Of a stretch of DNA of 64,000 nt, positions 1 through 64,000 are shown in pieces. The stretch lies in contig DASUCV010000004.1 in the NCBI GenBank assembly GCA_036275915.1, forward strand, positions 788,204-852,203. Direction: 5' to 3'. Numbering within the stretch: the stretch's first letter is position 1; each line of letters begins with the position of its first letter. The notes under the pieces are model-generated. The model worked only from the letters and a program-made list of their open reading frames with translations. It was not told the DNA's origin and searched no databases. This DNA is from Candidatus Polarisedimenticolaceae bacterium. Its GTDB lineage: Bacteria; Acidobacteriota; Polarisedimenticolia; Polarisedimenticolales; DASRJG01. The position numbers and the translations under genes were made by a program.

Positions 1-1
1 C

Positions 2-589
2 AAGACGACGCTCTTCCGCATGATCGTCGGCCAGGAGAAGCCCGACGCGGGGACGCTACGGATCGGCGAGACCGTGAAGCTCTCGTACGTCGATCAGAGC
101 CGCGACGTCCTCAAGGACGACGACACCGTCTGGCAGGCGATCTCCGAAGGCCACGACCTCATCGCCCTCGGGAAGCGCGAGGTCCCGTCGCGCGCGTACT
201 GCTCGTGGTTCAACTTCAAGGGCTCGGACCAGCAGAAGCCGGTGAAGGCGCTGTCGGGCGGCGAGCGGAACCGCGTTCACATGGCGCGGATGTTCAAGGC
301 GGGCGGGAACGTCCTCCTGCTCGACGAGCCGACGAACGATCTCGACGTCGACACGCTGCGCGCGCTCGAAGAAGCGCTCGTCAATTTCGCGGGCTGCGCG
401 GTGATCATCTCGCACGACCGCTGGTTCCTCGACCGCATCGCGACGCACATCCTCGCCTTCGAGGGCGACAGCCAGGTCGTGTGGTTCGAGGGGAACTACC
501 AGGAGTACGAGGCCGACAAGAAGCGCCGGCTCGGAGCGGAAGCGGACCAGCCGCACCGCATCAAGTATCGGAAGCTGACGAGATCCTAA
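2..589 (+). CDS. ettA: EttA-type ABC-F translational throttle ATPase, 3' part
   Basis: This is the C-terminal half of an ABC-F ATPase. The window opens inside the Walker A of the second nucleotide-binding domain (KTTLFRMI follows the missing G-K). The signature ALSGGERNR, Walker [13 protein letters not shown] and switch histidine [11 protein letters not shown] follow in order, and the end [13 protein letters not shown] is typical of EttA. EttA is known to bind the ribosomal E site and gate the first steps of translation according to ATP/ADP. It is cytosolic with no membrane segment. The start and the first ATPase domain lie outside the window. It converges on the next gene with a palindrome between them. 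Another ABC-F subfamily is possible but less likely. Confidence 0.93.
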
Positions 590-591
590 GA

Positions 592-674
592 AAGTCAACA
601 GTCAACAGTCGACAGTCAACAGTTTCCGGAATCGGAACCGTCGACTGTTAACTGTCGACTGTCGACTGTGAACT
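592..674. repeat. imperfect palindrome of GTCAACAGTC/GTCGACAGTC units between convergent genes
   Basis: The left arm (about 592-629) is made of repeated AACAGTC/GACAGTC units and the right arm (about 637-674) is its imperfect inverse complement, with a short centre around 630-636. It fills the gap between the stop of ettA and the stop of the facing gene. It could act as a bidirectional terminator; it has no T-tract of its own. Its sequence is unrelated to the GGGGACAG palindromes elsewhere in the window. Confidence 0.7.
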
Positions 675-679
675 TCTTC

Positions 680-1009
680 TCAGCTTGCCTGCGTGATCTT
701 GGTCGCGTCCAGCCAGTTCTTGCCATCCTTCTGCGTGACCTTGCCGGTGGCGACGACGTTCTTCTCGCCCTTGCAAACGTGTCCGAACTCTTCGGCCACC
801 TTGTTCTTGGCGACGTAGTACTGCGTCTCCTTGCCGTCGACGGTCGCGACGATGACGTTCTGGCACTCCTTCTGACCTTCGACCTTCAGCGCGCACTTCG
901 CGCAGACCAGTTTGCCGGTCACCGTGACGTCCTTCGCGTCGCCCGCGAAGGTGAGGGAGGCGAGGCCGATGATGGCCACGAGGGCCAGGAGCAGACGGAC
1001 GATCTTCAT
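680..1009 (-). CDS. small exported Cys-rich protein, DUF6370-like
   Basis: A 109-residue exported protein. Residues 1-22 form a signal peptide ending LTFA. The mature part holds a CAKC motif at 36-39, a further Cys in KECQN and one in HVCKG, so four cysteines in all. This matches, from memory, the DUF6370 family of small periplasmic proteins with a CAKC core. The cysteines could bind a metal or form disulfides, but the function is not known. It stands alone: it is convergent with ettA and its 5' side faces the cysteine dioxygenase gene. The start has a good AGGAG-like sequence upstream on the minus strand (AGGAGTCTGCCC before ATG). Confidence 0.8.
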   Translation of the reverse strand: MKIVRLLLALVAIIGLASLTFAGDAKDVTVTGKLVCAKCALKVEGQKECQNVIVATVDGKETQYYVAKNKVAEEFGHVCKGEKNVVATGKVTQKDGKNWLDATKITQAS

Positions 1010-1154
1010 GGGCAGACTCCTCTTGGGATGGGTCCCGCGTCATTCTATCGCGGGATTCCGGTGGCGCCAGAATCCGGGCGCGCGCGGCGGGGGCCGCGGC
1101 CGGCGCGCTTGACACCACCGTCCCCCTGCGTCACCCTTCCCTGGGGCGGCAAAC

Positions 1155-1727
1155 ATGCGACAGGCTTCGCTGCAGACACTGCAACACCTCGTCGACCGGC
1201 TCGACGCCTCCGTGCGTCTGGGCGAGGTCCACACGGTCACGAGCCACGTCAAGACCGCCCTGTGCGACCTGATCCGTGCGCACACGCTCGAGATCCCCGA
1301 CAAGTTCTGCCGCCCGCACCCCGACCGCTACGCCCGACGCCTCCTCCACCGGAACGAGGAGCTGGGCTACACCGCGGTCGTCATGACGTGGGGTCCTGGA
1401 CAGCAGACGACCCTCCACGACCACCACGGCATGTGGTGCGTCGAAGGGGTCATCGCGGGCGAGATGAGTGTCACCCGCTACGACCTGCTCGAGAAGGTCG
1501 AGGGGCGCTACAAGTTCACGCTCGTCGAGGAGGTCTTGGCCGGCGTCGGGTCGTCGGGGGCGCTGATCCCGCCGTACGAGTACCACGTGCTCGGTAACGC
1601 CCTCTCCGACCGGAATTCCGTCACCCTCCACATCTACGGCGGCGAGATGGACCGCTGCAGCATCTTCGAGCCGGAGGCCGACGGCTTGTGGCGCCGGAGC
1701 GAGAAGCGCCTCCAGTACGACGAGTAG
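1155..1727 (+). CDS. cysteine dioxygenase family cupin
   Basis: A 190-residue cupin of the cysteine dioxygenase type I family, which oxidises cysteine (or a related thiol such as 3-mercaptopropionate) to the sulfinate with a non-haem iron. The three histidine iron ligands can be seen: H88 and H90 in TTLHDHHG and H144 in YEYHVLGN. The SVTLHIYGG strand near the C-terminus also fits the family. Length is normal for bacterial members. There is no signal peptide. The TTG start of the YeiH-type transporter lies 12 bp downstream, so the two are probably one operon that makes and then exports oxidised sulfur. The exact thiol substrate cannot be read from the sequence. Confidence 0.88.
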   Translation: MRQASLQTLQHLVDRLDASVRLGEVHTVTSHVKTALCDLIRAHTLEIPDKFCRPHPDRYARRLLHRNEELGYTAVVMTWGPGQQTTLHDHHGMWCVEGVIAGEMSVTRYDLLEKVEGRYKFTLVEEVLAGVGSSGALIPPYEYHVLGNALSDRNSVTLHIYGGEMDRCSIFEPEADGLWRRSEKRLQYDE

Positions 1728-1739
1728 GCCCGACTCCCT

Positions 1740-2783
1740 TTGCCTTCGAAGAACGGAGTGCTCGCGGTCCTACCGGGGCTTGCCCTCGTGGTGGCCCTGG
1801 CCGTCGTCGCCCGCTTGATCCACGGCCGCGTCCCTCCCGACATCGGGAAGCTCGTCGGCGAGGTGATCTTCGCGGTGATCTTGGGCCTCGCGGTCGGGAA
1901 CATCTTCCGCATCCCCAAGTTCGCCGAGCCCGGGATCAAGTTCGCGTTTCAGACCCTCCTCCGCCTCGCGATCGTCCTCCTCGGTGCGACGTTCACGTTC
2001 ACAGCGGCGCTGTCGATCGGGGCGCGCGCGCTCCTCATGGTCGTCGCCCTCATGACGCTCGCGCTCCTGACGGCTCATGCCCTCGGCAGAATCGTCGGCG
2101 TGCCCGGCAAGCTCTCCACGCTGATCGGCGTCGGCACCGCCGTGTGCGGGAATACCGCGATCTCGGCGGTCGCCCCGGTCATCGGCGCTGCGGACGAGGA
2201 GACCTCGTTCGCAATCGCGACGAACACCCTCTTCGGCACGCTCGCGGTCTTCGCGTACCCGATCCTCGGCCATGCCCTCCACCTCTCCGACCCCGCGTTC
2301 GGCACGTGGGCGGGGACGGCGGTCAACGACACGTCGCAGGTCGTCGCGACCGGCTTCGCCTACAGCGCGGCCGCCGGGAAAGTGGCGACCGTCGTCAAGC
2401 TGACACGGAACACGCTCATGGGCGGGGTCATCATCCTCATGGCGGTCCTCTACGGGAGGAGCGCCACCGGCTCGATCGGCCAGCGCGTGAAGCAGTCGGT
2501 GCCCCTGTTCGTCCTCGGCTTCCTCCTCACGTGCCTCCTCAACACCGTGGGGGTCCTGGCGACCGTGGGGAACCTCCTCCACCGTGACCTCTCCGCCGAC
2601 GCGCAGACCGCCGCCAAGTTCCTCGTGCTGGTGGCCCTGGCCGGCGTCGGGCTCGGCACGCGCTTCTCGGCGATGCGACGGATCGGCCTCCGCCCGTTCT
2701 GGGTCGGGCTCGCGACCGCCCTCGTCACCGCCGGCGCCAGTTACGCCATGATCCACGCCTTCGGCGCCGCCGCGTCCGCGTGA
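1740..2783 (+). CDS. YeiH-type putative sulfate/sulfite exporter
   Basis: A 347-residue polytopic inner-membrane protein with about ten hydrophobic segments, of the YeiH / conserved hypothetical 698 family (PF03601), often annotated as a putative sulfate exporter. The conserved region GVGTAVCGNTAISAVAPVI and the later TAVNDTSQVVA segment are family hallmarks. The start is TTG, chosen because it begins 12 bp after the cysteine dioxygenase stop and is followed directly by the first hydrophobic helix. The neighbour suggests that it removes sulfite or sulfonates made during cysteine breakdown. That link is inferred from the pairing, not from any substrate motif. Confidence 0.87.
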   Translation: MPSKNGVLAVLPGLALVVALAVVARLIHGRVPPDIGKLVGEVIFAVILGLAVGNIFRIPKFAEPGIKFAFQTLLRLAIVLLGATFTFTAALSIGARALLMVVALMTLALLTAHALGRIVGVPGKLSTLIGVGTAVCGNTAISAVAPVIGAADEETSFAIATNTLFGTLAVFAYPILGHALHLSDPAFGTWAGTAVNDTSQVVATGFAYSAAAGKVATVVKLTRNTLMGGVIILMAVLYGRSATGSIGQRVKQSVPLFVLGFLLTCLLNTVGVLATVGNLLHRDLSADAQTAAKFLVLVALAGVGLGTRFSAMRRIGLRPFWVGLATALVTAGASYAMIHAFGAAASA

Positions 2784-2835
2784 CGCGGCTCCGCCCGAAA
2801 GTGCGTTAGTCTTTTTCTTTCGCAAGGGGGTCGAC

Positions 2836-3219
2836 ATGAAGGGCTGGCGTTTCGCCGTCGGCATCACGGCGTCGCTTCTCGTCATCGCCAACGGCGTCAT
2901 GCACACACTCGTCGGCTGGAAGGTGATGCGCGCGGCGCTCGACGCCGCCGGAGTCGGCTCGGACGTCGTCGACAACCTCGGCCTGGGCTGGACGTTCGGA
3001 GGCGTCGCGATGTTCGCGTTCGGAGCGATTGCGATCGCGTCGTTCCTCGCGCGGAAGCGGAACCCTCAGGCATCGCTCGGCGCGGTCGCGATCATCGCGC
3101 TCGCCTATCTCCTGTTCGGGATCGGCGCGTTCGTCGCCAGCCGGTTCAATCCGTTCTTCCTCGTCTTCATCGTGCCGGGCGCCCTCCTCGGCCTCGCCGT
3201 GTGGCCCGAGAAGGCGTGA
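2836..3219 (+). CDS. small four-helix membrane protein
   Basis: A 127-residue integral membrane protein with four predicted helices: about residues 6-25, 48-72, 81-100 and 103-122. It has a good ribosome site (AAGGGGG) before ATG. I do not recognise a named family; similar small proteins are annotated only as hypothetical membrane proteins. Its TGA overlaps the ATG of the following lipoprotein gene (TGATG), and that gene in turn overlaps the GNAT gene, so the three are translated as a coupled unit. No catalytic motif is visible. Confidence 0.75.
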   Translation: MKGWRFAVGITASLLVIANGVMHTLVGWKVMRAALDAAGVGSDVVDNLGLGWTFGGVAMFAFGAIAIASFLARKRNPQASLGAVAIIALAYLLFGIGAFVASRFNPFFLVFIVPGALLGLAVWPEKA

Positions 3220-4067
3220 TGCGCGCGGCCGCCGCCGCGCTGACCACCCTGGCGCTCGCCGGGTGCCGCGCCCCGGGCGCGCCGCGGACCGACGCCGCGG
3301 GAATCGGCCAGGTCTGGGTGCCGGCCGGCAGCTTCACGATGGGAACGACCGAAGGCGAGATCGCGCTGCTGCGCGCGGAGAAGCCGCCGGACTGGGTCGC
3401 GCGCGCGGTGGGGCGTGAGGCGCCCGCGCACCACGTGAGCCTCTCGCACGGGTTCTGGATCGATGAGCGCGAGGTCACGAATGCCGCGTTCGACCGCTTC
3501 GTCAAGGACGGCGGGTACGGACGCCGCGATCTCTGGTCGGCCGACGGGCTCGCGTGGCTCGCGCACCAGGATCGCGCTGCCCTTCCCGCTACGTGCCTCG
3601 GCACGGAGCCCGAGATGCCGCGGCGGTGCGTGACCTGGTTCGAGGCCGAGGCGTACGCGCGGTGGCGCGGCGGGCGCCTCCCGACCGAAGCCGAGTGGGA
3701 ATTCGCCGCGCGCGGCCCGGCCTCGTCGGTCTACCCCTGGGGCATGGCGTTCGACGCGTCGCGCTGCAACGTCGAGGACAGCCCGGGTCCGACTCCCGCG
3801 GGGAAGTTCCCGTCGGGGCGGAGTTGGGTCGGCGCCTCCGACATGGCGGGAAACGCGATGGAGTGGGTCTCCGACTGGCTCGCGCCGTACGCCGTCGACG
3901 ACGTCACCGATCCGGCGGGGCCCTCCACCGGAAAGGTGAAGGTCGAGAAGGGCGGCTGGTGGGGCGCGAACCGGTACGTTGCGCGGGCCGCCTATCGCCA
4001 CTTCGAGGATCCGCCGAGCTACGGCGACAAGCACATCGGCTTCCGTGTCGTGACCGACGAGCGATGA
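3219..4067 (+). CDS. SUMF1/FGE-fold lipoprotein lacking the catalytic cysteines
   Basis: A 282-residue protein of the formylglycine-generating-enzyme (SUMF1) fold. The N-terminus MRAAAAALTTLALAGC is a lipoprotein signal with lipobox cysteine 16. The start at 3219 is chosen over an upstream GTG because it begins this signal and overlaps the previous stop. Family blocks present are WVPAGSFTMGTTEGE, WIDEREVTNAAFDRF, GGRLPTEAEWEFAARG, MAGNAMEWVSDW and the final HIGFRVV. True FGEs end this last block in GFRC; here it is GFRVV, so sulfatase maturation is unlikely. Many such proteins act as binding or structural modules. The gene is coupled to its neighbours on both sides. Confidence 0.85.
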   Translation: MRAAAAALTTLALAGCRAPGAPRTDAAGIGQVWVPAGSFTMGTTEGEIALLRAEKPPDWVARAVGREAPAHHVSLSHGFWIDEREVTNAAFDRFVKDGGYGRRDLWSADGLAWLAHQDRAALPATCLGTEPEMPRRCVTWFEAEAYARWRGGRLPTEAEWEFAARGPASSVYPWGMAFDASRCNVEDSPGPTPAGKFPSGRSWVGASDMAGNAMEWVSDWLAPYAVDDVTDPAGPSTGKVKVEKGGWWGANRYVARAAYRHFEDPPSYGDKHIGFRVVTDER

Positions 4068-4585
4068 CGGGAATCGCCGTGCGCACGGCGCTCCGCGCGG
4101 GCGATCTCGACGAGATCGTCCGCCTCCACGGAACGGTCTACGCGAGCGAGTGCGGCTTCAACGCGACCTTCGAGACCTACGTCGCAGGTCCGCTGGCGGC
4201 GTTCGGTGCCAGGACGTCGCGTCACGAGCGGATCTGGATCGCCGAATCCGAAGGGCGCATCGTCGGCTGCATCGCGATCGTCGACACGGGAACGCGGATC
4301 GCGCAGCTCCGCTGGTACCTCGTCTCCCCGGCCGCGCGGGGCGCCGGGCTCGGCACCGCCCTCCTCGACGAGGCGATCGCATTCGCTCGCCAGTCGGGGT
4401 ACCGAACGATCTTCCTCTGGACGGTGAGCCTGCTGACCGCGGCGGCCCGGCGCTACGAGGCCGCGGGGTTCGCCAAGGTCGAGGAGCGGGCCGGCCGGCA
4501 CTGGGGAGTCGAGGTCGTCGAAGAGCGTTACGACCTCATGCTGGCCGACAACGCCGGTCATCTTCCAAACTCGCGGGTTTCCTAG
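4064..4585 (+). CDS. GNAT family N-acetyltransferase
   Basis: A 173-residue cytosolic GNAT acetyltransferase. The acetyl-CoA binding motif A is clear: SPAARGAGLGTALLDEAI, with the R-G-A-G-L-G pyrophosphate loop. It is followed by YRTIFLWTVSLLTAAARRYEAAGF, the typical last strand and helix. The ATG at 4064 overlaps the TGA of the SUMF1-like gene by four bases (ATGA), which decides the start. Some related proteins are fused to MarR regulators, but no HTH is present here. The substrate is unknown. Confidence 0.86.
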   Translation: MTGIAVRTALRAGDLDEIVRLHGTVYASECGFNATFETYVAGPLAAFGARTSRHERIWIAESEGRIVGCIAIVDTGTRIAQLRWYLVSPAARGAGLGTALLDEAIAFARQSGYRTIFLWTVSLLTAAARRYEAAGFAKVEERAGRHWGVEVVEERYDLMLADNAGHLPNSRVS

Positions 4586-4651
4586 GTTCTTTTCAGGAAA
4601 AACGCGCTTCGGAGGCTTGCCGCCGGGCCCCCGGCAACCAACATTGGCCGC

Positions 4652-5092
4652 ATGGATACGATGCGTGCCTCAGGCGTCGCCGTCGTCGCGCGATTCGTCG
4701 ACGGCCGCGTGCTCAAGGGGACGACCCACGACTTCTCGCCAAGCAAGGAGGTCTTCCACCTGCACGGCGTCTGCGACGCGAGCGCGCGCGGCCTCCTGGT
4801 CCCGCTCGCGTCGTTGAAGGCCGTCTTCTTCGTGAAGACGTACGACGGGAACGCCAGGCACGTCGAGAACCTCGACGTCGCCGGCGCCGCGGGCCAGGGC
4901 CGCCGCATCATCGTGACGTTCATGGACGACGAGGTCGTCGCCGGATTCACGACCGGCTACGCGAAGGACAAGCAGGGATTCTTCGTCGTCCCGGCCGATC
5001 CGCGCAGCAACAACGCGCGCATCTACGTCGTCACCGCCGCGGTGAAGACCATCGCCTGGGCCGAATGCCCGGCCGCTAAGCTCGGCGCGTAA
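4652..5092 (+). CDS. small cytosolic protein with DUF6982/PilZ-like beta domain
   Basis: A 146-residue soluble protein. The core VARFVDGRVLKGTTHDFSP and the later VVPADPRSNNARIYVV recall, from memory, a small beta-rich domain (DUF6982) found in Acidobacteriota and related phyla, where the phrase DGRVLKG-T-DFSP is common. There is no signal peptide or membrane segment. It may bind a ligand or polymer, but nothing here shows a catalytic site. It is followed, before the next convergent gene, by a very long palindrome. The start ATG is the first in frame; a second ATG lies three codons later (MDTM). Confidence 0.72.
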   Translation: MDTMRASGVAVVARFVDGRVLKGTTHDFSPSKEVFHLHGVCDASARGLLVPLASLKAVFFVKTYDGNARHVENLDVAGAAGQGRRIIVTFMDDEVVAGFTTGYAKDKQGFFVVPADPRSNNARIYVVTAAVKTIAWAECPAAKLGA

Positions 5093-5099
5093 TAGAAGT

Positions 5100-5219
5100 G
5101 GGACAGTAACCGAGTTTTTTCTACACAGACACAGAGGGGACAGCTTCCGAAACTCGCACCTCAGTGTTTCGGAAGCTGTCCCCTCTGTGTCTGTGTAGAA
5201 AAAACTCGGTTACTGTCCC
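5100..5219. repeat. perfect 54-bp inverted repeat with GGGACAG ends
   Basis: The left arm 5100-5153 and right arm 5166-5219 are exact inverse complements over 54 bases, with a 12-base loop at 5154-5165. Each arm starts at the outside with GGGACAGTAACCGAG, continues through TTTTTTCTACACAGACACAGA and holds a second GGGGACAG inside, so the element looks like one palindrome nested in another. It lies between two convergent stops. In RNA it would form an extremely stable hairpin and is a likely bidirectional terminator. It is the longest member of the GGGGACAG series in this window. Confidence 0.93.
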
Positions 5220-5223
5220 CTTA

Positions 5224-5607
5224 CTATTTCGCGGCGGCCTCGAAGTGGAAGTGGACCTCCATCGTCGGGAAGGTCCACGACTTCGGCAGGGGCGGAAACG
5301 GCGCGGCGGCTTTCACCGCGGCGACGGCGGCATCGTCCCAGGGCTTGAAACCGGTCAGCATGTTTTCGCGGAGGCCGGAGAGCTTGCCGTCCGTCGCGAT
5401 CTCGGCGATCAGTACGGTTTTCTTCCCCACCGGGGCGCCCGCGGGCGCGTGCCACGCCTTGCGGACCTTCTCGGCCGCCACCTTCTGATAGGCCACGTCG
5501 GTGAACGCGGGGGTGAAGTAGGCGGTGAACCGCGGCACGATCTTGCCCGCCGCGAAGGCGCTCCCGATGAAGAGAAGGCCGGCGAGCGCGAGACAGCCGA
5601 ATCGCAT
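5224..5607 (-). CDS. exported protein with TonB C-terminal-like domain
   Basis: A 127-residue exported protein. The start at 5607 (MRFGCLALAGLLF) is chosen because it begins a clear signal peptide ending SAFAAG; an upstream extension in the same frame is Arg-rich and not convincing. The mature part has the pattern KVRKAWHAPAG, VLIAEIATDGKL and FKPWDDAAVAAVKAAAPFPPLP, which resembles the TonB C-terminal fold (W-P-x(n)-G-x-V and A-x-x-A-x-x-x-W/F). It lacks an N-terminal TonB proline spacer, so it is more a TonB_C-like periplasmic protein than a classical TonB. It is convergent with the DUF6982-like gene and divergent from the ArsR fusion. Confidence 0.72.
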   Translation of the reverse strand: MRFGCLALAGLLFIGSAFAAGKIVPRFTAYFTPAFTDVAYQKVAAEKVRKAWHAPAGAPVGKKTVLIAEIATDGKLSGLRENMLTGFKPWDDAAVAAVKAAAPFPPLPKSWTFPTMEVHFHFEAAAK

Positions 5608-5624
5608 GGGCGGCATTCTAGCCC

Positions 5625-5671
5625 TTGACAGCGGCGCGGGATGGTCTAACCTTCTATCCGCATTGACGGAT
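5625..5671 (+). promoter_or_regulatory. promoter -35 and 16-bp palindromic operator before the ArsR-methyltransferase gene
   Basis: A TTGACA at 5625-5630 can serve as -35; the -10 is weak (TAACCT, 5647-5652). Just after it, ATCCG-CATTGA-CGGAT at 5656-5671 is a perfect 5+5 palindrome, ten bases before the ATG. An ArsR-family repressor binding here would block its own transcription and that of ahcY. The operator role is inferred from position and symmetry. Confidence 0.5.
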
Positions 5672-5680
5672 GGAGTCCTG

Positions 5681-6661
5681 ATGAGCCGCGCCCCCGCGAT
5701 CCTCCAGCAGATGACGGTCCTCGGCGACCCGTTCCGGAGCCGCCTCCTCGCCGTCCTCGAGCGCGGGGAGCTGACCGTCGGCGAGATCTGCCGCGTCCTC
5801 CAGGCGCCGCAGTCGACCGTCAGCCGCCATCTGAAGGCGCTCGCCGACGCGGGCTGGCTCGTCTCGCGCCCCGACGGCACGAATCGGCGTTACGCGCTCC
5901 ACACCGCCGGCCTTCCCCCGGGCTCACGCGCCCTCTGGCTCGTCGTGCGCAAGGAGCTGGCCGACACGCCGGCGTCACGCCAGGACGAGCGCCGGCTCGA
6001 AGATGTCCTCGCCGATCGCCGCACGCGCTCGCAGGCGTTCTTCGCCGCGGGGGCGGCGCAGTGGGATCGCGTACGGGACGAGATGTTCGGTCACGGCTTC
6101 TTCCTGCCGGCGCTCCTCGGTCTCGCGGACGACCGTACCGTCGTAGGCGATCTCGGGTGCGGCACCGGCCCCGTCGCCGAGGCGATCGCGCCGTACGTCG
6201 GCCGCGTCGTGGCCGTCGACGCCTCCCCCGCCATGCTCCGCGCGGCGCGCAAGCGCCTCGCGCGCTTCCCGAACGTCGAGGTCAAGGCCGGCGCGCTCGA
6301 GGCGCTCCCGCTCGATGACGCGTCGCTCGACGCCGCGATCGTCGTCCTCGTCCTTCACCATGTCGAAGACCCAGCGGCCGCGCTCCGCGAGGTCGCCCGC
6401 ACGCTCAAGCCGTCCGGCCGGCTCGTCGTCGTCGACATGCTCCCGCACGACCGCGAGGAGTACCGGCAGCACATGGGGCACCGCTGGCTCGGCTTCCAGG
6501 AGGCCGACATCCTGCGCGCCCTGGAAGAGGCCGGGCTCGCGGAGGCGCGCGTCCGCCCGCTCCCCGCCGATCCCAAAGCCAAGGGTCCCGTCCTCTTCGC
6601 GGCGCGCGCCGTCCGGCCCGCCGTCACGAAAGAACGTCAAGCCGCGTCGTCGCGACGCTGA
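5681..6661 (+). CDS. ArsR-family regulator fused to a SAM-dependent methyltransferase domain (SahR-like)
   Basis: A 326-residue two-domain protein. Residues about 5-95 are an ArsR/SmtB winged helix ([24 protein letters not shown]), without the usual metal-binding cysteines. Residues about 120-310 are a class I methyltransferase domain with motif [17 protein letters not shown] and the [16 protein letters not shown] block. In Proteobacteria, SahR regulators that respond to S-adenosylhomocysteine have the same ArsR type and sit next to ahcY. Here ahcY starts 11 bp downstream, so the methyltransferase domain is likely a SAH/SAM sensor. A true methyltransferase activity remains possible. The start follows a palindromic operator-like site. 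Confidence 0.86.
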
Positions 6662-6672
6662 GGAGATCCCCG

Positions 6673-8175
<1,503 letters not shown>

Positions 8176-8182
8176 CTGCGGC

Positions 8183-8236
8183 GGGACAGTAACCGAGTTT
8201 TTCTGACGGTGTCAGAAAAACCCGGTTACTGTCCCC
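8183..8236. repeat. GGGACAG palindrome between convergent genes
   Basis: The left arm GGGACAGTAACCGAGTTTTT (from 8183) and the right arm ending CCCGGTTACTGTCCCC (to 8236) are inverse complements with one mismatch, closing on GAC-GGT-GTC at the centre. The outer 20 bases match the outer arms of the palindrome at 5100-5219, so they belong to one family. It lies between ahcY and the facing stop codon and is a likely two-way terminator. Confidence 0.9.
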
Positions 8237-8237
8237 A

Positions 8238-11200
8238 TCACGGTCCGCACGGTGCGGCGTTCGGGATGACCGTGCCGTTCGAGTCGGTGCCGAGCGCGCT
8301 CTCCGCGCACCCGCTCACCTCCGACACCAGGTAGTAGAAGACGCCACCCGGCGGCGGGATCGCTGCGTCCGTCGACACGAGCGCGCCGTCCCCGTGGCTG
8401 TCGCCCGCCTCGAAGCAGGTCTGGTCGTAAACGGGGAAGACACCGCGGTAGGTGTTGTAGTGGAGCGCGCCGGAGACCGCGGACCACGTCATGACGGTCT
8501 TCGAGGTGAAGACCAGGCCGGTGACTCCGCCGGGTGGGATCGCCGTGTGGACGCAGCCGCCGGTTACCGGGTCGCAGCTGTCCGCCGTGCACGTGTTCGA
8601 GTCGTCACAGGCCGCCAGCTGGCCCACACAGACCGGTCCCGCCGGGCCGCTGACGCAGGTGTCGCCGGTCGTGCAGCGGTTCCCGTCGTTGCAGAGGGCG
8701 CCGACGAGAGGCGACGACGTGCACACGCCGCCCACGCACGCGTCGGCCGTGCACGGGTTGCCGTCGTCGCAGACGATCGGCGGGAAGGAGCACGCGCCCG
8801 TCGCGGGATCGCACAGGTCGGCCGTGCACGGGTCCGCGTCGGCGCACGTGGGCGTGCCCTGGCACGTCGGGATCGGGTTGCCCGGCTGCGTCACGCAGCT
8901 GTCCTGGTGCGTGCAGAGATCGCCGTCGTCGCACGGCGCCCCCGGGTTCGGTGTGTAGACGCACGCGCCACTGGCCACCGCGCACGTGTCGGTGGTGCAC
9001 GGATTCGCGTCGTCGCAGACCACGGGCGTGAAGACGCAGCCGCCGGCCGTGGGAGAGCAATGGTCGATCGTGCAGGGGTTGCCGTCGTTGCAGACGACCG
9101 GCGTGCCGCAGGTACCGGAGATGCAGCGCGTGCCGGTCGTGCAGGGGTTCCCGTCGTCGCACGTCGTCCCGTTCGGAACGTTCGCGTACTGGCACTGGCC
9201 GGTCGCGGGGTTGCACGTGTCGACGGTGCACGGGCTGCCGTCGTCGCACTCGGCGTCGGTCTGGCAGATCTCGGTCGGCGCCAGGTACGCTCCGACGCCG
9301 GCGTCGTTCACGCAGATCTCGAGCTCCGAGGCAAGCGCGGTGCGAACTGCCGCGCCGTCGGCGACGAGGTCGCGCGCGTTGACGCTCGACGGGCACGCCG
9401 GGTTCGGGCCGGGGATCCCGGGCGCCTGGAACGCCGCAGCGATCGCGCTGGCGACCGCGGCCGCGTTGCTACCGGCCGGAATCACGATGATGATCCCGCA
9501 TTCCCCCAACCCCGACCGCTCGGTGATCCCGATCGTCCCACCTGCCGCCCCGACGGCCGCGGTCGTGAAGCGCACCTTCATGCTGCGAATTCGCCCCTCG
9601 ACCGTGTCGTCGATCCCGCTCAAGCTGAAGCACGCCCCGGGGGCCTGGCCGGGGGACGTGCGCATCGACGGAACGAGCGCGCTGCCGGTGATCTCCGGCG
9701 CTTGGAGGACGAGACTGCCGGAGTGTGGGAACTGGTCCTCGACGGCTCCGGTCGTCGCCGGCTCCTGCACCGATGCGGTGACGCCGCTCGCCGCGCACGA
9801 CGGGTCGCCGTTCACCGCATCGCTCGCCGCATGGAGCACGCTCGACTGAGTCTGACCCGCGGTGAACGAGACGGGGACCGAGCAGAGGACGTGCGTCGCG
9901 CCCCCGCCGGCCTGGACCGCGGGCACCAGCTGGAACCCTCCGGCGTGCGCCATCGGGCTCGGGCCCGCCCCACCGATCGTCAACAACGCGCTCGGCGGTC
10001 CGGCGCTCGACGGGACGGCTGCGGTGGCCGCGGTCGCGATCTCTGTCCCGCAATCGACCTCGATCGACGACGGAGGAGCCCCGTTCTCGATGCAATCGGC
10101 CGCGTCGGCGCTCAGGCAATGCCCCTGCGTGCATCCCCACACGACCGGAAGGTCCTGGAAAACACCGCTCTTCGTCGACACGAGCACGCCTTCGGCGTCG
10201 GTGTGCACGGTCCCGCCGAGCGCGTCGAGCGTTCCCGAGGCGCACACCCGCCCGCTCGCCGCCTTGACCTTGATCGAGCAGCCGAGGTTCGCGCGGTAGC
10301 CGCCGCCGAACGCCGGCTGGTCGAGGACGAGCTTCTTGATAGGCCCCTCGACATAGCTTTTCACGAACACCGGCGTGAGCACGTACGCGCCACGCCCATG
10401 CGTCGCGGCGTAGGTTCGCGAGCGCGTGGCGTCGATCGCGAATGCGTAAACCGGAACGTTCGGGAGCCCGGCGCTGAAGCGGTACCACGAGGCGCCGCCG
10501 TTGATGCTCTTGTAGATCCCGTTGTCGGTCCCGAGCAGGAGGCTGCTGCCGTTGCTGGGATCGGCCACGATCGTGTTCGCAGGGACGCCGTTCATGCCGG
10601 TGGTCGAGCCGGTCGGCCCCCAGGTCGCACCGCCGTCGGTCGTCTTGTAGACGTGCACGCCGGGGCCGAACCCCGAGACGGTGGCGTACGCCGTCGTCGA
10701 CGTCGCGGGGTCGACGGCGATCCAGGTGATCGGTGCGCCGGGCAGGCCCGCGCCGTGCACCGGCCAGCAGCCCAGGCTGCTGCACGCGCCGGTCGAGACC
10801 CAGATGTTGCCGCTGTAATAACCCAGGTAGATGCGGTTCTGCTCCGACGGCGCGTCGGCGACGGCGGTCACCGCGTCGGTGCCGCCGACGATCTCCGGCT
10901 CCGCGACGGAGCTGAGCGTCGGGCTGATGTCGTTGAAATTGACGAGCACGTTCGTATTGTTCCAGAGGTGCGTCGTCCCGAAGAGGATCACGCCGCCCAC
11001 GGTCTCCATCATCGGCGGATAGAACGAGCGCGGCTCGAGCGTGTTGATCCCGATGTCGTAGTTGAACGTCGTCTGATCCTGCCAGCTGCCTCCACCGTCG
11101 AGCGACCGGACCGGCAGCACCTTGTCGCCCTCATTCGACGTGATGTACATGTTCTTCACGTTGTACGCCTCGAGGATCGAGAAGCCGCCGTCGCCGCAGC

Positions 11201-12677
11201 ACTTCAGGTGCTCCCACTGCTTCGACCCGGTCCAGCGCATCCCGGAGTTGTCCTGCGTTCCGCCGATCACGTCGGTGGTGAGAGGCGATGTCGCGATCGA
11301 TTGGAACTCGATCGTGTCGAGGCCGCCGGACGCCTTCGGCGTCCAGTTGTTGCCGCCGTCGGTCGAAGTGGCGATCCCTCCGTCGTTCGCGTCGTAGGCA
11401 CGGTTCGTCGCCGTGTCGTGGAAGACGACCCGGTGATGGTCGGGGTGGAGCATCCAGAAGTCGTCGAGCGAGGTCGCGACCGTGTTGTCGTCCGACTGGC
11501 CCCACGACCGTCCGTTGTCGTTCGATTGGCAGAGGTGATAGCCGCCGAGGAAGAGCGTCGCCGGATCGGTGGGCGAGATCGTCAGCGCGTGCATGTACCG
11601 GGTGTAAGCGCTCGGGCATGTGAGATCGAAGCCCGGGAACGTTCGCTGCGTCGTGCCCGCATAGCGCTGGATCCAGTGGATGCCGCCGTCGGTCGACTCG
11701 TAGATCGACGCCTCGCAGTCGTTGAGCAGCCGGTCGGGGCACTGGCCGAAGCTCGCGTAGAGATGGAGGTGATCCTGACGGTAGATGTCGATCTCGACGT
11801 GATCGAACGTGTCGGTCGTCGGGTTCGGGAGGCCGTACGTGAAGGGGCACCCGTTCGGCCTCGGAATCCCGGGATCGAGCGGGCACCAGGTAGCGCCTCC
11901 GTCGGTGGTCTTGAAGATGCCGCGGCCGAGGAAGCCAGCGTAGAGGACGCTGGCGTTCGTCGGGTCCATCTCGAGATCGGTCGGTCGCCCGGTGCCGGGA
12001 ATGACGCTTCCCGGGACGGTGAGCTTGTTCCAGCTCCCCCCGTTGTTCAGCGACTTGTAGATCCCCCACCCTCCGGGCGACGGCTCGAGTGCCGAGACCG
12101 TCGACTCGGACGCCGATGCGGTGACGCCGCTCGACAGCGTGATGTAGAGGACCTGGCTCGCGCCGGAGGTCGTCCGGTCGAGCACGACGTTGTAGATCGA
12201 TCCGTGCGTGAAGTCGTAGGTCGGCTTGCCGTCCGAGAGCGTCCAGTGCACTCCCGACATGTCGCTCGTTCCCACGAGGAGGCCGGCGCCGTAGTAGGTG
12301 TCGCGCCGGATCGCGTTCTCCCCTGTGCCGGCATAGATCGCGCTGCAGCCGCTCCCCGCTGTGCAGCCCGCGATTGCGACCGCGCCGATCGCGAGCGACG
12401 CTTGATCGTCCGACGTCGGCGCCCAAGTCGAGCCTCCGTCGGTCGAATGCCAGACACCGCCTCCTGCGGTGCCGATCCAGATGTCGTTCGGATCTTGCGG
12501 GTCGGCCGCGATCGACGTCGCGCGCCCGGTCTCGCCGCCGGGAAAGAAGCAGCAGGTCGGCGCGGGGCCGATCGAGCTCCACTTGTAGCCGCCGATCGCG
12601 ACCCCGGCGTTCGCGGACACGGCGAGCTGCAATAGGAAGAAGACGAAGAGCGGGATCGAGAGGAAACGTCGCGACAT
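8238..12677 (-). CDS. giant secreted BNR/Asp-box repeat protein with Cys-rich DDGNPCT repeats
   Basis: A 1479-residue secreted protein. Residues 1-24 are a signal peptide (ending VSANAG). Residues about 25-780 form a beta-propeller with many Asp-box/BNR motifs such as STDGGSTWAP, KTDGGATWCP and STDGGNNWTP, as in sialidases and Vps10-like proteins. Residues about 790-1150 are a divergent middle part. Residues about 1150-1410 hold repeated Cys-rich units of the form CDDGNPCTxDxC, common in myxobacterial and other surface proteins. A final fibronectin-like part follows. No sialidase RIP or catalytic set was found, so binding or adhesion is more likely than hydrolysis. It is monocistronic. Confidence 0.85.
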   Translation of the reverse strand: MSRRFLSIPLFVFFLLQLAVSANAGVAIGGYKWSSIGPAPTCCFFPGGETGRATSIAADPQDPNDIWIGTAGGGVWHSTDGGSTWAPTSDDQASLAIGAVAIAGCTAGSGCSAIYAGTGENAIRRDTYYGAGLLVGTSDMSGVHWTLSDGKPTYDFTHGSIYNVVLDRTTSGASQVLYITLSSGVTASASESTVSALEPSPGGWGIYKSLNNGGSWNKLTVPGSVIPGTGRPTDLEMDPTNASVLYAGFLGRGIFKTTDGGATWCPLDPGIPRPNGCPFTYGLPNPTTDTFDHVEIDIYRQDHLHLYASFGQCPDRLLNDCEASIYESTDGGIHWIQRYAGTTQRTFPGFDLTCPSAYTRYMHALTISPTDPATLFLGGYHLCQSNDNGRSWGQSDDNTVATSLDDFWMLHPDHHRVVFHDTATNRAYDANDGGIATSTDGGNNWTPKASGGLDTIEFQSIATSPLTTDVIGGTQDNSGMRWTGSKQWEHLKCCGDGGFSILEAYNVKNMYITSNEGDKVLPVRSLDGGGSWQDQTTFNYDIGINTLEPRSFYPPMMETVGGVILFGTTHLWNNTNVLVNFNDISPTLSSVAEPEIVGGTDAVTAVADAPSEQNRIYLGYYSGNIWVSTGACSSLGCWPVHGAGLPGAPITWIAVDPATSTTAYATVSGFGPGVHVYKTTDGGATWGPTGSTTGMNGVPANTIVADPSNGSSLLLGTDNGIYKSINGGASWYRFSAGLPNVPVYAFAIDATRSRTYAATHGRGAYVLTPVFVKSYVEGPIKKLVLDQPAFGGGYRANLGCSIKVKAASGRVCASGTLDALGGTVHTDAEGVLVSTKSGVFQDLPVVWGCTQGHCLSADAADCIENGAPPSSIEVDCGTEIATAATAAVPSSAGPPSALLTIGGAGPSPMAHAGGFQLVPAVQAGGGATHVLCSVPVSFTAGQTQSSVLHAASDAVNGDPSCAASGVTASVQEPATTGAVEDQFPHSGSLVLQAPEITGSALVPSMRTSPGQAPGACFSLSGIDDTVEGRIRSMKVRFTTAAVGAAGGTIGITERSGLGECGIIIVIPAGSNAAAVASAIAAAFQAPGIPGPNPACPSSVNARDLVADGAAVRTALASELEICVNDAGVGAYLAPTEICQTDAECDDGSPCTVDTCNPATGQCQYANVPNGTTCDDGNPCTTGTRCISGTCGTPVVCNDGNPCTIDHCSPTAGGCVFTPVVCDDANPCTTDTCAVASGACVYTPNPGAPCDDGDLCTHQDSCVTQPGNPIPTCQGTPTCADADPCTADLCDPATGACSFPPIVCDDGNPCTADACVGGVCTSSPLVGALCNDGNRCTTGDTCVSGPAGPVCVGQLAACDDSNTCTADSCDPVTGGCVHTAIPPGGVTGLVFTSKTVMTWSAVSGALHYNTYRGVFPVYDQTCFEAGDSHGDGALVSTDAAIPPPGGVFYYLVSEVSGCAESALGTDSNGTVIPNAAPCGP

Positions 12678-12879
12678 GGCTGGACCCCCCGACCGCGGAG
12701 GTTACGCCTGCGCTGTGACGTCGCGAATGTGAATTCTTCGCTCGACACATCACAACCAAGTCGACCAGTTCACTCCGGTAAGGAGAGCGTTCAGGTTCAT
12801 CGCGCGTTGCCAAAGGGCGGAAGCTGTTTCCGCTGTCCGAGCTGCGTCAGGATTCCCGGCTGCAAGGCCTGACGGTCGA
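12678..12879. other. intergenic stretch with no gene
   Basis: No credible gene, RNA or repeat is seen in this 202-base gap. The part next to 12677 is A/T-richer than average (GAATTCTTCGC...ACACATCACAAC) and could hold the promoter of the giant BNR protein gene. Confidence 0.5.
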
Positions 12880-13401
12880 CTACTTCGCGTAGATTCCGTC
12901 GAACGACGTCGTCCACGTCTTTCCGTCGTCGCTCGAGACCGTCCACGTCTGGCGGACTCTGCCGCCGTCGAGCTTCGTCCAGACGATCCGGTTGATCACC
13001 GGCTCGCTCTTGCTTCCGCGTCCCGGCCCTTCGAGAACCATCTTGCCGTCGACGATGCCGCCGGAGAGTTGCAGCAGGCCGCCCTGGCTGTCGACCCAGA
13101 TCTGGTGCCACTTACCGTCCGTCGCATCGTAGAGATTGAAGCTCTGCCCCGTGCCGCCCTTGGCCCCGCTCCAGTGCTCGTGGAGGACACAGCCCTGTTC
13201 TTCCGCCGTGATCCGATTCGAGCCCGCGCGCGCGCCCTGCGCGTTCGTGACGTTCCACTCGCCGAGCCAGAAATCGAATTGACGGTTCTCGGGCGCGCTG
13301 CACGGCTTCTGCGGCGGGGGCTTCGGAGGAGCGTCCTGCGCGGCCGACCAACCTCCCAGTCCGAGTGCGAGCGTTCCAAAGACGATGGCATGCAGTCGCA
13401 T
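12880..13401 (-). CDS. exported lipocalin-like protein (DUF1579-type)
   Basis: A 173-residue exported protein. The signal peptide MRLHAIVFGTLALGLGGWSAAQ is followed by a proline-rich linker and one Cys in KPCSAPENRQFDFWLGEWNV. The QFDFWLGEW phrase and the later DATDGKWHQIWVDSQGG and WTVSSDDGKTWTTSFDGIY are typical of small lipocalin-like beta-barrels annotated as DUF1579 or hypothetical. The ligand is unknown. It is flanked by short non-coding stretches on both sides: 12678-12879 shows no gene. It seems to be transcribed alone. Confidence 0.78.
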   Translation of the reverse strand: MRLHAIVFGTLALGLGGWSAAQDAPPKPPPQKPCSAPENRQFDFWLGEWNVTNAQGARAGSNRITAEEQGCVLHEHWSGAKGGTGQSFNLYDATDGKWHQIWVDSQGGLLQLSGGIVDGKMVLEGPGRGSKSEPVINRIVWTKLDGGRVRQTWTVSSDDGKTWTTSFDGIYAK

Positions 13402-13500
13402 GACGCCCCTCCGAAGGAATGAAGTGTCTCGTACTACGCGCTTGAATTTGCCCGGACGATCGATCTTGTCGCGGCATTCGCTCCGCGCGATCCGTCCCCA

Positions 13501-14250
13501 CTAGGTCAGCTCGAACTCCGCGACGATCGGGAGGTGGTCGCTCGCGACGCGGGAGACCGCGAGGCGGCAGCCGCGCGCGGCGATGAGACGCAGGGGCCCG
13601 CGGAAGTAGATGCGATCGAGCGTGCCGGTCGGCGTGAACGAGGGGTACGTCCGGATGCGCGCCGGGTAGCCGAAGCGATCGCCGGTCGCCGATCTGAATC
13701 CGAGGATGTCGAGGAAGATCGGGTGGAGCTGGCTGAGCCAGTCGTTGAAATCGCCCCCGACGAAGCACGGAGCATCCTGCGGCACGTCCTCGAACTCCTT
13801 CGAGCGCACGAGCTCGCCGACCTGGCGCATGCGCTCATTGGCGGAGAGGCCGAGGTGGAGGTTGAAGACGTCGAGGATGCGGGGCGTCTTGTGCTGCGGC
13901 TTCTCGATCGCGATGCGCGCGTGCATGCAGCCGCGACGCTTCCGCGTGCCGATCGTCAGGTCGATGTTGCGGGTGATGAGCAAGGGCCAACGGCTGAGGA
14001 TGGCGTTTCCGTAGCGGCCCTTCCGGAGCGAGACGTTGTAGCCGGCGGCGACGTGCGCGTAGCCGGCTTCCTTGCCGATCTCCCGGGCGAGGTCCATCTC
14101 GCGCGAGCGCGGCGCGCCCTCGTCGACTTCCTGGAGGAGGGCGAGGTCGGCGTCGTGGTGCTTCAAGATGTCGATCACGCGATCCGGGCGGAAGCGGCGA
14201 TCGACCCCGATCGCCCGGTGGATGTTGTAGGTGACGAGCTTGACGATCAT
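13501..14250 (-). CDS. endonuclease/exonuclease/phosphatase family hydrolase
   Basis: A 249-residue EEP-superfamily enzyme, related to DNase I, AP endonucleases and inositol polyphosphate phosphatases. The metal and catalytic motifs are in order: VTYNIHRAIGVD (Asn), LALLQEVDEG (metal Glu), CFVGGDFNDWLS (Asp and Asn) and SDHLPIVAEFEL (catalytic His). There is no signal peptide, so it is cytosolic. The start at 14250 overlaps the stop of the M3 peptidase gene by four bases. Bacterial proteins of this group next to cardiolipin synthase act on lipids or nucleic acids; here no such partner is present and the substrate is open. Confidence 0.88.
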   Translation of the reverse strand: MIVKLVTYNIHRAIGVDRRFRPDRVIDILKHHDADLALLQEVDEGAPRSREMDLAREIGKEAGYAHVAAGYNVSLRKGRYGNAILSRWPLLITRNIDLTIGTRKRRGCMHARIAIEKPQHKTPRILDVFNLHLGLSANERMRQVGELVRSKEFEDVPQDAPCFVGGDFNDWLSQLHPIFLDILGFRSATGDRFGYPARIRTYPSFTPTGTLDRIYFRGPLRLIAARGCRLAVSRVASDHLPIVAEFELT

Positions 14251-15716
14251 CGCGCGCTCGCCTCCGCGATCGCGGACGTGAGGGCGCGCGTGCCCTGCGG
14301 TCCTCCGAGGAACTCCTCGACGACGGCGCGCGACGGTCGCTCGAGGCCGAAGCGGTAGAGCCGCTCGGAGAGCCGTGCGTAGAGCGCCGGCGACGGATCC
14401 TCGAACGCCCGCGCGCCGTAGAGCTCCCGCACCCGCGCGCGGAGCGCCGAGGTGATGACGGCCCCGAGCGCGTAGTTCGTCATGTAGCCGGGGGCGTCGA
14501 TGAGCTGGCCGCGCATCGCCCACCAGGGAAGCTCGGGATGCGGAGCGATTCCGAGGTACTCGGTGGTGATGGTCGTCCAGATCACGCTCGGGTGGACGGA
14601 GGAGGCCTGGACACGGATCTCGAAGAGCGCCCAGGCGACATCCATCATCGTCGCGGCGAGCGCCTCGCGGACGAGCGCGCGCCGGTCGACATCCACGCCG
14701 ATGTAGCGGCGCACGAACCCCGGCTCGTAAGCCTCGGTGCCGAGCATGTCGGCGAGCGCCTCCGTGAAGACGTCGTCGTCGGGCCAATCGTTGAACGCGG
14801 GCCGAGTCCGGATCGCGGCGATGTGCGCCGCGTGCCCCATCTCGTGCATCAGCTCGTAGACATTGCCGAGACCGCCTTCGGCGTACGAGGTCGAGATCAA
14901 GAACCGCCCATGCTGGAACGTATCTCCCGAAAGCCGTCCATGCCGTAGAAAATCGGTGAAGGCGACCGGATCCTTCCCGGGACGAGGCAAGAGGTCGAGC
15001 CTCACATGGAGCGCTTCGGGATCCGCGCCGAGGTCGCGGTAGTAGCGGAGCGCGGTCTCGATCGCGACATCGCGCGGAAGCCTCGGCGCCAGCGCGCGGC
15101 TCGCAGCGGTGTTCTCGTGGAACCAATCCCACGGCTCGACCGGCTTCGCCGAGGGAAGCTGGTCCCGCCACGCGTTGAGGATCGTCGTGAGGAGCGCTTC
15201 GAGCGCGCCGACCGACATCCCCCACGCCTGCGCCTTCTTGGTCACTTCGGCGGTGAAGGTCTCCCGTCGCGACGCGACGAGCGAGGGATACGGACCGCTG
15301 ATGGTCTCCCACATCGGAGCGAGGGCGAGGAACAACCGGCGGCGCCGCTCGGGATCGGGCTCGGACCCGAGCCGGCTCAGCACGGTCAGGCGGTCGAGCG
15401 TCTCGCCGTCGAACCGGATCGAGGACGCGGCCTTGCCGAACGCCTCGTACACGCGCTTCGCCTCCGCGTCGGGAGCTGAATCATCCGGGCCGATGGCGTG
15501 CCTCATCGCGTCGACGGCGCGGTCGTCCGCGCCCGGCGCGACGGTGCGAAGTGCTTCCTCGACCGACCGTACGGCCCGCGCTCGCGCGCGCTCGTGCGCC
15601 GGTGACGGCGTGCGCCGCTGCAGATCGTCGGCGTCGCGGAACGCGACGAATGCGCGCTCGGCCGCCGCGAGCTTCGGGGCCGAGGCGAGCGCCGCCGCGA
15701 GGAGAAGCGCCTCCAC
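14247..15716 (-). CDS. M3-family metallopeptidase (oligopeptidase-like)
   Basis: A 489-residue zinc peptidase of the M3 (thimet/oligoendopeptidase F) superfamily. The zinc site HEMGHAAH is at about residues 278-285, with the third ligand glutamate in FTEALADMLG about 28 residues later. The helical architecture and the final catalytic region with the Tyr-rich NYALGAVI segment also fit. The N-terminus MEALLLAAALASAPKLAAA may be a weak signal peptide or simply a helix. It is shorter than PepF (about 600 residues). It overlaps the downstream EEP hydrolase gene (ATGA), so both are coupled. Confidence 0.85.
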   Translation of the reverse strand: MEALLLAAALASAPKLAAAERAFVAFRDADDLQRRTPSPAHERARARAVRSVEEALRTVAPGADDRAVDAMRHAIGPDDSAPDAEAKRVYEAFGKAASSIRFDGETLDRLTVLSRLGSEPDPERRRRLFLALAPMWETISGPYPSLVASRRETFTAEVTKKAQAWGMSVGALEALLTTILNAWRDQLPSAKPVEPWDWFHENTAASRALAPRLPRDVAIETALRYYRDLGADPEALHVRLDLLPRPGKDPVAFTDFLRHGRLSGDTFQHGRFLISTSYAEGGLGNVYELMHEMGHAAHIAAIRTRPAFNDWPDDDVFTEALADMLGTEAYEPGFVRRYIGVDVDRRALVREALAATMMDVAWALFEIRVQASSVHPSVIWTTITTEYLGIAPHPELPWWAMRGQLIDAPGYMTNYALGAVITSALRARVRELYGARAFEDPSPALYARLSERLYRFGLERPSRAVVEEFLGGPQGTRALTSAIAEASAR

Positions 15717-15725
15717 GGAGGAATT

Positions 15726-16559
15726 CTACGTTCGGCGCTTGCGGGCGCTCAGGATCGGCACCTGCCAGACGGCGTACCCCTCGGGGTCGCGGATGCAGGC
15801 GATCATGTCGTCGAAGTACGCGAGCGCCTCCTCGCGCGTGAACGGCGTGTACTGGGCGATCGGATCGACGTAACCGTCGCGCCACGCTTCCCAGATGCCG
15901 GCGAACGTCTCGCGTGGCACCCGGATCGTGTCGACGACGACGTAGTGCATCCGGATCTCGTCGACCGGGAGCTTCTTCAGGTGATGGAAGCCGTCGCGCC
16001 CGATGTGCAGGTCGGTCCCCGTCGCGCGCCCGAACGCCGGCGGACCGATCTTCCAGAAGTGGTCGGCGTCGAGCTTCGTCGGCGCCATCTGGATCATGCC
16101 GTAATCCTCGACGAGGAGGTGAAGCCGTCCGCCCGGCTTCAGGACGCGGACCATCTCCGCCATCGCCTCGTGCGGGCGCGGAACCGCCTGGAGCATGTGG
16201 CGGCACACGACGAGGTCGAAGGTGCCCTCACCGAACGGGAGCGCGAACGCGTCCGCGGTGCGGAAGGTGACCCGCGCCCCGATCGAAGCGCAGCGATCGC
16301 GGGCGACGCGGAGGTGATCCTCGATGAGGTCGACGCCGGCGAGCGTCGCCTCCGGGTACATCTCGGCGAGGCGCCCCGTGATCTCCCCGGTGCCGCACCC
16401 GACGTCCAGAACGGCCAGCGGTCCGCTGAGGTCGTACGCCCGGAAGATCGCCGATTCCTGCGGCCAGATCGCTTCCGCCTGGTGCGCCAGGTTCCGGACC
16501 ATCGACTCGTCCGCCATCTGCTCGTACTGGGGGTTGTGCGGGTGTTTCGCCTCGCTCAT
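15726..16559 (-). CDS. class I SAM-dependent methyltransferase
   Basis: A 277-residue methyltransferase. Motif I LDVGCGTGEITGRLAE, motif II acidic end ATLAGVDLIEDHL and the post-motif block RVLKPGGRLHLLVEDYGMI are clear. The start at 16559 (MSEAKHPHN) is chosen over an ATG six codons upstream because the upstream residues MAGWAL overlap likely promoter sequence. The C-terminal 120 residues are helical with no known family motif. It lies upstream of the M3 peptidase and EEP genes on the same strand, 9 bp before the peptidase start, so it is probably the first gene of that operon. The substrate is unknown. Confidence 0.88.
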   Translation of the reverse strand: MSEAKHPHNPQYEQMADESMVRNLAHQAEAIWPQESAIFRAYDLSGPLAVLDVGCGTGEITGRLAEMYPEATLAGVDLIEDHLRVARDRCASIGARVTFRTADAFALPFGEGTFDLVVCRHMLQAVPRPHEAMAEMVRVLKPGGRLHLLVEDYGMIQMAPTKLDADHFWKIGPPAFGRATGTDLHIGRDGFHHLKKLPVDEIRMHYVVVDTIRVPRETFAGIWEAWRDGYVDPIAQYTPFTREEALAYFDDMIACIRDPEGYAVWQVPILSARKRRT

Positions 16560-16627
16560 GAGGGCCCATCCTGCCACGCCGGCGCCCGATTTGCCTCGTG
16601 CCGGGCGTCGAACCTAGGTTTTTGTGC

Positions 16628-18421
16628 ATGGCCGGTGCCGCCGCGCGCTCGACTTCGACCTTCGCGTACCGCGGGTTCGCCGCGATCGACGGCCGGCACC
16701 CGTATCGCGACGCGGTGCCCGGCGGATCGGTCGACTACGCCGCCAGGCGCCGCCACGACGGCGAGGTCGCCTTCTTCAACTTCGCGCTCGCGCGCGAGAT
16801 GGGCCTCCTGCCCGAGACGCATCCCGACCGGCTGACGCCGGGACTGAGGCGCGCCGTCCTCGACGCCTTCGCGCTCGCGATCATCAACGAGTACGACCTC
16901 GCGCACGGTCTCGCCGTCAAGCGTAAGGACCGCATGCCCCACCCCTACATGGCGACGCGCTACCTCCAGCTCCAGCACCCCGACCGCCGCGGGACGACGT
17001 CGGGCGACGGCCGCAGCGTCTGGAACGGCTCGTGGCGCCACGACGGGACGACCTGGGACCTCTCGAGCTGCGGGACCGGCGTCACGCGCCTCTGCCCCGC
17101 GACCGCCGAGACGAAGCGCTTCTACAAGAGCGGGAGCCGGAGTGCCTCGTACGGGTGCGGCACCGCGTCGGTCGACGAGGGGATGGCCGCGGCGCTCCTC
17201 TCCGAGACGTTCCACCGCAACGGGATCGCGACCGAGCGCGTGCTCGCGGTGATCGCGCTCCCGGGCGGCTTCGCGATCAACGTCCGCGCGGCGAAGAACC
17301 TCCTGCGTCCCTCGCACCTCTTCGCGCCGCTCAAGCAGAACGACCTGACGCGCCTCCGCTCGGTCGTCGACTACGCGATCGCGCGCGAGCGCGCGAACGG
17401 CGTCCTCCCGAAGGCGGGAGCCGCCGAAGAGGGCTACCGTTCCTTCGGCGCGTGGATCGCGCGCTCGTTCGCCCAGGCCGCCGCGACGTTCGAGCGCGAG
17501 TACGTCTTCTGCTGGCTCGACTGGGACGGCGACAACGTGCTCCTCGACGGCTCGATCATCGACTACGGCTCGGTGCGGCAGTTCGGCCTCTTCCACCGCG
17601 AGTACCGGTTCGACGACGGTCCGCGCTGGTCGACGACGCTGCCGGAGCAGAAGGCGAAGGCGCGAGCGATCGTGCGCTGCGTCGCACAGATCGTCGACGC
17701 GCTCGCGGCCGGGCGGCGCCGTCCCTTGCGCACCTTCGCCGGCGACCCTTTGCTCGTCCTCTTCGACCGCGAGTTCCAGGCGACGCGCGACCGCCTGCTC
17801 CTCCGCCGCATCGGCTTCGACGCGCGCTCGGAGCGCGCGCTCCTCGATCACGGCCGCGCGCTCGTCAAGCGGTTCGACCGCGCGCACGGCTGGTTCGAGG
17901 CCGCGCGCTCGGCACGCGGCCGGGTCGCCGTCCCCGACGGGATCACCTGGAACGCCGTCTACTCGACGCGCGATCTCCTCCGCGAGCTGCCGCGCATCTA
18001 CGCGCGCGAGGCGCGCGCCGTCCCCGCCGAGGTCGTCCTCGACATCGCGGCGTCGTCGTACGCGTCGCGCTCCGACCGCCGGGTCACCGCGGCGCGGAGG
18101 GGACGGGCCGACGAGTTCCAGGCGGCGTACCTGGCCCTGCTCCGCCGCGCCGCGCGTCTCACCGGGCGGACGACGAAGACGATCCTCTCGGGGGTCGCGT
18201 CGCGCTCGTCGGTCGTGAACGCCTACGCGCGCGTCACGGGGGACGCGGTCGCGCACGCCGCGGCGCACCTCACGCGCCGGCGGGCGAAGCTGGGGCCGGA
18301 CGCCCTCTACGAGATCGTCGACCGCTTCGCCGAGCTTCGGACCGCGCCCGACCGGCCCGACGCGAAACGCGTCTTCGACGAGCTCCTGGCGCTCGCGGTC
18401 TCGACGCGGGACGGGCTTTGA
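16628..18421 (+). CDS. divergent SelO-like pseudokinase (protein adenylyltransferase family)
   Basis: A 597-residue cytosolic protein. The order of motifs recalls SelO (YdiU), a pseudokinase that transfers AMP to protein hydroxyls: GDGRSVWNGSW near residue 125 (the SelO GDGRA loop), DLSSCGTGVTRLCP, a helix LLSETFHRNGIATERVL like the SelO EAM-LGIPTTRAL helix, and WLDWDGDNVLLDGSIIDYGS, matching the SelO NTDNMSILGLTIDYGP metal loop. Sequence divergence is large. The 3' end overlaps the facing S41 peptidase gene by about 150 bp. The start at 16628 is the ATG nearest the conserved part. Divergent from the methyltransferase gene. Activity is not proven. Confidence 0.65.
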   Translation: MAGAAARSTSTFAYRGFAAIDGRHPYRDAVPGGSVDYAARRRHDGEVAFFNFALAREMGLLPETHPDRLTPGLRRAVLDAFALAIINEYDLAHGLAVKRKDRMPHPYMATRYLQLQHPDRRGTTSGDGRSVWNGSWRHDGTTWDLSSCGTGVTRLCPATAETKRFYKSGSRSASYGCGTASVDEGMAAALLSETFHRNGIATERVLAVIALPGGFAINVRAAKNLLRPSHLFAPLKQNDLTRLRSVVDYAIARERANGVLPKAGAAEEGYRSFGAWIARSFAQAAATFEREYVFCWLDWDGDNVLLDGSIIDYGSVRQFGLFHREYRFDDGPRWSTTLPEQKAKARAIVRCVAQIVDALAAGRRRPLRTFAGDPLLVLFDREFQATRDRLLLRRIGFDARSERALLDHGRALVKRFDRAHGWFEAARSARGRVAVPDGITWNAVYSTRDLLRELPRIYAREARAVPAEVVLDIAASSYASRSDRRVTAARRGRADEFQAAYLALLRRAARLTGRTTKTILSGVASRSSVVNAYARVTGDAVAHAAAHLTRRRAKLGPDALYEIVDRFAELRTAPDRPDAKRVFDELLALAVSTRDGL

Positions 18422-19832
18422 CCAGGTCGAGCGCCTGAGCCAGAGCGTCGTCGGGGCTCGCGGGATGGTCGGGCACGATCCCGCGCCGCGCCGCCGCCTT
18501 GTCCGATCCCGCCATCTCGTAGCGCAGCACCGGAATCGTGACCTTCAGCTTCGACGCCGGCAGCGTGACGACGACCAGCTCGCCCGAGGCGTTGCCGTGG
18601 TATGCGCCGCCGGTCTCCTCGCCCACGAACGTCGCGCGCTTCTGGCTCCTCAAGACCGAGCAGAGCTGCGCGGCGGTCGAGAAGACTCGACCGTCGATGA
18701 GGACGACGACCTTTCCCTTGAACACGTCCTTCTGCGGGGCGATCGGCTCGGGGGCCAGCTCCGCGTCCCCGATCATGCGGTAGCGGTCGCTGTTCTCGAT
18801 CGAGAGGAGATGCCCGTCGAACTTGTCGTCGAACTCCGGTCCGAGGTGGGAGTACTGGTGGAGGAGCGAGAATCCGGCGGAGACCGCCTCGACGGAGTCG
18901 TAGAAGCGCACCGGCTTGTCGACGAGATACGACACGAGGAGCGGACCGTCGTTGGCGCCGCCGTCGTTCCCCCGCAGATCGATCACGAGATCGGACGTTC
19001 CCGCGCGCTTCAGCTCGGCGAACGAGGTCGCCAGGAACTTCGCGTAGTTCGGCCCGCCCTCGTCCTCCGCGGGGAGCGCGAACGTCTCCAGGGTCATGAC
19101 CGCGACCTTGCCGCCGCTCAGCATCTCGAGCCGTAGCGGCGGCGCCGCGGGCTTCGGGTCGGGATCGTGCCCGCCGGCCTCCGCGAGGTCGGCCTGCGTC
19201 ATCGCCATCACCGTCGCCGACGACTTCTTCCCCGCCGCGTCGCGCAGGTGGAGGAGGAACGCGCGCGGCCTCCCGAAGAAGACGGCGTAGTACGTCTGGA
19301 AGTCGTCGGTGATCCGCGCGTACTTCCCGGTGAGGATGTCGGCGTCGCCGCTCACGTGATCGAGCATCGTCCCGACGAGGCGCGCGGTCGTATCGCCGTT
19401 GATCGCGAGCACCTCGAGCCCCTTCGGCACCTCGTTCCCCGGCGAATCGACGACGAAGAGGCGGCCGTCGGTGCACCGGAGCGTCACCGGGAACAGGCGC
19501 GCCTCCTCGCGGAGATATCTCCGGTAGTCGCCGCTCAGAAACGCGCGCGTGTGCCCGTCCTTCACCTTGGCGAGGAGCGCCGTCACCTCGCCGTAGAACT
19601 TCGCCTCGTCCATCGGCTTGTCGATCGCCCGGGCCGCCGAGGCGAGCGCGCGGTCCATCGCGCCCTGCGGGACGTAACGGTACAGCCCGGGGTGCGACTG
19701 CTGGAGGAGCTGCTCGAGCGCGGTCATGTCCGAGCGCAGCCCGTCGGCGGGGATCGGCGCCGCCGGATCGAACGCGGCGGCCGCGGCGGTGAGCCCGGCC
19801 GCGAGCAGGAGGGCGAGAGTGGCGCGTCGCAC
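18270..19832 (-). CDS. exported S41 (tail-specific/CtpA-like) serine peptidase
   Basis: A 520-residue exported S41-family peptidase. The GTG start at 19832 begins a signal peptide (ALLLAAGLTAAAAAF). The N-terminal helical region LLAKVKDGHTRAFLSG holds the family K-x-GHT motif; LVIDLRGNDGGANDGPLL is the S41 hallmark; the likely nucleophile is the Ser in GRVFSTAAQLC. The PDZ-like insert is short. The last 45 or so residues are very Arg-rich and antisense to the end of the SelO-like gene, so the true protein may end earlier by function but there is no earlier stop. It is divergent from the GGCT gene with 15 bp between starts. Confidence 0.84.
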   Translation of the reverse strand: MRRATLALLLAAGLTAAAAAFDPAAPIPADGLRSDMTALEQLLQQSHPGLYRYVPQGAMDRALASAARAIDKPMDEAKFYGEVTALLAKVKDGHTRAFLSGDYRRYLREEARLFPVTLRCTDGRLFVVDSPGNEVPKGLEVLAINGDTTARLVGTMLDHVSGDADILTGKYARITDDFQTYYAVFFGRPRAFLLHLRDAAGKKSSATVMAMTQADLAEAGGHDPDPKPAAPPLRLEMLSGGKVAVMTLETFALPAEDEGGPNYAKFLATSFAELKRAGTSDLVIDLRGNDGGANDGPLLVSYLVDKPVRFYDSVEAVSAGFSLLHQYSHLGPEFDDKFDGHLLSIENSDRYRMIGDAELAPEPIAPQKDVFKGKVVVLIDGRVFSTAAQLCSVLRSQKRATFVGEETGGAYHGNASGELVVVTLPASKLKVTIPVLRYEMAGSDKAAARRGIVPDHPASPDDALAQALDLVKARPASRPRAPGARRRRVSRRAGRARSEARRSGRRSRRGRPAPASPAGA

Positions 19833-19847
19833 GGTAGACTCGACAGC

Positions 19848-20723
19848 ATGCACTACTTCGGCTACGGCTCCAACCTGAACCGCCTCGACCTCGATCGCTG
19901 GTGCGCACGCCGCGACCTCCCCGCGCTGAACCTGAAGCCCGAGGGGCTGGCATTCCTGCCCGACCGCACCCTCGCCTTCTCGCATCGCTCGACGACCCGC
20001 GCGGGCGGGGTGCTCGACGTCCCCGAGGCGGTGGGCCGCGCGGTCCAGGGGGTCGTCTTTCGGTGCGCCGACGAGCGGACGCTCACGACGCTCGACCGCA
20101 AGGAGAACGAGGGGCACGTCTACCGCCGCATCGAGGAGATCGTCATCACGCCGGGCGGCGGCGAGTCGCCGGCGTTCCTCTACGAGGTCGATCCGCGCTT
20201 CCGAGAAACTTACGTCCCGCCGAACCCGGACTACCTCGACGCGGTGAGGCGAGGGTACGAGGCGCACGGTGTCGAGCTGGACGCGCTCGAAGAAGCCGCC
20301 AAGGGCAAGACGCCGGCCGGCGCGGTCGCGACCCTCTTCGTCTACGGGACGCTCCGGCGCGGCGAGATGCGCCACCCGATCCTCGAGCGGCACGGCGGGC
20401 GACTCATCGGCGAGGGACGCATCGAGGGGACGCTCGTCGATCTGGGCCCGCACCCGGGTTTGATCGGGCAGGCGCGCGAGCACCCGGTCGTCGGCGAAAT
20501 CTACGCCTTCGACGATCTCGCGCGGGTCCTGGGCGAGACCGATCGCGTCGAGGGGTTCCTCGGGTTCGGCGATCCCTCGTCGCAGTACCGCCGCGGCGTC
20601 GTCTCGGTCTCGCTCGGGGGGGACGCTCCGTCCGTCATGGCATGGACCTACCTCTTCGCCGGAGAGGTCTCGGGCTTACCGGTGGTTCCCGGGGGGATCT
20701 GGCGGCGCCAGCACGTCACGTAA
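19848..20723 (+). CDS. tandem gamma-glutamylcyclotransferase-fold protein
   Basis: A 291-residue protein with two gamma-glutamylcyclotransferase-like domains in one chain. Domain 1 begins at residue 1 with YFGYGSNLN; domain 2 begins near residue 164 with LFVYGTLRRGEMRHPIL. Each opening is the family's Y-G-S/T-L loop that binds the gamma-glutamyl group. The catalytic Glu of this fold is likely in the first domain near DRKENEGHVYRR; the second resembles the GGACT/BtrG group (ETDRVEGFLGFG). It is cytosolic. It is divergent from the S41 gene (15 bp) and its 3' end overlaps the facing gene by 48 bp. Substrate (glutathione breakdown products or another gamma-glutamylamine) is unknown. Confidence 0.85.
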   Translation: MHYFGYGSNLNRLDLDRWCARRDLPALNLKPEGLAFLPDRTLAFSHRSTTRAGGVLDVPEAVGRAVQGVVFRCADERTLTTLDRKENEGHVYRRIEEIVITPGGGESPAFLYEVDPRFRETYVPPNPDYLDAVRRGYEAHGVELDALEEAAKGKTPAGAVATLFVYGTLRRGEMRHPILERHGGRLIGEGRIEGTLVDLGPHPGLIGQAREHPVVGEIYAFDDLARVLGETDRVEGFLGFGDPSSQYRRGVVSVSLGGDAPSVMAWTYLFAGEVSGLPVVPGGIWRRQHVT

Positions 20724-21683
20724 CGGGCGGCCGCAGACCGCCTCGATCGTGTACCGGCGCGGGTCTTCGAGCTTCCCGCTCTCGACGAGAGCGTGAATCA
20801 CCTGCTCCGAGGCGGTGTAGCGCCCGCGCGCCGCGTACGCTTGCCGCCGCGCCTGGACGAGCGGGTCGTCGAGCAGGGGGCAGTACTTCACGATGACCGG
20901 CAGCACCTTCTTCCACCGCGACGGCGTGTAGATGTTCGGCTGCCAGCTCTCGTCCCACTCCGGCGACACGTACGCGGCGATGTCGAACGGCCGCTTGACG
21001 CGCCAACCCTGCGGCGTCTTCTCGAGGTTGGGGTCGGGGCCGAAGCAGAAGCTCTGCCAGAAGAGCAGGCCCTGGTAGTTCGCCTCCTGGTCGGCGAGCG
21101 AGAAGATTCCCGACGCCCCGAGCCCGAGGATCCCTTTCTCGCCGGCGAGGCCGAGGCTGAGCGCCTTCAAGACCGCCTCGTCGTCGGGCCGGCCCATCTT
21201 CTTGTAGTAGTGGTACGAGATGAAGAGCCACGCCCCCTCGGAGAAGAAGTGGCTGATCTTGTCGGTGCCGATGCGCACGCCGTCGATCTCGATCGTCGGG
21301 CTCGGCGGCATGAACTTGATCGGGTCGAACGGACTCGTCGCGCCGTAGAGCCAGTCGTGCCGGTACGACAGCTCCTCCGCGGGCGCCTTCGGCACGCGAT
21401 CGACCTGCGAGGTGTTCACGACCCACATCTCCGGCTTCTGGAAGAGGAGCCAGCTGAAGCGGTGACGGATCGCCTTCCTCACGCGGTCGCAGCTGCACTC
21501 GTCGGCGCCGAGGCGCTCGTTCACGTCCTTCAGTGCGATCGCGATCTCGGCGTTGATCTTCCGGTTGATCGCGGCGGACGCATCGTCCAGGTGCCGCGTC
21601 CACGCATAGTACTGGTCGGTCTCGAGCGCGCGCGCCGGGAGCGACGCGACGATCAGGAGCAAGACCGCCGCGGCGAAGCGCAC
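20676..21683 (-). CDS. exported hypothetical protein, 335 residues
   Basis: A 335-residue exported protein with signal peptide MRFAAAVLLLIVASLPARA. I do not recognise the family. Seen are two cysteines close together (ECSCDRV), IGTDKISHFFSEGAW with a histidine that might be catalytic or metal-binding, and LGLGASGIFSLADQEANYQG. The repeated aromatic residues suggest a periplasmic or surface role. It is the last gene of a coupled minus-strand set with miaE and the 169-residue protein: only one base separates it from the previous stop. Its 3' end overlaps the double-GGCT gene on the other strand by 48 bp. Confidence 0.72.
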   Translation of the reverse strand: MRFAAAVLLLIVASLPARALETDQYYAWTRHLDDASAAINRKINAEIAIALKDVNERLGADECSCDRVRKAIRHRFSWLLFQKPEMWVVNTSQVDRVPKAPAEELSYRHDWLYGATSPFDPIKFMPPSPTIEIDGVRIGTDKISHFFSEGAWLFISYHYYKKMGRPDDEAVLKALSLGLAGEKGILGLGASGIFSLADQEANYQGLLFWQSFCFGPDPNLEKTPQGWRVKRPFDIAAYVSPEWDESWQPNIYTPSRWKKVLPVIVKYCPLLDDPLVQARRQAYAARGRYTASEQVIHALVESGKLEDPRRYTIEAVCGRPLRDVLAPPDPPGNHR

Positions 21684-21684
21684 G

Positions 21685-22194
21685 TCAGAACCCCCAGCCG
21701 ACGCCGCCGAACAGGCGCCACGAGCGCGGGTCGGCGCCGGGATCGACCGGCCGGTACGCGCCTGCCGTGATGCTGAACTGCGTGATCGTGAACGCCGCCT
21801 CGCCTCCCCAGAACGTCACGCCGTGCGGGTCGAGGTTCGACGACCCCCACGTGCGAAGGAGCGCCATGCGCAACCCGTACCCGAGGTAGACGCGTTTCAG
21901 AAGCCACTTCGCGGCGCCTGTCTCGCCGACGAGGGAGCCGTATCCGATCGCCAGCTTTCCCGCTCCCCATCCGACCGTCCCCTGGACGGTCGCTCCGCGG
22001 TACGGGCACACGGTCGTGCAGTCGTAGTCGGCGGGCATGCTCGTGACGATCGTCCCAAAGGTGAACGACACCTGCCCCGGGTACTCCAGGGCCGCGCGTA
22101 TCAGCCCACCCGACCGCCGCTCCATCGGCGCGTCGTCGGCGAGCGCCGCCGTCGTCCCCAGGAGGACGGCGATGATCACGGCCGCTCGCCTCAT
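21685..22194 (-). CDS. exported small outer-membrane-like protein
   Basis: A 169-residue protein with signal peptide MRRAAVIIAVLLGTTAALA. The mature part is rich in alternating Gly/aromatic strands (GATVQGTVGWGAGKLAIGYGSL, split here by eye into short strands) and ends SWRLFGGVGWGF, with a terminal Phe as in outer-membrane barrels. This fits a small eight-strand barrel, but no family name can be given. The start overlaps the miaE stop by four bases (ATGA), so it is translationally coupled to it. It and the next gene probably work together at the cell surface. Confidence 0.7.
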   Translation of the reverse strand: MRRAAVIIAVLLGTTAALADDAPMERRSGGLIRAALEYPGQVSFTFGTIVTSMPADYDCTTVCPYRGATVQGTVGWGAGKLAIGYGSLVGETGAAKWLLKRVYLGYGLRMALLRTWGSSNLDPHGVTFWGGEAAFTITQFSITAGAYRPVDPGADPRSWRLFGGVGWGF

Positions 22195-22784
22195 CCGTGG
22201 ACCGTCGGCCCGACTCCCAAGCCCGCGGTGATGTCGCGCTCGACCTCGAGCCATTGACGCCAGCGCGCCTCGAGGAGGCCGGCCGGCATGAGACGAGCGG
22301 CCAGCCCGTAGAACAAACGCCAGTGCCGCGCCTCGGCGGGGCCGAGGTCGTGGAGCAGCGCCGCGACCTCCGGATCGTCGAGCACCTCCGCGAGCCGCGT
22401 GAACCGCTCGCAGCTCCGCGCCTCGATGAGCGCGCCGACGAGCAGGCGATCGACCTGCCGCTCCGGCTCGCGCTTCGTCTCCATCCGGTCGTGAAGGCCG
22501 CGCACCCAGGGGTTCGTGCGCCGCCCCGCCGGCTGGATCTTGCGGCGACGCAGGATCCCCGCGACGCGGCGGAGATGCGCGATCTCCTCGGCGGCGAGCG
22601 ACGACATCCGCTCGACCAGCTCCTCGTCGGCCGGGTATTGCCCGATGAGCGACAAGGCGTTCAGCGCCGCCTGCTGCTCGCACACGGCGTGATCGGCGAG
22701 GAACACGTCGAGCGAGCGCGACGCGATCTCGGCCCACGACCGCGGCGTCACCGACAGGAGCGGCAGCTCTTCGTCCGTGCTCAT
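22191..22784 (-). CDS. miaE: tRNA-(ms2io6A)-hydroxylase
   Basis: A 197-residue MiaE-type diiron monooxygenase that hydroxylates the isopentenyl group of ms2i6A at position 37 of tRNAs reading UNN codons. The ferritin-like iron ligands can be seen as repeated E and ExxH motifs: EQQAALNAL, EEIAHLRRV, EARSCERF and EARHWRLF. The length is normal for the family. The start at 22784 (MSTDEELPL) is preferred to an upstream ATG that would put unrelated residues in front. It is divergent from lpxL with about 35 bp between starts, and is the first gene of a three-gene coupled operon whose other members are unrelated exported proteins. Confidence 0.9.
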   Translation of the reverse strand: MSTDEELPLLSVTPRSWAEIASRSLDVFLADHAVCEQQAALNALSLIGQYPADEELVERMSSLAAEEIAHLRRVAGILRRRKIQPAGRRTNPWVRGLHDRMETKREPERQVDRLLVGALIEARSCERFTRLAEVLDDPEVAALLHDLGPAEARHWRLFYGLAARLMPAGLLEARWRQWLEVERDITAGLGVGPTVHG

Positions 22785-22819
22785 GCCCCACGCGAAAAGA
22801 GACGGATTATAGTCGCGCC

Positions 22820-23728
22820 GTGGGCTCCTCACCTTCCGCGGGCAAGCGCCTCCGCTTCGCGCTCGAAACCGCCGCCGCCACGACCCTCCTGGCGCTGGCG
22901 CGCGCCCTCCCCGAAGCGCTCCTCGCGGGCCTCGGCCGCATGATGGGCTCGCTCGCCTACCGCCTCGACCGCAAGCACACGCGCGTCGCGCTCGAGAACC
23001 TGAAAACCGCCTTCGGCGACGCGCTCACGGACGCCGACCGCCGCCGCATCGTCCGCGAGTGCTGGCGCCACTACGGCCGCATCACGGCGAGCGGCGCCGC
23101 CTTCCCCCGCCTCACCAAGGACGACATCGGCACCACGATCCGCTACGAGAACGTCGACGCCCTCCGCTCCGCCTACGCCGAGGGGAAAGGCGTCCTCGTC
23201 ATCTCCGGCCACTACGGCCACTGGGAGCTCGTCGCCTACATGCAGGGCTTCCTCGGCTGCCCCATGCTCATGATCACGAAGCCGATGGAGAATCCCCGCC
23301 TCGAGCGCGCGCTCGCAAGCGTCCGCCAAGGATCCGGCAACGAGGTCGTCGCGAAGGAGAACGCGATGCGCTCGGCCGTCAAGGCGCTCGCGCGCGGCAT
23401 CGGCGTCGCCGTCATGATCGATCAGGACGCGCGCAAGGCCGGCATCTTCGTCCCGTTCTTCGGCCGCCCCGCCTCCACGATCCCGACCGTCGGCATGATG
23501 CATCTGCGCACCGGCGCCGCGGTCGTCGGCGTCTGCGCCTACCCCGAATCCGACGGGGGTTGGACGATCGTCTACGAGCGGTTCAAGTTCGACGGGCTCA
23601 CCGGCGACCGCGACACCGACGTGCGCCGCATCACCGCCGAGACGACCTCATGGCTCGAAGGGAAGGTCCGCGAGCGACCGGAGTTGTGGATGTGGATGCA
23701 CCGGCGGTGGAAGACGAACGCGCCTTAG
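22820..23728 (+). CDS. LpxL/HtrB-family lipid A lauroyl acyltransferase
   Basis: A 302-residue inner-membrane acyltransferase of the LpxL/LpxM family, which adds a secondary acyl chain to lipid A. An N-terminal membrane helix (TAAATTLLALARALPEALLAG) is followed by the catalytic HxxxxE box GHYGHWELVA and the conserved block VAVMIDQDARKAGIFVPFFGRPAST, and by the ending WMWMHRRWKT typical of the family. The start is GTG at 22820. It supports an outer membrane with lipopolysaccharide. It is divergent from miaE. Other acyltransferases of this family act on other lipids, so the exact acceptor is inferred. Confidence 0.92.
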   Translation: MGSSPSAGKRLRFALETAAATTLLALARALPEALLAGLGRMMGSLAYRLDRKHTRVALENLKTAFGDALTDADRRRIVRECWRHYGRITASGAAFPRLTKDDIGTTIRYENVDALRSAYAEGKGVLVISGHYGHWELVAYMQGFLGCPMLMITKPMENPRLERALASVRQGSGNEVVAKENAMRSAVKALARGIGVAVMIDQDARKAGIFVPFFGRPASTIPTVGMMHLRTGAAVVGVCAYPESDGGWTIVYERFKFDGLTGDRDTDVRRITAETTSWLEGKVRERPELWMWMHRRWKTNAP

Positions 23729-23734
23729 CGAAGC

Positions 23735-24016
23735 TCATCGTCCGCGTTCACTCGCGAACCGCTTGGCAGCGTCGGCCATCGCCTTGGCCCTCACCACCGC
23801 TCGATCCCTCGGCGGCGCTTGCGTCACGAGCGACTGGACGAGAGTTCTGGCCGCCTCCGAAACCTGCTCGACCGCCGCGTTGAACGCGACTTCGTTGGCC
23901 TTCGAGGGCTTCTGGAAGCCGCTCAGCTTCCGCACGAACTGGATCGCGGATGCCTGGATCTCCTCATCGGTCGCCGGCGGTTCGAAGTTGAAGAGCGTCT
24001 TGATGTTCCTGCACAT
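23735..24016 (-). CDS. DUF2277 family protein
   Basis: A 93-residue soluble protein matching DUF2277. The N-terminus MCRNIKTLFNFEPPATDEEI is characteristic and contains a conserved Cys at residue 2, followed by SAIQFVRKLSGFQKPSKANE. The fold and function are not known. It is the last gene of a minus-strand set headed by the methyltransferase and the DUF3052 protein, 22 bp behind DUF3052. It converges on the lpxL gene. Confidence 0.92.
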   Translation of the reverse strand: MCRNIKTLFNFEPPATDEEIQASAIQFVRKLSGFQKPSKANEVAFNAAVEQVSEAARTLVQSLVTQAPPRDRAVVRAKAMADAAKRFASERGR

Positions 24017-24038
24017 GGTGCTTACTCCTTCCCCCGGC

Positions 24039-24443
24039 TCAACGCAGTTCCTTACGGACGACCAGCTTGAGTCCCGACCAGACGTCGTTGACGGCGCAGA
24101 CTTTGATGTCGACGTATCCCAGAGGAAGGGCCACCTCGCGGATCACGTCTTCCGTGACGGTGGACGGCACACCCGACGACTTCTTGGGCCACGAGATCCA
24201 GACCGGCGTGTCGGGCTTCAAGGTACGACGGAACGTGACGAGGCGATCGGCCAGATCGCCCTTGGCCGTGACGAAGACGTGAGCCAAGTCGACATTCGCG
24301 CTGACCCGGGAGATGAATCGCACGCCCGCCGGTAACGGCTCGAGGTTCGTCTTGAAACCAGCCGGAGCACCGAGCAAGAGCACCTCGCTCTCCGGCGTGA
24401 TGCCGAGCTTCTTCGCGAGCGGCGGTCCGGAGTAACCGGACAT
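24039..24443 (-). CDS. DUF3052 family protein
   Basis: A 134-residue protein of the DUF3052 family, starting MSGYSGPPLAKKLGI and holding VWISWPKKSSGVPS and VCAVNDVWSGLKLVVRK. These blocks are family hallmarks. The ATG at 24443 shares a base with the stop of the methyltransferase gene (TGATG); a GTG one codon earlier is also possible. It has no signal peptide. Function unknown. In many genomes it stands alone; here it is coupled to a methyltransferase, which suggests co-expression but not a shared reaction. Confidence 0.9.
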   Translation of the reverse strand: MSGYSGPPLAKKLGITPESEVLLLGAPAGFKTNLEPLPAGVRFISRVSANVDLAHVFVTAKGDLADRLVTFRRTLKPDTPVWISWPKKSSGVPSTVTEDVIREVALPLGYVDIKVCAVNDVWSGLKLVVRKELR

Positions 24444-25246
24444 CACACCTTGATCGCGCGCGTCATCAGGTAATCCTGCCGGATGATGTTGTCCGCGAAA
24501 TACGGCGCGACGAGCGCGTCGTACTCGCTGCGGAATTGCTTGAGCCGTCCGGGATCGGACGCGCTCAACATCTCGACGAGCTTCAGCATCGGGCCGGCGG
24601 TCTGCTCGATGCGGTCGCGGTAGTTCCGCTCGCTGAGCGCGGGAACGAGCATGCAGTCGCGGTCGAAGTGGATGTCTCGCACCCCTTTGCCGAGCCGCTC
24701 TCGAATGACCGACACGTCACCCCATTGCGGCGGCGGCGAGACACCCGGCGGCGGTGGCGGCATGTAGCTTCCGACGAGGCTGAAGCTGGCGCCGATCAGA
24801 AGCTCGGGCGGCCAGGTGGAGAACGCGATCATCCCGCCCGGCTTCAGCACGCGGAGCATCTGAGCGATCGCGACATCGGGGCGCGGCGCGAACATGTGGC
24901 CGAACTGGCTCGTGACGACGTCGAACGTGGCGTCCGCGTACGGCAACGCCTCGACGTCCCCTTCTCGGAAATCGATGTCGACGCCCGCGACGACCGCGTT
25001 CTCCCTCGCTCGCTCGAGCAGCTCCGGCGTGAGATCGAGCCCACGCACGTGCGCTCCCGCTAGCGCCGCGGTGATCGCGACGACGCCCGTGCCGCAGGCG
25101 ACGTCCAGGACCTCCATCCCCGCCCGAACGCCGGCGTGGCGCACGAGGCGCGCCGCCGCCGGAGTCGTCATCATCTCGAGGGGTGCGAAATGCTTCCATC
25201 CCTGACGTTGGTTCTCTTTGAACTTGGCGATGGCGTCGTCGGTCAT
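24443..25246 (-). CDS. class I SAM-dependent methyltransferase
   Basis: A 267-residue methyltransferase of the UbiE/COQ5-like type. Motif I is LDVACGTGVVAITAAL, followed by VRGLDLTPELLERA, FREGDVEALPYADATFD and MLRVLKPGGMIAFSTW. The start at 25246 (MTDDAIAKF) is chosen because it follows an AGG-rich ribosome site (GAGGTTTC) and the family's usual N-terminus; an upstream ATG adds unrelated residues. It is the first gene of the DUF3052/DUF2277 operon. The middle has a proline-rich loop (MPPPPPGVSPPPQ) not usual in the family. Substrate unknown. Confidence 0.88.
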   Translation of the reverse strand: MTDDAIAKFKENQRQGWKHFAPLEMMTTPAAARLVRHAGVRAGMEVLDVACGTGVVAITAALAGAHVRGLDLTPELLERARENAVVAGVDIDFREGDVEALPYADATFDVVTSQFGHMFAPRPDVAIAQMLRVLKPGGMIAFSTWPPELLIGASFSLVGSYMPPPPPGVSPPPQWGDVSVIRERLGKGVRDIHFDRDCMLVPALSERNYRDRIEQTAGPMLKLVEMLSASDPGRLKQFRSEYDALVAPYFADNIIRQDYLMTRAIKV

Positions 25247-25345
25247 GAAACCTCCGTCGTGAGAGCATACCCTTCTCGAGCGCAGGTCCTCACGGAAGAC
25301 GAGCTTCAACGCCGATCGCGATAACAACGGAGACGTGGCGCACCA

Positions 25346-25741
25346 TCACGCGGCCCGCTCCCGAGCGCTCGCTCTACCTTCTTTTCGTACGAACAGGACC
25401 CACACGAAGCCGAGGGCGAGTGCGAGCTCGATCACGAAAGGCCACCAGCCATTGAGTCCGAGCGCGAGCGCGCCGTAGAGACTGAGGGCGTCGGCCAGCA
25501 ACCAGCAAGCGAGCGAGCCCATCATGATCGCCCGGCCCGCCTCGGTATTGGCCGCGTTGCGCGCCAACCACGAGATGACCATCAGACCCAGCATGAACGC
25601 GCCGTACCGGCGGCCCATGTACGAGTCGGGGTCCGGAACGATCCCCCAGTACTTGTAGAACACACCGGGCGCGAAGAACCATCCCGCGCCGAAGATGCCG
25701 AACGCTGCTGCACTCACGCTCAGGACCGACTTGCCGTTCAT
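25346..25741 (-). CDS. small four-helix membrane protein
   Basis: A 131-residue inner-membrane protein with four hydrophobic segments (about residues 8-25, 45-62, 70-92, 97-116) and a basic C-terminus. No named family is recognised. The start at 25741 overlaps the stop of the upstream kinase gene by four bases, so the pair is coupled. Similar small proteins of unknown role are common in this type of genome. Confidence 0.75.
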   Translation of the reverse strand: MNGKSVLSVSAAAFGIFGAGWFFAPGVFYKYWGIVPDPDSYMGRRYGAFMLGLMVISWLARNAANTEAGRAIMMGSLACWLLADALSLYGALALGLNGWWPFVIELALALGFVWVLFVRKEGRASARERAA

Positions 25742-26274
25742 GCTCCCCCCTCCATGTACCGATGAACGCGGCCCGCGGCTTCCGCGACGGACAGGCCGGT
25801 GGTGTCGATGACAACCGTGCGGTCAGGAAGCGCCGGGCGGACGAACGCGCCCGATGCCGCAAGCTCGCGATATCGCGCGACGGAATTGAGCTTCCCGTGC
25901 TGCGCACGCTCGGGAGCGAGAATGCGGCGCTCGAGCTCGTCAGGTGCGCACGACAACTCGATGAACGACAGGTCGCTGCGACGCTCCCGGGAGAGCTCGG
26001 TGAGACGGGCGATGAAATCCGGCGACAACGTGCGATCGAACGCCAGCGTGAACACCACGCCGTCGATCCCCTCGTCCGCCGCCCGCCCCAGCAATTCGAT
26101 CCAGTACCGCTCGCGCAGCTCGACAAAAGGCTTCGAGCCGAACTCGAACAAGGATTCGAGCAAGTCGACCATGAGATGGTTGTGAAAGAGCCGATAGCCC
26201 GAGCGGGCCGCGAGCTCGCGCGCGATCGTCAGCTTTCCGACACCCGGCGGGCCACAGAGGACGACGAGCCGCAT
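25738..26274 (-). CDS. AAA_33-type small P-loop kinase
   Basis: A 178-residue P-loop NTPase. The Walker A VVLCGPPGVGKLTIARELA starts at residue 3, so the start at 26274 is chosen over an upstream frame extension. FTLAFDRTL and FIELSCAPDELERRI fit the shikimate-kinase-like/AAA_33 group of small-molecule kinases. It has a conserved Arg-rich lid (ERRSDLS). Its substrate is unknown; related proteins act on small metabolites or antibiotics. It overlaps the membrane protein gene downstream. Cytosolic. Confidence 0.82.
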   Translation of the reverse strand: MRLVVLCGPPGVGKLTIARELAARSGYRLFHNHLMVDLLESLFEFGSKPFVELRERYWIELLGRAADEGIDGVVFTLAFDRTLSPDFIARLTELSRERRSDLSFIELSCAPDELERRILAPERAQHGKLNSVARYRELAASGAFVRPALPDRTVVIDTTGLSVAEAAGRVHRYMEGGA

Positions 26275-26341
26275 CGCCGGGAAACTACCCTGGGCGAGGA
26301 TCGAAGTCACGAACGATCGTGAGGGCTCGGAAGCGCGGAAG

Positions 26342-26701
26342 CTACGTCGCGCGGCCGCCGTTCCCCCCACCCTTCACGACCAGCCGATTCGCGGAGGGCA
26401 CCTCGTAGGCCAAGCCGTGCTCTCTCGCGAGCTTGGTCAACAGCTCCTTGACGGACAACTTTTCACGGCCGCTCACGGTGACCTTGCGGTCCGTGAACTC
26501 ATCGGCGAAGGACGCCTCGAACCCAGCTGCAGCACCGATCGTGCGGATCACCTCCGAGAGATTCCGGTTCTCGAAGGTCAGCACGACGGGCACGTCCCTC
26601 GCCTGGAGTCGATCCAGCGCGACGATGCCTGCAGGCGGACCGGCCATCACGGGAATCGCGATGGCCAGAGCTACGATGACGAGAAGAACTGCTCGCTTCA
26701 T
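26342..26701 (-). CDS. small exported protein with secretin/TonB short N-terminal (STN) domain
   Basis: A 119-residue exported protein. The signal peptide MKRAVLLVIVALAIAIPVMA is followed by a single STN-type domain: VPVVLTFENRNLSEVIRTIG, ASFADEFTDRKVTV and LTKLAREHGLAYEV. This domain normally sits at the N-terminus of secretins and TonB receptors; here it stands alone, so the protein may be a small periplasmic partner or a remnant. The start at 26701 is chosen because it opens the signal peptide. It lies beside the integron-cassette region and is the last chromosomal gene before it. Confidence 0.75.
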   Translation of the reverse strand: MKRAVLLVIVALAIAIPVMAGPPAGIVALDRLQARDVPVVLTFENRNLSEVIRTIGAAAGFEASFADEFTDRKVTVSGREKLSVKELLTKLAREHGLAYEVPSANRLVVKGGGNGGRAT

Positions 26702-26815
26702 GCGTGCCTCCAGCTCTCGATCAGCTTCGACGACAATCAAGCGCGATGGGTCCTCAAACAAGCGTTACCCATGTCCCCGGACTGATCTGCTACCTATCTC
26801 CCCGACCGCTCAGGC

Positions 26816-27367
26816 CTACGGAGTGCTCACTTTCTTCTCAGGCTCGACACGAAAGGTCCTCGTTAATTCGACTTCTGCACCGGATACAACATCGTGAAGC
26901 CGCGCACGAATGGAGTAGATACCCACTGGATCCTGTGGCTCGATTCTCACACCGATGGCACCCACGCTCAGCTGCAATTGCCCCGCCGTGGGAGGTTGAC
27001 GGTTCCAGAGCACTCCCTTCTCTTCTTTTCCATACGGTGAACCGTCTGGCTTGAAGACTTGGAATACTGCCTGGGCGTCGCAGTTCCCCGAGTCATTCAC
27101 ACTGCAGCCCGTGAAGAACACAACCCCCACCACGGGCTTTCCCCTCTCGGCTACATCCGTGATTGAAACGGGAACACCCGCTCCAGGCTTCTCCCAAGCC
27201 GCAAACAACTCATCAGGTTTGTCGGTGATGTGAAGCATCGCCCCGTACTGCCCCCACCCCTTTCGCCAGGTCGTGTCCGCAACTGGCTTGCCATCTTCGT
27301 ACCACTGATAGCCGCTCGGCGATGTAGCCCCAATCGCGATCAGTACCAAGCTTGCCAGTGCGCTCAT
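26816..27367 (-). CDS. integron-cassette gene: exported hypothetical protein
   Basis: A 183-residue protein, start ATG at 27367 only about 15 bases after the attC core, as is usual for cassette genes. The N-terminus MSALASLVLIAIGATS is a short signal. The mature part GYQWYEDGKPVADTTWRKGW and HITDKPDELFAAWEKPG recalls hypothetical cassette proteins of gammaproteobacteria such as Lysobacter, but I cannot name a function. One Cys pair (GCSVNDSGNC) may form a disulfide. Codon and base use is visibly lower in GC than the flanking genes. No attC was found after its stop. Confidence 0.7.
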   Translation of the reverse strand: MSALASLVLIAIGATSPSGYQWYEDGKPVADTTWRKGWGQYGAMLHITDKPDELFAAWEKPGAGVPVSITDVAERGKPVVGVVFFTGCSVNDSGNCDAQAVFQVFKPDGSPYGKEEKGVLWNRQPPTAGQLQLSVGAIGVRIEPQDPVGIYSIRARLHDVVSGAEVELTRTFRVEPEKKVSTP

Positions 27368-27381
27368 TTCTGTTTCCCGAT

Positions 27382-27483
27382 GTCTAACGCCCGCGTTCAG
27401 CCGGGCGCGGAGCGGCGCGGCGCTTGCCGCCTTGTGCAAACGGCGTGACGCGAGAGTGCGACGGCTGGACCGTGCTGTTAGGC
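27382..27483 (-). repeat. attC site 1 of an integron cassette cluster
   Basis: On the minus strand it runs from GCCTAAC (27483-27477) to the core GTTAGAC (27388-27382), 102 bases. The ends are the RYYYAAC and GTTRRRY consensus of attC sites and are followed inward by complementary arms (CACGGTCCAGCCG near one end, CGGCTGAACGCGGG near the other). The inner part is a GC-rich imperfect palindrome, also as in attC. It lies between the 216-residue cassette gene (upstream) and the 183-residue cassette gene (downstream). Confidence 0.88.
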
Positions 27484-28034
27484 GCTTGGTCGCCGCGTGC
27501 GGGGTCTTCGTCTGGGGAAAGGAACTCGATTTCGGTCTCCGCATCGGCGACGACGTAGTACGGCGCGCCGTGCGAATCAAACGAGGCCGAGATCCCTGAC
27601 CAGGCTTGCGGGTCACGCAGCTTCACGGCCGTAAACCGCACCTGCTTGCCGCAGTAGTTCGGCGCCTTGCGCTCGTCGATGCACCACGTGAAGACGAACA
27701 ACTCAGAGGATGGAAGCGACTTACTACTCTCGGAGATTCGGACGCGCAGCGATGCCGCATGGTCCCCAAACCCGCAGACGCCCGGCAGTGCGCCGACCAC
27801 TGTTCCTGTGATTCTCACCTGACTTGGCCATCCGTCGCCCTTTCGACCGATCACCGGCTTCACCAGTGGGATCGAGGAGTCTGCAAGGGAACAAGAGTCC
27901 TTTCCGCTGAATGGACCACCGGCTTCGATTTCATGTAGGAAGCGCCACATCTCGTCCGCGTCGCTCTGCTGTTGGGCGAGCGCGACTCCAGCCCAACATG
28001 TAGCCAATACAGCGACGATCAAGCGAGCCCTCAT
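27384..28034 (-). CDS. integron-cassette gene: exported hypothetical protein reading through its attC
   Basis: A 216-residue protein, start ATG at 28034, opening with a signal peptide MRARLIVAVLATCWAGVALAQ. The mature part has several cysteines (KDSCSL, GVCGFG, FTWCIDE, PNYCGKQV), suggesting disulfides in the periplasm. No family is recognised. The last third of the reading frame (from about residue 183) is encoded by attC site 1: it enters at GCCTAAC and ends in a TAG stop at 27386-27384 that is part of the recombination core GTTAGAC. So the C-terminal Arg-rich tail is made by the attC itself. Confidence 0.7.
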   Translation of the reverse strand: MRARLIVAVLATCWAGVALAQQQSDADEMWRFLHEIEAGGPFSGKDSCSLADSSIPLVKPVIGRKGDGWPSQVRITGTVVGALPGVCGFGDHAASLRVRISESSKSLPSSELFVFTWCIDERKAPNYCGKQVRFTAVKLRDPQAWSGISASFDSHGAPYYVVADAETEIEFLSPDEDPARGDQAPNSTVQPSHSRVTPFAQGGKRRAAPRPAERGR

Positions 28035-28048
28035 TGGCTTTTCCAATG
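28032..28048. promoter_or_regulatory. hairpin over the ribosome site of cassette gene 2
   Basis: CATTGG-CTTTT-CCAATG is a perfect 6+6 stem with a five-base loop. On the minus strand it covers the bases just before and including the ATG start of the 216-residue cassette gene, immediately after the attC core. It could dampen translation of the cassette gene; that role is inferred only. Confidence 0.45.
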
Positions 28049-28049
28049 C

Positions 28050-28146
28050 GCCTAACGCCCAGCGTAACGCGCGCGCCCCGTGGCGCGCGGGTTGCTTCGC
28101 AAGCCGCGTGACACGGGAGTGCGACGCGTTGACCGCGTAGTTGGGC
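28050..28146 (-). repeat. attC site 2 of an integron cassette cluster
   Basis: On the minus strand it runs from GCCCAAC (28146-28140) to the core GTTAGGC (28056-28050), 97 bases. Inward arms TACGCGGTCAACGCG and GCGTTACGCTGGGC are the expected inverse-complementary boxes, and the centre is a GC-rich palindrome (CGCGCG...CGCGCG). It has the same layout as attC site 1 with different inner sequence. It separates the 159-residue cassette gene from the 216-residue one. Confidence 0.9.
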
Positions 28147-28179
28147 AGCGTGGCTGGGAGCCTGCGCTGCGATTCCGGA

Positions 28180-28659
28180 TCATGACGGCTGCACCGGATC
28201 ACCAAAAAGTTGCCACATGAGATGGTTCAAGGTGAACTGGTTGGCACCTCGGGCATCGATGCCACCAGACGCGTTCGGGAAGGCGAGCTCCCAACCTTCC
28301 TCCACATCGGAGTAGTAGAGAAGCCGTCCTCCGTGTTCCGCCACAACAACCACGGTTTCGCCTGGGCTCGAAGACACTGGAATCCGTCGTGGTCGAACGC
28401 GGATAGCCTCGAAGCACCGACGATGGGCCGCAGGCAGTTGCCCAAGCTCGTCAGTGAGACGCGACGCAACCGATTCACTTGAGGCGTCACTCGGACCCAT
28501 ACTCCACGTCATCCAGCAATTGCACCCTTCGACAGGGCATTTCATCCATCCTTCCGTCGGTGGGCTGCCATATCCCAGAACCAAGTGTGGGTTGAAAGGA
28601 TGCCCACACTTCCGACACAACTCATCAGCCCATGGAAACTCTTTCTCTCGGTCGGACAC
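28180..28659 (-). CDS. integron-cassette gene: hypothetical protein with zinc-ribbon-like CxxC motifs
   Basis: A soluble protein, about 159 residues if the GTG at 28659 is the start. That start is chosen because a core-like GTTGGGC lies just upstream on the minus strand (28683-28677); a longer ATG-start form to 28752 is possible. CRKCGHPFNPH and CPVEGCNCW look like a small zinc ribbon with four to five cysteines. The rest has no recognised motif. GC content is lower than the flanking chromosome. The stop lies 33 bp before attC site 2. Confidence 0.6.
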   Translation of the reverse strand: MSDREKEFPWADELCRKCGHPFNPHLVLGYGSPPTEGWMKCPVEGCNCWMTWSMGPSDASSESVASRLTDELGQLPAAHRRCFEAIRVRPRRIPVSSSPGETVVVVAEHGGRLLYYSDVEEGWELAFPNASGGIDARGANQFTLNHLMWQLFGDPVQPS

Positions 28660-28683
28660 TGTGCTGCCTTCAGTCTGCCCAAC

Positions 28684-28859
28684 TACAATTCGACCGAACT
28701 TGATATCCACGTACGCTGCGAGAACTCGCCGCGTAGCACCACGCGCCACCATGGCCCACGATCATCAAGCTCCTCGTTGCGAGGAGCTTAGTCCTGGTGC
28801 TTCCAAATGTCACCGGCTTTATGACCGGCCTATGTGCGGAATAAGTCCGGAAAACGCTG
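28684..28859. other. non-coding edge of the cassette island with a hairpin
   Basis: Between the putative cassette boundary and the MBL gene end there is no convincing gene. A perfect hairpin AAGCTCCTCG-TTG-CGAGGAGCTT spans 28767-28789. The region has the lower GC of the island. No attI or integrase is seen; a third complete attC could not be found. Confidence 0.5.
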
Positions 28860-29747
28860 CTAGAAACGAATGGAGCCACCCATGGGGAGTAGCCGCAGCG
28901 CATCTCCCCCGCCCCGCTTCGCCCATGCGACGCCCAGCCGTTCCATCGGCTCCAAGAGCGGCTCGTCGGTGAGTTGGATGGAGCCCCAATGCATGGGGAC
29001 CATCATTCGAGCGCGGAGAGTGGAGAACGCGTCGATCGCTTGGCTCGGGTTCATGTGCTGCTGCTCCATGAACCACGCGGGCGTGTAGGCGCCGATCGGG
29101 AGGAGAGCGACGTCGATCGCGGGAAAGCGCTCGGCGATCAGGGAGAAGCCGGAGAAGGCGGCGGTGTCGCCGGCGTCGTAGAGGGTCTTGCCGCCGCCCT
29201 GGATGACGTAGCCGCACCAGTGCGTCTCATTGGTGTCGGCCAAGCGGCGTCGCGACCAGTGGCGTGCCGGGACGGCGGTGATGGTGACGCCGTCGACTCG
29301 AGCGCTCTGCCACCACGCGAGATCGGTCACGCGCGTGAAGCCGCGCCCCGTGAACCAAGCGCCGAGGCCTTCTGGCGTGAACACGGGAAGGTCGCGCGGG
29401 AGTGACAGGACCGACGGCTCGTCGAGATGGTCGTAGTGGTTGTGAGTGATGAGAAGGGCGTCGATCGGCGGGAGCTGTTCGCGCGTCAAGCCGGGCTTGC
29501 CGTGGCGGTGGATGAAGAAGCCGATCTTCTCGGAGAACACAGGGTCGAGGAGGATCGCCTTGCCGCCGATCGTCGCGAGGAACGACGCGTGGCCGATCCA
29601 GGTGACGCGCGCGGTCGCCTTGTCGCGGGCGGCTTCGAGATCGGCTTGCACCCATGGCGCGGGAGGGCCGTGCGGCTGGACCTTGCGCTTGCCTGTGAGC
29701 TTGTCGAGGATCGCCCAGCGGAAGACGGCGCGCCGGCTGGCCGGCAC
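28860..29747 (-). CDS. MBL-fold metallo-hydrolase (NAPE-PLD/UlaG-like)
   Basis: A 295-residue metallo-beta-lactamase-fold hydrolase. The metal motif LLITHNHYDHLDEP (HxHxDH), then PARHWSRR, TLYDAGDTAAF and the final PMHWGS are all present, the set that marks NAPE-PLD and UlaG-like lactonases. The GTG start lies 40 bp behind the stop of the sigma-54 activator in the same frame; an in-frame TGA in between rules out a fusion. It is probably co-transcribed with that activator and may be its target. The substrate is unknown. Cytosolic. Confidence 0.88.
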   Translation of the reverse strand: MPASRRAVFRWAILDKLTGKRKVQPHGPPAPWVQADLEAARDKATARVTWIGHASFLATIGGKAILLDPVFSEKIGFFIHRHGKPGLTREQLPPIDALLITHNHYDHLDEPSVLSLPRDLPVFTPEGLGAWFTGRGFTRVTDLAWWQSARVDGVTITAVPARHWSRRRLADTNETHWCGYVIQGGGKTLYDAGDTAAFSGFSLIAERFPAIDVALLPIGAYTPAWFMEQQHMNPSQAIDAFSTLRARMMVPMHWGSIQLTDEPLLEPMERLGVAWAKRGGGDALRLLPMGGSIRF

Positions 29748-29786
29748 GTGCGCGGGATCGAGGTTCGAGTATCGCTTGGGCGTGGC

Positions 29787-31340
29787 TCAGCCACCGAGCC
29801 CGTGCTGCTTGAGCTTCTTGTAGAGGGCGGCCTCGCTGATCTTGAGCTTCTCCGCGAGCTCGCGCCGCGTGATGCCGGTGTAGGTCTTCAGAGCGGCGTT
29901 TAGCCAGTCGCGCTCGGAGTTCGAGACGAGGGTCGGGAGGCCGAGGGCGAGGTCGTCGCCCTTCTTCGCGAGTGACGCGGCGTCCTTCCTTCCGCCGAGG
30001 AGGCGCTCGAGGTCGGCTCGCCCTACCGGTCCGCTCGGCTGCTCCACGGCGAGACGGGCGGCGAGCTGCTCGAGGTGGCGGACGTTCCCGGGCCACACGA
30101 AGTCGAGGTCGGCAAGCCAGCGCACGGCGTCGTCGTCGATCTCGATCCAGCGTCCCGCGTCGTGGCGATCGAGCGCGTGCCGGAGGAGGAGCGGGATGTC
30201 GGAGACGCGTTCTCTCAGTGGTGGAACCGCGATCGGCAGGAAGTTGAGGCGCTCGAAGAGGTCGCGTCGGAATCGTCCGGAGGCGGCGTCGGCTTCGAGA
30301 TCCCGATGCGTGGCGGCGATGACGCGGATGTCGGTGCTCCGCTCGGCTGAGTCGCCGACGCGCTCGTACGTCTTCTCTTGAAGGAGGCGGAGGAGCTTCG
30401 CCTGGATCTCGAGCGGCAGCTCTCCGACTTCGTCCAGGAAGAGCGTTCCGCCTTCGGCCGCCTGCACCTTGCCGATGCGATCGTGATCGGCGCCGGTGAA
30501 GGCGCCGCGGCGATGGCCGAACATCTCGGACTCGATGAGCCCTCGCTCGAGCGAGGGACAGAACACCGTGACGAACGACAATTCGGATCGCGGACCGGCG
30601 TGGTGGAGGATGCGTGCGAGGACACCCTTGCCGGTACCCGACTCTCCGATCAGGAGGACCGGATAGTCGCTCTTCGCGGCGCGGCGAACCGTCGCCTCGA
30701 GGTCGCGCACGACCGGCGTGCGCCCCACGAACCTGCCGAACGACCACTCCTGCGCGAGGAGGTGCCGGCTCTCCTCCGACTCCTTCCTTGCGCGGCGCTC
30801 CGCTTCGCGCGCCTGGTCGCGCTCCTTGAGAACGCCGCGGCCGGCGCGGAGCGCGCCGATGACCGGGCCGGCGACGTCGAGGAGCGGTGCGAGCATCGCC
30901 TCGTGGGCCGCCGTGAAGTGTCCGGGGGTGGCGTGCTCGAGGTGCACGAGCGCCACGACCTTCCCGTCGACGGAGATCGGAAGGCAGAGGAGCGAGATGA
31001 TTCGCATCGCCTGGACCGACGCGGCGTCCTTGAGTCCCGGGGTGCGCAGCGCGTCTTTGAGGAGAAGCGGCCGGCCGGTCTTCAAGACCTCGCCGAACAC
31101 GCTGCGGCTGAACGTCCCCGCTTGGCCGGCGAGCTCGGTCTGGTCGATCTTGTGAAGGACGCGGAACGCCAGCTCGCCGGACTCCCCCACCTCGGCGAGC
31201 ACGCCGCGGTCGGCGCCGCTGAGGCGGACCGATTGATCGAGGACGATCGCCAGGACCTGCGACGGGTCGTTGACGTCGGCGAGGACGCCCTTCAGCGCCT
31301 CGAGAAGCGCGCGGGCGACATCTTCCCGGGGCGCGCCCAC
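29787..31340 (-). CDS. GAF-AAA+ sigma-54-dependent transcription activator
   Basis: A 517-residue bacterial enhancer-binding protein. Residues about 15-165 are a GAF-type sensor (ALVHLEHATPGHFTAAHEAM). Residues about 205-435 are the AAA+ domain with Walker A GESGTGKGVLAR, the sigma-54 loop GAFTGA in GHRRGAFTGADHD, Walker B GGTLFLDEVGELP and the sensor ATHRDLEADAASGRFRRDLF. A Fis-type HTH ends the protein (RRELAEKLKISEAALYKKLK). It lacks a receiver domain, so a small molecule or partner controls it. It reads into the MBL hydrolase gene. The target promoters are not visible. Confidence 0.94.
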   Translation of the reverse strand: MGAPREDVARALLEALKGVLADVNDPSQVLAIVLDQSVRLSGADRGVLAEVGESGELAFRVLHKIDQTELAGQAGTFSRSVFGEVLKTGRPLLLKDALRTPGLKDAASVQAMRIISLLCLPISVDGKVVALVHLEHATPGHFTAAHEAMLAPLLDVAGPVIGALRAGRGVLKERDQAREAERRARKESEESRHLLAQEWSFGRFVGRTPVVRDLEATVRRAAKSDYPVLLIGESGTGKGVLARILHHAGPRSELSFVTVFCPSLERGLIESEMFGHRRGAFTGADHDRIGKVQAAEGGTLFLDEVGELPLEIQAKLLRLLQEKTYERVGDSAERSTDIRVIAATHRDLEADAASGRFRRDLFERLNFLPIAVPPLRERVSDIPLLLRHALDRHDAGRWIEIDDDAVRWLADLDFVWPGNVRHLEQLAARLAVEQPSGPVGRADLERLLGGRKDAASLAKKGDDLALGLPTLVSNSERDWLNAALKTYTGITRRELAEKLKISEAALYKKLKQHGLGG

Positions 31341-31347
31341 GACGGCC

Positions 31348-31872
31348 CTACTTGAAGGTCCAGCCGACGAGCACGCGAATCTCGGGGACGTCGGAGGTGC
31401 CGACCTGAAGCTCGGCGAGGAAGCGATTACCGCTCTTGAACTTGGTTTCGATGCCGCCGACGGCGTCGAGGCCGATGTGCGTGTTGAAACCGTCGTTGTA
31501 GCCGTTGTCGCAGTGGTGGCCGTCGGCGTCGCAATTGTTCCCGTTGTTGTCGAACATCCAGAGCTGGACCTGCGCCCCCGCGTACGGTGTCACCGCGGCT
31601 TTCACCGGGAAGTAGTACGCGACCATGAAATTGCCGTAGAGCGAGATGATGTCGTTGCCGAAGCCGAGCTCGAAGCTCGGCTGCCATCGCACGTTCTTCG
31701 CGAAGTCACCCAGGTCGAATTGCGCTCCGATCAGGAACTGATCGAGATCGCTCTGCGCGCCGACGCGCGGCCCCCAGCCGCGGAACCCGACCCCTGCCGC
31801 CTCCTGCGCGCGCCCCGCCGTCACGGCGAGAAGAGCGGCCGCACACATGGCGATCGCCAGCTTCTTCTTCAT
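31348..31872 (-). CDS. exported outer-membrane-type beta protein
   Basis: A 174-residue exported protein with signal peptide MKKKLAIAMCAAALLAVTAGRA. The mature part alternates aromatic and small residues (SLYGNFMVAYYFPVKAAVTPYAGAQ in short strands) and ends VRVLVGWTFK, with a Phe near the end, typical of small beta-barrels. An acidic turn (DNNGNNCDADGHHCDNGYND) in the middle has two Cys and could bind calcium. It sits directly behind the sigma-54 activator start on the same strand. No exact family can be given. Confidence 0.78.
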   Translation of the reverse strand: MKKKLAIAMCAAALLAVTAGRAQEAAGVGFRGWGPRVGAQSDLDQFLIGAQFDLGDFAKNVRWQPSFELGFGNDIISLYGNFMVAYYFPVKAAVTPYAGAQVQLWMFDNNGNNCDADGHHCDNGYNDGFNTHIGLDAVGGIETKFKSGNRFLAELQVGTSDVPEIRVLVGWTFK

Positions 31873-31884
31873 GTCGCCTCCTGC

Positions 31885-34470
31885 TCAGTGGGTGGTGGTG
31901 GCTCTCACCGTATCACCGAACCGGCGGTCGAGCGCGACGCACTCGTCCACCGACTCGACGACGCGCGCCAGCTCCGTGGCGGTGCCGGACGGCGCGTGCT
32001 TCGGGTCGGAGAAGAAGGTGCGCGCCGCGGCGACGCGCTCTTCCGAGCAGCCCGCGGCGTAGTAAGGCATGTAGATCATGTAGTCGGACGGGATCTTCGC
32101 CGCGAGCTCGTCATAGTGCGTCGTCATCCACGTCCATGCGGCGCCACGCGACGTGGGCACGCCGCCCATCGTGCGCGCGATACGCGTCGTCTCCTGCGGA
32201 CGGAGCGGGCCGGTGAGGGAGTACGCGAGGGCGCGATCGACGAGCGCCGGAGCGCGGAAGTTCCCGAGCGCCGAGAGGAAAAGGCTGCGTTCCGCGGGGA
32301 TCTTCGCGGACTCGAAGCGGCTCTTGTAGGTGTCGAAGAGCGCGGCGTCGCCGCGGATCGCGGCGCCCATGACGGCGCTCCGGACGAGCGACGGATCGAC
32401 CGAGGTGCGGTCGGCGAGGTACGCCTTCGCGAGCTTTTCGAGCTCGGCGAGCGCCTTCTCGTCGCGCCCCGCGTCGGCGAGGCGGTCGTAGAGGAGCGCA
32501 CGAAGGCTCGTCGTCGACAACCGCTCGCCCTTGACCGGCGACGGACCGATCTTCTCGAGCTGCGGGCCGAGCGTCTGCCGGACGAACGGCGCGATCGCAG
32601 CGTCGTCGTGCTCGGAGAAGAAGCGCTCGCGGATCGTGTCGATCCCCTTGACGACCTCGATGACGACGTCGGGCTCGTCGTCGCCCGCGAAGGCGACGAC
32701 CGTCTTGACGGCGACCTCGCCGGGAAGCTGTCCGGCGGAGAGGAGCGCGTTCACGTTGCCGACGAGGCCGACGCGCTCGCGCACCGTGAGCGACTTGGTC
32801 GCGGCGGACGACATCGCGGCGAGCGCGTCGGGCGCGACCGACCAGCGGTAGTAGCCGCCCTCGTCGGCGTTCGGGTGCACCCACGCGGGCGGGGCGGAGG
32901 CGTCGAGTTTGACGAGCTGTGAGGCTTCCTTCAGGAGGACGCGCTGCACGCGCGTGCCGTCGCCCGCGGGGTATCTCAGGGACACCGGGATCGACCAGAG
33001 CTGCGGCTTCGGCGCCTTCGCCCCCGCCGAGAGGAAGCGCGTCTGCGTGAGCTTCACGGACAGGCCCTGGATCTCCGCGGTGACGATGGGAACGCCCGGC
33101 TGGTCGAGGAACGACGAGAGCGTGCCCTTCACGTCCTTCTTGGCCGCCGCGCCGAGCGCCGACCAGAGATCGTCGGCGGTGGCGTTCGCGTCGGCGTGCG
33201 CGGTGAGATACGCGATGACGCCGGTGCGGAACGTGTCGGCGCCGATCCAGCTCTCGACCATGTCGAGGACCGCCGCCCCCTTCGAGTACGCGAGGAAGTC
33301 CGCCGACTGGAGGAGCGAGTCGACCGACTGGACCGGCTGGCGCATCGCGCGGGTAGAGACCAGGGTGTCCGTCACCATGACGCCTTGCTTGGAATTCACC
33401 TGCTCGATCGAGGCGTCGTACTCCGGGTAAAGCTGGATGACGATCTTCTGCTCCATCCAGGTCGCGAACGACTCGTTGAGCCAGAGGTCGTCCCACCACG
33501 CCATCGTGACGAGATCGCCGAACCACATGTGCGCGATCTCGTGCGCCAGGAAGACGGCGAGCCGCTCGCGCTCGTTCGCGTTCGCGGTCTTCGAGTCGAG
33601 GAGGAGCGAGCTGTCGACGAAGGTGATGAGGCCCGGGTTCTCCATCGCGCCGTACCAGTACTCCGGCACCGCGATGAGGTCGAGCTTCTCGTACGGGTAC
33701 TTCCGGCCGAAGTACTTCTCGAGCTCCTTCAAGACCGGCGGCGTCATCGTCACCGCCTCGGCGGTGAGCGCCTTCGACCCCTTGGGACAGATGACCCGCG
33801 TCGGGATCGAGGTGCCCGGAATCGGGACCGTCTCGAACGGACCGACGGCGAGCGCGACGAGGTACGAAGGAAGCGGCCTCGTCGTCGCGAAGACGGTCGT
33901 GCGCTTGCCGTTCGCCTCGGAGGTCTTCGCCTCCGGCGTGTTTGCGAGCGAAATCTGATCCGACGGTGCCGTGATCGTGATGGAGTACGGGATCTTGAAC
34001 GACGGCTCGTCGAAGCACGGGAACGCCTGACGCGCATCGACCGCCTCGAACTGCGTGAAGGCGTACCACTCGCCCGCGGACTTCAGGCGGTAAAGTCCCT
34101 TCGCCGCGGTGTCGAACTTGTTGTGGAAGGCGATCCGGAGGAGGTGTGCCCCCGGCGCGAGCGGCGCCTTCCCCTGCAGCTCGATCATCCCGTCGTCCTT
34201 GACGGCGGACGTCCATGGCGACTCGTCGAGCGCGATCGTGTCGAGGTCGATCTGTCTCGCGTGCATCCGGAACGAGGTCACCGGCTTCTTCACGTCGAGC
34301 TTGATCTCGACCGTGCCGGTGTAGCCCTCCTGGCGCGGGTCGAGATCGAGGACGATCGACTGGGCCTTCGGGACGACGTCCTTCCCGAGACGCCCGACCT
34401 GCTCGTCCGCGGCGACTGCGGGGAACGTGGCCACCACAGCGGCCGCGACGACGAAGATGACGGGCCTCAT
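31885..34470 (-). CDS. M1-family aminopeptidase, exported
   Basis: An 861-residue M1 zinc aminopeptidase. The signal peptide (MRPVIFVVAAAVVATFPAVA) sends it to the periplasm. The exopeptidase motif GAMENPG (about residue 280) and the zinc site HEIAHMWFGDLV with the distal Glu in WLNESFATWM follow. The C-terminal ERAP1-like helical domain (about residues 540-850) is present, so it is full length. It starts three bases before the end of the upstream SRPBCC gene's stop region, so the two are one operon. It should trim N-terminal residues from peptides. Confidence 0.93.
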   Translation of the reverse strand: MRPVIFVVAAAVVATFPAVAADEQVGRLGKDVVPKAQSIVLDLDPRQEGYTGTVEIKLDVKKPVTSFRMHARQIDLDTIALDESPWTSAVKDDGMIELQGKAPLAPGAHLLRIAFHNKFDTAAKGLYRLKSAGEWYAFTQFEAVDARQAFPCFDEPSFKIPYSITITAPSDQISLANTPEAKTSEANGKRTTVFATTRPLPSYLVALAVGPFETVPIPGTSIPTRVICPKGSKALTAEAVTMTPPVLKELEKYFGRKYPYEKLDLIAVPEYWYGAMENPGLITFVDSSLLLDSKTANANERERLAVFLAHEIAHMWFGDLVTMAWWDDLWLNESFATWMEQKIVIQLYPEYDASIEQVNSKQGVMVTDTLVSTRAMRQPVQSVDSLLQSADFLAYSKGAAVLDMVESWIGADTFRTGVIAYLTAHADANATADDLWSALGAAAKKDVKGTLSSFLDQPGVPIVTAEIQGLSVKLTQTRFLSAGAKAPKPQLWSIPVSLRYPAGDGTRVQRVLLKEASQLVKLDASAPPAWVHPNADEGGYYRWSVAPDALAAMSSAATKSLTVRERVGLVGNVNALLSAGQLPGEVAVKTVVAFAGDDEPDVVIEVVKGIDTIRERFFSEHDDAAIAPFVRQTLGPQLEKIGPSPVKGERLSTTSLRALLYDRLADAGRDEKALAELEKLAKAYLADRTSVDPSLVRSAVMGAAIRGDAALFDTYKSRFESAKIPAERSLFLSALGNFRAPALVDRALAYSLTGPLRPQETTRIARTMGGVPTSRGAAWTWMTTHYDELAAKIPSDYMIYMPYYAAGCSEERVAAARTFFSDPKHAPSGTATELARVVESVDECVALDRRFGDTVRATTTH

Positions 34471-34473
34471 CGC

Positions 34474-35499
34474 TTACTTCACCGGCTGGACGATGTTCGT
34501 GCGCAGATCGGCCGGCGCCGTCGTCCCCGGATCGGTCACGTACTCGTCCCACGGCGACCCCGCGGACTCGTAGCCGCGCGCCGCCATGTACGCGTGGAGC
34601 TTGTCGTACGTCGCCGCCATCCCGGAGTACGGCCCCTTCATGACGACCTTGAGCGCCTTCCCCGAGTACGTCTGCTTCACCTTGACCGGAGAGTCGGCGG
34701 CGATCTCCTTCTCGGGTGACTTGTCGACGGGAATCGCGGCGTCGAACGCGTAGCCGGTGTCGTCGTATTTGGTGTTGATCGTCATCGGCGCGCCCGCGAT
34801 CTGGAGGCCGTTCGCCTTCATGAACTTCCCGACCTGCATGTACGACGCGCCGATCGTCTTCGCGATCTCGGTCTCGTCCTTCGACGCCGTGGCCGGAAGG
34901 TACGCGACCGTGACCGGCTTCGCGTCGATCTTCTCGACCGCGAGGTCGGCGAAGTCGGTCTTCGGCAATCCTTCGGCCACGCTCTTCAGGTTCGCGAGCC
35001 CCTGGTCGAAGTCGGGCCCGATCATCTTGTCCATCATGAGCCCGAAGTAGCGCCCGACCGGCCCCGCGCCCATGTCGTTGTCCATCCCCCACACCACCTG
35101 CGTCCCGCCTGCGGCCGCCTGCGAGAGCGTCATGCGTGCCTCGGCCGGTGGGTATCCTTGGAACACGAGCTTCCAGACCACGAGCTCCGGCGCCTTCGCC
35201 TCGACGACCTCTTGCGTGCCGGTGCCGACCGTCTTCGGGTCGCCCGTCCAGCTCTGCTTCGCGCCGACGCCGAACTCCGGCCCTTCGAGCGTGACCTTCA
35301 TGTTCGGGTCTTTGTGCTGCCATGGCGACCACTTCGGAAATGGTCGGAACCCATCGATGAGCGCGTAGACCGTCGCCTGCGGGGCGCCGATCGTGACCTG
35401 ACGCTCGACGTGAACCATTCGCGGCAGCAACATCCCGACGCCGGCGAGCACCACGACGAGGATCACCAACGCCAGGACGAGCTTCTTCAAGATGGACAT
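34474..35499 (-). CDS. membrane-anchored SRPBCC plus GyrI-like effector-binding protein
   Basis: A 341-residue protein. A single N-terminal membrane helix (LVLALVILVVVLAGVGMLL) anchors it. Residues about 30-170 are a polyketide cyclase/SRPBCC domain (VTIGAPQATVYALIDGFRPFPKWSPW). Residues about 185-335 are a GyrI-like AraC effector-binding domain (VAYLPATASKD, KVKQTYSGKALKVVMKGPY). This domain pair is found in several phyla as a small-molecule binder. It is directly upstream of the M1 aminopeptidase gene (3 bp gap). No reaction can be assigned. Confidence 0.85.
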   Translation of the reverse strand: MSILKKLVLALVILVVVLAGVGMLLPRMVHVERQVTIGAPQATVYALIDGFRPFPKWSPWQHKDPNMKVTLEGPEFGVGAKQSWTGDPKTVGTGTQEVVEAKAPELVVWKLVFQGYPPAEARMTLSQAAAGGTQVVWGMDNDMGAGPVGRYFGLMMDKMIGPDFDQGLANLKSVAEGLPKTDFADLAVEKIDAKPVTVAYLPATASKDETEIAKTIGASYMQVGKFMKANGLQIAGAPMTINTKYDDTGYAFDAAIPVDKSPEKEIAADSPVKVKQTYSGKALKVVMKGPYSGMAATYDKLHAYMAARGYESAGSPWDEYVTDPGTTAPADLRTNIVQPVK

Positions 35500-35540
35500 G
35501 CACCGACCTCCGTAGTCCGCGCACGTTACAACGGCGCCGA

Positions 35541-35566
35541 GGGGACAGCCAACCCGATTCTTAGTA
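35541..35566. repeat. single-arm GGGGACAG element
   Basis: GGGGACAGCCAACCCGATT begins at 35541 and resembles the outer arm of the palindromes at 5100 and 8183, but no matching inverse arm was found nearby. It lies between the SRPBCC gene start and the transporter gene, which are divergent. It is probably a decayed or half copy. Confidence 0.45.
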
Positions 35567-35605
35567 GCCTAGGCGCCCCCCCGCGAGGGTACGGAAGGGC
35601 GCCCG

Positions 35606-36583
35606 TTGGGTTTCCTCGGCCAGACGCGATCGCTCCTGATCACCGGCCTCGCGGACGTCTTCGCCGCCGTGCGCGAAGAATCGCGCCGCCCCGGCGAGCG
35701 CTTCGGCCTCGTCCTCATGGTCGTCTCCGCCGCCTGCTTCGCGCTGATGGCGGCGATCGCGAAGAAGCTCCTCCCGACGACGCCGATGCAAGCGGTCGTC
35801 TTCTCGCGCGGCATCCTCATGACGACGACGTTCGTGGCGCTCGCGCGGCGCCAAGGCGTGCCGGTCATCGGGAATCATCCGTGGATGCTCCTCTTCCGGG
35901 GACTCCTCGGCTACGGCGCTCTCTCCTGCTACTTCTGGTCGGTCCAGCACCTCCCGCTCGGCGATGCCGTCTTGCTTCAATACAGCCATCCGATCTTCGT
36001 GGCGGCGCTCGCGCCGTTCGTCCTCCACGAGGCCACCGGGCGCTGGCACTGGCCGCTCGTCGTCGGCGCCCTGGCCGGCGTCGCGCTCATCGTGGGACCG
36101 GCCCACGGGTTCCGCGGCGCGGCGCTCATCGGCCTCTGCGGCTCGATGCTCTCGGGCACGGCGTACATGGCGGTGCGCCGGCTCTCACGCACGGAACACG
36201 CGCTCACGATCCTGATCTGGTTCCCGCTCGCGAGCATCCCCGCCTCGCTCGTCGCGACGCTCCACGCGGGGAAAGCCGCGCTTCCTCGTACGGGCGCGGA
36301 GATCGCGGGACATCTCCTCGTCTTCGTCTCCGCGCTCGTCGGCCAGTGGACCCTGACCTCGGGCCTGGCGCGCGCCGGCGCCGCGCGCGCAACCGCGGTG
36401 ACGATGACCGGCCCGGTCTTCGGCCTTGCCTTCGGATGGCTCATGTTCGGAACGCGCCCCGTTCTCGAATCGCTCGCCGGCACGGCGATCGTCATCGCCG
36501 CGGTGATCCTCCTCGCGAAAGAAAAGAAGAAGCCTGTTGATCTGGTCGAGACGCGGGAAGAGTCGGTCGTCAGTAGTCGATAG
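35606..36583 (+). CDS. EamA/DMT-family transporter
   Basis: A 325-residue ten-helix inner-membrane transporter of the drug/metabolite superfamily, with two EamA halves (about residues 35-160 and 175-310). FSRGILMTTTFVALARRQG and LQYSHPIFVAALAPFVLHEA, then the second-half LTSGLARAGAARATAVTMTGPVF, are typical. The start is TTG with GGAAGG upstream; a start nearer residue 34 is also possible, since the first 30 residues are hydrophilic. It is divergent from the SRPBCC/M1 operon. The substrate is unknown. Confidence 0.85.
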   Translation: MGFLGQTRSLLITGLADVFAAVREESRRPGERFGLVLMVVSAACFALMAAIAKKLLPTTPMQAVVFSRGILMTTTFVALARRQGVPVIGNHPWMLLFRGLLGYGALSCYFWSVQHLPLGDAVLLQYSHPIFVAALAPFVLHEATGRWHWPLVVGALAGVALIVGPAHGFRGAALIGLCGSMLSGTAYMAVRRLSRTEHALTILIWFPLASIPASLVATLHAGKAALPRTGAEIAGHLLVFVSALVGQWTLTSGLARAGAARATAVTMTGPVFGLAFGWLMFGTRPVLESLAGTAIVIAAVILLAKEKKKPVDLVETREESVVSSR

Positions 36584-36905
36584 CGTCGGAGCTGTAGCGT
36601 CGACAGCACACAACGAGCGTTCGCATCGACGGTCAACAGCTCAACGTCGAGAGTCGATCACGCAATGAACTCTCGAACATCGGTGCACACGCTTCTTCTG
36701 ATCGTCACTCTCACGTTCGCGGTCGACCAGGATGGCGAGGTGGACGACGCCATTGACACGAATGTGTCGGCCGACCCGGCCGATGCTCGTCGACTCCTGG
36801 GAGCGACGACCGGGACATGAGCGAGGGCCCAGCGCCCTCCATTCTCTTCTATGTGTTAAAGGCAAGTGACGGAATGGTGGAATCGCCGGGGTAGACTAAC
36901 GGCCG
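36584..36905. other. intergenic stretch with a possible 51-codon ORF
   Basis: This gap holds GTCGA-rich direct and inverted short repeats (36570-36660), loosely like the palindrome at 592-674. A plus-strand ATG at 36665 opens 51 codons to TGA at 36818-36820, starting MNSRTSVHTLLLIVTLTF. It could be a small exported peptide or chance. No clear ribosome site stands before it, and nothing else is convincing. Confidence 0.3.
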
Positions 36906-37319
36906 ATGAACGCCCGCGCCTTCAGGTCTTTTCCGCGCTCGGCCGCGTGTCTGCCCGAGATCTTCGAATTCATGGAGGCGTTCTTCGAGACATCCGGCGT
37001 GGCCGAGCCGCACCGCAACCCGGCGGAGTTCGCCGTCGAGGAGCTCTTCACGAACCTCGTCAAGTACAGCCGCGGCGGGACGCAGGAGATCCGGATCGAG
37101 CTGGCGCGGGAGGCGGGCCGCCTTGTCGTCAGCCTTACCGATTTCGGCGTCGAGCCGTTCGACATCCGCACCGTCCCCGACGCGCAGGTCGATCTCTCGG
37201 TCGACCAGCGGAAACCAGGCGGGCTCGGCATCCACCTCGTGCGGCGGATGGTCGATCAGATCGATTACCGGTACGAAGACGGCTGCAGCACCACCACGTT
37301 CGTGAAGAGCCTGGAGTGA
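36906..37319 (+). CDS. RsbW/SpoIIAB-type anti-sigma or switch kinase
   Basis: A 137-residue GHKL-fold protein kinase of the RsbW family. The N box EFAVEELFTNLVKYS, the G1 region TDFGVEPFD and the G2 box GLGIHLVRRMVDQI are present, and no transmitter domain is attached, so it is a stand-alone switch kinase. Such kinases phosphorylate a STAS partner, whose gene starts five bases downstream (37325). The partner-switch could release or hold a third protein. This pair lies directly upstream of the ECF sigma factor, which makes a regulatory link likely but not proven. Confidence 0.9.
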   Translation: MNARAFRSFPRSAACLPEIFEFMEAFFETSGVAEPHRNPAEFAVEELFTNLVKYSRGGTQEIRIELAREAGRLVVSLTDFGVEPFDIRTVPDAQVDLSVDQRKPGGLGIHLVRRMVDQIDYRYEDGCSTTTFVKSLE

Positions 37320-37324
37320 GTCCC

Positions 37325-37624
37325 ATGCTCGAGATCAAGTTCGGACCCGAGGGCGAGGTGATCATGGCGGGGCGCTTCGATGCCTCGCAGGCCGAGATGG
37401 CCGAGACCTTCCTCTCCGGCGTCAAAGAGAGCCGGGTCGTCGACCTCAAGGACCTGAGCTATATCTCCAGCCTGGGGCTGGGGGTGCTACTCTCGGCCCA
37501 GAAACGCCTGATGGGAGCGGGTCACAGTCTTCGTCTGGTCAACGTCCGGGGACATGTACGGGAGATCTTTCATTTTTCCGGCTTCGAGCAGGTTTTTGAG
37601 ATCGACCCGGCTCCCCCGGCGTGA
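37325..37624 (+). CDS. STAS-domain anti-sigma antagonist
   Basis: A 99-residue STAS protein of the SpoIIAA/RsbV type. The typical core is DLKDLSYISSLGLGVLLSAQK, where Ser48/Ser49 are the expected phosphorylation site, followed by LRLVNVRGHVREIFHFSGF. In its unphosphorylated form it should bind the RsbW-like kinase encoded five bases upstream. The stop codon lies 36 bp before the ECF sigma ATG. The protein is a whole single domain. The start ATG follows a GAGTGAGTC sequence that gives a weak ribosome site, so coupling to the kinase gene is likely. Confidence 0.92.
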   Translation: MLEIKFGPEGEVIMAGRFDASQAEMAETFLSGVKESRVVDLKDLSYISSLGLGVLLSAQKRLMGAGHSLRLVNVRGHVREIFHFSGFEQVFEIDPAPPA

Positions 37625-37660
37625 TCGGCTGGCCAACTTCCCCGGAACCGGCGTGCGCTT

Positions 37661-38206
37661 ATGACGAATGAGAACGACGACAACGCGCTGGTTCAGGGGT
37701 GCTTGGCCGGAGACGAACACGCCTTCGAGATCCTCGTCGTCCGCTATCAAGGGCCGATCTACAACGCCGTCCTCCGGATGGTGCGCGACCGGGACGACGC
37801 CTCGGATCTCACGCAGAACGCTTTTCTCAAAGCGTATCAACAGCTCTCCAAGTTCGATCCTCATTACAAGTTCTTCAGCTGGCTCTACCGAATCGCGATC
37901 AACGAGAGCCTGAATTTCGTCAAGCGGAGCGGGCGGCAGGAGCCGCTCGACGGTGACGGCGTGGCGGAGTCGGCCGATCCCGAGCGGTCCGTGGTCTCGG
38001 CCGAGATCGGCCGTCACGTTCAGGGCGCTCTCATGAAGGTCTCTGCGGACTACCGCGCCGTCCTCGTGCTCCGGCACTTCCACGACTGCTCGTACGAGGA
38101 CATGGCCGCGATCCTCGGCATCCCCGAGAAAACAGTAAAGTCGAGACTTTTCAGCGCCCGACGTCAGCTCAAGGAGCTACTCGAGGCCGAGGGCATGCTG
38201 CCTTGA
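37661..38206 (+). CDS. ECF-type RNA polymerase sigma factor
   Basis: A 181-residue sigma-70-family ECF factor. The region 2 block (DDASDLTQNAFLKAYQQLSKFD, in two parts, then FSWLYRIAINESLNF) and the region 4 HTH YEDMAAILGIPEKTVKSRLF are complete; there is no region 3. Its stop is not followed by an anti-sigma gene as is usual; a truncated copy of this same gene precedes the anti-sigma gene at 39854. It probably transcribes the two repeat-protein genes, whose upstream motif AACCTTTT...GTAnGTTA is ECF-like. Autoregulation is not visible. Confidence 0.94.
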   Translation: MTNENDDNALVQGCLAGDEHAFEILVVRYQGPIYNAVLRMVRDRDDASDLTQNAFLKAYQQLSKFDPHYKFFSWLYRIAINESLNFVKRSGRQEPLDGDGVAESADPERSVVSAEIGRHVQGALMKVSADYRAVLVLRHFHDCSYEDMAAILGIPEKTVKSRLFSARRQLKELLEAEGMLP

Positions 38207-38285
38207 CGCTGTCGGCATACCCCAAACGCGGGAATACTGCCTCGACGCGCTAAGTCCCCTTGCCGGGTTGAATCCGGGCGAGTTT

Positions 38286-38335
38286 GTTGGCGGGCCAAAA
38301 AAAAGCCAACCTTTTCAAATTTCACTGGTACGTTA
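38286..38335 (+). promoter_or_regulatory. ECF-like promoter before repeat gene 1
   Basis: AACCTTTT at 38308-38315 and GTACGTTA at 38328-38335 are 12 bases apart. A stem GTTGGC (38286-38291) / GCCAAC (38305-38310) lies just upstream and overlaps the first box. The same two boxes with exactly the same gap occur before repeat gene 2 at 40653-40680. AAC near -35 fits many ECF promoters. The ATG is at 38380. Confidence 0.65.
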
Positions 38336-38379
38336 CATGTAACGGGGGGCCGAAACGCCCGACAACCTGGAGGCGGAAA

Positions 38380-39459
38380 ATGGCTAGCAGCACAACAGGC
38401 AGGGGGAGCGCGAAATATCTATTCGTCGGAGGCGGCGTGCTCGTCGCGATCGTCTTGGTGGTGGCTTTCAAGAGCTACCCGACCAAGCCCGCAGACGCCA
38501 CCGGCACGATTCAAGGCGCCTCGCGCCACCACGAGACGCAGATCACTCCGGATGACGTCAAGGTCGCGCCCGACGCTCTGGCCGTGTGGATTCAGAGCGA
38601 CACGTTCGACAAGATCGTCAAGGATCCCGTGGCCCGTAAGCTGTTCACCAGTGGCGCGGTGAACGAACTCTTCGTCAACGATGCCGCGCGGCACATCGCA
38701 CTCGCAGACGGTGCGACGAAGGTGATCGTCGGTGACGCGGGCGCGAAGTGGATGGTCCCGGTCGACTCCGGCAAGCTCATCACCGGCGAGGCCGGCCCGA
38801 AGTACATGGTCCCCGTCGACTCCGGAAGACTCATCACCGGCGAGGCCGGCGCGAAGCACATGGTCCCGGTCGATTCCGGCAAGCTCATCACCGGCGACGC
38901 CGGCGCGAAGTGGATGGTGCCGGTCGACTCCGGCAAGCTCATCACCGGCGAGGCCGGCCCGAAGTACATGGTCCCGGTCGACTCCCGCACACTGATCACC
39001 GGTGACGCGGGCTCCAAGTACATGGTCCCCGTCGACTCCGGCAAGCTCATCACCGGTGAGGCCGGCGCGAAGTACATGGTCCCCGTCGACTCCGGCAAGC
39101 TCATCACCGGTGAGGCGCAGAAGCTGCAGAAGGACGGCACCAACCTCATGGTGGCCGGCGATGCGCAGAAGATGGTCCCGATCGATTCGGGTCGGTTGAT
39201 CACGGGTGACGCCGGTGCGAAGTACATGGTCCCGATCGACTCGGGCAAGCTGATCACAGGCGAGGCCCACAACAAGTTCATCACCGTGGGTGACGCTCGC
39301 AAGCTCTTCGCGACCGACGCCGTGAAGCAGGCTCTCGAGAACCCGGCCATCAAGCTCGCGCTCCAGGACGCCGCGTTTTGCGAGGCTCTCCGGGACGCCG
39401 CGACCCTGACTGCACTACAGACCGAGGCGAGGAAGCTCTCGCCCCAGAACGGCGACTGA
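38380..39459 (+). CDS. membrane-anchored protein with 18-residue GDAG/GEAG tandem repeats (repeat protein 1)
   Basis: A 359-residue protein. After a short basic N-terminus, residues about 10-27 form one membrane helix (YLFVGGGVLVAIVLVVAF), so the rest lies outside the cytosol. A conserved head (ADATGTIQGASRHHETQITP, DTFDKIVKDPVARKLF) is followed by about nine copies of an 18-residue unit such as GEAGAKYMVPVDSGKLIT (nucleotides 38731-39258, 54-bp period), with one shorter pair. The tail NKFITVGDARKLF, DAVKQALENPAI and one Cys in AFCEAL is shared with repeat protein 2. The ATG at 38380 follows GGAGGCGG. Family not recognised. Confidence 0.9.
   Translation: MASSTTGRGSAKYLFVGGGVLVAIVLVVAFKSYPTKPADATGTIQGASRHHETQITPDDVKVAPDALAVWIQSDTFDKIVKDPVARKLFTSGAVNELFVNDAARHIALADGATKVIVGDAGAKWMVPVDSGKLITGEAGPKYMVPVDSGRLITGEAGAKHMVPVDSGKLITGDAGAKWMVPVDSGKLITGEAGPKYMVPVDSRTLITGDAGSKYMVPVDSGKLITGEAGAKYMVPVDSGKLITGEAQKLQKDGTNLMVAGDAQKMVPIDSGRLITGDAGAKYMVPIDSGKLITGEAHNKFITVGDARKLFATDAVKQALENPAIKLALQDAAFCEALRDAATLTALQTEARKLSPQNGD
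38731..39258 (+). repeat. 54-bp tandem repeats inside repeat protein 1
   Basis: Seven complete 54-bp units start at 38731, 38785, 38839, 38893, 38947, 39001 and 39055, then two 48-base units (39109 and 39157) and one more 54-bp unit at 39205. Each 54-bp unit codes G-D/E-A-G-x-K-x-M-V-P-V/I-D-S-x-x-L-I-T. Units differ mainly at the residue after K (W, Y, H) and at G-K/G-R/R-T, so the array still undergoes exchange or slippage. Confidence 0.93.
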
Positions 39460-39487
39460 AGCCCGTAAGACATCCGCTTCTGTGAAC

Positions 39488-39527
39488 GAAGGGGGTGCGC
39501 CAACACGGCGCACCCCCTTCGTCTTTT
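39488..39527 (+). terminator. Rho-independent terminator after repeat gene 1
   Basis: The stem GAAGGGGGTGCGCC at 39488-39501 pairs perfectly with GGCGCACCCCCTTC (39507-39520) across the five-base loop AACAC, and is followed by GTCTTTT. It lies 28 bp behind the stop of repeat gene 1, so its transcript ends before the decayed sigma copy and the anti-sigma gene. Confidence 0.92.
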
Positions 39528-39618
39528 CATGAGGCGGATCGCCTGCAGGGTCGGCCCATCTGCCCCCTCGGCAGTTTTCTTCGTTTCGCGCCAGAATTCG
39601 AGCTTATTCGGCCCAGAT

Positions 39619-39857
39619 GTGATCATCCGGCCAACTTCCCGGCCCTCGGCGTGTACTTGGAACGTGAGACGATAACGCGCTGCTTCAGGGGTGCACGAGT
39701 GGAGACGGAAACGATTTCGAGATCCTGCTCATCGAAGCCGCCGCGGCGCGGACGACCCGCCGACAAGACGCCACCTGCGAGGACAGCAAAGCTCCGACTT
39801 TCCAGCGCCCGACGCCAGCTCATCGAGCTGCTCGCGGCCCAGGGTAGGTTGCCATGA
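39619..39857 (+). pseudogene. decayed, internally deleted copy of the ECF sigma gene
   Basis: This stretch matches the functional sigma gene region 37621-38206 at both ends. The 5' part shares GGCCAACTTCCC, and the frame reading ALLQGCTSGDGNDFEILLIE corresponds to ALVQGCLAGDEHAFEILVVR of the intact protein. The 3' part codes LRLSSARRQLIELLAAQGRLP, against SRLFSARRQLKELLEAEGMLP. The middle, with most of regions 2 and 4, is missing (about 340 bases), the first ATG is lost and the two parts are in different frames. The end overlaps the anti-sigma ATG as ATGA, the original operon junction. It cannot make a sigma factor. Confidence 0.9.
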
Positions 39858-40624
39858 CGAACCCTACGGACCTCCACGAGCTGATTCATGCTGACATCGA
39901 CGGAACCGCCAGTCCGGCCGACCGCGCCCGGCTGCGCGAGTTGCTCGACGCGAACCCCGAAGCCCGGGCGGAGCACGAGCGCCTCGCCGCCCTGAAAGAT
40001 GTGCTCGCGCGCGTCGCCCCCGAGGCGCCGCCGGAGCCTCTGCGCGCGCGGATCATGCGCTCCGTACGAGCGGAAAAGGCCCGTCGCTCCATGGGATTCT
40101 GGCAACGCATCGCGCCGCCGTGGCTCACCAGCCGCACCGTTCTGCCGGTCGCCTACGCGGCGGCGGCAGGTGCCATGATCGGGATCGTCGGGTTCCACAT
40201 CATCACCGGGCAGGGCTCATTCGACGCCGTCGAGCGGGATGCCGCGGCGACGATCGGCTCGAAGCCGGCCGGGACCGAGGCGGGCCGGGTCGTCTTGAGC
40301 GGCGCCGGAATCACCGGCACGGCCACTCTCCGGAAGCTCGAGACGACGTTCGCCCTGGACGTCGATCTTCCCGCCGGTTCGGGGCTCGACGTCCGGGTTG
40401 CCTACGACCCGGCGGTGGTGAAATTCGTCGGTTGGACGGACCGGAGTGGCGAGGTCGGCCCGCTCGAGGCCGCGAACGGCACCGTGCGTTGGCACAGTAC
40501 CTCGTCGCAGCGAGTGACTCTCTTCTTGACCCCCCAAACCGGCGAATCGTCCCAGGTGACAGTCAGCTTCAATACCGGCGCCGTCAGCGGCGGCGGTTCC
40601 GTCGGGATCCCAGGGCGCGATTGA
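39854..40624 (+). CDS. membrane-spanning anti-sigma factor
   Basis: A 256-residue anti-sigma factor. The N-terminal cytosolic part HELIHADIDGTASPADRARL resembles the anti-sigma domain but lacks the Zn-binding HxxxCxxC, so it would be a non-zinc type. Residues about 95-117 form one membrane helix (LPVAYAAAAGAMIGIVGFHII). The outside part (about 125-256) is a beta-rich domain (LETTFALDVDLPAGSGLDV, RVTLFLTPQTGESSQVTVSF). Its ATG overlaps the stop of the decayed sigma copy (ATGA), so its former partner sigma has been lost here. It most likely holds the intact sigma encoded at 37661. Confidence 0.85.
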   Translation: MTNPTDLHELIHADIDGTASPADRARLRELLDANPEARAEHERLAALKDVLARVAPEAPPEPLRARIMRSVRAEKARRSMGFWQRIAPPWLTSRTVLPVAYAAAAGAMIGIVGFHIITGQGSFDAVERDAAATIGSKPAGTEAGRVVLSGAGITGTATLRKLETTFALDVDLPAGSGLDVRVAYDPAVVKFVGWTDRSGEVGPLEAANGTVRWHSTSSQRVTLFLTPQTGESSQVTVSFNTGAVSGGGSVGIPGRD

Positions 40625-40631
40625 GAGCGCG

Positions 40632-40680
40632 GGTGGGTGGAAGAAAACCACCAACCTTTTGAGAACTGGTTGGTAAGTTA
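40632..40680 (+). promoter_or_regulatory. ECF-like promoter before repeat gene 2
   Basis: AACCTTTT at 40653-40660 and GTAAGTTA at 40673-40680 are 12 bases apart, exactly as before repeat gene 1. A GGTGG (from 40635) and CCACC (40649-40653) pair with an A-rich loop stands just before, like the stem at 38286. The ATG of repeat gene 2 is at 40724. Confidence 0.65.
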
Positions 40681-40723
40681 GGTGGTAACGGGCCGTAAAG
40701 GTCCGACAACACGGAGGCGGAAC

Positions 40724-41575
40724 ATGGCTAGCAGCAGAGGAAATCGGGGGACCGCGAAATTCTTCTTCATCGGCGGCGGCGTGGTCGCGGCGATCGCGTT
40801 GGTGGTGTTCTTCCAGAACTACCCGCCCAAGCCCGCGGACGCCACCGGCACGATCCAGGGTGCCAGCCGCTATCACGAAACCCAGATCACTCCGAGCGAT
40901 GTCAAGGTGGCGCCGGACGCTCTCTCGACCTGGATCCAGAGCGACACCTTCGACAAGATCGTCAAGGATCCCGACGCCCGTAAGCTCTTCGCGAGCGGCG
41001 CGGTGAGCCAGCTCTTCACCAACGACGCCGTGCGGCTGATCGCGCTCGACGCCACCAAGGTGAGCGCGGGCGATGCGCAGAAGCTCCAGAAGGACGGCAC
41101 GAACCTCATGGTGGCCGGCGACTCGACCGGCGCTGCGATCAAGGGATTCAGCAGCCGCAACATCGACAACGGCGCGCAGCACGTGATGAGCGTCGGCGAC
41201 GCGCGGAAGCTGATCGAAAGCGGCGACGCGCAGAGCCAGAGAATGGTCATCGGCGACGCGCGGAGCCAGAGGCTGGTTGCCGGCGATGCCCAGAAGATGG
41301 TCGTTGGCGATGCCCAGAAGATGGTCGTTGGCGACGCCCAGAAGATGGTCGTTGGCGACGCGGCGAACAAGTTCATCACCGTTGGCGATGCTCACAAGCT
41401 CTTCCAGAGCGACGCGGTCCGGCAGGCCCTCGAGAACCCGGCCATCCAGCAGGCGCTCAAGGACTCGGCGTTCTGCCAGGCCCTTCAGAACGCGGCGACG
41501 ATGAACGCCCTCCAGAACGAGGCTCAGAAGGTCTCGCCGCTGAGGGACGACGCCACCAAGCAGAACGGCAACTAA
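40724..41575 (+). CDS. membrane-anchored protein with GDAQKMVV repeats (repeat protein 2)
   Basis: A 283-residue paralog of repeat protein 1. It has the same basic N-terminus and membrane helix (FFIGGGVVAAIALVVFF), the same head (ADATGTIQGASRYHETQITP, DTFDKIVKDPDARKLF) and the same tail (NKFITVGDAHKLF, DAVRQALENPAI, AFCQAL). The middle differs: it has scattered GDA-units and three identical 8-residue copies GDAQKMVV (24-bp period, 41282-41353) where protein 1 has the 18-residue array. Both share QKLQKDGTNLMVAGD. The start ATG follows GGAGGCGG. Likely extracytoplasmic; function unknown. Confidence 0.88.
   Translation: MASSRGNRGTAKFFFIGGGVVAAIALVVFFQNYPPKPADATGTIQGASRYHETQITPSDVKVAPDALSTWIQSDTFDKIVKDPDARKLFASGAVSQLFTNDAVRLIALDATKVSAGDAQKLQKDGTNLMVAGDSTGAAIKGFSSRNIDNGAQHVMSVGDARKLIESGDAQSQRMVIGDARSQRLVAGDAQKMVVGDAQKMVVGDAQKMVVGDAANKFITVGDAHKLFQSDAVRQALENPAIQQALKDSAFCQALQNAATMNALQNEAQKVSPLRDDATKQNGN
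41282..41353 (+). repeat. three 24-bp tandem repeats in repeat protein 2
   Basis: Three copies of a 24-bp unit coding GDAQKMVV start at 41282, 41306 and 41330; the first two are identical, the third differs by one silent base. They are flanked by looser GDA-units. This short array sits at the place where the paralog carries the 54-bp array. Confidence 0.92.
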
Positions 41576-41606
41576 GACTTTAAGAGTTACAATCCGCTTC
41601 CGTGAC

Positions 41607-41648
41607 AACGGGGGCGCGTCCGGTAGGGCGCGCCCCCGTTGTCGTCTT
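41607..41648 (+). terminator. GC-rich hairpin terminator after repeat gene 2
   Basis: AACGGGGGCGCG at 41607-41618 pairs perfectly with CGCGCCCCCGTT at 41629-41640 over a ten-base loop. The tail GTCGTCTTGT is only moderately T-rich, so termination may be partial. It lies 31 bp behind the repeat gene stop and just before the metallopeptidase-like gene. Confidence 0.75.
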
Positions 41649-41663
41649 GTGGGGGGCGGATCG

Positions 41664-44600
41664 ATGGGTGACCGCGGCACGCGGCTCTTGGCCGCCGGGC
41701 TACTGACTCTCGGCTGCGCGGTCACCGGAGCGTTCGCTCAGTTTTCCTCCGTCGAGACCGAAGAGCTTCGCCTTCTCTACCTCGATCCGTTCCAGACCTA
41801 CCTCGTCCCCCACGTCGGCGCCTGCTTCACGAACTCGCTCGCGTTCGACCACAAGCTCTTCAACTTCACCCCTTCGGAAAAGGTCACCATCCTCCTCAAC
41901 GATTTCTCCGACATGGGGAATGCGAGCGCCTCGTCGGTCCCGCGCGATTTCATCTCGATGCAGGTCTCGCCGCTCTCCGCGGCGTACGAGACGGTGACGA
42001 CGAACGAGAGATTCAACTGGCTCTTCAACCACGAGCTGATCCACGTCACGACGACCGACATGGCGGCGAAGCCCGACCGTCGTGCGCGAAAGTTCTTCGG
42101 GGGGAAGGTCCTCCCCAACAACGAGGACCCGGAATCGATCGGCTATTTCTACCTGACGACACCCCGCGTGTCGGCTCCCGGCTGGTACCTCGAGGGAATC
42201 GCCGTCTTCATCGAGACCTGGATGGCCGGCGGCCAGGGACGGGCGCAGGGCCCCTACGACGAGATGGTCTTCCGCTCGAAGGTCCGAGACGGTGCGCGCA
42301 TCTACGACCCGCTCGGCCTCGCCGCCGAGGGGACCAAGATCGACTTCCAGGTCGACGTCAACAACTACCTCTACGGCACCCGGTTCATGACCTACCTCGG
42401 CTACCACTACTCGCCCGAGAAGGTCGTCGAGTGGGTGAGCCGCCACGACGGCAGCCGCGCCTGGTACGCGACGAACTTCAAAGCCGTCTTCGGGATCCCG
42501 CTCGCGCAGGCGTGGTCGGAGTGGATCGCCTTCGAGCACGAGTTCCAGAACGCGAACCTCGCGGCGATCCGGAAGTACCCGACGACACCCACGAAAGATG
42601 TCTCACCGCGGGCGCTCGGCTCGGTGTCGCGCCAGTTCGTCGATCCCGACAAGAAGGTCATGTACGTCGGGTTCAACGCGCCGGGGCTCGTCGCCCACAT
42701 CGGCTCGATCTCGCTCGAGACAGGCGCCCTGAAACCGATCGTCGAGGTGAAGGGTCCGGTCCTCTTCACCGTCACCTCGCTCGCGTGGGACCCCGATCGC
42801 AAGATGCTCTACTACTCGACCGACAACACCGAGTTCCGCGACGTCGTCCAGCTCGACCCGGCGACCGGGAAGACGAAGCGCCTCTTGAAGGACGTCCGGA
42901 TCGGCGAGCTGGTCTTCGACCGCACCGACCGGTCGCTGTGGGGGGTCCGTCACTTCAACGGGATCTGCACGTTGGCTCGGATGCCCTACCCTTATAAGGA
43001 GTGGCAGCAGGTCGTCTCGTTCGCCTACGGCCAGGTCCCCTACAACCTCGACATCTCCCCCGACGGCACGCTCCTCTCCGCGTCCCTCGGCGGGATCGAC
43101 GGCCGGCACGCGGTCCACGTCATGAAGATCGAGGATCTTCTGCAAGGTCGGCTCGAGGACGTTGCCAGGTTCGACTTCGACACGTTCATCCCCGAGAACT
43201 TCATCTTCTCGGAGGACGGCAAGTTCCTCTACGGCAGCTCGTACTACACCGGCGTCTCGAACATCTTCCGCTACGAGCTGGCGACGAAGAAGCTCGACGC
43301 GCTCTCGAACGCGGAGACCGGCTTCTTCCACCCGCTCCTGCGATCCGACGGCTCGATGTTCGTGTTCCGTTACACAGGAGACGGTTTCGTCGCGTCGACG
43401 ATCGACCCGAAGCCGATCGAGGACGTCAGCGCGATCACGTTCCTCGGGACGAAGCTCGTCGAGACCCACCCCATCGTCAAGGAGTGGAAGGTCGGCTCGC
43501 CGGCGCGGATTCCGTTCGACGATCTCGTCGTCGCGCGCGAGCCCTACGCGAAGTGGCGCGACATCGGCACCGAGTCGTTCTATCCGATCCTCCAGGGCTA
43601 CAAGGATTCCGCCGCTGCCGGCATGCGATTCAACTTCACCGATCCGATCGGGATCAACCGGTTCACGCTGTGGGCGAGCTACTCGCCGGACCAGGCGCTG
43701 GCGACCGACGAGCGCCTCCACCTGCAGCTCGAGTACAAGCGCTACGACTGGAAGGTCGACGCGAAGTACAACGCCGGTGATTTCTACGACCTCTTCGGGC
43801 CGACGAAGGTGAGCCGCAAAGGGTACTCGCTGCGCGCCGCGTGGAACCACATGCTCTACCGCGACAACCCGCGGCAGTTCCAGGTCACGGTCGACGGCGC
43901 CTACTACGGAAACCTCGACACGTTGCCCTACTACCAGAACGTCGCTTCACCGGCGTCCACGCTCGCCACCCTGTTCGCGAAGTTCCAGTTCGACAACGCG
44001 CGCGCGAGCCTCGGGCGCGTCGACGAGGAGAAGGGTGAGCACGCCTCGCTCTACGTCTCCGGCACTTACACGCCGAACCCGAACTGCACCCCGAACATCG
44101 CCCAGCCTCTCAACAACTGCAACACCACGACCGCGCCGGCGGGCGGCTTCTACCCGCAGGTGCTCGGCACCTTCGACGTCGGGTTCCAGCTCCCGCTCAA
44201 GCACTCGTCGATCTGGCTCCGGAGCGCGGCCGGCGGCGGCACCGGCGACCCGACGAGCCCGTTCGCGAACTTCTTCTTCGGCGCCTTCGGGAACAACTGG
44301 GTCGACAACGGAAACATCAAGCGTTATCGCGAGTTCTTCTCGTTCCCCGGCCTCGCGATCAACGAGATCGGCGGCCGCACCTTCGCGAAGTCGATGCTGG
44401 AGTGGAACCTCCCGCCGATCCGCTTCCGCCGCTTCGGCACGCCGGGGTTCTACGCGTCGTGGATCCGCACCGCCCTCTTCGCGGGCGGCCTGGCGACCAA
44501 CTTCGACCACCAGAACGGGACGTTCTACGATATCGGGCCGAGCGGTAACTGGGAGCCGTTCACGGCCAAGATCTCGAACAACGTCGCCGACGCCGGCGTG

Positions 44601-44729
44601 CAGATGGACATGCGGTTCACCTATCTCTCGCGCCTCGACATGACCCTCTCCTTCGGCTACGCCGCCGCCTTCGAGGACGGCCACGCGCCGCGCCACGAGG
44701 CGATGGTCTCGCTCAAGGTCATGCCGTGA
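41664..44729 (+). CDS. large exported gluzincin-like metallopeptidase with beta-propeller and barrel-like C-terminus
   Basis: A 1021-residue exported protein with a signal peptide ending GAFAQ (residue 26). An N-terminal metallopeptidase-like region has HELIH at 123-127 and a likely third ligand Glu177 in GWYLEGIAVF. Residues about 320-620 look like a beta-propeller (DPDKKVMYVGFN, DPDRKMLYYSTD, DISPDGTLLSASLGG). Residues about 650-1021 alternate strands and end ALKVMP-like as in outer-membrane barrels (SRLDMTLSFGYAAAF). The start at 41664 is chosen for GGGGGCGGA upstream. It overlaps prsW (GTGA). Substrate unknown. Confidence 0.82.
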   Translation: MGDRGTRLLAAGLLTLGCAVTGAFAQFSSVETEELRLLYLDPFQTYLVPHVGACFTNSLAFDHKLFNFTPSEKVTILLNDFSDMGNASASSVPRDFISMQVSPLSAAYETVTTNERFNWLFNHELIHVTTTDMAAKPDRRARKFFGGKVLPNNEDPESIGYFYLTTPRVSAPGWYLEGIAVFIETWMAGGQGRAQGPYDEMVFRSKVRDGARIYDPLGLAAEGTKIDFQVDVNNYLYGTRFMTYLGYHYSPEKVVEWVSRHDGSRAWYATNFKAVFGIPLAQAWSEWIAFEHEFQNANLAAIRKYPTTPTKDVSPRALGSVSRQFVDPDKKVMYVGFNAPGLVAHIGSISLETGALKPIVEVKGPVLFTVTSLAWDPDRKMLYYSTDNTEFRDVVQLDPATGKTKRLLKDVRIGELVFDRTDRSLWGVRHFNGICTLARMPYPYKEWQQVVSFAYGQVPYNLDISPDGTLLSASLGGIDGRHAVHVMKIEDLLQGRLEDVARFDFDTFIPENFIFSEDGKFLYGSSYYTGVSNIFRYELATKKLDALSNAETGFFHPLLRSDGSMFVFRYTGDGFVASTIDPKPIEDVSAITFLGTKLVETHPIVKEWKVGSPARIPFDDLVVAREPYAKWRDIGTESFYPILQGYKDSAAAGMRFNFTDPIGINRFTLWASYSPDQALATDERLHLQLEYKRYDWKVDAKYNAGDFYDLFGPTKVSRKGYSLRAAWNHMLYRDNPRQFQVTVDGAYYGNLDTLPYYQNVASPASTLATLFAKFQFDNARASLGRVDEEKGEHASLYVSGTYTPNPNCTPNIAQPLNNCNTTTAPAGGFYPQVLGTFDVGFQLPLKHSSIWLRSAAGGGTGDPTSPFANFFFGAFGNNWVDNGNIKRYREFFSFPGLAINEIGGRTFAKSMLEWNLPPIRFRRFGTPGFYASWIRTALFAGGLATNFDHQNGTFYDIGPSGNWEPFTAKISNNVADAGVQMDMRFTYLSRLDMTLSFGYAAAFEDGHAPRHEAMVSLKVMP

Positions 44730-45733
44730 CCGTCGCGGTCGGGCTCCTGCCCGTCCTGTTCTTCCTCGGCGCGCTCATCTACCTCGACAGCTACAAGCTC
44801 GTCCGGAAGCGGTTCGTCGCCGGCGCGCTCGTCGGCGGCTGCGTTCTCGCCGTCGTCTGCTGGGGCATCAACACGGCGCTCGGCGGGGCGATTCCCGTGG
44901 GGTACGAGGGCTACTCGCGCTTCATCGCCCCGATCGTCGAGGAATCCGTCAAGGCGCTCCTCATCATCGGGTTCGCGCGCGCGAACCGGATCGGGTTCCT
45001 CGTCGACGCGGCGATCTACGGGTTCGCGATCGGCACCGGTTTCGCGCTGGTCGAGAACGTCGTCTACTGGTCGACCCTCACCGATGCTTCGTGGAGCCTC
45101 TGGCTCGTACGCGGGTTCGGGACCGCGATCATGCACGGCGGCTGTACCGCGATCGTCGGCATCGTGGGGAAGGCGCTCACCGAGCGCGGACGCTGGCCGA
45201 CCGCCGGTGCGTGGGCCGCCGCGATCGCGGTCGCCATCCTCATCCACTCGTTCTTCAACAGCTTCTTCCTGGCGCCGGTGACGCAGGCGGCGGTCATCGT
45301 GCTCTTCCTCCCGCCGCTCGCCTACATGATCTTCCGTCGCAGCGAGCGCTCCCTCGAGCAGTGGCTGAACGTCGGCTTCGACGCCGACACGGAGCTCCTC
45401 GAGCTGGTGCTCTCCGGCCACGTGTCGGGCACGCCGGTCGGCAACTACCTCGGCGAGCTGCGCTCGCGCTTCCCGGGCGAGGTCCTCGTCGACATGCTCT
45501 GCTACCTCCGCCTCCACCTCGAGCTGTCGCTCCGGGCGAAGGGCCTCCTCATGATGCGCGAGGCCGGGTTCCCGGTCGTCCTCGACGGCAACGACAAGGC
45601 GAAGCTCGAGGAGCTGGACTTCCTCGAGCGCAGCATCGGCACCGTCGGCAAGCTCACGATGAAGCCGTTCCTGCGGACGACCTCGCGCGATCTGTGGGAG
45701 ATCTACATGATGAGGGAAGAAGCGAAGCGGTAA
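44726..45733 (+). CDS. prsW: PrsW-family intramembrane metalloprotease
   Basis: A 335-residue polytopic membrane protease of the PrsW/CPBP superfamily. The metal-site motifs are IVEESVKALLII (EExxK), IMHGGCTAIVG (HG) and ILIHSFFNSFFL (HxxxN). In Bacillus subtilis PrsW makes the first cut in the anti-sigma factor RsiW. The C-terminal 120 residues are a cytosolic helical extension that is longer than in PrsW itself. The GTG start overlaps the stop of the large exported protein. Its place in the sigma/anti-sigma region makes the nearby anti-sigma (39854) its natural candidate substrate, which is an inference. Confidence 0.88.
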   Translation: MTVAVGLLPVLFFLGALIYLDSYKLVRKRFVAGALVGGCVLAVVCWGINTALGGAIPVGYEGYSRFIAPIVEESVKALLIIGFARANRIGFLVDAAIYGFAIGTGFALVENVVYWSTLTDASWSLWLVRGFGTAIMHGGCTAIVGIVGKALTERGRWPTAGAWAAAIAVAILIHSFFNSFFLAPVTQAAVIVLFLPPLAYMIFRRSERSLEQWLNVGFDADTELLELVLSGHVSGTPVGNYLGELRSRFPGEVLVDMLCYLRLHLELSLRAKGLLMMREAGFPVVLDGNDKAKLEELDFLERSIGTVGKLTMKPFLRTTSRDLWEIYMMREEAKR

Positions 45734-45738
45734 TCGAA

Positions 45739-45763
45739 GGGGACCAAGTTTTTCTTACACGAA
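45739..45763. repeat. fragment of the GGGGACAG element family
   Basis: GGGGACCAAGTTTTTCTTACA starts at 45739, a few bases behind the prsW stop. It follows the order of the left arm at 5100 (GGGACAG, AG-TTTTTT-CTACAC) but has a C for the second A and no inverse arm. It seems a worn half copy. Confidence 0.45.
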
Positions 45764-45775
45764 GAGGAGACTGTC

Positions 45776-46432
45776 ATGAATCGTTGGCTCGGAGTCGCCG
45801 CCCTCGGCGCGATCGCCCTCGGCGTCGCGACGCAAGCAGAGGCGCAGTCGAAGAAGGAAGTCGAAGGCTACATCGCCGGCGGCTACGTCCTCTCGGAGGG
45901 CGGGACCGGCGACTTCACCAACGACGGCTGGAACATCTCGGGTGGCGCGATCTTCCGTCCCGCGCCCGAGCTCCCGCTCGCGCTCCGCTTCGACCTCGGT
46001 TTCAACTGGTTCGACGCGAACCGTCACGCGATCGACGTCGCGCAGTCGAACGGACTCCTCGTCAACGACGGCAACATGAGCCTCGGCACGCTGACCGCAG
46101 AGCTCATGTACGAGTTCGGCGGTCATGGCGGCGTCGGCGGCTACGTCGCCGCGGGATTCGGCGGCATGCGCCGCTACGGCAACTTGACGACGACCGTTCC
46201 CCTCTCGGGAATCTGGTGCGACCCGTGGACCGGCTTTTGTTACCCCGGATACGGTGCGGGCCAAGCCATCGTCGCCGACGACACGGTGACGAAGTTCACG
46301 TACAGCGCTGGAGCGGGCGTCACGTTCCCGGTCGGGCACGGCACGCTCTACGTCGAAGCGCGCTACCACTGGATGGAGGCGAGCCATCCGTCCACCCAGA
46401 TGCTGCCGATCCTCGTCGGCTATCGCTTCTGA
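45776..46432 (+). CDS. exported outer-membrane beta-barrel protein
   Basis: A 218-residue exported protein with signal peptide MNRWLGVAALGAIALGVATQAEAQ. The mature part alternates strands with Gly and aromatic residues (GGYVLSEGGTG, LRFDLGFNWFDAN, TLYVEARYHWMEA) and ends LPILVGYRF with the terminal Phe of OmpA/OprF-like barrels. It fits an eight-strand barrel. GAGGAG stands before the ATG. A clear terminator follows directly. It reads away from prsW and is probably separate from the sigma locus. Confidence 0.82.
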   Translation: MNRWLGVAALGAIALGVATQAEAQSKKEVEGYIAGGYVLSEGGTGDFTNDGWNISGGAIFRPAPELPLALRFDLGFNWFDANRHAIDVAQSNGLLVNDGNMSLGTLTAELMYEFGGHGGVGGYVAAGFGGMRRYGNLTTTVPLSGIWCDPWTGFCYPGYGAGQAIVADDTVTKFTYSAGAGVTFPVGHGTLYVEARYHWMEASHPSTQMLPILVGYRF

Positions 46433-46437
46433 GAAAG

Positions 46438-46472
46438 AAAAAGGCCGCGCGGCGATGCCGTGCGGCCTTTTT
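46438..46472 (+). terminator. bidirectional Rho-independent terminator
   Basis: AAAAAGGCCGC at 46438-46448 pairs with GCGGCCTTTTT at 46462-46472, with a 13-base middle that itself pairs partly (GCGGCGATGCCGT). A-tract and T-tract on the two sides let it work on both strands, between the barrel gene and the facing lipoprotein gene. Confidence 0.92.
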
Positions 46473-46507
46473 CTAGTCGGACGATCGACTCGAGACTACC
46501 GACTTCC

Positions 46508-47149
46508 TCAGATGATTCCCTTCGCTCTCATCTCATAGACCACTTTGCTGATGACGCTGTCGATCTTCTGCTGCGTGCCGCCGCCGTCATCCATCCACGT
46601 CTCGGTCTGCCCGGTCCAGACGAGCGCGTCCTTGTCGCCCTTCGACGCGTCGTAGAAGTTGGTCTCGAGCGTCACCACGTCGTTGACGGTCGTATACCCC
46701 GGCGACACGACGGTACCGTAGCCGACGCTCCAGTAAGTTCCCCAGCCGCCGTAATAGCCGGGTCCGTACGGCGCGTAGCCGACCGTCGTCACCGTCGTCG
46801 GGACGTCGGTGGTGACCGTCTTCTTCCCGACGAGGCGCGTGACGAGGACGTGCGTCACACCCTCCGCGCGGATGCGCTGGACGAGCGCATCCTTGTCGAG
46901 CTTCGACGCGTCCGGCACCCACTGGTAGCCGGCGATCGCCTGAAAGCCGCGGCCGATGAGCCTCGAGGCGAAATCGTCCTCGAAGCGGCGGCGAATACCG
47001 TTGTCTTGGGAGATCCCGAGGACGAGCACCTTCTTGACGCTCGCTTTGGACGCGCCCGGCGCGGCCCACGAGGTCACCAGCTCGGTTCGGGTCGTGCACG
47101 ACGCGGCGAGGGTCAGGGTGAGAAGCGCGAGGGCCGAAGCGTGACGCAT
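46508..47149 (-). CDS. exported probable lipoprotein, hypothetical
   Basis: A 213-residue exported protein. The N-terminus MRHASALALLTLTLAASC looks like a lipoprotein signal with Cys18. The mature part VTSWAAPGASKASVKKVLVLG, FASRLIGRGFQAIAGYQW and GVTHVLVTRLVGKK resembles proteins of the DUF4136-type or related envelope proteins, with a Gly/Tyr-rich stretch (APYGPGYYGGWGTYWSVGYG) in the middle. The function is unknown. It is followed by a facing terminator and preceded by the 148-residue exported protein gene, so the two may be co-transcribed. Confidence 0.75.
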   Translation of the reverse strand: MRHASALALLTLTLAASCTTRTELVTSWAAPGASKASVKKVLVLGISQDNGIRRRFEDDFASRLIGRGFQAIAGYQWVPDASKLDKDALVQRIRAEGVTHVLVTRLVGKKTVTTDVPTTVTTVGYAPYGPGYYGGWGTYWSVGYGTVVSPGYTTVNDVVTLETNFYDASKGDKDALVWTGQTETWMDDGGGTQQKIDSVISKVVYEMRAKGII

Positions 47150-47157
47150 CGTCGTCC

Positions 47158-47604
47158 TCACTTGAGACGCACCGAGAGGCCGTTGGCGGTGAGCGAGGCG
47201 ATCGTCATGCTGAACTTCGCCTTGTTCTTCCCCTCGATCTTGATCTTGTCGGGATCGTATCGGTCGACCTTGAACGCCTCGCCGAGCGCGACCTTCAGCT
47301 CCTTCTCGGCGTCCTTCGCCACCTCCGAAGCGCCCATCTTCTTCGCGATCGTCACGCGGATCTCTTTCGCGGTGCCGCCTTCTGGCGTGAAGTGGAAGAG
47401 GAGCTGACCGTCGTTCTTGGCCTTGTCGTCGAAGTAGATCTTGATGTCGTTGACCATGGGCGCCGAAGGCAAAGCTGCGGCCGCCGCGGGCGGCGGCGCC
47501 GGCGCCGGCTCTTCCTTCTTGTCCTGCGCCGTCGCGAGCGTCGCCAGGCCGAGGGCCAGCGCCGCGCCGAAAGCGATGATCCGGAGCGATTTGTCGTCGT
47601 GCAT
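47158..47604 (-). CDS. exported hypothetical protein with Pro/Ala linker
   Basis: A 148-residue exported protein with signal peptide ending ATAQ, then an acidic-to-proline-alanine linker (EEPAPAPPPAAAAALP). The C-terminal 100 residues form a compact domain (IKIYFDDKAKNDGQLLFHFTP, SEVAKDAEKELKVALGEAF). No family is recognised. The start is taken at the second of two adjacent ATGs. It is divergent from the PPK2 gene (about 115 bp between starts, which hold both promoters) and 8 bp upstream of the lipoprotein gene. Confidence 0.7.
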   Translation of the reverse strand: MHDDKSLRIIAFGAALALGLATLATAQDKKEEPAPAPPPAAAAALPSAPMVNDIKIYFDDKAKNDGQLLFHFTPEGGTAKEIRVTIAKKMGASEVAKDAEKELKVALGEAFKVDRYDPDKIKIEGKNKAKFSMTIASLTANGLSVRLK

Positions 47605-47720
47605 CACGTGTTCCTCCGCGATAATGGGCGATACGACGCAGTGTAGCGCACGACCGCACGGGAGACGGGCTTGAGCAAGAGAGGTGGGGCGCGGTTCAGG
47701 AGAAGAATGAGGAGACCCCG

Positions 47721-48629
47721 ATGGACGACTTGAAGAAGATCATTCAGCGGTGCCATGAGCTTTGCGATCCGTACCGCGTCTCGCGCGGGAAGGATTTCAA
47801 GCTGAAGAAGTTCGATCCGTCAGACACGGGCGATCTGAAGTCCGCGGACAAGCCGAAAGCCAAGGAGGCGCTCACGCGCGGGGTCGAGGTGCTCGCGGAG
47901 CTGCAAGACCGGCTCTACGCGCAGGATCGCTGGTCCGTACTCCTCATCTTCCAGGCGATGGACGCCGCCGGCAAGGACGGCGCGATCAAGCACGTCATGT
48001 CGGGAATCAACCCGCAGGGCTGCCAGGTTTACTCCTTCAAGGCGCCGAGCGCGGAAGATCTCGACCACGACTTTCTCTGGCGCACGACGCGCTGCCTCCC
48101 GGAGCGCGGGCGCATCGGCGTCTTCAACCGGTCGTACTACGAAGAGGTGCTCGTCGTCCGCGTCCATCCGGAGATTCTCGCCAAGCAGAAGATTCCTGCC
48201 CAGCTCGTCGGCAAGAGGATCTGGAGCGAGCGCTTCCACGACATCCGCGCGTTCGAGAGCTACATCGCCCGCCAGGGCGTCGCCGTCGTGAAGTTCTTCC
48301 TGAACGTCTCGAAGAAGGAGCAGCTCAAGCGATTCATGGCGCGCCTCGACGATTCGGACAAGAACTGGAAGTTCTCCGCGACCGATGCGGCCGAGCGCGG
48401 CCACTGGGACGACTACATGCACGCCTACGAAGACCTGATCAGCGAGACCGCGACCTCGTCGGCGCCGTGGTACGTCGTGCCGGCGGACAACAAGTGGTAC
48501 ACGCGAGCGGTCGTCGCAGCGGCGGTGATCGATACGTTGGCGAGCCTCAAGCTCGAGTATCCGAAGGTCGACAAGGCGAAGGCGAGAGAGCTGGCGGCGG
48601 CCCGCGCGGCGCTGACCGGCCGGCGCTAA
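47721..48629 (+). CDS. ppk2: polyphosphate kinase 2 family protein
   Basis: A 302-residue PPK2 kinase, which uses polyphosphate to phosphorylate nucleoside mono- or diphosphates. The Walker A LLIFQAMDAAGKDGAIKHVM, the NRSYYEEVLVVRVHPE block with the catalytic Asp/Arg region, and the lid KRFMARLDDSDKNWKF are clear. The length fits class III single-domain PPK2 enzymes. It follows AGGAG (GAATGAGGAGACCCCG). It stands alone. A CHAD-domain protein, which binds polyphosphate, is encoded about 4 kb downstream, so polyphosphate is probably used in this cell. Confidence 0.93.
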   Translation: MDDLKKIIQRCHELCDPYRVSRGKDFKLKKFDPSDTGDLKSADKPKAKEALTRGVEVLAELQDRLYAQDRWSVLLIFQAMDAAGKDGAIKHVMSGINPQGCQVYSFKAPSAEDLDHDFLWRTTRCLPERGRIGVFNRSYYEEVLVVRVHPEILAKQKIPAQLVGKRIWSERFHDIRAFESYIARQGVAVVKFFLNVSKKEQLKRFMARLDDSDKNWKFSATDAAERGHWDDYMHAYEDLISETATSSAPWYVVPADNKWYTRAVVAAAVIDTLASLKLEYPKVDKAKARELAAARAALTGRR

Positions 48630-48659
48630 CGCGCGCTTCCTAGGGTCGCTACGAGTGAC

Positions 48660-49604
48660 TCACGGGGCGGCGACGGAGACCCCGGGAGAATTCGGGCAGC
48701 ACCGCGACGGAGCGGGTTTCCACGAACGACGATACCGATCTACCGCGGCGGAGGCGCCGGCGGCCGAACGGTATCCGAGCCATCGAGCGAGCGAAGTCAA
48801 ACGAATGTCCACGCCGGCGCGCGCCTCATGGATGAAGGCGCCGCGTGCGAGCGCGGCCTTGGGACCGCCTTCGCGCGGGGAGCGGATCGCCGCGACGGGG
48901 ACACTGAACCTCGAAGCGACCGCGTGCGCCAGAGCAGGCTTGGGCCAGGGAGCGTGCGTGGGGATGGTCGAGTGCGCCGGCGCGGGACGCCGAGGCGCGA
49001 GCACGGGCTCGACCCTCCAGGCGGTGTTCTCGAGGCCGGACCCGGCTGCGAAGAGCGCGTCCCACCGCGGGCGTCCGTTCGCGTCGCGTGTCCCGCGATC
49101 GAGCCCCGCTTCGACGTAGGCCCGATACCGGTGACGGGCACCGATCGTGCCGAACCGGCCGAGCACCGCTTGAGTGACGAGCCATCGCGGCGCCGCCGGA
49201 TCGCCGAGGTACGAGCGAAGGCTCGAGAACGGCCAGTCGGCGGCGTGCGCGGCGACGCCCGCCTCGACCGGGTTGAGATGAATGTAGCGGCTGACCTCCA
49301 TGAGATGGCGCCCGAAGGTGATGCCGATGATCTTGATCGCGGCGTCCGTGGGCGGAGCGATCCTGCGCGCCGCCTCGTACGCGGGACGGAGCGCAGCGCG
49401 TACGAGGATGTGGAAGTGCCGGGGCAGGACACAGTACGCATGCACGTCGACCGGGAGGCGACTGCAAGCCCCGGCCAGGCACACGACCGCCTCCGCCCCG
49501 CCGCGCCCGGGATCGGTGCGGCCCATGACGTGCAGCCAGCCGGCGTCAGCCGGCGCTCGCAGCGTGCGGTGCCTCGAGATGACTCCGAGCATGCCGGCCA
49601 TCAT
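48660..49604 (-). CDS. RAYT-like Y1 (HUH) transposase, divergent
   Basis: About 314 residues from the ATG at 49604. The HUH motif is PRHFHILVRA (H63, H65); the catalytic Tyr is in SRYIHLNPVEAGV (Y107), and the C-terminus has a DNA-binding helix LARWLGYRSAAG, all as in REP-associated tyrosine transposases. The segment that normally lies between the HUH and Tyr (FNRR-G-GHLWQGRYKS) is missing, so the gap is only about 40 residues, and activity is doubtful. RAYTs can move palindromic REP repeats. It is the only transposase-like gene in the window and a candidate source of the GGGGACAG palindromes. Confidence 0.8.
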   Translation of the reverse strand: MMAGMLGVISRHRTLRAPADAGWLHVMGRTDPGRGGAEAVVCLAGACSRLPVDVHAYCVLPRHFHILVRAALRPAYEAARRIAPPTDAAIKIIGITFGRHLMEVSRYIHLNPVEAGVAAHAADWPFSSLRSYLGDPAAPRWLVTQAVLGRFGTIGARHRYRAYVEAGLDRGTRDANGRPRWDALFAAGSGLENTAWRVEPVLAPRRPAPAHSTIPTHAPWPKPALAHAVASRFSVPVAAIRSPREGGPKAALARGAFIHEARAGVDIRLTSLARWLGYRSAAGASAAVDRYRRSWKPAPSRCCPNSPGVSVAAP

Positions 49605-49746
49605 CGAGGGAAATGGGATGCCGTGCCGCTCGCGGAGGCCCCGGGACGGTTGCCTCTGCGCAACGCTTCTTGGCTGAGCGCGCGGTTCTTCCTCAGGAGC
49701 GCGCGCTCGCCGCGAAGGAAAGTCGAGAACGGGAAGCCCGGAAGGG

Positions 49747-50100
49747 CTAGGGGGTGACACCGATGACGGGATACCGGAAGTACGTCCCGTCGTAAGCCTT
49801 GATCGCTCCGACGATCGGTAACGCGATCGCCGCGAGTCCGAGGATGGCCCAGAAGGCGACGACCGCGGGAATCAAGATCACGGTGAACCACAGGACGGCC
49901 GTGCACAGGACGAGGCCGAACACGACGAGGTTCAGGAAGAGCGCCTGCTTCGCGATCGACGCGATGACCGGTGTATCGCTCTTGACGACCCAGATGAGAA
50001 GAGGAACGAGCGCGCCGCCGAACGGCACGAGGTAACCGGAAAGCCCGGAGAGATGGGTCAGCGCCGCGAGCGTGCGGTGCTCGGGCGGGATCGTGGTCAT
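49747..50100 (-). CDS. DUF4870 family membrane protein
   Basis: A 117-residue membrane protein matching DUF4870 (also called Tic20-like). HLSGLSGYLVPFGGALVPLLIWVVK is the family start, and three hydrophobic helices follow (about 17-36, 58-80, 85-107). The start overlaps the stop of the LPXTG-type gene by four bases, so it is the third gene of the sortase operon. The role is unknown. Confidence 0.9.
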   Translation of the reverse strand: MTTIPPEHRTLAALTHLSGLSGYLVPFGGALVPLLIWVVKSDTPVIASIAKQALFLNLVVFGLVLCTAVLWFTVILIPAVVAFWAILGLAAIALPIVGAIKAYDGTYFRYPVIGVTP

Positions 50101-50966
50101 GCCCGCGTGCCGAGCCGCCGCCGGAGAGTGAGGAACGCACCGAGCCCCGCGAAGAGAAGGCCGGCGAGCGCGAGGACCGGCTGCGCGCCGGCGGTCTTCG
50201 GAAGTGATTTCGGCGTCGCGGCGGGCGGCGCAACGGCCGGTGCCGTATGCGGAGGCTCCGTCGCGGGCGGGGCCGTCGCCGGAGGCGTGGTGGCGTGCGC
50301 GGCCGGAGCCGTCGCGGCCGATCCGGTCGAGCCTGCGGCGTCCGTGGGTGCGGATTCGGGCTGGCGGGCGATGTTGGAGGAGAAGCGGTTCACCTTCGGT
50401 GTGTTCGCGATCGACCTGAGGGGCACGGGCCTGTGCTTCTCGACATCGACGAACGTCTCGACGTCCGACCCCGACATCGCCTTCGGGGGCAACTTGGTCA
50501 CGACCGCCGCCGTGATCTTGTCGCCGGCGACGAACGCCGCCAACGGAACGATCTGGCCGGCCCGGTAGATGAGGATGCCGGTCCCCCCCGTCGTCCCGTC
50601 CGTGAAATCGCGATACTCGTTGTCCGAGTCGCCGGCGACGATCAGGTGCCCGCCCATCGTGTAGGCGACGCGCGCGCCGCGCAGATCGACGACACTCATC
50701 CGCACCGGTTCTGTGGTGCCGAGCGTGCCGCTGACCTTCATCCCCGGCCGGAGGACGGAGAGGCTGCCGGGTGCGCCGTCGGCGGTGAACGACGCGCCGC
50801 TGCCGACCGTGTAGTCGAACGCGTGATCACCTTCGCGCACGATGACGCGGTTGTCGTTGACCGAGATCACCTCCGCGTCGTGAACGTCGTAGGTCGCTGC
50901 GATCGCCGATCCGAAGAGGACCGCGGCGCTCCACGCCGCGGCCACGACCGTCCTGCCGAGCCTCAT
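50097..50966 (-). CDS. exported protein with C-terminal LPKTAG sortase signal
   Basis: A 289-residue exported protein. The signal peptide covers about residues 1-24 (WSAAVLFGSAIAATYD). A beta-rich N-terminal domain (EVISVNDNRVIVREGDHAFDYTV) is followed by a long Pro/Ala/Thr linker. Near residue 255 stands LPKTAG, then a hydrophobic helix (LALAGLLFAGLGAFL) and Arg-rich tail RRRLGTRA: the standard sortase sorting signal. The class D sortase is encoded 17 bp upstream and DUF4870 follows, so this is very likely its own substrate. The function of the exposed domain is unknown. Confidence 0.88.
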   Translation of the reverse strand: MRLGRTVVAAAWSAAVLFGSAIAATYDVHDAEVISVNDNRVIVREGDHAFDYTVGSGASFTADGAPGSLSVLRPGMKVSGTLGTTEPVRMSVVDLRGARVAYTMGGHLIVAGDSDNEYRDFTDGTTGGTGILIYRAGQIVPLAAFVAGDKITAAVVTKLPPKAMSGSDVETFVDVEKHRPVPLRSIANTPKVNRFSSNIARQPESAPTDAAGSTGSAATAPAAHATTPPATAPPATEPPHTAPAVAPPAATPKSLPKTAGAQPVLALAGLLFAGLGAFLTLRRRLGTRA

Positions 50967-50983
50967 CTGATCCTCCCCGGACG

Positions 50984-51574
50984 TCAGCGGCGCACGGCGC
51001 GCACGATGTAGCGCTGCGGTGCCGGGCCGACGTGGTAGAACGGAAAACAGGTCACGAGGGTCAAGGAAGGCACCGGCGTCGACGCGAGGACCGAGACATC
51101 CTCGGGCGCCACGACCCGTGTCTCCGCGACGACGTAGGTCGCGGTCTCTCCCACCGTCTTCAACACGATGACGTCGCCGATGCCGAGATCCTTCAGACCC
51201 CGGAAGAAGCCGTCACGGTGCCCGGCGATCCCGACATTGCCGGATTCCCCGGGAGCGGTCGTGCCGTCGATGTGGCCGACGCCGCGATCGAGCGCCAGGT
51301 CTCCAGTTCCCTCGAAGAGTGGAGCCTTGAGGCCGACCTTCGGGATCGTCAGCACGCCGATCGCCGGTGCCGACGCCTGACCCAGGCTCTCTTCGTAATG
51401 ATGGCGCCGCGAGTCGGACCACTGGGACATGTCGGAGGGGGCGAGCCGCTGCTCGAACTCCTCGACGGCCCGCGCCGAAGCCCAGGTGCTCAGGCCGCGC
51501 AGGCCGGCCCACGCCGCGAGGAGGGAAACGCCCACGATCCAGGAGAATCGCTCCAGGCGCTGCCACCCCGTCAT
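50984..51574 (-). CDS. class D sortase
   Basis: A 196-residue transpeptidase anchored by an N-terminal helix (WIVGVSLLAAWAGLRGL). The sortase set is complete: His in NVGIAGHRDGFFRGL, Cys in SLTLVTCFPFYHVG and Arg in PQRYIVRAV. Class D is inferred from the short length and the LTLVTCFP context. The start at 51574 (MTGWQRLERF) is chosen over a GTG eight codons upstream. It heads an operon with the LPXTG-type protein and DUF4870. In a cell with an outer membrane such a pair is unusual but known. Confidence 0.92.
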   Translation of the reverse strand: MTGWQRLERFSWIVGVSLLAAWAGLRGLSTWASARAVEEFEQRLAPSDMSQWSDSRRHHYEESLGQASAPAIGVLTIPKVGLKAPLFEGTGDLALDRGVGHIDGTTAPGESGNVGIAGHRDGFFRGLKDLGIGDVIVLKTVGETATYVVAETRVVAPEDVSVLASTPVPSLTLVTCFPFYHVGPAPQRYIVRAVRR

Positions 51575-51639
51575 GCGTTGAAATCCATGGCGCCACACAA
51601 TTTAACCGCAGTTCGCCCGGTTGTCCCGTGAGGGGGGTG

Positions 51640-52266
51640 TCAGCGGACCCGGATCGCCAGGCCGGCCCTTGCCTCGAACTGGTACCAGCCGCCGGCGGCG
51701 AAGCGCACGTCGCAGCCGGGCCCGCAGTTAACGGCGAGCGCGGCGTCGTTGATCGTCCCGTACCCGAGGACCTCGAGCTTGAACGCGAGACGCTTGCCGA
51801 TCGCCGTCTTGAAGCCGCCGCCGATCGAGCCGGAGAAGCCGAGCGTGTGATCGACGGTGCCGGTGTCGGCGCCATAGCGGGTGACGCCGAGGGCGGCGGA
51901 CACGAACGGGGTGATCGCCCCCTGGGTCGGCTCGTAACCGCCGCCGAACTGGAGGTAGTCGACCCGCATGTCGAAGTGCGAAGCGCCGAAGATCGCGGGG
52001 TCGGCGTCGAACGTCAGCTTCTGGAAGTCGGCGAAGACCTCGAACCATGCGTCGGGGCGGACGTAGAAGTCGGCATCCAGTCCGAACGAGGCGGTGGCCG
52101 AGGCTTCCGCCGGGGCGATGCCGGGCTGGTCCGCCTCGAGCGTCGCGCCGTTCCGGATGCCGATCATCGGAACGAGATCGATACGGTGCTCGTTCTCCGG
52201 CGGCGCGGCCGCAACCGGTGCGAGCGCGGCCAGGGCCGCCAGGAGCGCGAGGATGGGACGCAGCAT
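51640..52266 (-). CDS. exported outer-membrane beta-barrel protein
   Basis: A 208-residue exported protein with signal peptide MLRPILALLAALAALAPVAAAPP. Strands alternate (DLVPMIGIRNGATLEA, ASFGLDADFYVRP, KRLAFKLEVLGYGTIN) and the end GLAIRVR lacks the usual terminal Phe. One Cys pair (NCGPGCDVRF) lies near the end. The family is not recognised beyond 'outer membrane beta-barrel'. It is 10 bp downstream of the CHAD-protein gene on the same strand and may be co-transcribed with it. Confidence 0.78.
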   Translation of the reverse strand: MLRPILALLAALAALAPVAAAPPENEHRIDLVPMIGIRNGATLEADQPGIAPAEASATASFGLDADFYVRPDAWFEVFADFQKLTFDADPAIFGASHFDMRVDYLQFGGGYEPTQGAITPFVSAALGVTRYGADTGTVDHTLGFSGSIGGGFKTAIGKRLAFKLEVLGYGTINDAALAVNCGPGCDVRFAAGGWYQFEARAGLAIRVR

Positions 52267-52275
52267 CCGGGAAGT

Positions 52276-53898
52276 CTAAGGCAGCGGACGCGATTTCGTC
52301 GCGCGCTTAGGCGCCGCGTCGTCGAGCGCGGCCTTGAGGGCGCGCTTGCGGCGGGCCCCGACCTTGCGGTACTTCCTGGAGAAGGAGCGCCGGAGCGAGG
52401 ATGCACGCCGCTCGCACTGCGCCGAGATCGCTCCCATCAGGAACAGCGCCTGAGGCGGCAGCTTCCGCCGGCTGCTTTGCGCCAGCGCCTCGAGATGTCC
52501 GATCGCGACCCACATGTCTTGATGGTGGCCGAGCAGATTCTGGAGCCCGCTGACCCCGTCGATCATCGCGGCGACGGCGCCATCGTAGAGGGGCTGATAG
52601 AAATCGAGCGCATAGCGCAGGCGCTTGCACGCGATCCTGAGCTCGTGCAGCTCGGCCGGTGCCGACCGCCGCGAGAGCGGATCGCCGACGCGGCGGAGCC
52701 GGCGGTAGCGCTTGCGGATGAGGCGCGGCGCTTCGGCGACCGCCGCGCGACGCCCCGCGGCCGGCCGACGCTTGGGTCCGTCGGTCAAGAGCGAGGTCAG
52801 GTGCACGACGAGGTGCCCGTATCGCTTTGCCTCGAGCACCCGGAGGAGCTTCCGGCGGGCTGCGGCGTGCTTGACCCGCAGGACGCCCTCGATCGCGTCG
52901 AACGCCGCGGCCGCAGACCGCGGGTTGTCCCGGCGCCACGCGGCGAGCTGCGTGAGCTGCACCTCGAGGTCGCGCACGCCTCCGAGCGCGGCACCGAAAC
53001 GCCTCAGCTCGCGGCGCAGCGCGCGCGCCCGCGCGGGGAGCGCCTCCTCGAAGAGGCCGAGGGCGGCCCTGAGACGCCGCGCGGCGACGCGCATGTCGTG
53101 GACCGCCTCGGGATCGTCGCCGAGCCTCACGGCGGGCTCGACGGCGAGGAAATCACGGCCGTCGGACCGGAGGGTCGCGAAGGCCAGCTCGGCGAGCGAC
53201 GGGCGCGGCGGAAGCTCGGTGGGACCGAGATCGATCCCCGGCGGCTCGACGCCCGCGAGGTCGCGCGCGGTCGCGGCGAACGGCGGCGCGGGGGTGAGCG
53301 CGCACGTTTCGCTCAGCGCGGCGGCGAAGGAGGCCACCGAGGCGTCGTCGGTGCCGCGGATCGTGAGCCGGGCCGCGACCCGCCCGTCCGTTTCGCCGGG
53401 CTGCGCCGCCCGCAGCTCGTCGAGCTCGACGAGGAGCCGGCGGTCACCGTCCCGGACGACACCGCGACGCCGCTGGAGGCGGACGGTCGCGACCGTCTCG
53501 AGCAGGCGCTGCCCGGCGAGCGCTGCGACGCGCGTGCCGACCTCTCCCTCGGCCCGCGCCGGCTCGCCCGGCGCCACCGGAGAAGAGGCTTGTACGGATC
53601 CCTCGTCGTCCGCGGGAACGGGATGCGGCGTCCCGAGCGGGCTCAGGCGCGCGATCCCGCCGCTCTCGACCCTGAGCAGGCGGACGGCGGCGGCGATCCG
53701 GCGGTCGGCGGTGTCGAGCCAGCGCTCCTCGCGCTCGTCCGACGAGAGGTGTCTCGGCGCGACGCGACCCGCGGATTCGAGGACTCCGAGCGCGCGCTCC
53801 ACGTCGTCGATGGCGGGAACGGCGAACGTCGCCCGGGCGCGCAGATCTCCATCGCCCTCGGAAGGGACGAGCCGGAGCCTCTGGGCCGTCTCGGCCAT
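52276..53898 (-). CDS. CHAD-domain protein with CYTH-like N-terminus
   Basis: A 540-residue cytosolic protein. The C-terminal half (about residues 250-525) is a CHAD domain: AVHDMRVAARRLRAALGLF with its conserved His and basic residues, and the matching second half ELHELRIACKRLRYALDFY. CHAD helical bundles bind polyphosphate. The N-terminal 240 residues look CYTH-like by length and position but the EXEXK motif is not clear, so an inactive or diverged CYTH domain is possible. With PPK2 in the same region this suggests a polyphosphate link. It diverges from the potassium-channel gene. Confidence 0.88.
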   Translation of the reverse strand: MAETAQRLRLVPSEGDGDLRARATFAVPAIDDVERALGVLESAGRVAPRHLSSDEREERWLDTADRRIAAAVRLLRVESGGIARLSPLGTPHPVPADDEGSVQASSPVAPGEPARAEGEVGTRVAALAGQRLLETVATVRLQRRRGVVRDGDRRLLVELDELRAAQPGETDGRVAARLTIRGTDDASVASFAAALSETCALTPAPPFAATARDLAGVEPPGIDLGPTELPPRPSLAELAFATLRSDGRDFLAVEPAVRLGDDPEAVHDMRVAARRLRAALGLFEEALPARARALRRELRRFGAALGGVRDLEVQLTQLAAWRRDNPRSAAAAFDAIEGVLRVKHAAARRKLLRVLEAKRYGHLVVHLTSLLTDGPKRRPAAGRRAAVAEAPRLIRKRYRRLRRVGDPLSRRSAPAELHELRIACKRLRYALDFYQPLYDGAVAAMIDGVSGLQNLLGHHQDMWVAIGHLEALAQSSRRKLPPQALFLMGAISAQCERRASSLRRSFSRKYRKVGARRKRALKAALDDAAPKRATKSRPLP

Positions 53899-53959
53899 GG
53901 GCGCTCGCTTTCGTCGGAAGACCGTGCCGCCTCATAATAGCGCGCTTCAACGGAGCGGA

Positions 53960-54979
53960 ATGGGCGTGGAGCTTCGCCGGAGACTCGTGCATGCCGTCGG
54001 CCTCCTGGCCGCGTTCGCGGCGCTCGCCGTCGTCGGCTTCCGCCTGTTCGCGCACGTCCCGTGGCTCGACGCGCTCTACATGGTCGTCATCTCGCTGTCG
54101 GGGGTCGGCTACCACGAGATCGTCGACACCTCGCACAGCGCCGGTTTGCGGGCATTCAACATCGCGGTCCTCGTCGGAGGATTCGCGGCGGTCGTCTACG
54201 TCATCTCGCTCGCGACGGCGGTCATCGTCCAGGGCGAGTTCGGGTCGATCTTCCGGAGGCGGAGGATGGAAAAACGCATCGCGACGTTCCAGGGGCATTA
54301 CCTCGTCTGCGGCGCCGGCGAGACCGGCACGCTCGTCGTCGCCGAGCTGGGGAGGACGGGCGCAACCGCGTCGGTCGTCGACCTCAAGCGCGAGCGCCTC
54401 GAGGCGCTGCCCGACCGGCCGACGCTCGCCACCGTCGAAGGCGACGCGACCGATCTCGCGACGCTCGAGCGCGCGGGGCTCGACCGCGCGGCGTGCGTCG
54501 TCACCGCGCTACCTCACGAGAAGGACAACCTCGTCGTCACCGTCCTCGTCCGCCAGAAGGACCCTTCGATCCGCATCGTCGCGCGGCACGTCGATCCGCT
54601 GATGGCCGACCGTCTGCGCAAGGCGGGAGCGGACGCGGCCGTCTCGCCGACGGCGATCGGCAGCATGCGGCTCGCATCCGAAGCGGTGCGGCCGCACGTC
54701 GTCGGATTCCTCGACCAGATGCTCAAGGAGCGCGCGCAGACGGTGCGCATCGAGGAGATCCCGCTCGCCGCGGGATCGCCCTGGATCGGCAAGACCCTCG
54801 GCGCGCTCGACCTCCGCAAGCAATGGGGTCTCACGACCTTGGCGCTCCGCGACGGCGACGCGAGCTATCGCTACGGCCCGGAGCCGGAGGAAGCGCTGTC
54901 GTCGGGCACCGTCCTCATCGTGCTCGGCGACGTGGCGCGAATCGCGGAGGCGCGTGCCTCCGCGGTTCCGAAGCGATAG
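53960..54979 (+). CDS. two-helix potassium channel subunit with RCK (TrkA-N) domain
   Basis: A 339-residue membrane protein. Residues about 12-95 contain two membrane helices with a pore loop; the selectivity-filter position reads SLSGVGYHEIV instead of TVGYGD. Residues about 110-240 are a TrkA-N/RCK Rossmann domain (GHYLVCGAGETGTLVVAEL), followed by a TrkA-C domain (about 255-330). This is the MthK-like arrangement in which NAD(H), calcium or another ligand gates the pore. The His in the filter is uncommon but similar filters occur in this family. It is divergent from the CHAD gene. Confidence 0.86.
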   Translation: MGVELRRRLVHAVGLLAAFAALAVVGFRLFAHVPWLDALYMVVISLSGVGYHEIVDTSHSAGLRAFNIAVLVGGFAAVVYVISLATAVIVQGEFGSIFRRRRMEKRIATFQGHYLVCGAGETGTLVVAELGRTGATASVVDLKRERLEALPDRPTLATVEGDATDLATLERAGLDRAACVVTALPHEKDNLVVTVLVRQKDPSIRIVARHVDPLMADRLRKAGADAAVSPTAIGSMRLASEAVRPHVVGFLDQMLKERAQTVRIEEIPLAAGSPWIGKTLGALDLRKQWGLTTLALRDGDASYRYGPEPEEALSSGTVLIVLGDVARIAEARASAVPKR

Positions 54980-55034
54980 CCTGGAGAGAGAACGGCTCCC
55001 GAACCCCTGCGGGACAACGGCGAAGGAGAGATCG

Positions 55035-55274
55035 ATGGATACCGACAAGCTCAAGGCGGAGTGGGACGAGATGGTGGCGAAGCTCGAGCGCGAGCGGGAC
55101 GAGCTGCGGCTCAAGATGAACCTCGGGCGGAAGGACCTCCAGTCCGAGTGGGAGCGCCTCGAGACGCAGTGGCACGAGCTGAAGAACGTCAAAGGCCCCG
55201 CACTCAAGGACGCGCTCGGCCAGGTCGCCGATGACCTCAAGAAGGGCTACGCCAACATCCGCAAGCTGCTGTAA
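55035..55274 (+). CDS. small coiled-coil protein
   Basis: A 79-residue soluble protein made mostly of charged heptad-like helix (KAEWDEMVAKLERERDELRLK and LQSEWERLETQWHELKN). It should form a coiled coil. The start ATG at 55035 has GGAGAG upstream. No family is recognised. The stop TAA is the outermost triplet of a GGGGACAG palindrome. It stands about 55 bp behind the potassium channel gene on the same strand and may be co-transcribed. Confidence 0.72.
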   Translation: MDTDKLKAEWDEMVAKLERERDELRLKMNLGRKDLQSEWERLETQWHELKNVKGPALKDALGQVADDLKKGYANIRKLL

Positions 55275-55331
55275 GCGAGAACAAGGGGACAGCAGAATGT
55301 CCCCATTTTGCTGTCCCCTTGTTCTCGCTTA
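55272..55331. repeat. GGGGACAG palindrome overlapping two convergent stop codons
   Basis: The left arm 55272-55299 and the right arm 55304-55331 are inverse complements over 28 bases with one mismatch, around a four-base loop TCCC. The outermost TAA and TTA are the stop codons of the coiled-coil gene and of the facing STAS gene. Inside stands GGGGACAGCA. It is a natural two-way terminator. The middle differs from the 5100 and 8183 copies, so only GGGGACAG and the palindromic form are shared. Confidence 0.92.
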
Positions 55332-55670
55332 CGCGAAGCTGGCGACGGCCTCGTCGAGGTCATCGAAGATCTCGAAGGCGCGCTCGAGCTGTGTGACCTT
55401 GAAGATGCGACTCGCGACCGTCGCGCGATCCAGCACGATCTTCACGACCTTCCCCAACTCGCCCGCCTTCTTGGCGCAACCGACGATGACGCCGATGCCG
55501 GCGCTGTCGAGGTGGCTCATCTTGCGGAGGTCGAGCACGAGCCCCTTCGCGTCGCTGCGGAGCGCCTTGCCGGTGCCTTCCTCGAGCAGGTCGGCGGTGA
55601 ACCCGATCGTGAGCGAGCCCTCGTAGGCGACGACGGCGATCCGGCCGCGATGGTTGATCGTGACGTTCAT
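55329..55670 (-). CDS. STAS-domain anti-sigma antagonist
   Basis: A 113-residue STAS protein. The phosphorylation loop LDLRKMSHLDSAGIGVIVGC has the expected Ser after Asp, followed by KKAGELGKVVKIVLDRATVASRIF. It is a whole, single-domain member of the SpoIIAA/RsbV type. No kinase or phosphatase gene is next to it, so its partner is unknown. The start at 55670 is the first ATG of the conserved part. It diverges from the glycosyltransferase gene at 55697. Confidence 0.9.
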   Translation of the reverse strand: MNVTINHRGRIAVVAYEGSLTIGFTADLLEEGTGKALRSDAKGLVLDLRKMSHLDSAGIGVIVGCAKKAGELGKVVKIVLDRATVASRIFKVTQLERAFEIFDDLDEAVASFA

Positions 55671-55696
55671 CGGCCGACCAGGATACCCTGTCGCCC

Positions 55697-57232
55697 GTGA
55701 TTCCCGGAGCATCGTCCCGTGACCGGCTCGCCGCTTACGGGATCCCTGTCGCGATCGTCCTCTTCCAGCTCGCCACGTTCCGCGGCTACGGCATCTTCCG
55801 CGACGAGATGTACTACCTGGCGTGCGCGGATCATCTCGCCTGGGGATACGTCGACCATCCTCCGCTTTCGATCGCCGTCCTCGCGGCGTTCCGGGCCGTC
55901 TTCGGGTCGTCCCTCCTTGCGGTGAGGATCGCTCCCGCGCTCGCCGCGGGGCTCACGGCGTACCTGGCGGCGTCGTGCGCCCGCGCCCTCTCGGGCGGCG
56001 CCTTCGCGCAGCGTCTCGCCGCGCTGTGCGCCGCGACCTTCCCGCTCGGGCTCGCGGAGGGCGCGTTCTTCTCGATGAACGCCTTCGATATGGTGTTCTG
56101 GACCGCGATGCTGCGCCTCTTCATCGCGATCTTGGATGGAGCCGACCCGCGTCTCTGGCTCGCGTTCGGCGCCGTCGCCGGATTCGGCCTCGAGAACAAG
56201 ATCAGCGTGCTCTTCCTCGGGATGGGGATCGCCGCCGGTATTCTCCTCGCACGCCGCTTCGATCTTCTGCGATCGCGCTGGCCATGGATCGGTGCTCTGA
56301 TCGCGGGCGCGCTCTTCGCCCCGCACGTGCTGTGGCAGCTCGCTCACGCATGGCCGACGCGCGAGTTCATGGACAACGCGCAACGCTTCAAGATGTCCGC
56401 CGAGACGCCCTTGGGGTTCATCTCGCAGCAGATCCTCCACGCCGGCCCGTTCCTCCTCCCCGTGTGGGCCGCCGGCGTCGGCGCGCTTCTCGTCACACCG
56501 GCGCTCCGCCCGTGGCGCGCGATCGGATGGGCGTACCTCGTCATCCTCGTCTTCTTCATCGCCACAGGCGCGAAGCCGTACTACCTCGGACCGATCTACC
56601 CGGCGCTCTTCGCCGCGGGTGCGGTGGCCTGGGAGCGACTCGCAGCGAGCCGGCCGGCGTGGCGATGGCTGCGCCCCGCGCTCGCCGCCGTCGTGCTGAT
56701 CGGCGGCGCACTCCTGGCGCCGGCGACGAAGGGCCTCCTCCCCGAGGAGACGTACATTGCGTACGCGCAGGCGCTCCACATCCAGCCGCACTCGGGCGAG
56801 CGGCACGAGATGGGGCGGTTGCCGCAGCACTTCGCCGACATGCACGGCTGGCAGGCGCTGGCGGAAACGGTCGCGCGCGTCCGTGACGGCCTGCCGCCGG
56901 ACGAGCGCGACCACCTCTGCATCTTCGGGCAGAACTACGGCGAGGCAGGTGCCGTCGATCGCTTCGGTCCGGCGCTCGGCCTCCCGCGCGCGATCTCCGG
57001 CCACAACGCGTACTGGATGTGGGGGCCGGGGAGCTGCGGCGCGGGGAACACCTGGATCGTCATCGGCGACAATCGCGAGACCCTCGAGACGATCTTCGGC
57101 TCGGTCACGCTCGGCGAGACGTTCCACTGCGATCTCTGCATGCCGTTCGAGGACGACAACCCGATCTGGATCTGCCGCCGCATGACGATGCCGATCGACG
57201 CGCTGTGGCAGAAGGCGAAGAAGTTCGTATGA
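55697..57232 (+). CDS. ArnT/PMT-type polytopic glycosyltransferase
   Basis: A 511-residue inner-membrane glycosyltransferase of the PMT_2 (GT-C, ArnT-like) type with about ten helices. The first luminal loop FRDEMYYLACADHLAWGYVDHPP holds the expected acidic Asp-Glu pair and the HPP motif. The C-terminal soluble domain (about 400-511) has three to four Cys (HLCIFGQ, SCGAGN, FHCDLCMPF). Such enzymes move sugars from polyprenyl phosphate to an acceptor. Start GTG at 55697. It overlaps the next GT gene by four bases (ATGA). Sugar and acceptor are unknown. Confidence 0.85.
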   Translation: MIPGASSRDRLAAYGIPVAIVLFQLATFRGYGIFRDEMYYLACADHLAWGYVDHPPLSIAVLAAFRAVFGSSLLAVRIAPALAAGLTAYLAASCARALSGGAFAQRLAALCAATFPLGLAEGAFFSMNAFDMVFWTAMLRLFIAILDGADPRLWLAFGAVAGFGLENKISVLFLGMGIAAGILLARRFDLLRSRWPWIGALIAGALFAPHVLWQLAHAWPTREFMDNAQRFKMSAETPLGFISQQILHAGPFLLPVWAAGVGALLVTPALRPWRAIGWAYLVILVFFIATGAKPYYLGPIYPALFAAGAVAWERLAASRPAWRWLRPALAAVVLIGGALLAPATKGLLPEETYIAYAQALHIQPHSGERHEMGRLPQHFADMHGWQALAETVARVRDGLPPDERDHLCIFGQNYGEAGAVDRFGPALGLPRAISGHNAYWMWGPGSCGAGNTWIVIGDNRETLETIFGSVTLGETFHCDLCMPFEDDNPIWICRRMTMPIDALWQKAKKFV

Positions 57233-58902
57233 GCGAGCCCAGCTTCGTGGAGCGTCACGCACGGTGGATCGCCGCCGCGATCGTGGTCGTCGCGGCCGTG
57301 ATGCGCTTCGCCGGCCCCGGAACGGCGCCGCCCGGCCTCCACCCCGACGCCGCGTCGAACGCGTGGAACGTGCAGTGTCTCCTCGCGACCGGCAAGGACT
57401 GGAACGGCGAGTCGTGGCCGGTGCTCACGAGCCGCGGGTTCGGCCAGGGGCAGTCGACCCTCTTCTACTACTTCCTCCTCCCGTTCCAGGCGGCATTCGG
57501 GATGAGCGCGAGGACGACCGTCCTTCCCTCGGCGCTCACCGGCACGCTGTCGGTGCTCTTCCTCTACCTCGCGGGCGCGCGGATGTTCGGCAAGACCGCC
57601 GGCCTGATCGCGGCGACGGTCCTGGCGCTCATGCCGTGGCACCTTCTCTTGAGCCGCTGGGGACAGGAATCCGGGATCGTCCCGATCCTCGTCACGCTCC
57701 CCATCGCGCTCATGGCCTCGTCTGGCCTGCCGTTCACCTCGCGGGATCCCGAGCAGGCGAGCGCCTGGCGATCGACGGTGGCCGGCTTCGCCGCGGGGCT
57801 CGCGTGCTACGGCTACCTCGCAGTCCGCGTCTTCCTTCCGATCTCGATCGTCCTCGCCGCGCTGCTGAACGGCCGCAACGTGGCCAGGTTCACGACAAGC
57901 CGCAACGGCCGCCGCGCGCTCGCCGGCTTCCTCCTCGGCCTCGCCGTCACGCTCGGTCCGTTGGCGACGCGCCACCTGATGGACCCCACGATCGGCAAGC
58001 GCGCTCGCGAACAGGCGAGCTGGTCGGCGAACGACCCTACGTCCGTTGCCCTGGGGAAAGTCCTCGCGCGCTACCCCGGCAGCCTCGGCCCGAACTTCCT
58101 CTTCGTTCACGGCGACGAGTGGCCGCTCCACACGCTTCCCTCATCGGGGCCTCTACGCGATTACACCGCGCCGCTTCTCCTCGCGGGACTCGCGGCGATC
58201 GTGCTCACGTACCGCCGAGACCCTTCGGCGCGAACACTTGCCGCGATGCTCGTGGTCTACCCGCTCGCCGATGCGCTCGCGCAGCATCCGAGCCCGCATC
58301 TCCTGCGCACCGCCCCCGGCATGGTGCCGCTCGCGCTCGCGGCAGGCCTCGGCGCCGCCTGGGCGTGGGGCGCGCTGCGTCAGCGGCAGCGTGTCGTGGC
58401 GATCGCGGCGGCGTGCGTGCTCGCGGCGTGGGCGACGTTCTCCACGGCGCGCTTCGCGCGGATCTTCTACGGACCGGCCTACAACCGCGACGTGAACACC
58501 TGGCAATACTTCAACGTCGACCTTCTCGAGGCGCTCGACTGGGTCAAGCCGCGCTTCGACGGCGCCGACGGGGTGTGGATCTCGATGACGTCCTCGTCCG
58601 CGATGGAGCAGCCGTTCGTGCTCGCGCTCGTCGAGCTCGGCTACGACCCGAAGCGCTGGTTCGCGGACAAGAAAGTCGTCATGCCGCGCAGCGACACCGA
58701 CCTCGTCCGCTCCGTCGGCAAGATCCATTTCATCTTCACACCCGAGGACGCCGAGCCGCTCCGCGAGCTCGGCAAGGACGCGCGCCAGGACCACGTGCTC
58801 ATCATCGCCCGCCCCGGCGAGTGGCATCGCGGCGAGCCCGCCCACACCGTCTACCTTCCCGACGGCCGCCCCAGCTTCCTGATCTACGACCTCCAGCTCT
58901 AA
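57229..58902 (+). CDS. second PMT/GT39-type polytopic glycosyltransferase
   Basis: A 557-residue inner-membrane protein with about twelve helices, of the GT39/PMT type. The first loop PPGLHPDAASNAWNVQCLL has the Asp expected in the catalytic loop. The QESGIVPILVTLPIALM and RTAPGMVPLALAAG segments fit this group. The last 130 residues are soluble. It is coupled to the previous GT gene (ATGA), and both may act on one glycan or on each other's product. The family is large and neither substrate nor acceptor can be named. Confidence 0.83.
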   Translation: MSEPSFVERHARWIAAAIVVVAAVMRFAGPGTAPPGLHPDAASNAWNVQCLLATGKDWNGESWPVLTSRGFGQGQSTLFYYFLLPFQAAFGMSARTTVLPSALTGTLSVLFLYLAGARMFGKTAGLIAATVLALMPWHLLLSRWGQESGIVPILVTLPIALMASSGLPFTSRDPEQASAWRSTVAGFAAGLACYGYLAVRVFLPISIVLAALLNGRNVARFTTSRNGRRALAGFLLGLAVTLGPLATRHLMDPTIGKRAREQASWSANDPTSVALGKVLARYPGSLGPNFLFVHGDEWPLHTLPSSGPLRDYTAPLLLAGLAAIVLTYRRDPSARTLAAMLVVYPLADALAQHPSPHLLRTAPGMVPLALAAGLGAAWAWGALRQRQRVVAIAAACVLAAWATFSTARFARIFYGPAYNRDVNTWQYFNVDLLEALDWVKPRFDGADGVWISMTSSSAMEQPFVLALVELGYDPKRWFADKKVVMPRSDTDLVRSVGKIHFIFTPEDAEPLRELGKDARQDHVLIIARPGEWHRGEPAHTVYLPDGRPSFLIYDLQL

Positions 58903-58904
58903 AC

Positions 58905-58920
58905 GGGGACACCAGGAACT
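58905..58920. repeat. short GGGGAC fragment after the glycosyltransferase pair
   Basis: GGGGACACCAGG begins two bases behind the stop of the second glycosyltransferase. It has only the first six bases of the GGGGACAG family and no inverse arm, so it may be a decayed remnant or chance. The rest to 58992 shows nothing else. Confidence 0.25.
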
Positions 58921-58992
58921 AGGGCGAGAGAGCGAAAAGCCTGACGATCAACGCGATGAACGATCTCAGGCTCATCCTCACTTCCAAGACTT

Positions 58993-59331
58993 TCATCCCT
59001 TGACGACGAATCCCTTCTTCGAGAGGAGCTCGCGCACGCGCTCTTTGAGGTCGCCCTGGAGCTCGATGGCGCCGTCGCCGGCCTTGCCGCCGGCGCCGCA
59101 GGCGCGCTTCAGCTCCTGGGCGAGGGCGGCCACGAAGCCCTGATTCCGAGGTAAGCCGTCGATCACGGTGACGGTCTTTCCGCTCCGTCCGGCCTTCTCG
59201 ATGCGGACCTTGGCCACGATCCGGTCCGGAACCGCCTCCTCCGCACCGGAAGAGCAGCGGCATCCAGCCTCCGGCCATCCGCACTTCGGGCAGACCCTTC
59301 CGCGATCCGAGTTGTAAACGACACGGGGCAT
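58993..59331 (-). CDS. yciH: SUI1/eIF1-like translation factor with zinc ribbon (YciH family)
   Basis: A 112-residue protein. The N-terminal zinc-ribbon-like part has RVCPKCGWPEAGCRC. The C-terminal part is a SUI1/eIF1 domain: VIDGLPRNQGFVAALAQELK, the family's conserved basic-hydrophobic helix, and ELQGDLKERVRELLSKKGF. YciH is known to check start-codon choice at the 30S subunit in some bacteria. The start ATG at 59331 is directly beside a GGGGACAG palindrome that separates it from the cytochrome gene. It is a normal length. Confidence 0.9.
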   Translation of the reverse strand: MPRVVYNSDRGRVCPKCGWPEAGCRCSSGAEEAVPDRIVAKVRIEKAGRSGKTVTVIDGLPRNQGFVAALAQELKRACGAGGKAGDGAIELQGDLKERVRELLSKKGFVVKG

Positions 59332-59333
59332 GG

Positions 59334-59406
59334 GGGGACAGTACCCGAGTTTCGGAGGGACGGATCTGCGGCGCGTCTCGTCCGGCCGAAATCGGTGCCT
59401 GTCCCC
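59334..59406. repeat. imperfect GGGGACAG palindrome between divergent genes
   Basis: The left end GGGGACAGTACCCGAGTTTCGG (split over 59334-59355) and the right end CCGAAATCGGTGCCTGTCCCC (to 59406) are inverse complements with a few mismatches, around a 30-base centre. Unlike the other palindromes it lies between divergent starts, so here it would be in the promoter region of the cytochrome gene and cannot be only a terminator. Confidence 0.78.
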
Positions 59407-59458
59407 TTATTTCCGCTCTGGTATCCTCGGCGCTTCAATTCTTCAAAAGGGGCCCCCC

Positions 59459-60586
59459 ATGTCTCGTTCCGGTCTCACGTTCCGCGCGCTCATCGCGGTC
59501 GCCGCGATGGCGGTCCTCGTCTCGGTCGCCCTCGCCCAGAGCACCGCTCCCCCGGTGAAGAAGGCCGAGGACGAGTACATGAACATCCAGGTCCTGAAGG
59601 GCGTGCCGGCGGATCAGGTCGTCCCGGCGATGCAGTTCATCTCGAACGCGCTCAATGCCGACTGCGAGTTCTGCCACGTCCGCGGCAGCTTCGACAAGGA
59701 CGACAAGGAAGAGAAGAAGACTGCGCGCGAGATGATCAAGATGATGAACGAGATCAACAAGGCGAACTTCGACGGGCACAAGGCGGTGACGTGCTTCACC
59801 TGCCATCACGGGAGCACGAACGTCGCGAACGTGCCGGCGATCCCGGACACCGAGCCGAAGCCGCCGCAGCCGCCGGTCAAGCCAGAGTCGCTGCCCGCGG
59901 CGCAGGCGCTCCTCGACAAGTACGTCGCCGCGGTCGGCGGCGCGGACGCGCTCGCCAAGGTCAAGAGCCGCTACCAGAAGGGAACGATGAGCGGGTTCGG
60001 CGGCCGCACGATGCCGGTCGAGATCTTCGCGAAGGCGCCGGACAAGCGCGCGGCGTACGTGCAGATGGGCCAGGGCGCGAACATCACGGCGTTCGACGGG
60101 AAGAACGGCTGGCTCGGCAACCCCGGCCGCCCGGCGCGCGACATGTCGCCGGACGAGGCCGCGCACGCGAAGATGGACGCGGATCTCACCTTCGCCGCCG
60201 ACGTGAAGAAGATGTACACGAAGTTCGACGTCGCGCCGTCCGACAAGGTCAACGGCCACGACGTGTGGATGGTCATCGCGCGGAACGAGGGCCAGCCGCC
60301 GCTCCGCCTCTACCTCGACCAGCAGAGCGGCCTGCTCGTTCGGCTCCAGCGCTACATCGAGACCCCGCTCGGCCGGAACCCGACTCAGATCGACTACGAC
60401 GACTACAAGGACGACGGCGGCGTGAAGGTCGCGCAGACCTGGACCGTGGCGCGCCCGCAGGGCCGGTTCACGATCAAGGTCGACGAGACCAAGACGAACG
60501 TCGACGTCGACGACGCGAAGTTCGCGAAACCGGCGGATGCACCCAAGCCCGACGCGCCGAAGCCGGCCGAAGGGAAGAAGCCGTAG
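59459..60586 (+). CDS. di-haem c-type cytochrome, reaction-centre cytochrome family, with LolA-like C-terminus
   Basis: A 375-residue periplasmic protein with signal peptide ending VALAQ (residue 27). Two haem c motifs stand at C69-EF-C72-H73 and C112-FT-C115-H116, in the photosynthetic-reaction-centre cytochrome (PF02276) style found in non-phototrophic Acidobacteriota. Residues about 145-345 are a separate beta-rich domain beginning LLDKYVAAVGGADALAKVKSRYQ, like LolA-fold envelope proteins. A Lys/Pro tail ends it. The same type of domain opens the next gene. It may carry electrons in the periplasm; its partner is unknown. Confidence 0.88.
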   Translation: MSRSGLTFRALIAVAAMAVLVSVALAQSTAPPVKKAEDEYMNIQVLKGVPADQVVPAMQFISNALNADCEFCHVRGSFDKDDKEEKKTAREMIKMMNEINKANFDGHKAVTCFTCHHGSTNVANVPAIPDTEPKPPQPPVKPESLPAAQALLDKYVAAVGGADALAKVKSRYQKGTMSGFGGRTMPVEIFAKAPDKRAAYVQMGQGANITAFDGKNGWLGNPGRPARDMSPDEAAHAKMDADLTFAADVKKMYTKFDVAPSDKVNGHDVWMVIARNEGQPPLRLYLDQQSGLLVRLQRYIETPLGRNPTQIDYDDYKDDGGVKVAQTWTVARPQGRFTIKVDETKTNVDVDDAKFAKPADAPKPDAPKPAEGKKP

Positions 60587-60587
60587 C

Positions 60588-62477
60588 GTGACCGTCCGGC
60601 GTTTCGTCCTGGCGGCCGCGCTCGCGCTCGCTCTTCCCGCGGGCGCCGCCGAGACCCCGACGGTCTCGTCGGTCCTGAAGCGCTGGGTCGAGGCGACCGG
60701 CGGCGAGAAGGCCTGGAAGGGGGTCAAGGGGGCCACCTACCGGGCCGACTCGGCCCTCCAGCAGATCAAGGGAACGCAGGACGTCGCGGTCGCCCGCGAC
60801 ACGTTCCGCCGTGTCACGACCGAGCAGGGCGACACGCAGGAAGAGGCCGTCGCGGCGGGCGGCGCGTGGCTCCGCGACTGGAACGGCCACGTGCGTGACG
60901 TCCAGGGGCGCGACCGGGCCGACCAGCGGGCCGAGGCACTGATCGAGGCGCTCCTCTTCGCGGGGAGCGTCGTCGATGCGGCGAAATTGGCGCCCACGCT
61001 CCTTCCCAGGGACGACGCGCACCCGGCGACGGTGCTGCGCTTCGCCCCGAAGGAGGTCGCGAGCTTCGACGTCACGATCGACGACGCGACCGGCCTGCCG
61101 TCGAAGTTCACCCGTAACTACTTCGGCGACGACGTCCTCGTCGTCCCCTCCGACTGGCGCGCCGTCGACAAGGTCAAGGTGCCGTTCGCGATCGCGACCG
61201 GGGGCGGCGAGGCGGACGATCAGGACACGACAGCGCTTTCGCTCTATGCGCCGGCGAAGAAGGCGCTCCCCGTTCCGGCGCGGCCGGAGGATGGGCCGCG
61301 CGACGTCTTCTTCGCGAACAGCCACGCGGCGCTCTCAATCCCGTTCAACTTCGAGAACGACCACCTCATGGTCGACGTCCGCGTCAACGGGCACGAGCCG
61401 ATGTGGTTCATGCTCGACACCGGCGCCGAGCAGTCGTTCATCAACAAGACGCGGATGGCGGAGTTCGGGCTCACGCCGTTCGGCGCGTCCCAGGCCGAAG
61501 GGGGCGGCAATACCGCTCCGACCCAGAACACGAAGGTGCCGGTCGTCAGCCTTCCCGGGGTCGAGCTCCGGAACCAGCGGCACCGCGTCATCGACATGTC
61601 CGGCCTCGAGAAGATCTACGGCCGGAAGATGGGCGGGATGTTCGGGTACGACTTCTTCAGCCGCTTCGTCGTGCGCGTCGACTACGACCGGAAGGTGATC
61701 GACCTCCTCGACCCGGCCGGCTTCAAGTACAGCGGGAACGGGAAGGCGATGCCGTTCGTCATCGAGGAAGGCGGCCACCCGCACGTCACCGCGACGATCA
61801 CCGTCCCGACGCCTCCCGCGATCTCCGCCGACCTCGTCATCGACTCCGGCGCCGCCGATACGCTGAACCTCTGCACGCCGTTCGTCCTCGATCACAAGCT
61901 TCTCGAGCGCGCGCGGAAGAAGCCACCGGGCGAGCCCAACGTCCTCGCGGGCTCCGAGAAGGAGTTCTTCGCGCAGACGAGCGTGCGCGGGAAGATCGGC
62001 GGGCTCACGCTCGGCGCCTTCACCGTCAAGGACATCCCGAACAACCTGATGGTCGCGAAGACCGGCGCGTACGCGTCGCGCGCCTTCGACGGAACCGTCG
62101 GAGAGACGATCCTGCGGCGCTTCACGACGACCTACGACTACGCCCGGAACGTCATCGTCCTCGAGCCGAACGCCGACTTCGACAAGCCGTTCAAGGGGCG
62201 CAGGACGTTCGGCGCCACGTTCCTCTCGGACGGCGACGACTACCGCGTTTTCAAAGTGACCGGGATCCGCAAGGATTCCCCCGCCGAGAAGGCCGGGCTC
62301 AAGAAGGACGACATCGTCGCGTCGATCGACGGCAAGCCCGCGTCCGAGCTCCGCCTCGCGGAGATCCGGCAGCTCTTCCTTCAAGACGGCGAGAAGCGGC
62401 ACGTCGAGATCAAGCGCGGCGATGCGACCCAGGCCCTCGACTTCGTCGTCAGCACCGTTTCCCTGGACGACGAGTAG
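60588..62477 (+). CDS. exported aspartyl protease with LolA-like N-terminus and PDZ domain
   Basis: A 629-residue exported protein. Signal peptide to about residue 20. Residues about 25-215 repeat the LolA-like pattern of the previous gene (VLKRWVEATGGEKAWKGVKG). Residues about 245-540 are a two-lobe retropepsin-like protease: FMLDTGAEQSFINKT and LVIDSGAADTLNL, both with the D-S/T-G catalytic motif. Residues about 545-629 form a PDZ domain (FKVTGIRKDSPAEKAGLKKDD). It starts with GTG one base behind the cytochrome stop, so both are one operon. Substrate unknown; periplasmic. Confidence 0.9.
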   Translation: MTVRRFVLAAALALALPAGAAETPTVSSVLKRWVEATGGEKAWKGVKGATYRADSALQQIKGTQDVAVARDTFRRVTTEQGDTQEEAVAAGGAWLRDWNGHVRDVQGRDRADQRAEALIEALLFAGSVVDAAKLAPTLLPRDDAHPATVLRFAPKEVASFDVTIDDATGLPSKFTRNYFGDDVLVVPSDWRAVDKVKVPFAIATGGGEADDQDTTALSLYAPAKKALPVPARPEDGPRDVFFANSHAALSIPFNFENDHLMVDVRVNGHEPMWFMLDTGAEQSFINKTRMAEFGLTPFGASQAEGGGNTAPTQNTKVPVVSLPGVELRNQRHRVIDMSGLEKIYGRKMGGMFGYDFFSRFVVRVDYDRKVIDLLDPAGFKYSGNGKAMPFVIEEGGHPHVTATITVPTPPAISADLVIDSGAADTLNLCTPFVLDHKLLERARKKPPGEPNVLAGSEKEFFAQTSVRGKIGGLTLGAFTVKDIPNNLMVAKTGAYASRAFDGTVGETILRRFTTTYDYARNVIVLEPNADFDKPFKGRRTFGATFLSDGDDYRVFKVTGIRKDSPAEKAGLKKDDIVASIDGKPASELRLAEIRQLFLQDGEKRHVEIKRGDATQALDFVVSTVSLDDE

Positions 62478-62487
62478 ACTCTCCCCC

Positions 62488-63111
62488 GTGAGCGCGACCC
62501 CGCCACGCCACTATCGAGCCGGACAGCGCGTGGACGACGAGTGCCGCGCCTGCAAGGTCCTGCGGGAGCACATCGTCGTCGCCGCGAACCCCGACGGCAC
62601 GATCGCGCAGGTTCAGTGCGATTTCTGCGGGAGCCGCCACCGCTATCACGGCGGCGCCGATCGTCCCCTGCGCACGGTGTCGTCGCCGCGCCCCTATGCG
62701 CCCGCGGCACCCCACCCCGCATCCCTCGTCTCCGAGCGTGAGAGGAGCTTCCCCGTGAGCGAGTCCCCCGCCGATCTCGAGATGGTCCTCCGCCGCGTGA
62801 TCCGCGAGGAGTCGGGCCTCACGGCCGTCGCTCCCGCCGACAAGTGGCGCGGCGGCGAGCTGGTGCTCCGCCCCGGCAGCCCCGGGCTCCAGGAGAAGAC
62901 CTGGCCGATCGACTCGTTCTTCCACAAGGTCGTCATGCTCCGGAACCGCCTTCGTGTCCTCGAGCAGAACGTCAACGCGCTCGAGATCCCCGAGGACGTC
63001 AAGATCAAGCTCCAGGCCTACATCACCGGTTGTTACGGCACCCTCACGAGCTTCAACGTCTTGTTCGCCGATCCCGACGACCGGTTCCGCGGCACGGGCG
63101 GCGAGGAGTAA
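62488..63111 (+). CDS. zinc-ribbon protein with helical C-terminus
   Basis: A 207-residue cytosolic protein. A CxxC pair at the start (DECRACKVLREH) and a second (VQCDFCGSRHRYH) make a likely zinc ribbon (residues about 18-60). A Pro/Ser linker follows. Residues about 105-205 are helical, with VVMLRNRLRVLEQNVNALEIP and KLQAYITGCYGTLTSFNVLF. Similar proteins are known only as hypothetical in Acidobacteriota and myxobacteria. GTG start at 62488 (frame-consistent, with CTCCCCC upstream). It lies 10 bp behind the protease gene and may be the end of that operon. Confidence 0.75.
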   Translation: MSATPPRHYRAGQRVDDECRACKVLREHIVVAANPDGTIAQVQCDFCGSRHRYHGGADRPLRTVSSPRPYAPAAPHPASLVSERERSFPVSESPADLEMVLRRVIREESGLTAVAPADKWRGGELVLRPGSPGLQEKTWPIDSFFHKVVMLRNRLRVLEQNVNALEIPEDVKIKLQAYITGCYGTLTSFNVLFADPDDRFRGTGGEE

Positions 63112-63118
63112 CTCGCCC

Positions 63119-64000
63119 TTGCCCGGCCGGCGCCTGCTCTTCGTGACGTCGGGCCTGGCGCGAGGAGGGGCCGAGGGGTTTCTCGCGCGCCTCGTCGAGC
63201 GCCTCGCCATAGGCGGGCACGCGTGCCGCGTCGTCTCGCTCGGATCCGGGGAGCCGCTCGCCGGGGTGCTCGCCGCCCGCGGCATTCCCGTCGAGGAGCT
63301 GGGGCGGGCGGCGTGGCGTCTTCGCGGCATCGTGCGCGCGTTCCAGCCCGAGGTCCTCCAAGGGTGGATGTACCGCGGGAACATCGCGGCGAGCTACGTG
63401 CGGAACGCGCCGGCGAAGATCCGGCCCTCCCTCGTTTGGAGCGTGCGCCAGGGCCTGCGCGATCTCGACACGAGCCCCTGGACGACGAGGATGGCGGTCG
63501 CGTGGGGTGCGCGCCGCTCCGACCTACCCGCGGCGATCGTCTACAACGCGTACGACGCCGCGCGCCAGCACGAGGCCGCCGGCTACGACGCCGAGCGCAC
63601 GCGCGTCATCGCGAACGGAATCGACGTCTCGTCGTACACCCGGAACCCGGAGGTGCGGCGCAAGGTCCGAGAAGCGCTCGGTCTTCCCGGCGAAGCGCCG
63701 GCCATCGTCCTCTTCGCGCGATGGCATCCGGTCAAGAACCATCGCGGTTTCGTCGAAGCAGCGGGCATGCTCGGCCGGAGCAGGCCCGACGTCCGGTTCG
63801 TCATGGCCGGTGCCGGAGTCGACCGGTCGAACGTCGAGCTCGGAAGCTGGCTCGACGCAGCCGGAATCCGCGACCGCACCCGTCTTCTCGGCGACCGTTC
63901 CGACGTGCCCGATCTCCTCGCCGCCGCGGACCTCGCGACCTTGTCGTCGCACGCCGAGGCGCTACCGAACGCGCTCCTCGAGGCGATGGCGGCCGGCGTC
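63119..64000 (+). CDS. GT4-family glycosyltransferase, 5' part
   Basis: The frame from the TTG at 63119 stays open to the window end (294 codons). It begins LPGRRLLFVTSGLARGGAE, the typical GT4 N-terminal loop with Gly-Gly-Ala-Glu. Later it reads ARTRVIANGIDVSSYT-like (NGID), LFARWHPVKNHRGFVEAA and DLATLSSHAEALPNALLEAMAAG, which are the donor-binding features of GT4 glycosyltransferases. The catalytic Glu in EALPNALLE is present. The C-terminus lies beyond the window. It starts 7 bp behind the zinc-ribbon gene, with GGAG upstream, so the two are probably coupled. Confidence 0.92.
   Translation, partial: MPGRRLLFVTSGLARGGAEGFLARLVERLAIGGHACRVVSLGSGEPLAGVLAARGIPVEELGRAAWRLRGIVRAFQPEVLQGWMYRGNIAASYVRNAPAKIRPSLVWSVRQGLRDLDTSPWTTRMAVAWGARRSDLPAAIVYNAYDAARQHEAAGYDAERTRVIANGIDVSSYTRNPEVRRKVREALGLPGEAPAIVLFARWHPVKNHRGFVEAAGMLGRSRPDVRFVMAGAGVDRSNVELGSWLDAAGIRDRTRLLGDRSDVPDLLAAADLATLSSHAEALPNALLEAMAAGV

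Follow-up and report, generated by a model that had tools for sequence, protein, structure and literature searches.

Proteolytic release and partner switching have been treated as alternative routes to sigma factor activation (PMC4598750). The SigW-RsiW-PrsW-RasP system of Bacillus subtilis (PMC3498285, PMC4598750) combines an ECF sigma factor, a membrane anti-sigma factor and a PrsW protease carrying EExxK and the other catalytic motifs, but it has neither a repeat protein nor an outer-membrane peptidase nor a partner switch. The Btr system of Bordetella (BtrU/BtrW/BtrV, with the ECF sigma BtrS and the anti-sigma BtrA; PMC7498569, PMC8256260) gathers a SpoIIE phosphatase, a serine kinase, a STAS protein, an ECF sigma and an anti-ECF factor at one locus. 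BtrA is, however, a secreted protein rather than a membrane anti-sigma, the system has no PrsW and no equivalent of the Rep and Big proteins described below, and its switch reportedly affects secretion and works at a post-transcriptional level (PMC7498569, PMC8256260). A third comparison is the FecI-FecR-FecA type of cell-surface signalling, which presents a similar layout of outer-membrane protein, inner-membrane anti-sigma and ECF sigma (PMC5411451, PMC9249621).

We analyzed a 64,000-nucleotide stretch of DNA (the window; G000:C4:788204-852203) in which nine elements lie in a cluster on the forward strand (Table 1). The sequence-only reading had listed a kinase, a STAS protein, a sigma factor, two repeat proteins, a decayed sigma, an anti-sigma, a large HELIH protein and PrsW, all on one strand, and every one of them was recovered. 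Its outline holds, but the SpoIIE phosphatase, the duplication, the fusions and the probable beta-barrel escaped it, and its HELIH protein, although present, is better described as a protein with peptidase, propeller and predicted beta-barrel parts. We favor, with moderate confidence, the interpretation that this locus encodes a conserved module for signalling across the envelope, centred on an autoregulated ECF sigma factor and provided with a second, cytoplasmic input. Relative to the B. subtilis system, PrsW is linked to the sigma operon and carries an extension of about 130 residues, and the anti-sigma lacks the zinc-binding HxxxCxxC motif. No Pfam match to a FecR domain or a TonB-dependent receptor was found in the window's anti-sigma or in Big, and the predicted peptidase-propeller-barrel organization of Big is unlike that of a FecA-type TonB-dependent receptor. 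Within the open-access literature (subscription journals were outside the scope of the search), we found no described system with this gene set, in agreement with the earlier reading, which knew of none.

Table 1. Features of the cluster, in coordinates of the window.
Feature	Coordinates	Strand	Evidence
RsbW-type serine kinase (HATPase_c_2), 137 aa	36906..37319	+	Pfam HATPase_c_2 4.5e-21; N-box EExxxN and GGLG box kept in relatives
STAS protein, 99 aa	37325..37624	+	TIGR00377 2e-15; STAS_2 3.3e-11; phosphorylation-position Ser invariant across 10 relatives
Promoter-like element of the sigma gene, CCAACTTCC...GTGCGCTT, degenerate -10, abuts ATG	37633..37660	+	
ECF sigma factor, 181 aa	37661..38206	+	Sigma70_r2 3.9e-16; r4_2 8.8e-15
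Promoter-like element of Rep1, CCAACCTTTT, GTA at +22	38306..38335	+	
Rep1, 359 aa: N-terminal TM, conserved juxtamembrane motif, 9/18-residue repeats	38380..39459	+	
Terminator-like hairpin 3' of Rep1	39480..39525	+	Direct sequence reading
Remnant (relic) of a second sigma gene, reduced to its 5' and 3' ends; consensus promoter retained at 39631-39658	39619..39859	+	
Anti-sigma factor, 256 aa: ASD, TM (residues 96-114), periplasmic beta domain	39854..40624	+	NF052375 1.2e-11; alignment with relatives
Promoter-like element of Rep2, CCAACCTTTT, GTA at +22	40651..40680	+	
Rep2, 283 aa	40724..41575	+	Identity to Rep1 66% overall, 76% over the N-terminal part
Terminator-like hairpin 3' of Rep2	41610..41643	+	Direct sequence reading
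Big, 1021 aa: signal-peptide-like N-terminus, HExxH...E metallopeptidase, TolB-like propeller, predicted C-terminal beta-barrel	41664..44729	+	
PrsW intramembrane protease with C-terminal extension, 335 aa	44726..45733	+	PF13367 7.9e-21

Whether the neighboring genes are kept together elsewhere was the check proposed with the sequence-only reading, and the answer is decisive: about 20 genomes of the phylum, as well as two gammaproteobacterial MAGs (L040 and L041), have the same families clustered. All eight families, including a SpoIIE-type phosphatase, are found at six loci (L040, L041, L048, L049, L050 and L053). The gammaproteobacterial loci came from an exact-peptide contig scan, and their number (only two) reflects the limits of that method. 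Among 396 genomes of the phylum, Big was detected in 24 (E<=1e-20; the match in G067 is a fragment of only 81 residues), the PrsW subfamily in 24 and the N-terminal profile of Rep in 19. PrsW of this subfamily is present in all 19 genomes with Rep and in 23 of the 24 with Big; the corresponding hypergeometric values (5e-35 for Big and PrsW, with 23 shared genomes, and 4e-28 for Rep and PrsW) overstate independence because the genomes are related. In several of the genomes lacking Rep, Big lies at a contig edge. Gene order is permuted in L048 and L049 (kinase-STAS-Rep-Big-PrsW-sigma-anti-sigma) and PrsW is divergent in L052 and L054; the families stay linked despite rearrangement, which argues for function rather than inherited order. 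ECF sigmas, HATPases, STAS proteins and SpoIIE phosphatases are each common families, and one could imagine an ordinary local clustering of signalling genes with no joint function. This explanation is extremely improbable, as it is already contradicted by the conservation data: content and order recur across the families of the phylum and in the two gammaproteobacterial MAGs, Rep, Big and PrsW occur almost exclusively together, and the promoter motif is conserved. The gene set is a real module, conserved as a unit. In the Big tree, a fully supported group of eight sequences, the window's among them, contains both gammaproteobacterial ones, suggesting that the module was transferred between phyla; the PrsW and sigma trees are weakly resolved and add only the pairing of the two gammaproteobacterial sequences. 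Counting against our main interpretation, no sigma gene lies near by in L012 and L055 and no RsbW/STAS genes in L042 and L043, which indicates that the inputs are separable.

The sigma factor of the window consists of regions 2 and 4 only (Sigma70_r2 at residues 25-92 and r4_2 at 121-170), as expected of an ECF sigma. Its orthologues in the same gene setting are 40-56% identical to it; a sigma-like ORF in L051 was not counted among them, being 27% identical and on a very long branch. The anti-sigma has the class I organization, with an N-terminal anti-sigma domain (ASD) followed by a TM, and its match to NF052375 lies under the curated cut-off. The zinc motif HxxxCxxC is absent from this protein and its cluster relatives and was seen only in two fusions (L101 and L103). 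A blastn comparison of the two halves of the locus revealed a tandem duplication of sigma, anti-sigma and Rep, in which Rep1 and Rep2, promoters included, share 77% identity, followed by reciprocal loss: copy 1 lost the anti-sigma and copy 2 the middle of the sigma gene. The earlier call of a decayed sigma is borne out, since the relic retains both ends of the gene, one at 39619-39726 (74% identity to 37621-37734) and the other at 39783-39859 (79% identity to 38132-38208). The overlapping start of the anti-sigma at the end of the relic reads ATGA, versus TTGA in copy 1. The second Rep and the relic are thus products of local duplication specific to the window's genome, and the notion that two repeat proteins belong to the design of the system has to be given up, as one Rep is the norm.

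We identified a motif of fixed spacing, C[CG]AAC[CT]-N16-GTA, just upstream of sigma in L010, L040, L041, L042, L048, L049, L050, L052 and L054, and upstream of Rep in L009, L048, L049, L050, L053 and, twice, the window, where it is also found at the relic. The sigma promoter of the window itself has a poor -10, with GCG for GTA, which counts against our main interpretation. Thirty matches occur in the 430 kb of loci examined; about 16 fall in upstream stretches against 0.04 expected (background about 14), figures that are descriptive, the stretches having been chosen after the motif was seen. Because the motif precedes both sigma and Rep genes, the sigma most likely controls itself and Rep, in support of the earlier proposal that it transcribes the repeat genes. 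The strict motif has ten matches in the window's genome, three of them at the locus (one match for the reversed-pattern control). The seven others all fall within predicted reading frames and resemble background; a wide regulon was therefore rejected, and the regulon looks small and local. The GTA stands 6 nt from the sigma ATG in L010, L040, L041, L050, L052 and L054 (6-10 nt overall). With the -10-like element abutting the start codon, the sigma transcript may be leaderless.

Rep appears to be a previously unnamed family of membrane-anchored repeat proteins, with an N-terminal TM followed by an AGTIG-x-A-x-RY...Q...DV motif and a series of repeats. Sequence periodicity is strongest at 9 or 18 residues in 16 of 19 Rep proteins and at 7 in L050 and L053; L012 has none. 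No convincing Pfam or NCBIfam family was found for Rep1 or Rep2, and the AF2 model of Rep2, which consists of short helices at low confidence, gave no match in a fold search. Like the STI1/DP repeats of HOP and ubiquilin (Pfam PF17830, PF23195), Rep would form tandem short helices of about 9 residues, but it is membrane-anchored and bacterial and its model is of low confidence. Whole-protein STI1/DP scores pass the curated cut-off in four Rep proteins and a single stretch passes in only one, while the best PDB match, to yeast STI1, has an E-value of 0.37. Since repetition inflates whole-protein scores and almost no single stretch passes, we treat this as a resemblance and not as homology.

Six loci (L010, L042, L043, L046, L052 and L054) carry, next to a sigma gene, one open frame in which an anti-sigma-type N-terminus is joined to Rep (ASD-TM-Rep), and further fusions with a sigma gene lie away from Big in L101, L102 and L103. 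Such repeated in-frame fusions suggest that Rep most plausibly serves as the periplasmic portion of an anti-sigma system, which lends support to the earlier view that the repeat proteins sense. Two of the fusions, in L101 (973-2517, minus strand) and L103 (434-1831, minus strand), have anti-sigma domains of the zinc type, and the ECF sigmas beside them are more distant (30-33% identity to the window's). A candidate fusion in G001 was not counted as firm: its open frame may contain two genes, as a sigma-type promoter separates the anti-sigma remnant from Rep. We also observed a G-[TAS]-[IMLV] motif like that of Rep, 12-17 residues past the TM, in seven of eight separate anti-sigmas. The window's anti-sigma has AATI instead, which counts against our main interpretation, and about 27% of anti-sigma segments and 12% of Rep segments show the motif in shuffled controls, which gives single cases little weight. 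Its consistent position in both families nevertheless makes a shared protease or partner site plausible.

The fast divergence of the Rep repeats and the range in length (about 200 to 980 residues) would also be expected if Rep, Big and PrsW formed an envelope processing or export system that matures Rep as a surface polymer, with sigma and anti-sigma merely its regulator and Rep a product rather than a sensor. A role of PrsW as a processing or export peptidase has been proposed for polymorphic toxins (PMC3482391), the Rep of the window has its own sigma-type promoter and terminator-like hairpin, and Rep, Big and PrsW stand together without an adjacent sigma in L055 and L012. We nevertheless consider this alternative rather unlikely, given that nine or more loci carry fusions of Rep with an anti-sigma domain, including three that do not lie with Big, and that the genomes holding L012 (G059) and L027 (G256) encode a sigma and an ASD-Rep fusion elsewhere.

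The catalytic residues of both proteases are conserved. In Big, H123, E124 and H127 together with E177 are invariant in 17 sequences, the HExxH plus downstream Glu arrangement of gluzincins. Among the Foldseek matches listed for its confident AF2 model (pLDDT 82), TolB is closest for the propeller (2.5e-9), Pfam TolB-like matches being weak; the model has about 16 long C-terminal strands at 624-1019, and no barrel is among the matches listed. With these features, Big would be an exported metallopeptidase, probably anchored in the outer membrane. In PrsW, E72, E73, K76, E110, N111, H137, H174 and N178 are invariant and supply the EExxK and downstream E/H motifs of the family; the C-terminal extension is conserved, and the protein is longer than the 210-position NCBIfam PrsW model. 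The strict co-occurrence of PrsW with the module and its intact catalytic motifs suggest that it would cleave the anti-sigma. PrsW of Bacillus acts at site 1, which counts against our main interpretation, and in the open-access literature we found no precedent for a PrsW that targets an ECF anti-sigma in a Gram-negative bacterium and is encoded together with an outer-membrane peptidase.

The phosphorylation-site Ser of the STAS protein and the N-box of the kinase are kept throughout the aligned relatives, as expected of partner-switch proteins. A SpoIIE/PP2C phosphatase is absent from the window's cluster, but at least 12 relatives have one beside the module, with a GAF- or FHA-GAF-SpoIIE architecture. 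In the window's own genome, the unlinked L065 shares 45% identity with the phosphatase of L041 across 412 residues, well above the other nine of the ten SpoIIE loci examined there. By sequence, kinase, STAS protein and L065 are a complete partner-switch set. In L052, one protein (15014-16585, minus strand) combines RsbW-type kinase, cyclic-nucleotide-binding and SpoIIE phosphatase domains, and thus both arms of a partner switch in a single chain.

RsbW kinases classically bind group 3 sigmas and not ECF sigmas, which again counts against our main interpretation. The switch might be an unrelated neighbor or act on another sigma, leaving a pathway of sigma, anti-sigma, Rep, Big and PrsW only. 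RsbW and STAS genes are, besides their absence near L042 and L043, divergent or rearranged in L046, L051 and L052, and the likely phosphatase of the window's genome is unlinked. However, at least 14 genomes have a kinase or STAS gene next to the module and at least 12 have SpoIIE there, in several arrangements, and G067 retains phosphatase, kinase and STAS with PrsW alone, which makes an unrelated switch improbable. In G067 these genes stand with a TM-beta protein in the absence of sigma and Big; by eye, this protein resembles the outer domain of the anti-sigma, and the arrangement hints that the switch may act through PrsW. In L115 (8751-9429, minus strand), the gene between STAS and PrsW encodes a TM protein that has no anti-sigma domain and whose beta domain resembles the outer part of the module's anti-sigma.

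From these observations we infer how the proteins of the trans-envelope module touch one another, which of them are cleaved, where the signal comes from and in which direction regulation runs. The anti-sigma would hold the sigma at the inner membrane, and the envelope side would consist of membrane-anchored, periplasmic Rep (a protein of its own in the window, joined to the anti-sigma domain in several relatives) and of Big, probably anchored in the outer membrane. On an envelope signal read by Rep and Big, PrsW would cleave the anti-sigma, and probably Rep too, near their common juxtamembrane G-[TAS]-[IMLV] motif, whether or not Big cuts first, and the sigma would thereby be freed. The freed sigma would transcribe its own gene and Rep from CCAACTTTT-N13-GTA promoters; Rep, as both input component and product, would provide feedback. 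SpoIIE phosphatase, RsbW kinase and STAS protein would form a second, cytoplasmic gate on the same output, whose target may be the sigma or the cytoplasmic extension of PrsW. In a more specific and rather doubtful version, proteolysis and partner switching converge, with kinase and STAS acting on the PrsW extension and not on the sigma, and an STI1-like periplasmic Rep family bridges the outer-membrane metallopeptidase to the anti-sigma.

A conserved module with parts of both release routes, an outer-membrane peptidase and an unnamed repeat family would offer a Gram-negative setting in which to study how PrsW is gated and what role this protease has outside Firmicutes. It would let one ask how an ECF sigma takes envelope and cytoplasmic input at once, and its small gene set and promoter motif make it directly testable. 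Inside the window, the start of PrsW overlaps the end of Big, and an outer-membrane beta-barrel protein (45776-46432; PF13505, 2.4e-10) is encoded directly 3' of PrsW, without a conserved counterpart beside the module in relatives. Finally, an ORF at 48660-49760 on the minus strand of the window resembles, by eye, a REP-associated (Y1-type) transposase, and a similar ORF opens L116 (G067).
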